64,000 nt of DNA from Brachyhypopomus gauderio. Taxonomy: Eukaryota > Chordata > Actinopteri > Gymnotiformes > Hypopomidae. Location: contig NC_135225.1 in assembly GCF_052324685.1 (NCBI RefSeq), forward strand, positions 10,959,503 to 11,023,502, in the 5' to 3' direction. Below the pieces are notes generated by a model. It searched no databases. It was not told where the DNA came from and saw nothing but the letters and a program-made list of their open reading frames with translations. The position numbers and the translations under genes are program-made. Each line of letters starts with the position of its first letter. Positions within the stretch are counted from its first letter, which is position 1. Shown here one piece after another: positions 1-64,000 of this stretch.

Positions 1-1
1 T

Positions 2-187
2 CATAAAATAGATTTACTGCTGTCTATTCACAAAGGTCTCCCAGAACTCTTCCTGGAAAGTGAAGTTCGTGTGAAGTTCAGCTTTCGCTCAGACATAAGA
101 CAGGTGACCCATCCTGAGGACCAGGAGTTTCAGAGTAAATTGAAGAGGAGCATCTTAGTTGGCAGGTACCTCAACCTGAAACTGTAA
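2..187 (+). CDS. Last coding exon of an unrecognised gene (5' part outside the window)
   Basis: One frame is open from the first bases to a TAA at 185-187. It encodes about 61 residues ending in GRYLNLKL. No splice acceptor is visible at its left end, so the exon probably begins before the window. An AATAAA at about 250-255 lies just downstream, as expected for a 3' end. The peptide includes LPELFLESEVRVKFSFRSD and looks like a real, charged C-terminus. I do not recognise the family and give no function. Confidence 0.6.
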   Translation, partial: HKIDLLLSIHKGLPELFLESEVRVKFSFRSDIRQVTHPEDQEFQSKLKRSILVGRYLNLKL

Positions 188-1289
188 CACTGCAAACTGT
201 CAACAGTAAATCTTATGAATCATATCTTGGGCCCAGGTGGTTCAGTGCAAAATAAAACTTTAGTGCAACTACTAGTTCAACTCAGACTGTGCTGCTTTCA
301 GTGACAACTCAGTAGTCAGCAGGACTAGAGGGAGCTGACTGATCTCAGATCTGTGCGTTTGCAGCAGCGCAACATAGTGGCATCACAGCAACGCACAAGG
401 AGCATTATTAGAAAGAGACACCCAGTCACGCCTCTGACAGCAACTGAGGGACAGGCTTACAGACTCCTCTTGTATGCCTTGACAGCAGCCATTGAACGTG
501 TTTTCTTTGTTCTTCCTCTTTTTCTCTCCTGCCCACTCCCTCTCACACTCTTTCTCACTCTCGCACTCATACACTCTTCTGAAACACAAGTCATGCTCTC
601 TGTCTTCATCAGCTCCTGCCGTCACTTCCGATTGGCCATACACAGCATGAATAGGGACCATCATTCACTTTTTCTTTTGCAGGCAGAGATATTTAAGCCA
701 AGCACGCCACGCATTTACGCATCTCAGCAGAAGGGTGTGGAGCTACATATTCACTGGTGTTCACTGCACACTGAGGGTTCTTTTTTCTTCAAATTCACAT
801 CATTGTGCGCAATAAAAGAGCAATAAGACAGTATTGATTTCTGCTGCAATTCAAAAGCATCTGGAGAGGCTCCCTCTGCTCCCATTCCAACTCAAAACGT
901 TTGTTTGTTATAATATATAATATAATCATGTCAGTTTTGTGGACACACGGTCTGTTTATTCTGCTTGCCAATTTCTTGAGTGTTTTATATTTACCTGCTA
1001 TGCACATCTGAGTGATGTGCATATCTGAGTATCTGAGTGAAATTTTCTGTGCATCTGACAAATAGCAGAAGGAAATTAAAAGCCGGTGAGAAGCGTGTAA
1101 GTTTGATACCAGCGCTTCATCCTAAAAGCATGAGCGTTAAAAGAAAACATGCAGTATTAGAACTGATGCTCCTCCTGAATGAACAATCTGGGTAATCATT
1201 CAAGATAGGTTATTCTATTGTGGTATGACATATAAGAACAGGACAGGCCTGTTAGATTTGGACTGGAGTTAATCTCAGGTGGAATCTGG
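188..1289. other. 3' UTR and intergenic sequence
   Basis: The first about 70 bases are the likely 3' UTR of the preceding exon, with a polyadenylation signal AATAAA near 250. The rest is AT-rich with short open frames that match no family I know. No RNA gene or further exon was seen. Confidence 0.5.
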
Positions 1290-1540
1290 AAGAAAACCAA
1301 GCTATTGGATGGTTGTTCATGATGTTCAATAGATCAACAATTACTGAAATACTCAGATCAGCCCAACTAGCACCAACAACAGATTCAAAGTCTCTTAAAT
1401 CAAAATTTTCTCTTTCATTTTGTTGATGAGTTTGAACTTCAGCAGAACATCATCTTGAAGTGCACTGCCTTGCTGCAATGTGATTGGCTGGTTTGATATT
1501 TGCATTAATGACCTGTTGAACACATGTACATAATAAAGTG
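1290..1540 (-). mobile_element. Truncated Tc1-like transposon, first copy (5' end, antisense)
   Basis: Read on the minus strand this matches the 5' end of a common fish Tc1-like family whose terminal region includes the text AATAAAGTGGCC on plus. It has the conserved 'TGATTGGCTG' and 'GAAATACTCAGATCAG' stretches. The same stretches recur at 6195-6428, so the window holds two copies of this end. The right edge abuts the middle of a second copy at about 1541. The family assignment comes from recalled consensus and the left edge is approximate. Confidence 0.6.
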
Positions 1541-1652
1541 GCCAAGAAAATTTCACCCACACCATTGCACCAACAACCACAAGCCTCAAACACCGATGGC
1601 GCTACATCAAATTCTGACCCTGACATCTGAATGTCACAGAAGAAATCGAGAC
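1541..1652 (-). mobile_element. Tc1-like transposon, second copy, left part (interrupted by a hAT)
   Basis: On the minus strand this matches the middle of a fish Tc1-like transposase gene (text such as GGGTCAGAATTTG and ATGGTGTGGG). It runs up to the octamer ATCGAGAC at 1645-1652. The element resumes after a second ATCGAGAC at 5857-5864, so a 4.2-kb insertion split it. The reading frame is degraded and no active transposase is expected. Confidence 0.65.
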
Positions 1653-1777
1653 TAGGGGTGACCTGCAATAGTCGCTGATTCGACTATAGTCGACTATACC
1701 CCCTAGTCGACTATCCGCTTGTTAAGTGTGACGACACGCGTGACGTTTCAGCCACTTCCGGGTCCAAACAAACAAGG

Positions 1778-2813
1778 ATGGCGGAGCCTGTAAACCTGTT
1801 TACGATAACTTCGTTCTTTAGTGAGGCACCATTGAGGGTTAAAAAAGGTCTAAACTCTTTCAACTCCAATAGAGTACTAAGTGTATCTGTTCTCCCAGGT
1901 GGTATATTTAGGGGTAGAGTCCAGGCGTCCATGAAAAAGACGATTTACGAGGTTGAGGTGTGGTGACTGAAGTGAGTATGGGTCAAATAACGTTTAATAC
2001 AGGTACACGTTGAGGGTCAGGCAGTGAGGTACAGCAGCTGCGTTTGCCCAATCGGTAAAGACAAGTGCCATCATATGGCAGCCTTGTTGATTTGGGTGGA
2101 GAAAAACGTGTCCCGCACCGATGTAGAATGCGTGTGGAAAAGGGCGAAGACACCGAAAACGGACGAAATTGCAGCCAAGAGAGTATCTGAGATGGCCCCA
2201 TCCACATCACGAGGTTAGTAAATAATTTGCAATTGATGTCAATGTTGCATGGTTTATTAGCTTAACGCTATGCAGTTTTAAGTTGCGGTTTCCAAACCTG
2301 GAAATCTTACCCCCCTTCCTTATTCAAAACACTGCTTGGCCAGTACAACCTCAAAGAAGGATCTAAAGTAAGTTGTGGGTCTTCATGAATATTTCAACTT
2401 AAGTTATGTGTATCTAAGAGTAAGTGACTGTGTTTTTATTAAAGGCATGTGATTGGGGAATCCTACATGAGTCGCGGGCAAAGCAGCAGTACACAGCGGA
2501 CGCTGGTGTGGTGATCCAGGAGAGGGGATTGTTCCTGTCTGACAGTGGTCTACTTGGTGGATCTCCAGATGGGACAGTGTCTGATGACTGCATCATTGAG
2601 GTGAAATGCCCATGGTCCGCCAGAACTAAGACTGTCCAGCAGGCAGCAGAGAGTAAGAGAGACTTTTTTCTAGAGCTGGATGAAGAGACAAGTTCCCTCA
2701 AACTAAAACAAACTCACCACTATTGGCATCAGATCCAAGGCAACCTACATCTGAATGTACATTTACCTGAATGTAAAAAAGACAAACATTTTAATCTGGT
2801 TTTACTTTTTTAA
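1778..2813 (+). pseudogene. ISL2EU accessory gene: SWIM zinc finger plus YqaJ-like nuclease, broken
   Basis: Three open pieces lie in order on plus: 1778-1966 (starts MAEPVNLF), about 2028-2214, and about 2440-2813. The second has the SWIM zinc-finger signature CxC-x6-CxH in CVCPIGKDKCHH, followed by MAALLIW. The third is a YqaJ/lambda-exonuclease-like nuclease core with the acidic and lysine motifs GILHESRAK, GGSPDG and IEVKCPW, then HYWHQIQGNL. The frame ends soon after this last motif, so the C-terminal strands of the nuclease fold seem lost. Exon 1 runs into a TGA before a plausible donor (GTGAGT near 1970). In this family the protein is encoded beside the transposase and is thought to help transposition. 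Splice sites are provisional. Confidence 0.7.
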
Positions 2814-2919
2814 TAAAGGTATTCTGCAAAGTTGTGTAAATCATTCTTCAGTCACAATAATTGTAAACATGTTTTAATTTGCCACTGTCCTGCTAACTGA
2901 TTTACATACATCAGATATT

Positions 2920-4871
2920 TCATTGAATTTCACGGAGAATTGGGGTTTGCAAATTTGTAAGACACACACATACTTTCAGTATCTTGTTAACATTTTTCCT
3001 GTACTGGTAAGGGATGTGGTCCAAAATGCAAAACAGTTTCAGCCTCTGAATAGACCGCTCCACATGTATCCTTGCACAGGAGATAAGTCTGTTATTGTTT
3101 ACTTCCTCCTGTGTAAACTGTCCGTTGAGCAAGAAAGACGGGGTGTTAAGAAGAACTCCCTCTGGCAAAATGTCCCGAATTGTGAAGCCCTTGTCTGCAA
3201 TAACCAGATCACCTGCTTGTAGATGTTGGAGAAGTCCACTGTCAGCTGTTATTGACTTGTCTGAGGCGCTCCCACCGTACAGGTTACTGGCAAAAGTAAT
3301 CACACCATTGGGAGCCACACCAATTAGAGCCTTTAGCGTGGTCCGTCCTTTGTAGTGGCTGTACAAATGACACTGTGTGTCAAGCCTCTCTGTGTTGGAG
3401 ACAGCAACCTCTGTGCAGTCAAGGACTATTCTACAGTTAGGAAAAGGTCGGAAGCAGTCTGGCAGCGAAGTCTGATTCTTGGCCGTGGAGGGGATGTTTT
3501 CAAGTAGACCGACATACAAAATATCATACAGAGCACAGATGATGGTGGTAAAGATGTTAGTTACAGTTGCTGTGCTACAATTAAACCTTGTTGCAAGGTC
3601 TACATGGCCACAATTCAATTTAAGCTTCATCAAAGTAAGGAGTAACTGATCAATAAGGGGCATAATTTGGACAGTCCAATCAGAATGATACTGTAGCTCA
3701 AATCTAGAAAGAAGTGCTTCCAAAAAAAATACTGTGGCAGCATCAGGTAATCCAGTGTATTATTGGACTTTGTTAGGATGGGAGGAAATCTGACTGAAAG
3801 AAAAGGTTTGCTTTTGTTTCTCCAACTGTTCTTTCAATTTTTTGTTCTCTTCTCTAAGCATGTCATTCTCAACCTCAAGCATGACAAGACTTGGTTGGGA
3901 TGTAGTAGGGGTTTGTGGGGTTGCCATGTCAGCTGTGTGTCCTGTGTCTGTTGCATCATCACTGGAAGGGACAATCTGCTTCTTCTGCTTAGGGGGATTG
4001 CTGGGGTGGTCAGGAAAATGAAAAGCCTTTCCCTGGTTCCAAGCGAATCGCGAAGGTCCAGCAGCTTTGCCATTGGGAAAGTGCCAACTACACACCCTGG
4101 AGTTGCAGTTTGGGGTGAAGTTTTCACGTCTGTAAAAGAAGAAAAAATTATCATTAATCATTAGTCACAGCTTACTTGGGTTCCTCTAACAAAGTGCTAA
4201 AGAAATAAGGACCTTATAAAATTGTGTGTGTATATATATATATATTGCAATAAAATGTGAGAATTATGTATGGTAAGTGTACGGCAGTAATAAACTAATG
4301 GAAACGGGCTAAGCAGTAATGTATATGCATACTGAAAAAGGTAAATATAGGATGCAACAGTAGCATCAGCTGTATTTTTGCTTGGTATTTTTACGGACAC
4401 TCCTGATCAGCTAACCGTTGTGTGTGTATCCATACAATATATCAAGGATATCCAAAAAGATATCCTGGTGTTGCCTTTTACGAGCTAGCTAATCTAGCTA
4501 GTGTTAGCGCCACTAGCTAAGTTAACCAGAGCTATCTTTACTTTAGTTTTACTTTAGCTGGACAACAAATAAAACAAAACAAGAACTAAAATATCTGTAT
4601 GTGGCAAGAAACATTGTATTAAACCCATAGCTAGAATATCAAGCAATCCAAAAAGGGGCAAGTTGGCTTTTTTTTCTCTGTGGGGTTAGCTAGCTAGCAT
4701 TAGCGCCCACGGAGGCACTGTCAAGATTTTTTTTAGAAATAGAACTTACCTTATCAACTGCAACCATTTTCTTCTCTCTTTCTCATTGCAAGGAAAGCGG
4801 TAGAAAGACAAAAGGGTCGTTGTTTTAGACTCGGATCTGTTAAAACAGCAGGGCACACAGCACTGCGGCAT
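2920..4871 (-). pseudogene. ISL2EU THAP-domain DDE transposase with one in-frame stop
   Basis: This is a two-exon model on minus: 4750-4871, starting MPQCCVPCC, and 2920-4129. The donor is GTAAGT and the acceptor TTTTACAG. Together they make 444 codons. Exon 1 and the start of exon 2 form a THAP DNA-binding domain (C-x2-C in CCVPCC, then VCSWHF). A Lys/Glu-rich coiled coil follows (EENKKLKEQLEKQK). The C-terminal half is a DDE_Tnp_4-type catalytic domain with acidic residues in IVLDCTEV, GGSASDKSI and HVERSIQRL. The only visible lesion is a TAA at 3760-3762 (codon 164), just before YTGLP. The frame stays open on both sides of it. The copy is therefore recently inactivated rather than eroded. 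Confidence 0.8.
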
Positions 4872-5246
4872 ATTAAGGGACTCAATGCAGCGAGTGTTTG
4901 GACCCGGACGTGACGTTTCGCAAAGATGATGCGTCACAGCTTAACAACCCCATGAATGTCATAGTCGAATGTACCATTCTAACTGCATGGGGGTGCCCAA
5001 GGACGCTGCTAAGCATTAGTTGTTACATTAAATGTCTTTGTTTTCGTTATATATAGCCTTTTGTCAAATAAAATCATTCTAATTTCTGTTAATAAATATT
5101 TTAAAATGATGTGTGCGCATTAACAATAGGCATCTTCCTTACTACACATTAATACATCACACCCTGCAGTTGCACAATCCAAACGAGCGGAGCTGAACAC
5201 GCTACAGGATCAGCGTCCGCCGAGATTATAATGTCTACTAAAAAAA

Positions 5247-5372
5247 CTTCAAAAGTATTTTGAAAAAGATAAAGATGAATCAAATAAAGTAAAGTGCAAG
5301 TTATGTCGTCAACGTCTTTTATTTCGCACGACAACAACCAACATGGCATACCATTTAAAACGCGTAAGGCGA
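5247..5372 (+). pseudogene. BED zinc-finger exon of a hAT transposase (remnant)
   Basis: The frame reads KYFEKDKDESNKVKCKLC and then ends in NMAYHLKR. The spacing of CKLC and the His matches a BED finger, the N-terminal DNA-binding domain of hAT transposases. The exon runs into a good splice donor (CGC|GTAAGG at about 5368), which would place the second histidine in the next exon. No further transposase exons occur before the right hAT end at 5856, so only this first exon survives. Confidence 0.55.
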
Positions 5373-5864
5373 AAAAAACGTTTGCCGTTTGTCGTCTCGT
5401 CGCGGTGCGTCTCGGCAAGTAATCCTATAAACATTTATTGTTGTTGTTTGCTTTTAAACCCCGTTACTTGAACCTTTCCTTATAATTAGTTTGCTGTTGT
5501 GTGGAAATGTTTTATATATATTTTCAGGCAGGCATATTTTATTTAAAATATTTTTGACATTTTGCACAGTGCCTGTCTGACAGTTCGATATGCGCACTGA
5601 CGGTTAATGTTCTCTAACGTTTCATTAAAAAATAAATAAGTAATAAATAAAAGCTGAATAAAGACAACCTACCATGTTTATTCATTTATCTGAGTGTTTT
5701 AGGTTTTTACTTTGAAGTGGAAAAAAGTCCTGAATGAGAACGGGATCCCGTTTAAGGTGCTCTTTAAAAAACCCCTGATTCGACTATTAGTCGACTAAAG
5801 GGAAAATCTGACGAATCAGATTCGACTATGAAAATCCTTAGTTGAATACACCCCTAATCGAGAC

Positions 5865-6428
5865 TCATCATGCATTGTTTTTCTCATCTTGTATTGAGCA
5901 GATTTGGTGATGCAAACTGCAGCCTCATTTGCCTGTTCTGAGCTGACAGGAGTGGCCTGCATTGTCTTCTGCTGCTATAGCCCATCAGCATCACGGTTCA
6001 ATGTGCTCATCTGCATATCTCCATATGTTATCTCCATATAACGAGTGAACATTTGACTTACTGTTAGCCTTCTATCAGCTCAAGCCTGTTTGGCCATTCT
6101 CCACTGACCTCTGATGTCAACAAGGTATTTTTGCCCCGAGAACTGATTTTTCTTTGTCTGACAATTCTCTGTAAACTCTAGAGATGACTGTGCATGAAAA
6201 TAGATCAACATTCTGAAATACTCAGATCATCTTGTATTCCACCAACAACCACACCATATCCAAAGTCACTTAAATCATCTTTCTTCTCCATTCTCATGCC
6301 CAGTGTGACCTTCAGTAGGTCATCTTGACCTTGTCCACATGCCTAAATGCATGTTGCTGCCATGTGATTGGCTGATTAAATGTGTTAACAAGTGTTTGAA
6401 AGGTTAACTTAATAAAGTTAAAACTGTG
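5865..6428 (-). mobile_element. Tc1-like transposon, second copy, right part
   Basis: This continues the element interrupted at 1652. On minus it contains the DNA-binding half of a fish Tc1-like transposase gene and its 5' end, reaching the terminal text AATAAAGTT near 6410. Plus-strand blocks such as CTGACAGGAGTGGC and CTCTGTAAACTCTAGAGATG align with the known family. The reading frame is shifted and interrupted. The right boundary is approximate. Confidence 0.65.
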
Positions 6429-6539
6429 TGTCTGTGTATTAAATGTTTGTGTACATGTGGTTTTATGTCTATATCACGTCTAAATCTTCCTAAATCATAC
6501 AAATTTAAAGGATAATAATCAGATAATAATCAACTGTAT

Positions 6540-6608
6540 GTCAGTGTAGATTACTGGATGTCAGTATAGATTACTGGATGTCAGTGTAGATTACTGGATG
6601 TCAGTACA
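6540..6608. repeat. 20-bp tandem repeat, about 3.3 copies
   Basis: The unit TCAGTGTAGATTACTGGATG repeats with one A/G variant. It lies in otherwise unremarkable intergenic sequence. Nothing else was recognised from 6430 to 7080. Confidence 0.8.
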
Positions 6609-7084
6609 TGTACTACGTCATCAGTATTGCAGCCCATTTATTGCACCCAGTACATTTCATTAACTCAGAAAGCATTTTTAACATGTAGCTCACTTAACAT
6701 CAAGGAATGAATCTTTCATGCTATGATGGCATGCCCCTTTCCTGACACATTAACAAAAGCTATTTAAGGAATTTTACACCAGGTTGTCAAGGTTCAACGT
6801 ATTTCAGCGTTCAGTGTTATAATTTAATCTTTATTTTGTCAGAGAAATGTCACAGAAATGTAACTATTGATCCATAATTTCCTTCATACCTTTGTAATAT
6901 CCAGAGACGTCTTTCACACTTCTTGTATAACAATAGCCTCTATCTTTGTTTCATCATGTGCTCATTTATCTATTCCTTGATCTTCCACTCCTGCATCACT
7001 ATGTGATGATTAAACTTTCATAACTTTTAGTTTCTGACGTCAGGTTGCACACTGCCTCTCCCAGAGGACGCCTTACGTTCAGCC

Positions 7085-7088
7085 TCTC

Positions 7089-7146
<58 letters not shown>
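7085..7146. repeat. (TC)n microsatellite
   Basis: An uninterrupted CT/TC dinucleotide run, followed by a CT-rich imperfect stretch to about 7220. Confidence 0.95.
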
Positions 7147-7151
<5 letters not shown>

Positions 7152-7999
7152 CATGCTCTCTCTCTCCCTCGTTCACTCTTTCTCATGGTCTCTGTCTTTC
7201 TCTGTCTCCCTCTCTCCGTTTCACACGAGCACCTTCAGCTAATTACTCCATTCACTCTGCACCTTCTCCTTTGTTAAACAGGTTCCCTGTGTTCCCCGTG
7301 CTTTCATTCTGTCCTCTTCTGTCCTAATGAGACTCCTCTCACTTCCTCTCAAATGTTCTTTACTTTCTTCTGTGGCTTCCCATGCTGGGTTTGTCATATA
7401 GCACCTCGTGACAGGAGTGTAAAGAATGTGATCATTGCATGTATTTCGGCTAAATGTAAGGCTGAGTGCATATTTACAGCATTCTCTACACACACAGAAA
7501 GAGTTGTGTACACTATAAAGCAAGGGCAGTCTGCAGATTTGATATACCGCTGGTAATTCCTTCATTGTTATTTATTGTTTATATCCTGTCTGCCCTCTGT
7601 ATCTCTCATTTACACATGAATTCACTCCTCAATGACATTTTTCACAGAGTGGCACGGAGTTGTTTCGGGAATGTGTGCTCCACACCCCAAACCTGCAGGT
7701 TGACTTTGTTTTGTAGTGTACATGCCTCTTTCTGTAGTAAGCCCTGATTAGTAAGTAAGTCCTGATTCTGTAGTAAGCCCTGAGCTTATTTGGATAAATA
7801 AAGCCATGAGCCACTGCATGTAAACTGAATCTCTGATCTCTATCAAGTGAATCAAGTGATGATTCTCCCAACCTGGGATGTTGCAGAATTTCTTATTCGA
7901 CTGTAGAATCTTACAACCTACAGGTTGGGTTTGGTTCTACACACATAAATACACATATGCACTTACACATGCTTTCTCTCCTCTCTCCCTCTCATTATC

Positions 8000-8053
<54 letters not shown>

Positions 8054-9201
8054 ATTACATGCACCACATACTCTACACACACAGCTCCCTGCTTTTATTT
8101 TTAACCCAGTCCAGTCACTCAGACATAGCTCAGACAAATGACGCAGATGCGAACGCAACACTGACACCAACAGCCACTGAGAGATAGAGGGAAGAATAGA
8201 GGGAGGAGAGAGAGAACAAGAGGGATGTGAGGGGTTGAGAGAGAGTGAGAGAGAAAGAGAGAGAGAGAGGTGGGGATAAAGCTGGCAAGATTGAGATGGA
8301 TTTGGTGCTTTCTGACACTTCTATCTATATATCACCTATCATACCTGTCACCTGCAGCCTTGTTCTTGATAACTGACAGGAGACATGCAACAACAGGTGG
8401 TTCATTCGCTTGTTCTTTGTGTCTCTCTCTTGCTCTCGCTCTATCAATCCATCTATATATTGATCGATATGTATATCTATATTTTCCTCTGTGCTGTGTT
8501 AACACCCACTGTGCTGTTTAAGGAAGAGATAAATAGCTTACATCACACACTGTGAAAAGTCTTTCTGTTGGACTCCAGAAAAAGAACTGCATCTCCCCCA
8601 GTGAACTCGCAACGTGACTATGACGCAAACGGGCGAGTATAGCGCAAATGGTGTGTGTAAGAGAGGGAGAGAGAGAGGGGGAGAGAAAGAGAGAGAGAGA
8701 GCAAAAGACTGGGTTTTACAGCTTTGCAACACGGGTTTCTATAAAAGAAAGACTATATATTTTTGTTTTACTATATATGGATAGACAACACATACTATGA
8801 CTGTGCTTCTGATGAGAAATTAGGATAGTTTCCATAGAAAATGGAAGCAGAGTAAGAGAAAGAAGAATAAGACGCTGCCTCTTAAGGCCGGAATGTATCA
8901 GCTCATCACATCCTCTAGTGGTGGCAGGGCTGTACTGCAATACCCTGTTATTCAGACACCTCACATGCAGTTCAGGTAACTTTTCCTGCAGTCACCACTC
9001 CTCCATACTTTCACAATCAACCTTATTCCTCAGTCCAATGGAGGGAACAAGGGAAAGGAGAGAAACAGATCAATCACACCACACTCTGCCTGCCGTCCCA
9101 CGCCTGGCTACTATATTTCTGCGCTGCAGGAAGTGTGTGTCTGAGGAATAATAGCTTTTTATATATCTACGGAAATGGAAATAAGAGTTTAATATATATA
9201 A

Positions 9202-9205
<4 letters not shown>

Positions 9206-9299
<94 letters not shown>

Positions 9300-9301
9300 T
9301 A

Positions 9302-9346
<45 letters not shown>
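9206..9346. repeat. Long (AT)n microsatellite
   Basis: About 90 bases of alternating AT, a short TTCATATG interruption near 9297, then about 40 more. It is fully self-complementary and prone to hairpin formation and length error in assemblies. Confidence 0.95.
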
Positions 9347-9348
<2 letters not shown>

Positions 9349-9559
9349 TGTTCACTTTACATTGATTTTATTTTCCACATTGTAGAAGGTCTCAGGGAAA
9401 GGTATCAAACGAATAATATAAATATTGGAATATTGAATATCTTTGAAAAGTAACTATTCTATATTTTGAGGACAGACGATCTCTTAATTGAAGTTTATGC
9501 AGCACACAAGGTTTCCAGTAAAAACATTTTGGACAAAGGTTCCTCACCAGCTGTGCAAA

Positions 9560-9860
9560 GTGTGCATGTTGCTGTGTAGTGTGTTGCTGTGTAAGTGTGT
9601 ATGTTGTTGTGTTGTGTGTGTTGCTGTGTTGTGTGTTGCTGTGAATGTGTTGTTGTATAAGTGTGTGTTGCGTGTTGCTGTGATGTGTGTTATGTGTTGC
9701 TGTGTTGTGTGTTATTGTATAAGTGTGTGTGTTGCTGTGTTATGTGTTGTTGTGTTGTGTGTTGTATGTTGCTATGTAGTGTGTTGTGTTGCTGTGTTGT
9801 GTGTTGTTGTATAAGTGTGTGTGTTGCTGTGTTGTGTGTTGCTGTGTTGTGCGTTATGTA
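9560..9860. repeat. Degenerate minisatellite of GTGTTGCTGT-like units
   Basis: Interspersed GTGTTGCTGTGTTGTGT and GTTGTATAAGTGTGT motifs recur over 300 bases with many small changes. The low sequence complexity leaves several frames open, but they are not genes. Confidence 0.8.
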
Positions 9861-11711
9861 ATGTTGCTGGTCCCTCTGAATGTATGTATTAGCTAGATAC
9901 TCCAAGACTCCAAGAATTACACTCACAAATACTGTATAGCATACATTTTTTATTGATCAACTCATTATTTTAATTTCCAGGTGAAAGTAATATAGAAAAT
10001 GTCTGTTTTGTGTAGTTTGCAAAGTACTTCTAAATATATATTTGAGCTGAGATTATTTAACATTTTAAGATGAAGATCTCATATTAGTGCTAGATTTGAT
10101 GCACTACAGTTGGTAGAAGTCTTTTTTCCTAAGCTGAGACCAGTTATATCCTGTTATGGTATGTTTGATATCAGGTTTTTGTCCCAGGTGTTCTTTTGAC
10201 TACAGTTCCATAAGCACATGTGTAGTCTCACATGGTCACACTGATGGTCACCCCATCATCCAAACCATCCGTGTTAGTCATCTTGCCTGCCCTGTCTCCC
10301 AGTCAGAGGACAGAATGCAGGGTCATTTGTTAAGGGCCTAGTGTTGACTGTAAGAAGAGGAGGGGAGAGAGACCGGGGGGAGATGAGGTGAGGTTGAGAA
10401 AGAGATGAAAGAGAGATTGCATGTCTAACAAACACTTCCATCTACACTTGACATCTACAGTTTCTGCTGTCATGTCCTCTCCTCCCACTAAGGTAGGTGA
10501 ATAATCAGACCCCTACGTCTTTCCTCCGCTACCCTACAGGCATCCATCTCCTGTCTGTGCCTCTCTGCTGTCCAGGGCTGCCCACACTTGCCCCCCCCCC
10601 CCCTCCCTTAGCTCCTCCCCCTCCTCCCCCACTTGGTGGCCATGCATGTTAATGTGGCCCTAGTGTCACTCTTCTCCAGTGTGCACTGGGTGGCATGGTA
10701 GCCCAGCTGAGAAAGCAGGGCAGACGAGAAGACAGGAGAAGAACGGAGGAGAGATGAAATGTGGGGACAAACAGAGCAGGGACAGACAGAGCAGGGACAA
10801 ACAGAGTGAGAAGCCTTCAGTAGGAGAGCAAAGGGATTGAACAGAGATCGTGAAGTGATTTATAGTGAAGATGTAGGGAAGAGTGGACCTTTCTGCCAAG
10901 TTTTCAGGGGATAAATCTTTTTAAACCACGTTGGACATACACTTGAGGGTGTTTGAAGATTGGGGATGGGTGATATTTACTTTGTAAGTCTACTTAAAAA
11001 GTGTGTGGAGTGAGTCTTGTAGGCTGGAAGATTCATAACATGCAGCTCACTCTCAACCTTTAGGCAAGTTTTCCACTTTCTTTTAAACATAATTCTTGGA
11101 AAAACACACTCAAGTATGCACACACAAAAACAGACAAAGACAGACAGACAGACAGACACAGACACGTAAGTATTTGCGTGCCAGATCTCACCATAATGCT
11201 GCCAACTCGGTCAGTGAAGGCGTGGGCATCCAGACTGGGGACATCGTCATCGATGATCTCCATCTTGCGACCCTCGAAATGGCCAACCTCATACACACAG
11301 ACCTTGTTCTTCTCTGCGTCCTGAGGCACACACATCATCAGTATCGATATAATTTGCCGTCAATTCTAAAACTTCCTCAGTAGTTATCCTTCATGGTTTC
11401 ATTTCATATGTGCTCATTCTACTGCTGTGCTCTGCAGTGAACATTTTAGACACACACACGTTATAACTTCGTGAGAGAACACAAAAAAAATAGACTCGCA
11501 GGGGGAAAGATCAGAGAAGGACATTTTTGTTCATATTCATAAATATATTTTGGCTGACAGAAGATTGTGCAATTCGTGACACATTCAGTAGCCAACTATT
11601 AATGAGTTCACAAAAGGGTCACACACAAGCCTGAGTGACAAGGAGGTTAACATGTTTAAAGCCGGATCTGGAGGTGGAAGCAGGACATATCTGACCATAT
11701 CTTCAGACCTG

Positions 11712-12503
11712 CCTGAAGATGGAAATAATAGATTATACCATATGGACAGGCCTGAAGATGGAAATAATAGATTATACCATATGGACAGGCCTGAAGATGG
11801 AAATAATAGATTATACTATATGGACAGGCCTGAAGGTGGAAATAATAGATTATACCATATGGACAGGCATGAAGATGGAAATAATAGATTATACCATATG
11901 GACAGGCCTGAAGATGGAAATAATAGATTATACCATATGGACAGGCCTGAAGATGGAAATAATAGATTATACCATATGGACAGGCCTGAAGATGGAAATA
12001 ATAGATTATACTATATGGACAGGCCTGAAGGTGGAAATAATAGATTATACCATATGGACAGGCATGAAGATGGAAATAATAGATTATACCATATGGACAG
12101 GCCTGAAGATGGAAATAATAGATTATACCATATGGACAGGCATGAAGATGGAAATAATAGATTATACCATATGGACAGGCATGAAGATGGAAATAATAGA
12201 TTATACCATATGGACAGGCATGAAGATGGAAATAATAGATTATACCATATGGACAGGCCTGAAGATGGAAATAATAGATTATACCATATGGACAGGCATG
12301 AAGATGGAAATAATAGATTATACCATATGGACAGGCCTGAAGATGGAAATAATAGATTATACTATATGGACAGGCCTGAAGATGGAAATAATAGATTATA
12401 CCATATGGACAGGCCTGAAGATAGAAATAATAGATTATACTATATGGACAGACCTGAAGATGGAAATAATAGATTATACCATATGGACAGGCCAACCCAG
12501 GAG
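11712..12503. repeat. 39-bp minisatellite, 20 units plus part of a 21st
   Basis: The 39-bp unit begins CCTGAAGATGGAAATAATAG and ends ATTATACCATATGGACAGG. Because 39 is a multiple of three, frames stay open across the array. Variants (CATGAAG, GGTGG, TACTATATGG) show that units 1-5 and 6-10 carry the same pattern, i.e. a 195-bp higher-order duplication. On minus each unit carries TTCAGGCCTGTCCATATG followed by GTATAA, like the end of a crystallin Greek-key exon (FRPVHM) and its donor. Degenerate units continue at 13,052-13,145 next to the real crystallin exon. Confidence 0.9.
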
Positions 12504-12508
12504 ATTAT

Positions 12509-13051
12509 TGCAATGTGTTGACAAGGTAGGCTGGACACACATGTAGGAGAATATGTGTTTAATAATAAGAACAGAAAGGAGACAACAATGCTGATATCAA
12601 AGAAAGTAACATCAAACCAAACTAAGGATAAAACAGCCACAACTACCAAACCACACAGAGACACAAGAGTAGAGAGATATCTGGAAATGCAAACATGGAG
12701 AGATGTAACAAACACGCAGCTAAACATAAGACCTAACTAAATGAGGAAAGAGTGACTAACACAGAGCTAGGATCCATAAGCAGGATTATAGAGGAATAGC
12801 AAAGAATAACAGAAGAACAAACTCACAACGAGCATATACAATAATTGACAAACAGGACTGGCAAACACAGGGCTTAAATACACAGGACTGACTGAGGAAC
12901 CAAACAAGACACAGCTGAAAACAATAATCAAAGGCGGGGACACAGGAAACAGGGGCGTGGAAACACAAGCGAAACCAAGGAAACCAAAATCAAAGGCGGA
13001 ACTAAAGCACATGATACAAGACAGGGGTGGAGGGCGGAGCCATACATGACA
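12509..13051. mobile_element. Probable solo LTR inserted in the minisatellite, TSD ATTAT
   Basis: A 543-bp segment begins TG and ends CA on both strands (minus: TGTCATGTATGG ... CACATTGCA). It is flanked by identical pentamers ATTAT at 12,504-12,508 and 13,052-13,056. A 5-bp duplication and TG...CA ends are typical of LTR retroelements. The minisatellite sequence resumes immediately after the right duplication. No internal coding region is present. The retroelement family is not identified. Confidence 0.6.
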
Positions 13052-13262
13052 ATTATACTATACGGACCGGCCTCAAGCTTGAACCAAGAGATTATATCAT
13101 ATTGACAGGCCTGAAGATGGAAACAGATTATACAGTCTGGACAGGTATGAAGAAGAGCAGATATTCATTCCTCTGGCAGTCCCTGTGAGGGTATTCATCT
13201 TTCTCCAGGATGTACACCTCACCAGGGAAGTTCCTTTGCTCAAAACCAACAAAATTACAGGG

Positions 13263-16548
<3,286 letters not shown>

Positions 16549-18427
16549 TGATCAATAGAGGTAGCCCCTACAGAGGCAGGCTGGGTTATTGATCCACTGG
16601 GGTAGCCCCTACAGAGGCAGGCTGGGTTATTGATCAACTGGGGTAGTCCCTACAGAGGCAGGCTGGGTTATTGATCCACTGGGGTAGCCCCTACAGAGGC
16701 AGGCTGGGTTATTGATCAACTGGGGTAGCCCCTACAGAGGCAGGCTGGGTTATTGATCAACTGGGGTAGCCCTTACAGAGGCAGGCTGGGTTATTGATCA
16801 ACTGGGGTAGTCCCTACAGAGGCAGGCTGGGTTATTGATCCACTGGGGTAGCCCCTACAGAGGCAGGCTGGGTTATTGATCCACTGGGGTAGCCCCTACA
16901 GAGGCAGGCTGGTTTATTGATCAACTGGGGTAGTCCCTACAGAGGCAGGCTGGGTTATTGATCCACTGGGGTAGCCCCTACAGAGGCAGGCTGGGTTATT
17001 GATCAACTGGGGTAGCCCCTACAGAGGCAGGCTGGGTTATTGATCAACTGGGGTAGCCCTTACAGAGGCAGGCTGGGTTATTGATCAACTGGGGTAGCCC
17101 CTACAGAGGCAGGCTGGGTTATTGATCAACTGGGGTAGCCCTTACAGAGGCAGGCTGGGTTATTGATCCACTGGGGTAGCCCCTACAGAGGCAGGCTGGG
17201 TTATTGATCCACTGGGGTAGCCCCTACAGAGGCAGGCTGGGTTATTGATCAACTGGGGTAGCCCCTACAGAGGCAGGCTGGGTTATTGATCAACTGGGGT
17301 AGCCCTTACAGAGGCAGGCTGGGTTATTGATCCACTAGGGTAGTCCCTACAGAGGCAGGCTGGGTTATTGATCCACTGGGGTAGTCCTTACAGAGGCAGG
17401 CTGGGTTATTGATCCACTGGGGTAGTCCCTACAGAGGCAGGCTGGGTTATTGATCCACTGGGGTAGCCCCTACAGAGGCAGGCTGGGTTATTGATCCACT
17501 GGGGTAGTCCCTACAGAGGCAGGCTGAGTTATTGATCCACTGGGGTAGCCCCTACAGAGGCAGGCTGGGTTATTGATCCACTAGGGTAGTCCCTACAGAG
17601 GCAGGCTGGGTTATTGATCCACTGGGGTAGTCCCTACAGAGGCAGGCTGGGTTATTGATCCACTGGGGTAGTCCCTACACAGGCAGGCTGGGTTATTGAT
17701 CCACTGGGGTAGTCCTTACAGAGGCAGGCTGGGTTATTGATCCACTGGGGTAGTCCCTACAGAGGCAGGCTGGGTTATTGATCCACTGGGGTAGTCCCTA
17801 CAGAGGCAGGCTGGGTTATTGATCCACTGGGGTAGTCCTTACAGAGGCAGGCTGGGTTATTGATCCACTGGGGTAGTCCCTACAGAGGCAGGCTGGGTTA
17901 TTGATCCACTGGGGTAGCCCCTACAGAGGCAGGCTGGGTTATTGATCCACTGGGGTAGTCCCTACAGAGGCAGGCTGAGTTATTGATCCACTGGGGTAGT
18001 CCTTACAGAGGCAGGCTGGGTTATTGATCCACTAGGGTAGTCCCTACAGAGGCAGGCTGGGTTATTGATCCACTGGGGTAGTCCCTACAGAGGCAGGCTG
18101 GGTTATTGATCCACTGGGGTAGTCCTTACAGAGGCAGGCTGGGTTATTGATCCACTGGGGTAGTCCCTACACAGGCAGGCTGGGTTATTGATCCACTGGG
18201 GTAGTCCTTACAGAGGCAGGCTGGGTTATTGATCCACTGGGGTAGTCCCTACAGAGGCAGGCTGGGTTATTGATCCACTGGGGTAGTCCCTACAGAGGCA
18301 GGCTGGGTTATTGATCCACTGGGGTAGTCCCTACAGAGGCAGGCTGGGTTATTGATCCACTGGGGTAGTCCCTACAGAGGCAGGCTGGGTTATTGATCCA
18401 CTGGGGTAGTCCCTACAGAGGCAGGTT
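16549..18427. repeat. 41-bp minisatellite, about 46 copies
   Basis: The unit is 41 bases (TGATCCACTGGGGTAGTCCC followed by TACAGAGGCAGGCTGGGTTAT). Diagnostic variants are TGATCAACT versus TGATCCACT, and GTAGCCCC, GTAGCCCT, GTAGTCCC or GTAGTCCT. The TGATCAACT variant occurs only in the left third (about 16,600-17,310). The right part is uniform TGATCCACT and mostly GTAGTCCC. There are no spacers between units. The array lies between the two crystallin relics. Confidence 0.95.
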
Positions 18428-18794
18428 TGGTTGGCATGTGGAAAGAATAAATGTTCTGTGCCCCATCCACAGTGCTGTGGGTGTATTTGTGTTTGAACAA
18501 GGAAGGTTTCACAACCTCAGTCTACAGAGAAGGTTTTTCAGTAATGCAAAGGTAAAGCTGTAGGCGTAAATGGCTATATTTACAGAAGTGATACCTTAAA
18601 AAAACGTAACATAAATGTAACATCTAGACGACCATTTTTTAATCTTTAATCTTTGAATGTATCAACATAGCTTCGCCTTTATAATGAAATAGAGAGATGG
18701 TATGACTGGTTTCAATAATTGTTAGATATTCAATTTAACGACTCAAGACCTCACTGTAATTCTACTGAGCTTCTAAATCTTTCTATCTTTTTCT

Positions 18795-18900
18795 GTGGCC
18801 TATGAGACAAGTTGTCTAAAGATGTCTGAGAAGGAGCCCGTCTTTGTATGCTCTGTGGAGGTGTCTGATGACTACCCCTCTCTGTAGGCTATGTAACACA
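18795..18900 (+). pseudogene. BetaA-crystallin-like exon relic (third Greek key)
   Basis: A plus-strand frame reads KMSEKEPVFVCSVEVSDDYP, then SL, a TAG stop, AM and a TAA stop. This follows the pattern of the third Greek-key exon of betaA-crystallins, where SDDYPSLQAMGW is highly conserved. The Q codon has become TAG and the GW is lost. No other exon of this gene was found nearby. The orientation is divergent from the betaB relic at 11-13 kb, as in the vertebrate CRYBB1/CRYBA4 pair. A pseudogene fragment is the best reading. Confidence 0.5.
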
Positions 18901-20566
18901 CAAGCGGGTTCCACACACGTGCAGTGTTGCGTAGGTCTCACTCACACACGTGTGCAGACACACAAAATTATGTCACCCTAGATTTTGTGACATACAAAGC
19001 TGTATATATTCAAGTACTGAACATAAATCATTATGCACATTTTTACGCCTCCTTACAGGACAGCAGAAATTACAGCTATTAAACATGCCATGTTAAATCA
19101 TAATTTATGATCACACGCCACACCTGAGCAGTGAGCAGACATACAAATCAAGAGTGTTAGTGAAATTCACTGATGACACCTTAGATTTAACACAGCTTTG
19201 TAAATAAGGTTCTGTGTAACAGATGAAATCATCAGTACACCGTAAGCTGTAAGGACGGTAAGCCAGACAGTGTGAAGAACATGTGTGCAAAAAAAATTAA
19301 CGAAAAATGTTGTTAATGAAACATTCTATTATAGTTAATCATTACTGAGAAAGTGTGATCCTGCTCACACTTATTCATATGCTCTCCATTAATTCTGCTC
19401 CATCCATCTCTGTCCAGTCTCCTCTCTAATCCCCGCCCCTCACCCCAGTTACCTGACTACCGGGAGACAGGGACAGGACAAACTGGGGCACCAATCCACC
19501 AGCAGCAGCAGGGGGCAGCACTGAAGGGGGGGGGGGGGGGGTTTAAGCGCTCACAGCTCCACCTGTCATTCCAAGCGTTGTTGGGAGTGGTCGAACTGTG
19601 GTATGGACAGAGACGTGTCACTGCATGAACCGGCGAGACTACATCCAGGTTCACGTCCAGAGTAGTGTGTGCGCTCCACGGGAAATGAGGACCAGTTGGA
19701 CGGTCCACATCAAGTGTGCTACTGACATTTTGTGACGTGTAACTGCTATATGGGACAGATGGGTGTGCAACAGAAGATGGTCGATGACTAACAAATACAT
19801 ATTTGCCTCAAATGTACTTTCGTGGTCATACTGAGAGTGAATCTCTGAGTAAGAAAAGTGTGTGTGTGATTGTAAACACGTTTATTAAAAATATAGTAAC
19901 AGACATGTTTTAAACACAGAAGTTAAAAAAGGAAAAAAATACATATCACCTCTTTCAATTAAAGTCATTTAACTATGACAACAGACCTTCTTCTTGAAAT
20001 CAACCAGTGTGAAAGCAGAAGATGGAAAAGTGGAAGCAAATGAAAAGCAGATGAAAACCTCCACCATCACCTTGACCAACAGTTCAGTGCAGTCTGTTGC
20101 TATAGCAACACACCACCTGGCCTTATAAGGTAGTAGTTGCTTCCTCTTTTCACTTCTCATTTTACTGAAATACTTACAGACCTTCCTCTTCTCTCTGTCA
20201 TGGTAATTTTTTCTATCTTCTTGATTAAAAAAACCTAATACTCCTTTTTCCTCTCAAAACAATCAATTTGACCCTCTCCCCTTCAACAATCTCTCATCCT
20301 TTACTCTCATCCTCACACTCATGAACTTTTAATTCATCCACCCACTCACGTGTTCATTCATTCAGTCAATTGATCTTTTTACTCATTCGTTCATTCCTTC
20401 TCACTCACTCACTCACTCACTCACTCACTCACTCACTCACTCACTCACTCACTCACTCACTCACTCACTCACTCACTCACTCACTCACTCACTCACATAT
20501 ATTCACTGGGAGGTTGTTTTGGCGCCATGATCAGCCCTTCCTCCCATCTCAGGGGAGAGTATTTGG
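18901..20566. other. Intergenic sequence and likely unc93b1 3' UTR
   Basis: No gene was recognised. A 16-base G run lies at 19,526-19,541 and a (TCAC)n tetranucleotide run at about 20,400-20,494. On minus an AATAAA (plus TTTATT at 19,881-19,886) could end the unc93b1 transcript, giving a 3' UTR of roughly 0.7 kb, which is inferred. Confidence 0.5.
20400..20494. repeat. (TCAC)n tetranucleotide microsatellite
   Basis: About 24 uninterrupted copies of CTCA/TCAC, located in the probable 3' UTR of unc93b1 on the opposite strand (GTGA repeats in the RNA). Confidence 0.95.
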
Positions 20567-22113
20567 TCACATGGCCGGGTCATATGCCTCTCTGTGTCCT
20601 GCCTGCTCATAGGCTGTATCATCTCGCCGCCTCCGCCGTCGCCCTCTAGCTCCGCCTCTCTCTGACCCTGACGAATCAGAGTCCTGGGAGTTGGAATCCA
20701 GCTGCACCCTCTCTTCCTCACTCTGCCCGCCCTCTTCATCCTCATCCTCCACATCGCTCTTGTCTGACTCGCACTCGTCAGAGTTTTCCTCCTCCAGGTA
20801 CCGGTAACCTTTGACCTACATGGAAAGAGATGATACAGAAAGATGGTTCTGTGAGTGAAAGGTGAAGTTCTTACTAGTCTGAAGAACAAGAACTGAAATA
20901 CATGACTAAAATCATCATGGTGCAAAACTGGTCATTTGTTCACGCCAATACACTGAACGTGAAGCCATATAACTTGCCTGCTCTACTGATGGCTCAAAAC
21001 ACCGTATTTACCCAAATCATGTAATTTCTTAAATGGGAACATTCATTAAAGAAATGTTAATTGTGTCATCGTGAGCTGAAAGTAAGAACACACAACACAA
21101 CCTACACAGCTCTGTGGTAAATAACAGGTGGACAGCTGACTCACCTTGTGTCGTGGACGGGGAATCCGTGGCAACCTGAAACGGATTTTCTTGGCTAGAC
21201 GACGTTCCATCTGCCAATAACAGAAGCCTGCAACCAGCAGAGTAACCAATAGGATTGCAAGCTTGGCCTGAAGTAGAAGAAAATGTTGAGAGAAAAAGGG
21301 AGAGAGAATAAAAGACAACAAAAAGGTGATAGTCTCAGATTGATTGTCTTTTCAATATGTTCAAATCATAAAAGTTTATTGATTAAAAAAACAGCGCCAA
21401 GGTTTCTCAGCTAAATCTAAAGAGCACGCTATTGATCAGTCGAGACTTGTGATTGGACGGCTGAGGTTCCTAATACTCTGCTCATTATTCACTCTCCTTC
21501 AATAATCCCTGTGTTACAATAGACACAAACTGGTGCAAAACCTGTTGCAGCTTGTTTCAAACCTGCATACCTGCCGGCATACTAGTTTAACAAAACATGG
21601 AACAAAGACACACGCACAAACAAACTGCTTTACCCTCATAGGCAGGCTAGACCAGAGGTAGACAATAAAAATTGCGATAGCCTGCCACCAGTGGTAGATG
21701 GTGTAGACGAAGTCCAAGCGCTCTTTGTCCTCGTAAAGCATGCCCAGCAGAGCTGCACAGAGGGACATGTACAGAACATCACTCTCCCTCAGAAGCCAGA
21801 GCAGGGCTACTGTACATGCTCCAAACAGAAAGAAATAAAGCAATGGCATCCATGATGTTATTAAGTTTGGACTAGGTTTTGCTTTTTGGTTCATTGTTTT
21901 ACACCTGTAGATGATGATGATGATGATGATGTAGATGTATGTGTGTGTGTGTGTATGTGTATGTATGTGTGTGTGTGTGTCTGTATGTGTGTGGTGGTGT
22001 GTGTGTGTGTGTCTGTATGTGTGTGGTGTGGTGTGTGTGTGTGTGTGTGTGTCTGTATGTGTGTGGTGTGGGGTGTGTGTGTGTGGTGTGGTCTGTGTGG
22101 TGTGTGTGTGTGT

Positions 22114-22144
<31 letters not shown>

Positions 22145-23959
22145 CGGTGTGGAGTGTGTGTGTGTGTGTGTGCGTGCGCGCCCCACTCACTGCTCAGGCT
22201 GGTCTTGTTCAGAGCAGTGCCCAGGCCCCACAGAGCCACCAGCACCAGCAGCTGAGGCAGCTGCTCGGGTTTCCTGGGAGTGGAGGACCAGCACATGAGA
22301 ACCACGAGCAGCACCAGGTGCACGGCTGCCCCCCCCAGGAGCAGGGCCTGACGGGGCAGACGCTGCAGCAGCAGGGCCAGAGAGAGGGCTGAGCACGCGG
22401 AGGACGACAGGCCGTACACCATCACCAGCAGCCACAGGTTCTCCAGCCCCGCCGCACACACGCCATACGACTGGAGGGAGAAGGGAGAGAAAAGAGGAGG
22501 GGATTTGAGATGCAAGGACTTGGAGCTCTCTGGGTTACTCTCAGTGATTTCATCCATCGAGGGGGTGAGAGGTACATAGAGCAGGAAGCTCCCAGGAGAT
22601 GCAACTGTCCAGCTTCCATCTCCTTACATGGTGCTCAAGGCATGAAATGTTTAACATTTCAAAAAGCCTTTTTTTTCAAATATATAAACACATATAGAAA
22701 TACATGGGTCATGTAAACAAAGTCGCTGTCAACATAAAGATGTGGCTTTATGTGCTAAAAAAAGCAACCGTAATTCATTGAGCCTACGAGGCTGACCTCA
22801 CACCTGGGATGTATTCATTTACTCCTGCCACAGCTATTATAGAATCTGAGACGTCTCCCACTCTTGTGATTGAAGCCGCGAGTTGCACCCACGAGGCAGC
22901 GGGGAGGAAAGGCGTCCGCTGCTTACCAGTACAAGACCCTTGATGGCGAAGAGCACTTCAAAGCCCGAGTAGATGAAGAAGGGGCAGAGCAGACGCAGGC
23001 GGTAGTCACGCAGGTGCTTGAAGGGCAGCTGGAAGATGTTGCCCCAGCCGATGCTGCGCAGGTCGATCTCCTCCGTGGGCCGGTACGCCGCGCCACACAA
23101 GGCCAGGAACTGTGAGAGAAGCCCTGGGTTACTACCACCTCCCACTGGGTCCCACACCGCACCGAGGAGACTCCCAACGGCCGCACCACAGCTTCGGGCT
23201 TCGTTATTACAAACGACCCGGTGCGTTCGGAGCCGATGGTGGAGCGGAGAGAGAAAAGGGGAGAGTGAAAGCAGGTCCAAATGTGAGGAGAACGGAGGCT
23301 CACTACGATCATGGCGATGAAGGCAGCTCCCATTAGAACACTCTCCACCTCAATGAGGAGCATGGAGCGAGGTAAGTGGTGCAGTACGGTCTTGTTGAAG
23401 CCCTCGATCACGCCCTTCCCATCCGCACCTGGGGGGGGGAGAGGGGCAAGAGGGTGGGGGGTATGATACATATAGGCTGGATGGTCCAGCTATAAAAATA
23501 GAAACAGGAAGCAGAAAAGCGGAGTTTACCACATAGCTTGACGTTGAACAGAGTGTGATTGTAGTTACTCAGAAAACTGTTGAGGAAGAGAACCATGGGA
23601 AACTCTGCAAACACGAAACTAAGCTGAAAACATAGAAATAAACAGATAGAAAGACGATTATGGATGTGAGAGTAACGCAGGAAAAGGGCAGGGCTCAAGC
23701 ACCTGTGTGTGTGTGTATCATACATCAACACCCCCCCACTCCCCCACACACACACACACACACGCACACACACTCACCAAGTGCAAACCAATTACCAACG
23801 CCTATAAAAATAGACAAATGTTCTCACATGGAAGCAGATGTAGAAAACGGACTGGAAGATGATGATGTAACGATGGAATGCGCCCTTCGGCACTTTCTTC
23901 TGCTCCTGAACATGCTCCTCCTTATAGTTGACATACTCGTAGTACTGCTGGGCCATCCT

Positions 23960-24036
<77 letters not shown>

Positions 24037-24332
24037 TGGATGCATCTCTAAAATGACTGCTGGGTGTACACACTGCTTATTTAAATTAGGACTGCACAAA
24101 ATTACTGTAAGTTATTGAATTACCTGAGAAAACACCATTAATGAGCAGCACCCACCTAGTGATGTAGTTTCCGAGAGAGGCCCATAGTGGAACTATGGCA
24201 ACCCCTATGGCGACAGCTGAAGGTACCAGCGTATAATATCGCTCCCAGTAATTGGTTGAGACAAAGAGGGCATAGATTCCAGAAGCAAGAAACATCATCC
24301 ATTTGGTACCCAGAAACCTGAGTTACACATGT

Positions 24333-24366
<34 letters not shown>

Positions 24367-25696
24367 GACAGTGAGTACTCTGTAGTGACATCATGGCCTT
24401 TAGAGTCAGGACGAAAGCAAAAACCAGGGAAAATGAAGTGTATGATGAAATAAGGATGGGAAGGATGTGTGATAAAAAAAAAAGAAATGCAGAAAAAGGA
24501 GGGAGGTGGGCATGAACAAACTCAAACTATAACCAATACCTGCATTTCTAATCCACAGCTAAAAGAGTAAAAAGCAAAACTATGTAATTTGATGAAAAGT
24601 ATGCAAGAAGGAAAAAAAATCATGTAATGAATATTGAACAGGTGAAAGTGCTAATCAAATGAAAGCTGCATAAACTTATCACATTTCCAACTGTTCCAGG
24701 AAGGTGACAGAAATAGAGGGAGGGGAACAGATGCAGACAGACTGAAGATAGGCAGAATCATTTCAGAGAGAGAGAGAGGGCTTCCGTTTACCGGATGAGC
24801 ACAGGCGTATACAGCAGGCCCACGATAGGAGTGACGTTAATGCCCATCAACATCTTGCTGTCAATGTCCTCCAGGCCTAGACTGCCATACTTCACCTCTC
24901 TGTAGGTCTCATCATAGTGCAGGATTAACTGCATCTGCAGCAGGCCTGCCAAACACAGCACGTCACCACTGTGCACGTCACCATCCAGAACGCTCCAGCA
25001 CGACGCATGAGACCGGGCATGGTGCGAGCTTACAGTAATGCCACACGTGTAAAGCGTTGGTCTACTGTTATTTCTACTTATTTGTTTTTGAACATCTGCA
25101 CTTGAATGTTTATTAACCATTATTGGTGATGCATCTAATCTTAACAAAATAGACACGTTTACATATTTTCAATGTGCCAACAAACTGACTGATGAACGAT
25201 CAGAGTAGTGAGGAGGAAACATACCCATGTAAACGCTGTAGATGATCATGCCCCCACAGCTGGCCCCCACCACATTCTTAACCACGCCCAGCCTTTTCCT
25301 CCTGTAATATTTCCTCTCCTCCTCTTCCTCATCATAGTCTGGGTGTGGCCCCAGAAACTCGTCTTCCTGAGAAAGAAGAGTTCATTGGCTGATGAGATTA
25401 AAAAATAGGCTTTAAGGTTTTGTGGCTCCATTTCGTAAAGGAAATGTAGTCATTTTAATTAATTAAACTGAACATATGGACAGCATTAATTGCCGTTTAC
25501 ATGACCACCCGAAGCTTATGCGCAATCTAAAACTCCTTTAGAGAATTCGCAAAAGCTTTGTGTAATTCACGTTTACCTGTCCCTGTACGTTTCCTTCTTG
25601 ACACGGCAGCTGTCGATCATCGTGGTCGTCAGCAGGGGGCACACCCTGCAGTTCAGCCTCGCAGTATATGTTGTCTTCTGTATTAACTGCTGCCAT
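20567..25696 (-). CDS. unc93b1: UNC93B1, Toll-like-receptor trafficking chaperone
   Basis: Twelve coding exons on minus: 25577-25696, 25225-25366, 24792-24945, 24156-24317, 23828-23957, 23530-23623, 23304-23428, 22927-23109, 22191-22470, 21634-21752, 21145-21267, 20567-20815. They have GT-AG junctions and total 1,881 nt (626 aa; human 597). UNC93B1 is a multipass ER membrane protein that escorts nucleic-acid-sensing TLRs to endolysosomes. Family landmarks are MQLILHYDETYREVKYG, STNYWERYYTLVPSA, CGAAYRPTEEIDLRS and YEDKERLDFVYTIYHWWQA. His421 (AAVHLVL) aligns with mouse H412, the residue mutated in the '3d' allele. Glycosylation-type sites NHT and NKT are kept. The tail has the YRYL sorting motif, an acidic stretch and a basic RGRRRRRR segment. 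An upstream in-frame Met at 25,759 is an alternative start. Confidence 0.95.
21938..22172. repeat. Compound (GT)n repeat in unc93b1 intron 9
   Basis: GT/TG runs are broken by CTGTATGTGTGTGG motifs, next to a (GAT)n run at about 21,908-21,931. The right end is within about 20 bases of the splice donor of the exon at 22191-22470. Other CA runs lie in the introns at about 23,966-24,033 and 24,335-24,361. Confidence 0.9.
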
Positions 25697-27368
25697 CTGG
25701 TGGCCAAACGGTAGAACGTCTAACCAAATCACACAAACTGAAATCCGTTTCAAGGCCATTCAAAAGTGCGAAAAAACAATGATCATGAAATTAAGCACCG
25801 GAAAGTGCGATTATACCTGATAATTTAAATATTTAAGTAAAATTAAAGCGACCATTTAACTAAGCAGGTCATAATATATACGACGGCAGTTAAATAAAGC
25901 GAAGCAGGCATATTACACTTTAGGATTCCGTCCAAAATCACAGGAACGTCTATGAATTCTGAGTAACAAGCAAACGAAGCCTCTAATAAATAAACTAAGA
26001 AGTATCATTCAAACGTTTCAGAAATATGACACCAAAATCATCTGACAATGCATATTAACTTAAGATTTCTACGGTACGACGTCTGTTTATTTCCTGATTA
26101 TTTAACTATTTAGCCATACTCACATATTTTCTGTTACCTGCCCAAAACGTCTAAATGTCGAACCAGCTGCACTTGCACACTACGTACTGTAAACAGACTG
26201 AACAAATATAGCAAACCTACCGATCTATACTCGGGTCCCGTGAAGTCGTACTCGACACTAACGAGTTAACGGACATGCAACGGAATAGCGCGTGCACCAA
26301 ATGTTCCCCCTTCAGAGTTGAAATGATCCTGCTCTTAATAGGCTACATTGCTTTTTGTTAAGACTGGAAAACGAATAACTGAGACAAACTTGACAAGAGG
26401 AAGCGAAAGTTGCCTTTCACTTCCCTTCTTGCGATATCTTAAAGATACAGCACCATTTCAGACGGTCGGATTGCACGTGCATTCGGACTTGGAATAGGGA
26501 CAAAACATTTAGGAAGCACTGAGCTACGGCACAGCAAAGGATTTTGGGTCCTAGAAAAGAAATCACATTGGGCCCCAGTGAAGAGATAAATTACCTGATG
26601 TTCGAATTTAAGGAGCTCCGACGGTTGCCTTTAGGATATTTATGCCAACGTAAACAAGCATGTGACTGTAAGGCACTTCAAACAATGTCATGCTGCAATG
26701 TACTGCAATCACTGAAGATGCATCTTCAAAAGCATGAGAGCAGGCAAAAATCCCTGTAGTAATCTTTAAACAAAACACACTTGTTCCAAAATACCTGTTA
26801 AGATGTTATTTTAACTTAAGACAAATGAGTGGTGCTTTACCAAGGATGTTCAATATTATTAAATCGTTTCCCTTAATTTTTCTTTGGAATTAATAATAAA
26901 GGTGGACATAGAATGCATAAACTCTAGCAGATTTAATTAAGATGTGCAACAAAAGTAAACTTCCCAAAGTAGAATGAATGCAATAAAACTTTACATAACT
27001 TAGTGTGTCAGCAGTCACACAGAGTTAAATATATAAAGGGGAAGAAAGAAAAGAAAAAAAAGGACAAGTTTAGTTGATATCAAATACAAACAAAAAAAAC
27101 TTTCAGCATTCATACACAACATTGTCCACACATACTTCAAGGCAAAACAAATAATGATTACGATGACTCCATCAACAATCATGTAGTCACAACTACTGCC
27201 TGTTTCACCAGAGAGTGCTTTCCAGCAATTACTGGACCATTAATAACTCAAACATATTAAAGTTCTACCACTGCCAATCTCAATGAGATTTAACACATGA
27301 AGGCTGAGGTCAGGTGCGCAACGTCTTCTCATGATGGGCCTGGCCCAGTTCTGCAGACTGAATGGGCT
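25697..27368. other. unc93b1 5' flank and timm10 3' flank
   Basis: The first several hundred bases should contain the unc93b1 promoter and any noncoding 5' exon, but no single core element stands out. The sequence nearer 27.3 kb is the timm10 3' UTR side. A 71-codon plus-strand open frame at 26,544-26,759 resembles nothing I know and is treated as chance. Confidence 0.45.
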
Positions 27369-28713
27369 TTAACCAGTGCCTGCAGCAGCTTTTCTCATCA
27401 TCTCCTCATCCTGGACGGACAGCTCGGTGAGCTTGCGTCCCAGTCTCTCGTGCAGGTCCAGGTACTTGGCAACACATCGATCTAGGCACACTGCCTCGCC
27501 TTTAGAAAGTTCTGCTTCCTTGTAGTGAGGGGGCACACATTTCCTGTGACACGCGTTGGTCATTCTGCAGGAGAGAAAGAAAGAAGAAAGTAAAACAATC
27601 TACACGTACACCGTGGATGGCGCGACTTTTGATTGCATCCATTATGTATGGCTGTGGATAAACTTAATTAGTGCCTATGACGGGTGGGGTCTGTCTGGTA
27701 AGATGCCTTTTCTGTCTAGTACATTAAGAAACAATGTTAAAGAATTTCATGTTCCATTATGCAATTGAGTTGTGAAGTTTTTTCTCTCTCATCCGTGTTA
27801 ACACCAGGCAACCAGCGAATCTGAATAAAAGTTGTGACACATAATTGTGGCAAGCATCTTACAAAATTGACACAATTTTTGTGACACAATTGACACACAC
27901 TACAACTTACTCACAAGATGAATTCTCATATATTTAATCAAGTATATATCTATATAGAGCATACATATCTAATTTGAATTATGTCAAAATGAGTATTCTT
28001 CAAAGGACAAGTATCAAGGAGACAGTTTTCAACATCTTATTTTCCATACCTATAATTTCTATCACTATACATAATGAACACTTGACCTTGGACAAGACGT
28101 TGGTCGTGTGCAGCAGGACAGATCTAGACCTTTTGTAGTTTTTCAGACTACTCTCATTGAGAGAAAAGTTAGTTTACCACAATAAGCTGCCTTGATTGCC
28201 ACTTTGATGTGGTTTTGGTGGACGTGAAAGCTGGCTAACCTTTAAAGATAATTCAAGAGATTGAAGAGGTTCGTGTTTGATTGCCAGGTAAACAGCTAAA
28301 GTAACCATTAGATGTAAATGGCACATTTCCTATGAAATTCCAAAATAGTCAGTTACAGTTTAACCTAACTTGAACCCGAGTCCATCAACCGACATAAATG
28401 TCACATTAGTTTATAGACCCAAACCCAATTTGCTCCAAGCTAACCTAGATACCAGCCCAGCTAGCATAACGTTTAGAAGACACCCACGAGTGCTAGTCAT
28501 GCATTTTCCAAATATAAAGAGCCCAATAGAAAACCCTGCAACAATGTTAATTAAAAGTCTTTAAAGCAAAGCCTAGCCTGAGCGACCATTCAAGATGAAC
28601 TGCAGGTAACGAGTTAACTAGCCAGCAGGCTGATAACGTTACCGGTTGTACATGTCTGCCATCATTTCCACTTCGAGCTCCGCCGCTAGCTGCTGGGCTT
28701 TCATCGGGTCCAT
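27369..28713 (-). CDS. timm10: TIMM10, small Tim chaperone of the mitochondrial intermembrane space
   Basis: Two exons on minus, 28643-28713 and 27369-27564, total 267 nt and 88 aa (human 90). The start reads [20 protein letters not shown], nearly identical to vertebrate TIMM10. The twin CX3C motifs are CHRKC and CLDRC, spaced as in small Tim proteins. They form the two disulfides of the helical hairpin. TIMM10 assembles with TIMM9 into a hexamer that carries hydrophobic inner-membrane precursors to the TIM22 translocase. The conserved block [15 protein letters not shown] lies between the motifs. Exon 1 ends after MYNR with a GTAACG donor, and exon 2 follows a CTGCAG acceptor. No damage is visible. 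Confidence 0.97.
27565..28642. other. timm10 intron
   Basis: About 1.08 kb, AT-rich. No additional exon, RNA gene or transposon was recognised in it. Confidence 0.7.
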
Positions 28714-29280
28714 CTCGGCGACTTCACGTTTTCGGTCACGCCGTTGAAACCTCACCGGTAAGCGCGATCCAACCGAGGGGTCCCGCCTTACAAAGAACCC
28801 CGAGAGCAACGTTTAACCTTCAGTGGACGGAACACGTGTGCTGGTCCCGCTCACTAATACTACTTCCGGTGCCTCCTGGGTCGGCAGCGCGCGAGCTAGC
28901 TAGCTGCTATAACGAATCAGTTCGCTAAACAATATGTAATTTTACAGTCTGTAAAACATGTATTAAATTTGTTCATTTGATATTGTCACTATTTTTACAG
29001 CAAATCCTGCCTTTTTACAATGGCAAATAGAAAAACAAAAATAACGTACATTTACAGTACTTCCTGAGTCAGGAATACAAAATACACACCTCCACTATCC
29101 ATCACCCGAACGAGGTTTTCCAACATATGCATTATTAAATAACGATGAAATACTTTAACAAATTAACTATTTTGTGCGTATAACAGTAACAACCCAGGAA
29201 ACCTTTAAAGAAACATTAGGTGCATGGTTTAGACCAAACTTGTTGAAAATACTCCCCAGTCTTGCAAAAGCAAGGTGGGA
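28714..29280. other. timm10 5' flank and btbd18 3' flank
   Basis: The 150-200 bases above the timm10 start are relatively GC- and CpG-rich and are the likely timm10 promoter. No TATA box is obvious. The remainder to the btbd18 stop at 29,281 is AT-rich. It would hold the btbd18 3' UTR; no clear AATAAA on minus was found. Confidence 0.4.
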
Positions 29281-32200
29281 TCAATCAGTCTCCTCTCCAG
29301 TCACATCAACCTCTTCATCTTCCTCTTCCAAGTCCTCCCCTGCGTCCTCATCCAGAATGGTGAGGAGTTGCCTCATCGATAAATGTGGCAGAACACCAGG
29401 AGAGCCCCAGACATCGTCCACAACTACTTCCTCGTCTTCATCGCAGTCCCAGTTGTCTGTGGACTCAAAGTTCACTCTAGCTGAAGGCACTGATGAAGGA
29501 CCCATAGCATTCCCCAGGGGGTTGATTACATCGGTCTCCTCAGACTCAGGAAGAACTTCTTTGCTTATTCTTGATGGTGTCTGTGTTACAGCTTTAACAG
29601 ATAAAACAAACCAGAAAATCAATATTATATATAGATTAGATAATGAACAATAATGCATTCAAAATAAACTAATTTGCTAATTGGCTGAACAGTGAAATCA
29701 TGCAAGAAACATTGGAAATCATGCAAGAAACATTTTAAACTGTCAAACTGTACAGAAACGTTTTGAAATGTTACAGTTCACAATATGTAACTAGATGCAT
29801 GAAAGTTTCACTGTTTAACGCTAGCCTTAGAAAAAATGAAAGTAAGGTCCTGATTAAATAAACAAATCTTCTCCCCATTAATTGTGCATGTGCTTAAAGT
29901 TGGCTATAAGCATACATGTAGACAGCATTCTCTGCAGCACTGGCTCTGACTAATAGCCTATACAGGGCAAGTGTGTTTAGTTCCCACTCAGTGTATGCTT
30001 TAGCTATGAGTGTAAATACTGTTCAGACAGAACTATAAACACTATCAATGCCTTTAGTCATAAGCAGGTCATACAGTGGAGATGCAGAGAAATTAGACTG
30101 CCAACATGGTAAAATCAACTTCAAAATAAAAATGAATTCTTGTCATGTCTGTTAGGTAAACCAAAAAAGTAGACATTCCTAATGTCATGTGCATCACGTT
30201 TCCCTAATTTATTAATGCTTAAATGTGTATTTCCAGTTAGGCAAACCTAATTTGGGCGTTTCACTTGGCCAAACAAATGTATTAAAAAAATACTTCATAG
30301 TGGAAAAATATACCATTACCTTCATCTGATGAAATGATTTCAGCTTCAGGAAACTGCGGTTCCTTTAAATTGTCCTCCTCAGCAGTAGCCCGTCCCTCTG
30401 TTATCGTTGCACTAGGGTGGCTTCCATCCATGCCAGTCTTCTCATCGCTCCATTCAGGATTATCTGCCCTATCTCCATCTGTAGTAACCAGAGTCTCTTC
30501 TACCACTTCCACATCACCATCACTTGTCTTGGCCCCATATTCAAAATCTCCAGTATTGTCCGATACTGCCTTTATTGATTCACTACAACCTGAAGTCTGC
30601 ATTTCCCAAAAGCTTTCTGAAATTTGTTCAGCTTTTAAAGCATTTTTAGCGCCTAATCTTGATTTCTCAATTGTCACATTATTTGTAATATCTTCAGACC
30701 TAAAAGGATGTTCGGTAATTTTACTACTTTCACTTTGAGTGGCACGAATATTGTTACATGTGTTTATAAACGGAACAGAACAGAAGTCAGAACCAAGTTC
30801 ATTATTCAGATCAATGTCGTGACTAGACAAATAAGGAAGAATGGAATTAATGCCAACATCTGTCTTTTTATCTGCTTGGATTCTACCAGTGTCTGTCACA
30901 CAGTTTCCATCAATTAAGCATCCATTTTTGCACTTGTATGAACTTTGCATCTCTTCACTGTCCCCACTGTTGACCGTGCCGTTTTCCAAGTCTGTCTTTT
31001 TGTTTTTACTTGTGTACAGAACGTCCTCCAGTTCACCATCTACTACCATCCTGGTCTGTTCTTTACCACCCTCTTCCACCCTTCTCTCTACTGTATTCTC
31101 CCCAGCTGCCCATTTCTCTTCCTGTTCGTCAATGCCCATCACCAGCTTGCTTCTTTTTGCAAGGCTCCGTACTCTAAATTCTCTCAAGTTCTTAGGGGTG
31201 AGTCCTGGTGGTGAAAGATTGGTGCAGCATTTTATTTCAGTCGTCTTAGAATTCTCTGCGCTCTGAAAACTGGACCTTGCTCGCAGGCCCATTGGCAGGA
31301 AACATTTTTTCTCAGTCATTCCTTTAGAATAAACGGCCTGGTGGAAAATATGATCAACAATGCTTGGCCGTTTATTTTGGCTAGCATGTCGAATGGCTTG
31401 TTTGGTTGTCTCAGCGTTCATATCAGTGTTTACTTCCCCATGCCCTGTTGAGACATTATTGAGCTGTGGTTCTAGTGCTGTACTGTCTTTACACTCATTT
31501 TTCACCAGGCTTTTTGCCTTGGGCAAACCATGGCGCTTAGCAAATCCTTCAGACAACCCAGCTATAGCCTGCTTTTTGCTTTCAGATTGTAGAAGACCCA
31601 AATCATGTTTCCCTTTTTTACGGGCCTTTCCACGTGCACGTTTTACTACAGTTCGTTTCTTATCCTTCTCCAGATGTCCTTCATTCTGTACAGACTCAGG
31701 GATTTTGCTCCTTTGTGTAGACTGTAAGTTATAATGGTCAGCAGAGCTGAAATCATCAAAACCTGCAGACAAGTTATTCAATTTCCTTACCTTGCTTAAG
31801 TTTTGCACAAAACCTGCAGCACAATCTGCTTTTTTACGGGGCCTCCCATGCCCACGTTTTACTACAAGAGTAGGTTCTTTCAGATCAGTCCCTTGTCTAG
31901 ATACACTTTGTTTTCTGCACTTAAGAGGTCGGCTTGTTTTGCATGGAGTTTTATCTCCTAAGGATGTCGAATTAGTTGGCACTCTTTTGATTGTCTTGCC
32001 AGACCTCAGCCAATCCATTTCCTCAGTACAAGTCTTACCAGTCTGCTTTGTGGTGTCAATGCTTGCCCCATTCCCTTCATTCACACTGCAAGGTTTGACC
32101 ATTTGTACATCTACTCCATTTGATTTAAAAGCAGTGATCTTGGTCCTTTTCTTGTCTTGTTCATTAGCCATTGCCTCAACACTGCATCTTTTCGTACAGG

Positions 32201-35200
32201 TCCTCTTGATGCACGAGGCCTTATCTGTTGGTCTGTCTGTCTTGCTTTTCTCCACTGTTCTTGGTGATGTCCGAGTCTCAAGGCACCAGCTTTGTGTAGT
32301 TACCAGCCCTAATCTGTTGTTAGTGGCCTTTTCAAAGTAATCCTTATTTGGTCTGAATTTACTTGAACGTTTCCTTAGCACCATCCCCTGACTTGACAAG
32401 GAAGCACAATTGTTTTGCTTTACATACAGAGGAGTATGTGATGGATTCAGCTGGTCAGCTTTACCACAAAATGTCTGCGGCAGGGGTAAAGAAACCATCA
32501 ATAGTGGTTGGTGGTCAACAGGTGATGCAGACAGCCATGAAGACATTTCCAATGGGTTTAGAGTACCAGACTCTTGCTTTTCTGATGCAAGGGGTGAAAG
32601 GCATCTTGGGAGTCTCATCTCATTGAAATTGGCCCCATTATCAGAATTTGGGGCTTCCACAATGGCTGTTTGCTTAAACCATGTTGCGTGCTTCATTGCT
32701 ATCGAGTTGGCCATGTCTCTTTTGGCTTCGGTGACTACATTTACTTTGTCTAATGAATGTTGTGCTAGACCGCTTGTGGTCACCTTTGAAATGTGCACAT
32801 CGCCACGACGTCCTTCACTGGTATTACAAAGAGCTTGTTTCATTGATTGAACATAGTTATTTGTCCATAAATTATTGTCCAACACATTCTTCAACTCACC
32901 TACATTTTGGTGTGGCAGCCAGACATTTTCAGTACAAACAGGAAGGGTGAATGCTGGGACTTTTTCTGATACAGTGTACAGAAATGCAGATGATGAATGA
33001 GACTCTTTTTGTGGTGCAACATGCAGAGACTCAACAAATGATGCTGAATGACTTCCTACTGATGCCATATTCTTGAGCTCCACTGTCCTGCATCTGGACT
33101 GGCACTCTAAATTTGGACCTGCAGAACCTACACACAACAAAGCATGATCAAAGCATGATATTTATCAATACCCATACACATGTTTATGCTTCTCATAAAT
33201 AATACACAACATATTCCTAACATGACATGTCTTGAGGCCAGGAAAGAGCAAAATGTGCAGATGAAAATAATAGATACTTGGGAGAGAAAATAACTGTTCA
33301 CTTAAATAAAAACGATTAAAGTGTTGACGAATCATATTCAGTAACTATTCACTGTATTACCATCGTTTCATTTTAAAAAGTTTTAAAACTTACTGAAAAT
33401 AAGCAACTGCTCATTCATTTCTTATAGCAACTATTTTTGGTAAATTTTTTATAATTATTTCTGGGGAAAGAAAATTATATGCATCATTTTGTAATTTAGG
33501 AAGAATGCTCAGATGTAAACAGTGCAATTGTTTATACTTTTCTGGAAAGTAAATCAAGCAAACAAACCTGAACAACACTTGTACAAGTAGGACATTTACC
33601 TGCTGCTTGTTGTCGAGAGGAAACCGACGTCATCTTGCCAGTGTAACGTTCACTAGCTTCAATGTTATGGCTGTCATTATTAGCTGGGGCAGCTTCACAC
33701 TGATCCATTTTTGGATCCAGGTGTGAACATAGCTGGGTTAAATGATGTATGCCGTTTCCATCCGTTGATTCTGAGGGCAAGATGTTTATACCCATCATAA
33801 CCATATCCTCCAGCAGCCTTACAATATGCTCATCAGACTCCTCAGCCTGTGGCAGACCTTCTGGTGCTGGCTGCATTTGTAAAGGAGAGGAGAGAAGAAC
33901 AGGATCATGGGTAGGGAGATGAGGCTTTTCTGAACTGGCTCTGGCAGGGGTTGCAGGAGATGATGTGTTCATGTCTGAAGGGGGTGTGAGTGTAACAGTT
34001 CCAAGGCTCCGACACAGCAGTGCTGGAGAATGGTCCATCTGAAGTCCAAGGCTGGTCATCTGGTTCTGTATGAATGTAGTGAGACAAGAGGGGGGAGGGC
34101 ACGTCATGAATCAGCAGCAGATTTAATAAAAAACATTTAAATGCAATTAAATGTAAGATGGCTACCAACATGTATAAATTATTTTCTAAATACAACTTAT
34201 CCTCTGAAAAGGAAGTACCTCAAAGTCACAATACATAATTCCTGGACCAGCATGACAGAGCTTTGAAGCAGCTGATCTACTCACTATTGTTTCATCTGCT
34301 TGGCTCTCATTGTGGATGCTAACAATCTCCCACAATGCCTCTCTGCTTCTCCTCTTCAGTTTAATCTTCAGTGAAATCCGAGTCTCTCCAGATTGTTCAA
34401 AAGCAGAGCTATTTTGGAGACCAAGCTTCTCAATTAGCTTGTGGAAGTCTTTACCCCCAATTCTTTTTGTTCTCTCCAAGGTCCCAGGATTCAGAGGTTC
34501 AGATCCAGTTTGCTTAACATTCAAAAACTCTATTTGTTTTTGTTCCTGACCTTCTTTGCTTAACTGGTCTGTCTTCTTAGGATTTTTGCCTCTATTCACT
34601 TCCATCTGCTGGCAGCACTTCAAGTGAGCAGGAGCCAGTGCTTCACTAAGGCTGGAGCACGAGGCAGCAGCAGTGTCATTTAACAAGTCAACACCAGCAA
34701 GTGGAGAAATGGTGCTGTCCTCACTAGACATGAAAGCTAAAGCAGGAGACCTGACTGTAGACAGTCCAGACTCCAACACACAGCAAGCATCTGTAAAAAT
34801 ACCTTCAGGACTATCTGTCTGAGTCCCTGCATGTGTAAAGCTCTGGCCCTCTGTCAGGACCAGTGGCGCTTCCCTTTCCTCTTCTGTCTGCAGACCAATT
34901 TCCCTCCAACTCGTAGCTTTGTCCTGATGCCCATTTGCATGTTTTTTCTTCCCACCTAACAGATTACTGAAGCCAAGTCTGTGGGCAACATCAAACACCT
35001 CCTTCTGTTCACCAAGACTCTCTCCTTCTATCTCCCCAGAGTACATGAACCCAACTAGCTTGAGAAGGGCATTAGCCCCTATTGCATGAAGCTTGACCAG
35101 TCTGCTCTGCCCCACTGGAAGTGAAGGAGAGTTGGCGAGGACTCTTGAAAAAACTGGGCTGAGGGCAGACAACACACAGCTATGTGCAGGAATGGAGACA

Positions 35201-35699
35201 CCTAGGAGAGTAAGAGTATAATAATTTTGCATTATAGAAGCTTTAAGCAACCCTTTTACGGCACACAGAAATGACCCAAGTTAAACACAAAATGGTAAAA
35301 CTTGCCTTAAGCTTACATATACTTCACAAATACTGCAACAAAATTAAATAAATGATCTTTAGCCCCATTAAAATGTATCATTAAAAAATTATATTCTTAA
35401 GAGGTTAGAAATTGCAAATAAAAGCAGAGTGGTGCTGGCTTCTATTACTTTTTACTTTTCCACATTAATGTAATAAATAGATAAAGCTGAAGGAGTAATT
35501 TAATCCACTTATATGGTTCAGTGAGAAATATTTAGGGAGTTCAACAGCAACCACAGAACAGGCCTGGCAGGAGTATTTCTTTCCCTTCTCTCTCACCCTC
35601 GGCCTGCAGCAGTGTGTCACAGTGGAGGCTGCCATGCTGCTGTTTCTGTAGTTCACGGAGGAGGAGCAGAGCAAAGCCAGGGTGCCTGTGTCTCCACAT
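29281..35699 (-). CDS. btbd18: BTBD18-like BTB/POZ nuclear protein with AT-hook-like motifs
   Basis: Five exons on minus: 35597-35699, 34219-35201, 33600-34065, 30320-33127, 29281-29591. They total 4,671 nt and 1,556 aa. The N-terminal BTB/POZ domain spans about residues 15-110 (LHCDTLLQAEGVSIPAHS, then CVLSALSPVFSRVLA and LVGFMYSGEIE). The rest is low-complexity and Ser/Thr/Lys-rich. It has an AT-hook-like core GRPRKK at about residue 945 and a related basic block KRARGKARKK at about 1015. The C-terminus is very acidic (EDLEEEDEEVDVTGE). Mammalian BTBD18 is about half this length and in mouse promotes transcription elongation at pachytene piRNA loci. The name rests on the BTB sequence and on synteny with timm10 and ctnnd1. 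All junctions are GT-AG and in phase. The start codon lies in a short first exon. Confidence 0.85.
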
Positions 35700-38669
35700 T
35701 TTGAGAACTTCACATGAAACAATTCGACGTAGAAACGAAAACAGAAAAAATGTTGTTGTAATGACACATGGTCATATTTACTACTAAACACAGTAGCTGT
35801 ATACAGTTCTGATGCCCATCAGACATAAACACAGATTTAAAAATGTAATATATGAATGATCACACCCAACCATCGGTGTAGTTTTGTATACTTAAATGAA
35901 ACACCACAGCAAACATTACCAGCTATCTATATGAGTTTGAAGACGTGGAGGATTAATTATCATACATTACTGGACAAGATTCCGTGTATCATAAATCTTA
36001 CAGTTTACTTACACTCAAAGTCGTAAACTACACGAGTGCTTAGAAGTAAATGACGAAGTTGAAACCGATGTAACACGACATGACAAACTTCCATCGTCGC
36101 TAGGTAGGTAATAGTCAGCAAGATATATGTCGATTTAGGCCTAGCTAACTAAAGTTAGTTTTAAAAAATATACTACCGAAGAAATGGAGCAACACATACT
36201 CATTACAAAGCTTGACTACAATAAATTTGCATTAATTTGAATAAGCATCGTTTAGGGGACAGGTAGCTAGCTTGACAGCTAATTTATGTTAGCTACCTAA
36301 TGTGAGATTGTACAATTGTCTATTATTTGCCCACCTTTTGACTTTTTGGACCTCCTCGCAGAAAAACAAAAGATGTTACTGAACGAGTTTGTCTTTCTTA
36401 ATTGCAACTGTCAGGTTTACTAGCTAGTATGGTGGCCCTGAAAGCCCATCGCGGTGCAAAAGAAAAACGCGCTGCAAATATGCAAAGCAACTTCATCAAA
36501 ATGACAACACACTGCAAATCCAGTCATAACACAACGGATGTGTCTGGACGAATTATCTTACGCAGGCAGAGGTGTCAATTCCAGGTTCAGAAAGTAAAAG
36601 TCCTCACCAGGATTTGCTCAGGCTTCCTGGATTGTGTTGATTCCACTAATTTTACCTGGATTGCACTAATTAGCTAATCTAGCAAGCTTGAGCAAAATCC
36701 TGGTGAGGATTTATACTTTCTGAACCTGGATTATACAACTCTGACCATCAGTACACAAGCAACATACTATGAGACATACTATATCATTTACCTTACCCTT
36801 GATAAAATCACTTTTCAGTCACTGCTTATATCAGGTAATCTAAATGCAGGGTTCGTACGGGTGCTTGAAATCCTGGAAAATGCTTGACTTTTAACGTTCT
36901 GTTTTCCAGGCCTGGAAAGTGCTGGAACTTTGGAGAAAGGCTTCACTCACACCTCCATGTACGTCATAATCCAAGAACAGTTGGCTCTCGAGGAACTGGT
37001 GTTACACAGGAATCTGTGAGCACCGAAATCTGTGACCGCAGAAACCATTGTTGTACATTCTCCGCATGTGTGAGAAATAAGGTACGATTCTTTACCTCTT
37101 AGTTATCTGGAGATTAAAGACTTGGACATGGATTCATCTGAACTGTAATATTTAAGAGACAACACACAGGCATAAAATGTGCAACAGCGGTCTGCGGTTA
37201 CAGAATTTGATAGTAACAGATTCCTATGAGAAAAGAGGTAAATTATCGTACTAACCACTCTATAGCATGTCAGTAGTAAGTACAAACTGAACAATTTAGC
37301 CAAGTGTTTCAGGAAAATTTTTTTTATTGTATTCTTTCTACGTAGTGAAATTAATTGTAAACATCAAAAATGTTTACTTGTGCATGTATGATAGACAAGT
37401 CATTTAGTTACTTACATTAACTTCCTTCTAAATTACAATAAATTATTGTGTACCTATACCAGAATATATGTCAACACTACCTTTCACTGTACCATTTCAC
37501 TGTACCAACATTGTTGCGCAGAGAATGCGCAACAATGGTCTCTGTGGTCACAGATTTAGGTGCAACACCGGCTTTTTGCCCTCAGATGCAACATAGTTTT
37601 ACAATTTCTGTGTGGTTTTTTTTTAATATGGCTGAATTAAAAATTGATTATTCTATATCATTATAAAGAAAGGAGGAGCGAGTGAAATAAAGAAAAACTG
37701 TTCTTTGAAGGGGAGCCGACTCAAGGACTGATTCAAGGAGTTTGTTTTAGACCTGCTGTTTCCAGTCTGCTTTTTTCTTGCACACAGTTAGCTGGTGATT
37801 AACAGCAATAACATGACAGGAGGCAGTGATAGCTATCAGCTTGTGTGGGGCAGCTATCTCCCAGTCAGTTTTCGTGTTTTCGTCCCCTCAGTCAGCAAAA
37901 ATGACACAGATATGCCGGTGTTCTGAAAATCTACCCATCGAGTTGTCCAACTAGGGCTACTGCGCATGCTAATTTCACGTCAGTCAGCTCACACCCGTAG
38001 CGCAAAATTATAGACATATCTATCGATTCATGCTACCATGTCAAAATGCACTGCCGCAGTACATTTTACAATGTACTTGGCTAGCTAGGCATTTAAACAA
38101 ACTAATGGTTAAAAACTGTTTAAAAATCCAATTTAATAACTTTTCTAAATAGCTAGCTACATTTGAAGAGCTTTACTAAAATGCACTTTAACGTGTTGTG
38201 ACTACATTCGCATTTGCACGTTTAACATTGATGAATTTGCTTTGCATATTTGCAGCGCGGTGGGTTCTCTCGGCCACCGTTGATCAGAGATGGCCTCGAT
38301 TGCTTAACCTTAGTGTCATGGACGTTTAATCTGGATTTTGTATTGCATCCGAATTTTAGCGTCAACTAATGCAAGTTACATTTTTGATTTTTTAAATATT
38401 TAAAAATAAGTGAAAATGAATCAAAGAAAAAAAAGGGTTGAAAGCAGGAGGGGGTGCCCAATTTAAATGCAAATATTTTGAGCTCTAGAAATTCAAAGGC
38501 GTTTACACTTCAAAATCTAGTGAGATTTGCTTCCATATTCTAACTCGTTCTGTGAACGCATTACCAAGGAAGTGATGGAAGTGGCCAGAGCCGTAACATT
38601 ACGAATGAGGAATTTCAGCTTTACAGCGATTTTCACGTCAATAATACACAATAAAAACGTCCAAGCTTT
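35700..38669. other. Intergenic sequence between btbd18 and ctnnd1
   Basis: It contains the btbd18 5' flank (35.7-36.3 kb), a MITE-like inverted-repeat element, and a fragment beginning GGTTCGTACGGGTGCTTGAAA at about 36,849 that resembles a dispersed fish repeat. Short inverted repeats occur near 37.0-37.6 kb. No gene was recognised. Confidence 0.5.
36567..36743. mobile_element. MITE-like element with long inverted repeats
   Basis: The left arm starts CAGAGGTGTCAATTCCAGGT and continues through CAGAAAGTAAAAGTCCTCAC. The right arm is its near-complement, ending TACTTTCTGAACCTGGATT then ACAACTCTG. About 60 bases pair across a short centre. No coding sequence is present. The CAGAG end suggests a hAT-type non-autonomous element, but no clean 8-bp target duplication was found. 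Confidence 0.55.
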
Positions 38670-41050
38670 GGAAAAAAAAAAAATCATCCTTTTATTAAAA
38701 ACGGTATTGCTAAGTTACATGTTCAAGGAAGAAAGGTGCAATGTTTAAGAGCCAAGGAAAAGAGATGAAATATTTATTACCAGAATGATCAGATTTTTTT
38801 AGTCTTGCATATAAACTGTATGACAACGGACAATACATGACACATGAACGATTTTTTTTCTTGGTTTTGTTTTTAATTAAAAGATATAAACTGTAAATGC
38901 ATTTAATTAAAAATAAAACTGATTGCATATGCATTCACCCACAACAGCCCAAGAAAAACAATTACCCAAAATCATAATATAAAAAAGGGAAAAAACAAAA
39001 TAACAAAGAGACATAAAACCAAGAGGGAAAATAATTAAAATTAACAAATATTCTCTGGTATATATAGTTAAATGTGCTTTTATTTTTTATCTAAATATCA
39101 AGCTAGAATCAAAATCCGAGCTCAGCCTCAATTTCTCTGGTAACAGATTTCTTGTCATTTTAAGAGATTCATTAAGAAGTCTTTTCCATCCCTCGGAAAG
39201 TCCACAGGTTCATGAAACATATGAACAACCAAACACAGTCGACTGTCCCTTACTTTTCTAGATTCTCTTTAAAAATCCATTGTTTAACTGGTCAGATTAC
39301 TGTAGTGTGTTACAGGGAAAACGCTAGGGAGAGAAAGGTAAAACTAAAGAAATCATTGGTCGTGTGTGCGTGTGTGTATGGTGGGGTTGATTTCAAACAA
39401 CCTTAACTCCTAGTGCTAGAGTATTCCTTCAGCAAATATCTACATCAGACGCACTGTGCATTTCAAATCTGCAGTCTTAAGGAACGAGCGCCATGCTCAT
39501 CACGTGGAAACCAAAGCAAACTCCGTCATTCACACCCAACACAGACAGGCACTGGAGGGGAGAGGCTGAACACAGGGCCCACTCTGGGTCCTAAAGCCTA
39601 CACCTAGCACTTCCTCACACATTCTTCCAAAACCCATGCTCATACTCGTACACGCACACTCACACAGAAGCCCAGGTGACTGATCTGTGAGCAAAGCGTT
39701 CGAGTGTAAGCAGGGCGGATTTGTTAGACGCCATCATATTTACACACTCATCTATATTCAGACAACAGGAAATGAAGAACTCAACTGGTCCACAGGATTT
39801 AGCTCAGAGTGCAAGCACCGTTTTTGGATCATATGCTCTATGGTAACTGTTCATCCTAGTCATCTGATCCACAGACAGCACTCCCCACTCTGAGGTGTTT
39901 TATAAATATGGCACCCTGTCTAAAAACTGAGAATCAGGAACCATTTCTCACTTTGTTTTCCAAACATCTTGAGAAGGGGGGAATTTTCTTTGCATCGATG
40001 CCTTATAGAGCACTTGATACAGGGCAAACCAATTAGAACAGGTTTCTCTACCCATAACTGAACATCACTGCTTAACCTCTCCTCTATCAATATCTAACTA
40101 CACAATTGGCATCACCAGTCTCCTTAGAGAGTCAACAAGTTATCACAACAACAACAAACAAGCTGCAAAAACTGACCAAGGGCGAGTGGTATCTGCTTCA
40201 GTGGTAACTTAGTTGTGAGGCAATGGTTAAATTACAAAATGGACCCATTCCCTTCCCAAAACATAAATGACACGTTTTGAGATACTGTATATACATAGGT
40301 TCTCTCCCCTTAAATTGTCACTTACAAGACAGTGGTGTTTGGCATAAATGTTCATCACTGTCTACTGCAAAGCAAATTGAAACATGGGAAAAAATCCAAT
40401 GCAAGTATAGATCATTCTTATAGCTACATAAATTCCTAAGAAAAAAGGTAAGGTAGTGGCAGTTTGAAAAGCATGAGTATGAAATAATGCAAGTCATTAG
40501 TGTCTAAAAGATACAGACAAGCACAATACAGTGACAAATGTAGTGGTGGGACGAATAAATATAGCGCCAACTTATATAGTTATTAGTAAACGAGGTCACA
40601 AATGTCAAATGTAGTGGGAGGACTGAGGTCATAATGTAGAAGAAACCCAATCGATGAAGTCATAACTGCTTTTGTAGAGACCACATTCACATACGATGTT
40701 GTTCTACAAGAATTACTAAAAGTAAAAATAGAAAAAAAAGATGTAGGAATGGGAGGAAGAGACTTGTTTTAGTTAAACTATTCTTTCACACGAAAGGCAA
40801 AAATTTGTGGTCTGTGTCAAATAGTACCACGTGGAAAAATGTCAATGTAGTGTTTGCCTCCTCAAACAGTGGCTGTCAGTCATTAGGATCTCAGAGAAGG
40901 AGAGAGAGGGGTGTGTTGGGGGGTAATGATTGAGGACGAGATTCTTTTTCATCACTGATTAGTGTGTCTGTGGTCCCTTCGTGATGAGATCGGCGGCTCA
41001 GCAGGGACAGTAAGCAGGAGGGGGGCGCTCACCGCGAGTAATACACACTA
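38670..41050 (-). other. Probable ctnnd1 3' UTR
   Basis: This is gene-free sequence directly downstream, on minus, of the ctnnd1 stop at 41,051-41,053. A polyadenylation signal AATAAA on minus lies at 38,691-38,696 (plus TTTATT). Long 3' UTRs are usual for this gene. The extent is inferred, and another AATAAA near 39,080 could be used. Confidence 0.45.
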
Positions 41051-53252
<12,202 letters not shown>

Positions 53253-55946
53253 ACACACTGAGAGAGAAGAGAAAGCGTTACACACTCGCACCACTGCGTA
53301 CGCACCGAGAAAGATCTCACACACCTTCATTCACGTTTATTCTCAATGGACCGAGATACCAGCACTCTCTCCGAAACACACTCACATGATGACCAAAGAA
53401 ACAAAAAAATTTTAAGTGTACCTTGGAAAAAGGTTTTCCCAGAGGACACTACATGGACAGAATGACTAACAAGCACACGGTTAGCCTGACAGCTACAACA
53501 GAGCAGCCTAGTTTCAAAGAAGCATAGCAGCATAAAGACAGCAGCTGTTATTGTATTATCTAGTAAGCAGCTTAGTGTCAAGTTAAAAATCTTCTGGGAC
53601 AACAGGAAAGGGTTTGAAAGCGGTTAGGAATATTTGGGAGGGGTAACTATAAATCTGCCCACATGTCTAAAATATGGGATTTGATGTTAAACTAATCAGA
53701 AAGCTGCTGAAAGGTTATGCTCTATGAAAGCCATGTTGAAAAAGATAAAACCAAGAGACCTGATGAAAGTGAGACCGATTTTCCGATACAGTCCCAACAC
53801 TGACGGTACACACACAGCACCATTGACAGGAAACCAAACTGGTTTTTAAGAAGGATGATTAACATGCGTGTGATGGAGAATATCTATCATGTTCAGGCAG
53901 GCATAACGAGCTCAGTCACAACATAAAACTAGCCAAGGTCTTCTCGTATCACACCAGACAACTACAACAACTCAGTATTAGGCAACCTCCACATACACTG
54001 AACTGCCACATCATACAGGGCCTGAGAATGTGAAGCTCTTTCACAGCAGGTACATTACTGGGAGGAAGCAAGACTCACTTTTACTCTCATTCAGAGAGGT
54101 CAAATAAACAGCACAGAGACTGCTGCAGTGTTCTTTGCCCACCTATATGTAAGCATACAGCAAACTTTCACTTTCACCAAGTCCACCTGCATCTGTCCTT
54201 TGAGCGGCTCCATTCTTAAAGGAGGCCGCTCGGCTACTCGGTGCACTAAAGAAGGCAGACGGCTCACAATACACTGAAATTGAGGAGCAGATAACGTCCG
54301 TCCTGGTCAAGAGGAACATCTCCCAACATTAAACACGCAGAGAGGTCCTGTCCACGCAGATGCCGCCATGACAAAGACCAGTTGTATTTACTGAAGAAAA
54401 ACGAGATGCTACAAAGCATCTTTGCCTGTTCTGCATGTGAAACTGTCTTCGCAGAGGCATTTAGCCTTTGATCAAAGAATGACTATGGGTGAATTAGAAC
54501 TTAATATTAAAAATGACAGCCAAAATAGTAAACAAATTCTATACAAAACAACCTATTGTGTTTGATAATTTAAATGACCTGCCATGGCCAGTGTTGAATA
54601 TTAGCGCTGCAAGGCAAGTGGAAAGGTCATTTTAACAAGAACAGTCATTTCCATCTAATGAATTATTTATTCACCTTCAGAACACTAGTGACACTGATGG
54701 TAATCAGATGTGTGATTTCAGCATTTGCAACAAAATAGCAGTACTTCAGACACTGGTACGAGTTCCCCCCATTTAAAATGTTATTTTTTTTCTATTGGCT
54801 AGAAACGTTTAGCTTGTAAACTTCTGTAATTTTAGCCATTGTGCACTGCATAAAAGCCGCAATTACGTAGAATAAACTTTACAGGGATCATTATTTCAAG
54901 ACAATTTAAAAACTTTTGAAACCAACCAGCCATAAAGGCTCTCTTCGTAAGAGCTGAAAGTGAACCGCTGGTAACATGGGCGTGCCTAGTCTAGAACAGA
55001 AACACTAACGCACCTGCTTCAGACACGGACGCTAATGTCCCGCCTGCACTTCCAAAGTGCGAGCTTTTCGGTAACATGTGGAAGTTTCGCTTGCCTGCCT
55101 TCTCAACACGCGCTGTGCGTAAAAATAAACGGCCGTGCTGATTTGCGTTTCCTCGTTAGCACCCGTTAGCTGAGCAGGGAGACGCACGGTGTGAACGGCA
55201 GGTGAGAAGCTGTCGCTGAGCTGCTGTGCTCTATTTCTGGGTGCTGCGCTCCACACGGCAAAAGCTTTCTAACACAAAGAGAAACTGGCTGGAAGAAGTC
55301 CACGACTTCTGAAGGCATTGCAAAAATGCACCAGTCACACTGGTGGAAATTTTTTATCTGTGAAACGTGTCGTCACTTAAATTTCAAAATAGAAAATACA
55401 TGTGCTCATGACTCAAGTGCTCGACTACAACTTTACTGAACACTTTGCCTTCATTATAATCGTGTTTAAGGTCACAGCTAAAAAGGAAGGGAACCTGGCC
55501 CAATATGGTCCTATCCTTAGAGAGAAGACTTAAGACCGAGAAATAACTAGACTGTAAGCCAAAGTTTGAGTCTAAAAACAACATGACACCGCAGAACACG
55601 AAACCTAGGCAAAAAGATGAAGAGTGGCAAGTTTTCTCTTCAGATCAAGACAACCATATCAAAGAGAAATATCCATGATTAGAATCTTGTGTAGTCCAAC
55701 TACTTCACCAGCCAAACCAAAATCCAAGAGCACAAGTCTGCAGTCACTCGAATGAGATCAGCGAGCAGACAGAAAGAACATTTCAAAGCAAACAGTAGCT
55801 CCCGAAATGAGAGGGAGCTCGAAAATGAAGCTTGCTCTGGCCGAGGTCAAAACTATGCTAAAACGGCACAGCAGCCATGGCCCCCGCCAGCCGTGAGCGA
55901 GAAGTGTACTCTAGTAGAGCTCTGCCCGCTGCCTCACTGCAGCAAC

Positions 55947-56006
<60 letters not shown>

Positions 56007-59000
56007 ATTTGCAGCTGTCCATCTGGTGGTTAGGGGAACAATAGTAAATGTGTGTCCAAGAGTGTATGGAGGGTGGGGAGGGGGGCGTCCTTGAAAACAC
56101 AGAGACAGCAGCTAGCTTCACCGACTACTGAAACTGTTTTTCAACGCACTTCCACAACATCCCTTCCAAAGAGCAAAGACACTCATCAAAAAATCACGCA
56201 TGCGTACACACATTCCAGCTGGTGGCATGTCAGAGCCTGCCTTGGCCTCTCCAGCAGTTTAAAAATGCCTAAAAAGTCCTCTTCCTTCTCCGAACACACC
56301 CCTATTCTTTTCTCCGCCTCCTATCCTATCCATTTCCATGTCTGCTCTCAGTCTAACAATGTCCGATTCAGCGTGAAAGCTGTGACTCAGAATGGTTCAG
56401 TCTGAGGGGGGCGAGTTTCAATGATGCACACCTTCTCCTGAAACACTTGCACTCGAACTCCCAAGCTACCAGTGCGCACACACACACAATATAAACTGTC
56501 CATGCAGAAAAATCAACACTTCCATGCAAGAATTGTAACACCTATACGAATTTCAGAAGGCACCAACTCAGTGGGGTTCTGAACTTTTAAAAATACAAGA
56601 ACACCCACATTTTCATACTAATTTCTCAAAGATGCGTTGAAATACATGCCTGTTCATAGATACACTGCCTAATAACCTAGTCTTATGTTCAAAGGGTATA
56701 CCTTCAAAGTGCACTTCTGGATACTTAGGCTTATAGTGATAAGCTAATGGAGCATCCTCTGTGCATAACAGCTCTGTTTTATTTTTGGCAACTGTACTAA
56801 GGATTCCAAAGTCTGTGACAGAGGAGAAAAAATGCCATGCCTCTAAATAGGCCTGACCCAGAACAGAGTGAAACTTTATGTAGGTTTTGCTGGGCAAACA
56901 ACCAAGGAACTCAACTACAAAGTGTCAAAGACAACTTGATCACCGAAATTATGTCAAAGAGGTAAGCTACATTTATGGGGGCTTACCCACTACCACTGAG
57001 CCAAGCTAGACTGCATTCCTGACAGCCTTTTCAGTTTTTACATCACAAAGATAGAAAATATTCATCACAAAGACCCATCTGTACATACAGATCAGCAAGT
57101 AAGAGGCAAAGACCCACTGATACTGCCTTGAGCACAGAGCGAAAACAGATAGATGCAATCATGGTGATGTCATCAACATACTAAATTTTTAGTTATGATT
57201 AGTAGATACAGGAAAGGCACCATTAGCCACAAGTTACATTAGACCAAAGTAATTCAGTTTAGCTTGGTCCTTACTGTGTCCATGGAAAATAGAAACCTTA
57301 AAGACTGCAAACACCACTGTTCAGGCCATCGCATAATGACTGAATTATGCAGCTTAAACCTACAGCTATGAGCTTGAAACACTGAAATACATGTAAACAG
57401 ACATCAGTGTGTGCATATCCCACTGAAGCTAGGCAACAGGTATCTGGGTGGGTGGGTATGAATGAAAATTTACACACTGAATTTCTTTGACTTTACCATG
57501 GCATCCAAGTTACAACAAGAGAAAGCAGACAATATCTAAAGAATAAGTGGTGAACATATACCACCAAAGAGGGTAATGCAGAAGAAATTTATGGTGAAGG
57601 TCTGAAACCAACAGACTGTTGTCCAAAGAAAAAGGTAAGAAATGAAAACAAGAAAGTCAGGTTTCTTCAGTATGACCACCTACTACCATGGGTGAAGAGA
57701 GATAGCTAACTGCATTTGCCAGGTTTTTCTTTCCTGTTATAATTTAACGCTATGAAATCACTTGTTGAATGTAAAAACTCTGTTGATGTCAAATTTTGTG
57801 AGTGGATGGAAAATACACTTCTTCCCAAAACTTCAGACACCTTAATTTGTCCGCGATAGTGGTATATTAGCTGATCAATATACAAGTGTCACAATTCATA
57901 CTGATTAAGGTTTACATTTGAATGTCAAATGCCAATCCCATGGGTTTGGCCCGATTCCAAATAATAATTCGAACTTTGGACCTTTCCTCACAATCCCTAC
58001 CTACACGGATTCACAAGCTTACCCGCCTTACACACAGCCCAAGTTCAGGACTTTTAACATGTCTTGAGTATTCATGAGTAACTTGAGTATTCATGAAGCT
58101 CAAACTCTTACAGCGTTTTAAGTTCACCCCAAGTCATTACTTCATTATTTCAGGCCGCGTGTGGTCAGCACAACCCGGAAACTGGAGAGCCGATGACATA
58201 GCCTTTTAAAGCAAGCATTCCGGGGGCGGGGGGGGGTGTACTGGACTGGCGCTGAACCGTTGTTCCCTCGGGACAAAAAGGTGTAAAAAGCAACGGACGT
58301 CTTCGTTTAACCTATGCATTAGCCGTGATATTTCGGTCCCCCAAATTCTACATTTTCTAGTACCGACATAGTCCATGAAGACCGCAAGCGCAGGAACTAG
58401 CTGTACGTGTGTTTTTAAAAAGTGCTCAACCCCTTCCGTGTTTGACGGACACACCCGTGTAACAGTAAACCCAGTCATTACAGTGTTTCAAAAATGATAC
58501 GTCTCAAAAGCGCACTCAACTGGTTCAAAACCTCACCGGCCACAACATTCTTCACCAACTCAGTCTGGTGCCGGAGCACTCGGGGATTCGTTGTGCATTC
58601 TCTGAGGAAACCTGCGAGTATTAACACGCCCAGCCCCTTCTGGACTCCACAGGTCAAGGTACACAGACCCGTAGGCAAACCGGGAAAGATCCCAAGCATT
58701 TTAAAAGCAATGAATCCCCCCACGGACACTTATAACACAATCTCAAATGACTCATGCCAGATAAATCGGCCAAGTCAGATGGACGTAGAATTAGTAAGCG
58801 AGTAGCCAGTCGGTCGGTAGTCACGCTGACCTGTTTCACACCGGCGGCTGCGTTGTCTGTAAATGCAAAGAAGGAGCTACAAAGAAAAAACATGGAGCCA
58901 CGCCTGTCCCTTCCCCCACATACACACCCATCCACACAAGACCGACTCAACAGGTTCCAGCTTACCAACTCCTGTGCTAAACTTTACGTTTAGTAAAAAA

Positions 59001-60117
59001 AAAAAGAAATACTTCGCATTTTAATTAAAAACAACAGCCTGGTTACGGAACCCAAATCCGCCAAATGACTGCATGCCAGGTTAAACGCGAATGTGATGAA
59101 ACGACACAAAAGTTATCGGCGGACAGAAGACTGAAACAGTAGCTAGTTCACGTTATGATCCAACGTATGGCCTCTGACCGTGCTAGGCGATTACAACACC
59201 AGTTTACAAACGATACCTCGAAACTGGTGAACCAACCAAGGCACCAACCCAGATTTCGACAAGGCACTTCCGCAAGTGCAGGTGTCGTTGGGCCTTGTCC
59301 ACCTTCATATCACCCAAGACGGTCGCTTGAACTTCAAAACCCTTCGCCAAGTTTACCTTCAGGCTTCTAATATGTGCACATGTGCAGGTTTATTCACCGT
59401 AAACTATCTAAAATGGCAAATTAATACTTAAAGAAAACACATGCACAAATGTTGTGCCAATTACATAAAGGTGCAACGAAAAAAAAAATCTATGTCTGGC
59501 TTGAACCCGAACCAAGCAAAGAAGTGGAAAAGCACATAACTGAAATACTAAATGGCATTTTAAACAAATGTTTGAACGAAACAAATGTAATATTCGTTAT
59601 TCAGACACCTACAATTATACACAAAATACAAACAACCAACGTAAGCAGAGAACAACTTCTAGGGTTTGCCGAGCCAAGTTATCCCGAGAATATGACAGAC
59701 CACAGCCTGGATGAACGCTTCCCCACCGGGGATTCCTCATGCGACACACGGACGCGCTCGCTGGCTGTGGGGGGTTTAAACCCAACGAATGGTCGAATTA
59801 AACACAACCCAATCTAGCTTTGAAACACTGGCCATTTTCACAACAGACCACGCAAACGAGAGTCGTAGTCGGCAGCTTAGCTAGCCAACCAGGCGACGTT
59901 ACTAAGCTAGCTAACTTTACTAGCATGCTAACCGCTAACGCGTTTGGTCGTTAACGCGACGGCTGTTATATCGTTAGCCCAGGTGACTTCTAAACTTTCC
60001 CACCCAACAAATCCCAAGTATCGCATTAGCGAAAAACACCCCTCACGAAGCTTTGAGAACACCAGGAATTTTCACTCACACGCGATTAAAAAAAGAGAAG
60101 AGTTTCGAAAGTCTACC
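53253..60117. other. 5' intron(s) of ctnnd1
   Basis: The first coding exon continues to an acceptor at about 53,257 with only five bases of 5' UTR, so at least one noncoding exon lies upstream. The interval has a (GA)n run at about 55,950-56,000 and mostly unique sequence. A 122-codon plus-strand frame at 59,449-59,817 is antisense, unfamiliar and probably chance. Confidence 0.5.
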
Positions 60118-60560
60118 TTTGTGTTTTTTTTTGTGCAAGTCCGACGTGTAGTTGTGGTCTTGGCCTACAGAAACAGGCTCCGTTTTTATCGACGCCAGCG
60201 ACGCGACCGATCCTCCGAGCGCTACGAACTAATTGTAATTCCAGCGGGTCTAAATTTGGGCGTCGTAGCCCGCTGCGCCACACACACACCGTATCTGGCT
60301 CACCGTGTTCGGTATCTTCGTACTTATGTTAACGGTATCGTGTCCATTCAAACGCATGTGTGGCCCCAAAAAAAACCGTAGGCCGAGACAGATATGAACG
60401 TTGCGGTCCTTTCAAAAACCCACCTAAGCTATCTCGGTCTCCTTGTTCACTCCTCTCTCCTCGCTCCCAGTTCTGCTCCTGACCCCTCCCCTGCGCAGCT
60501 AGGCTTGAGCAAGGCGCACAGAACCAGGATAGGGCGGGGATGGGCCGCGGGAGGGAATTC
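60118..60560 (-). promoter_or_regulatory. ctnnd1: Probable ctnnd1 promoter and noncoding first exon
   Basis: The stretch is CpG-rich compared with its surroundings and has a GC box GGGCGGGG at 60,532-60,539 and CTCCCC motifs nearby. A plausible splice donor on minus (CAAAG|GTAGAC) is at 60,117/60,118. Position upstream of the gene on the correct strand supports a promoter and a 5' UTR exon of about 0.3 kb. The start site is not resolved. Confidence 0.4.
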
Positions 60561-61141
60561 TTTAGTCTGTGTCAGACTGAAGCGATGTTTTTGTCTCTTG
60601 TAACCTACAAACAAAAAAAAAGAAGCTCACGTCGCATTCAGAACTGTACCTGCCAAATGCACATTTTAATTGTCGTTTATTGTATGTGTTAGCCGAGAAA
60701 TGTGTATGTGTGACTGGAATTGTTGTTAAAGCTTCCCGATTAGTTAATCCCATGGCCAATCATTTTAAATCAATCGAATCTCCGTTTTACAGCCCAATTA
60801 CAAGTGCATGATCGCGGAACAAATGTGCTGAGAGCACCATCTTGTGGTTAGAACATGTGAGTCAGGTAAACCCAACCATCCAACTATGCATACCAATTAC
60901 ATGTCGAATGAATAGACATTGGTTGTGGATTTTTTTCTGTTCTGTGAAAAAATAGCTGTCTAGCTAGTCAAATACTAAATGCCATCTGAAAGAAACAAAC
61001 ATCGTAGATGTGGGTCATCATCATCATCCGCAGCAGCAGCAGCATTGGGGTTATTCCTAGTGAAACATTTCCAGCAAACTGTATGAATGTATGTCAATTT
61101 TGGCTATGTCGTACCATTTGAAGATCAAAAAACAATATTTC

Positions 61142-61197
61142 TATATTTAAAATTCTGAATGTCTATATATATATATATATATAGACATTCAGAATTT

Positions 61198-61205
<8 letters not shown>
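61142..61205. repeat. 64-bp perfect palindrome with a TA core
   Basis: The arm TATATTTAAAATTCTGAATG followed by TCTATATATATA is mirrored exactly by its reverse complement. The symmetry point is between 61,173 and 61,174. A further (AT)n run follows to about 61,229. Confidence 0.9.
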
Positions 61206-61235
<30 letters not shown>

Positions 61236-61639
61236 GATATTATCTAACAACTCAGTGCAGTTAAAACATGAATGAAAACATGAATAATTATTTTGGCAGT
61301 TTCAAAGGTGCTTTGCTCAGTAGCTTCAGGGAAAAACTTTGGGCATGAGAGGTGTCAGGCAAATGCAGTAAATTAGATTTTCTGTCTGAAGTATTATTTG
61401 AAATATACATTTAATACTGGAAGCAAAAGCTGTGATCTCCTGTGTTTTGGTTATTTAAGCATGAACCCCACAATATTGAACTGTGATGTCTTGCCAGCCT
61501 TGTGCAGTTTGTTGACTGGTATATAAATTGTTAACTCAAATGTTTAATCAACACTGAAATCGATGGATAAATATGCGACCCAAAACACTATAAATTGCAA
61601 TTATAAATTGTTTGCTTTGAAATATGTTTATACAGTTTA

Positions 61640-62300
61640 GGCCAAAAGTTCATATGCACATGAGATAAAGGCACTCTTTACCAACTCAACATCTCTAATA
61701 TTGCTATACATTTCCTGTATTAAGTCAGTTAGGTTGTGCACTTTATTTCACGAACTGCTTTCACAATAATAGCCAGGAAAAGATTCATTTCAGGTTTCAG
61801 TTACCATTTCTGATTTTCAGATCCCACAGACACACAAAGTATTGTTTGTTAGCCTTTTGACATAAATAGAATGTTTAGGGTGGCTTCTCACAAGATTCTC
61901 ACAGTACATTACTGACATTTTTGCCCAGTCCCCCTGACAAACATAATGTAACTCAGGCTTGTTGACCTCCTTGCTCAGACATGCTTCTTTAGTTCAGTCC
62001 ACAGTTCATTTCAGGTCAGGACTTGTAATTGCGATTCTTTCTCTTTGTTGTTTTAAGACAGCTTTCAGACAGAATTGATCAGGATCACCAACCTGCTAGA
62101 AGACCTAGTTGTGAAAAAGTTCTAACGTTCTGGCATACTGAAGTATTGCTTCAGTGTATCTTTCCTCATGATACTATCTGGTCTATTTCATATTAAGCTC
62201 TCCCACGTTTTTTCCCTTGTATATCTGTAATTATTGGCAAAAATGTGGTTTTCATTTAACTAGAAAACTTCTGCAATCCTCAGGTTTGTTAATTTGCACT
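61640..62300 (-). mobile_element. Decayed Tc1-like transposon, antisense
   Basis: On plus it shows the reverse complement of a fish Tc1-like transposase gene. Examples are CCCCCTGACAAACATAATGT, GTTGACCTCCTTGCTCAGAC and TTCAGTCCACAGTTCATTTC, which follow the family text in order. Similarity fades toward 62.3 kb, and a few more blocks may reach 62.5 kb. No intact frame is present. Confidence 0.55.
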
Positions 62301-63855
62301 AAAAGACCGTGGTCCTAAAAGTAAGCCCTGGAATTCAGTCACAGATGCAGTCACGGTCACGTCTGAATTATGGTAACTGTCCAAGGGCATTACAACCATT
62401 TCTGAAATCATCCAGACTGTTATTCTTTTGACTAGCTGGAAATATTCTGCACTGAATGATGCATTGTTAAAGATCTACAATCAGTTATTTTAAAAATGAT
62501 CTTTCAAAAGAAACAGATGACCTAACAACTCATTAAAACATATGTCATGGTATACATGGTATGCAATATGGGAAATTGTGTTGTAATTTGTAAGAAATCC
62601 GTACGATTGTATGTACGTCACCCTAGCAATACCGTCACAGATTTTGAAGCCAGAAGAATCGTGAACGCGCGTGTCCGTTTCGTTTGGCGTTACTGCAAAA
62701 TCGCATGTATTTGCATGTTTCTGCCCCTTGCCTCTGCAGGATAACTGAAGAGAAAACTGACCGGTCAAGGATATACGTTTGTATATGCTTAAATTATACT
62801 CAATGTAAGCTGTAAACGCTTTAAAAGCAGCAAAAAGCAATGATTTTATTAGGCGATTTAGCTAACACCTTGTTACAGCCTGAAACCTTATATAGGCCTA
62901 TATAGGCCTTATATATGAAACAGTGCAAAATATTTAAAAAGGTTATTTTAAATTGTGGATATTTTGTAATGTTGTTGTTAGACGAGTTATGGCAATTATA
63001 TATGAACTGGTAAATTGGTATATTAATTGGCAGCCTATATTTTGCACAACAGGCTTTTGAGTTTAACGCTCCAAAAGGAAACCTGTTGGCCAGGGAGATT
63101 AGAGAAAACAAAAGTCCTAATTCTGGATTAAGGCCCATTCGCCGGAGTGCGAGGGCGTGTAGAGCTACTGTTTACTGCCATGTGTTAACTCGTAAATTAC
63201 AGGCACGGTGTATTGGAAATTATAGTTTTTATTGGTAGAATATATCATTCTATCATAAACAATATTTGTCTTTATTTAGAGTTGTAGCCTAACAGAAGTG
63301 TAAAATACCACCGGATTTGGGTATTATAAGGAACTGATACACACAAAGAGGAACAAAATTATTATGTACAGTGTAAATTATCACGTGAACTGCATAGTAA
63401 ATAAAACTGAAATTATAAGAGGGACCTGGCATATTCAACATTGAATATTACTTCACTTTTAAATCACCACTTTTCCTCCTAAGTGCTGTCTGCTTTATTT
63501 ACGTACTTCATATGGCTTTCCAGAAGTCCTTTATGCTGCTATGGAGAATGCAAAGAGAACTCACAGAAATAACGTTTGGTTCACAGAAGTGCAGCGTTTT
63601 TATCTCATTCATGCATACATCTGGGGTGCTTGATCCCAGCACTCTCTCTGTACTATCACACTGGTGCATGCAGTAGAACAGCAGCGATGATGCGTCTGGG
63701 CGAAAAGCCGCTCACAGAACATTAAAACCACGTCTGAGGCATTAGCATACAGGATAAGTAGGAGAGAGCAGCTGCTCCTCTGGGCACACACTTCTGCTTT
63801 GGCTTGACGGAGAGTAACGTGTCTTCTTAGAGACACGGTGAGGAACCGGAGGAAG

Positions 63856-64000
63856 ATGCATGGATCTGACTGTGTATCTGGGGCAAAGGGTCGATACAGA
63901 CTCACCCTAGTTACAGGACTCCTGGAGTGTCTGTTTTTTGCCGGAGTTGTGTTTGGATGGGCTTCCCTTGTGTTTGTTCTGAAGTCAGATGGATACTTCA
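63856..64000 (+). CDS. slc43a3: SLC43A3, solute carrier (first coding exon, cut by the window end)
   Basis: A plus-strand frame starts [15 protein letters not shown] and continues [20 protein letters not shown] then [12 protein letters not shown] up to the window end (48 codons). The [19 protein letters not shown] pattern is the first membrane segment of SLC43A3, and SLC43A1 differs here. Mammalian SLC43A3 is a major-facilitator membrane protein reported to transport purine nucleobases. Its place next to ctnnd1/btbd18/timm10 matches human 11q12. Fish have more than one slc43a3 copy, so the exact paralogue is open. No upstream in-frame Met is obvious close by. Confidence 0.85.

Follow-up and report, generated by a model that had tools for sequence, protein, structure and literature searches.

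In a gene copy of the betaB-crystallin family in Brachyhypopomus gauderio, a 39-bp minisatellite was found in which each unit joins the coding end of exon 4 to the start of the following intron, and this minisatellite was very probably born by tandem duplication across that exon-intron boundary. The window analysed here, that is, the whole stretch of 64,000 nucleotides of contig NC_135225.1 (positions 10,959,503 to 11,023,502), contains the array in the register of the exon end from which its exon part can be recognised, a duplicated block of variant units within the array, an element inserted into it, and a host gene in decay. The features are collected in Table 1, with positions counted along the window.

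Table 1. Crystallin exons, repeat units and inserted element, ordered from the upstream to the downstream end of the gene copy
Feature	Positions	Strand	Remarks
Possible exon 3, 3' half	13401-13457	minus	score 35.0; reached by 0/60 shuffles and 1/200 dinucleotide shuffles
Exon 4 relic, betaB-crystallin gene	13134-13253 plus one base	minus	open; 12-bp in-frame deletion; acceptor AG changed to AA
Unit 0, outermost copy at the seed position	13116-13151	minus	last 18 exon 4 bases (13134-13151) and first 18 intron bases
Degraded unit 1	13077-13115	minus	7/39 bases off consensus; exon frame FRPVNM; AT replaces the donor GT
Degraded unit 2, cut by the insert	13052-13076	minus	4/25 bases off consensus
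Solo-LTR-like insert	12509-13051	minus	543 bp; TG...CA ends; ATAAT target-site duplication
Unit 2, shortened remainder beyond the target-site duplication	12498-12503	minus	flanks joined
39-bp tandem array	12497-11718	minus	20 unbroken units; consensus TTCAGGCCTGTCCATATG (exon part) followed by GTATAATCTATTATTTCCATC
Partial unit TTCAGGC	11711-11717	minus	exon-distal array edge
Exon 5	11178-11320	minus	143 bp; open; acceptor CAG present; donor GT changed to GC
Exon 6 relic with deletions	10639-10703	minus	score reached by 0/200 shuffles and 0/500 dinucleotide shuffles

The array was delimited by TRF as a 39-bp unit present in 20.1 copies (11711-12493), with 96% matches and no indels, and it is thus a minisatellite in the usual sense of many head-to-tail copies of a unit of 10-100 bp. 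When the 27-base core of the unit was searched for with up to 3 mismatches, 20 matches were obtained (19 in the array and one in degraded unit 1); the mean over 100 shuffles was 0. Nine of the 20 units are identical to the consensus. In another six, AGG is replaced by ATG (two of these also show CATC changed to CACC), three carry ATA in place of ATG, and the two edge units diverge further from the consensus. A series of variants (5T38C, 18A, consensus, consensus) is seen twice with a spacing of 195 bp, and several units were thus duplicated at once.

An earlier note on this DNA, the sequence-only reading, had described about 20 copies between 11712 and 13145, each consisting of the coding end followed by GTATAA. 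The copy number was borne out, with 20 tandem units plus the degraded ones. For its part, the GT at the donor position is present in 20 of 20 tandem units, as well as in units 0 and 2 (unit 1 has AT), but the exact string TTCAGGCCTGTCCATATG plus GTATAA occurs in only the nine consensus units; FRPVHM followed by GT is likewise read in the exon frame in 9 of the 20. The array in the proposed span is real, but 543 bp of that span (12509-13051) belong to an inserted element and not to the repeat.

Beyond the partial unit at the exon-distal edge, a further degraded unit was considered and rejected, given that the similarity score of the region 11630-11710 was matched by 1416 of 5000 shuffles and that the unit profile gave no hit in 11560-11717. 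A search of the genome with a dimer of the unit yielded at least 11 matches, a lower bound because only the best candidates were scored, and all 11 lay inside this array; among these scored matches, there was no copy of the unit at any other locus and hence no second array. Viral contigs gave no exact match to a 22-mer of the unit, and no earlier report of the array was found by title or abstract opening in the literature searched. The window also holds a bigger minisatellite, with a 41-bp unit in 45.7 copies (16560-18432, 96% matches), and a 30-bp tandem array of 11.8 copies (51162-51516, 99% matches), several of the six frames of whose unit contain stops.

On the exon side, three degraded units together span 13151-13052 (minus strand), and the outermost of them, unit 0, includes the end of exon 4 itself. 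A profile made from 18 clean units was run against the window with the remaining array masked, and the top match was unit 0 (E 4.3e-4, covering profile positions 1-39), the runner-up having an E value of 0.37. Units 0 and 1 taken together matched a dimer profile at E 9e-14. With respect to the unit, unit 0 differs at 5 of the 18 exon bases, and its intron part has a gap of 3 bases.

The exon was identified by its translation, which matched betaB1 among PDB sequences (E 2.5e-6); joined in frame to exon 5, it aligned with betaB3, betaB2 and betaB1 (six sequences, E 9e-25 to 3e-22) with a 4-residue gap. The sequence-only reading had placed a betaB exon at 13,145-13,262, directly abutted by the array, whose degraded end was said to align with the unit base by base. 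The betaB identity was confirmed, although the exon has the limits given in Table 1 and sits in a decayed gene copy. The array overlaps the exon rather than abutting it, and an alignment of its exon-side end to the end of the exon was indeed obtained, but with the five differences and the gap mentioned above.

The local exon 4 ends in FIPVQT, whereas the interior units keep the family residues R and M. Replacement of FIPVQT with FRPVHM in the joined translation increased the scores of all seven chains. Thus, betaB3 rose from 89.8 to 94.7 bits, betaB1 from 82.2 to 88.1 bits, and four betaB2 sequences from 81.7-82.5 to 85.0-85.8 bits (a gain of 3.2 to 5.9 bits for these six betaB chains), while a circularly permuted betaB2 chain rose from 68.8 to 70.6 bits. 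Hence, an older state of the exon end is better preserved in the array than in the exon itself.

The rest of the genome offered paralogues for comparison. A DNA search of the 797-Mb assembly with exon 4 gave a single other match at an E value of 0.001 or lower, in the locus C11 (73%, E 7.5e-12), where exons 3 to 6 are open, AG and GT are found where expected, and a second crystallin gene lies nearby. A protein search of the genome resulted in 42 matches at an E value of 1e-5 or lower (75 of 75 candidates scored), and four of the loci concerned were read (C11, C29, C16 and C18); the gene in C11 was assessed by the splice sites of exons 3 to 6, and those in C29 and C16 by exon matches and the exon 4 donor. 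Exon 4 ends in FRPVRM before GTGCGG in C11, in FRPIRM before GTAAGA in C29 and in LRPVRM before GTGGGT in C16. In fixed register, the 18 exon bases of the unit agree with these exon ends at 14, 13 and 13 positions, respectively, whereas its 21 intron bases agree with the three intron starts at 5, 7 and 3 positions, the introns of the paralogues having diverged. The lack of a paralogue match for the intron half is as expected for introns, and confirmation of that half would be limited to this locus. A scan for [FL]RP[VI]RM followed by GT found one further chance place in the C16 locus (9/18) and none in C18.

The unit is therefore homologous to an exon end in the register of the exon, and the proposal that its exon part is a typical betaB exon end agrees with the [FL]RP[VI]RM and GT of the three paralogues. 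The derivation of the unit from the 3' end of the exon plus its donor is supported by the same exon ends and by the score gains obtained with FRPVHM. Exon ends unlike the unit, which the sequence-only reading had expected in relatives if it were wrong, were looked for in paralogues of the same genome, not in orthologues, and did not appear.

The gene copy that hosts the array is, as judged by its splice sites and missing exons, a relic. A functional betaB-crystallin gene would have all its exons open and working splice sites, which is not the case here. The acceptor of exon 4 reads CTGTAA, compared to GTGCAG in C11, and the donor of exon 5 is GC, compared to GT in C11. The exon 6 fragment gave E values of only 0.58-2.4 with human probes. 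The possible exon 3 precedes GTGAGT, which stands where C11 has GTAAGT; the exon was not detected with human probes or by eye in the frames of the window and was revealed only by the C11 exon. The search for coding exons with those of C11 did not reveal the first of them (the score of the C11 exon was reached by 7 of 60 shuffles). In C11, the 12 bases missing from exon 4 (13134-13253) are bounded by two ACTGC words, a pattern such as a slippage deletion leaves.

Compared to C11, exon 5 shows mostly silent differences (NG86 dN 0.14, dS 1.96), and exon 4 gave a dN of 0.19 and a dS of 0.72 by the same method. Since exons 4 and 5 are open and the differences in exon 5 fall on silent sites, the copy was under selection for a long time and decayed late. 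Stop codons accordingly play no part in the case for the death of the gene, which is built on the lost splice sites and on missing exons.

The insert separates the array of 20 units from the degraded exon-side units, having landed within unit 2, and is flanked by the two copies of the 5-bp duplication ATAAT (13052-13056 and 12504-12508). Its family is dispersed, with at least 44 matching genome pieces when the best 40 of 217 candidates were scored, a figure that includes the insert itself and some pieces from one place. The TG...CA ends, the 5-bp duplication and the dispersed copies are those of a solo LTR, and the term LTR is used by these marks only. The sequence-only reading made no mention of this 543-bp element. 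Elsewhere in the window, the open reading frame at 2923-3759 (minus strand) encodes a transposase, its domains being DDE_Tnp_4 (E 4e-41) and HTH_Tnp_4, and long open frames of 959 and 364 amino acids lie at 30285-35280 (minus strand), the shorter one with a BTB domain (E 2.6e-8). The open frame at 21517-22623 (minus strand), built around a CA repeat, presumably corresponds to UNC93B1 exons. A Zip transporter was considered at the same place and rejected, as the Pfam match reached 25.9 bits, below the cutoff of 35.1, and its His-Thr run resembles a translated CA repeat; the match probably arose as an artefact from this His-Thr stretch.

Use of the repeated splice signals in a gene with continuing expression, either as donors or through one 13-base micro-exon per unit, with length-variable transcripts as in IFI6, would be in agreement with the GT kept in every tandem unit and with the open exons 4 and 5. 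It would also be in agreement with an acceptor-like site in the unit, TTATTTCCATCTTCAG before G, which was overlooked in the sequence-only reading and which lies at the 99.6th percentile of the AGs of the window, scoring higher than the repeated donor (this and the following splice-site scores were obtained with general splice-site frequencies). The repeated donor itself, however, is predicted to be weak. Its score is -1.89, compared to 1.70, 4.75 and 3.68 for the donors of C11, C29 and C16, and drops to -5.23 in the ATA variant; among the GTs of the window, the two stand at the 75th and 45th percentiles, respectively. Each tandem unit bears a GT, as in IFI6, but one below all three paralogues in donor strength. 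Furthermore, the crystallin frame meets GTA TAA directly past the exon part of each unit, exon 4 has lost its acceptor and exon 5 its donor, and only a fragment of exon 6 is left. On balance, such use of the array appears very unlikely, and there would be just a slim chance that its acceptor-donor pairs are still recognised in lens transcripts, where they might form a splice-site sink or a 13-base micro-exon varying in number between individuals.

Less probable still is an unrelated intronic minisatellite that reached the exon by chance, FRPVHM and the adjoining GT being a coincidence. The exon part of unit 0, taken alone, makes a modest match to the unit (13/18, a local score equalled by 21 of 5000 shuffles), and agreements of 13 or 14 out of 18 are not rare when the register is left free: among 9883 18-mers of the C11 locus compared with any rotation of the unit, 38 reached at least 13 and 11 reached 14. 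The strength of the evidence therefore lies in the fixed register. With it, 13/18 was reached at 6 of 53,672 places on both strands of the four loci, three of the six being the paralogue exon ends, and the register, the six codons and the GT all agree with three paralogues. Only 1 of 20,000 shuffled units scored like FRPVHM before a GT. Of the 94,416 stop-free hexapeptides in the window, 12 scored like FRPVHM, corresponding to nine tandem units, unit 1 and two places elsewhere, neither of which is followed by GT; similarly, none of the 7737 places preceding a GT outside the array carried a hexapeptide scoring as high against three betaB ends. That unit 0 is the top match in the window outside the masked array also speaks against chance. 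The least probable alternative is that the array was seeded not by the present exon end but by a duplicate of it that had arisen earlier at another place in the intron, for example through a tandem exon duplication. It would account for a repeated part that comprises only a fragment of the boundary and for the 5 of 18 bases at which the present exon end is off the unit, but units 0 and 1 follow each other head to tail and without a gap, which makes the present exon end the simplest seed.

The origin that we favour, a tandem duplication across the boundary of exon 4 and intron 4, would have proceeded as follows. The final 18 coding bases of exon 4 and the first 21 bases of the intron, 39 bases in all, would have served as the seed and been tandemly duplicated, probably through a short direct repeat that allowed slippage or unequal repair. 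The presence of TTCAGGC both at the start of the unit and at the far edge of the array fits slippage and is equally in accordance with an ordinary partial last unit. Growth to about 23 units within intron 4 would then have taken place by multi-unit duplication, with the flanking units drifting while the interior ones stayed alike, and the element would have been inserted into unit 2 after the amplification. We infer that the exon end decayed only after the duplication, as the R and M codons lost from the local exon are still present in the interior units. At present, the array is probably neutral and free of function.

The origin of many minisatellites is not traceable. In this case, the seed is still in place, its coding half can be checked against paralogues of the same genome, and the succession of duplication, amplification, arrival of the inserted element and gene decay is partly readable. 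The array is a clean natural case for modelling how minisatellites arise and how tandem duplication crosses exon-intron boundaries.

Human IFI6 (6-16, G1P3) has a minisatellite with a repeat unit shorter than 39 bp. Its units reportedly supply splice donor sites, as Turri et al. are said to have described in 1995. According to the portion available of PMC4526556, two downstream repeat units serve as donors in the expressed gene, and the portion available of PMC3618361 cites Turri et al. Both systems have minisatellite units bearing a GT at the donor position. However, IFI6 is, in that same portion, an expressed gene whose donors are used, whereas the array described here, read from sequence alone, lies in a relic copy with a donor that appears weak; unlike in IFI6, the exon half of its unit is recognisably coding. 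Splicing of the array, if it occurred after all, would make it a counterpart of IFI6 in fish.

Related cases and background are described in the parts available of several reports. In human segmental duplicates, variable internal tandem repeats include minisatellite units averaging 30 bp, some of them at exon-intron boundaries, and can alter splicing (excerpt of PMC2812944); these repeats have about 4 units on average and lie in transcribed genes, whereas the present array has 20 to 23 units and is known only at the DNA level. A potato intron was created by tandem duplication across a boundary (excerpt of PMC4974935). It resembles the present case in that the duplication spans the boundary and carries splice signals, but there a single duplication led to a spliced intron, as far as the excerpt goes, and here the result is an amplified array in a relic. 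Among fish, intron repeats of about 150 bp in sea bream myostatin-2 are reported, with mention of growth-hormone intron minisatellites (excerpt of PMC3045353), and zebrafish crystallin genes are treated in the excerpt of PMC11979377; repeats in earthworm metallothionein are the subject of that of PMC12783039. The array thus joins the known cases of repeats at exon-intron boundaries, among which it stands out by its copy number and by a seed that can still be checked.
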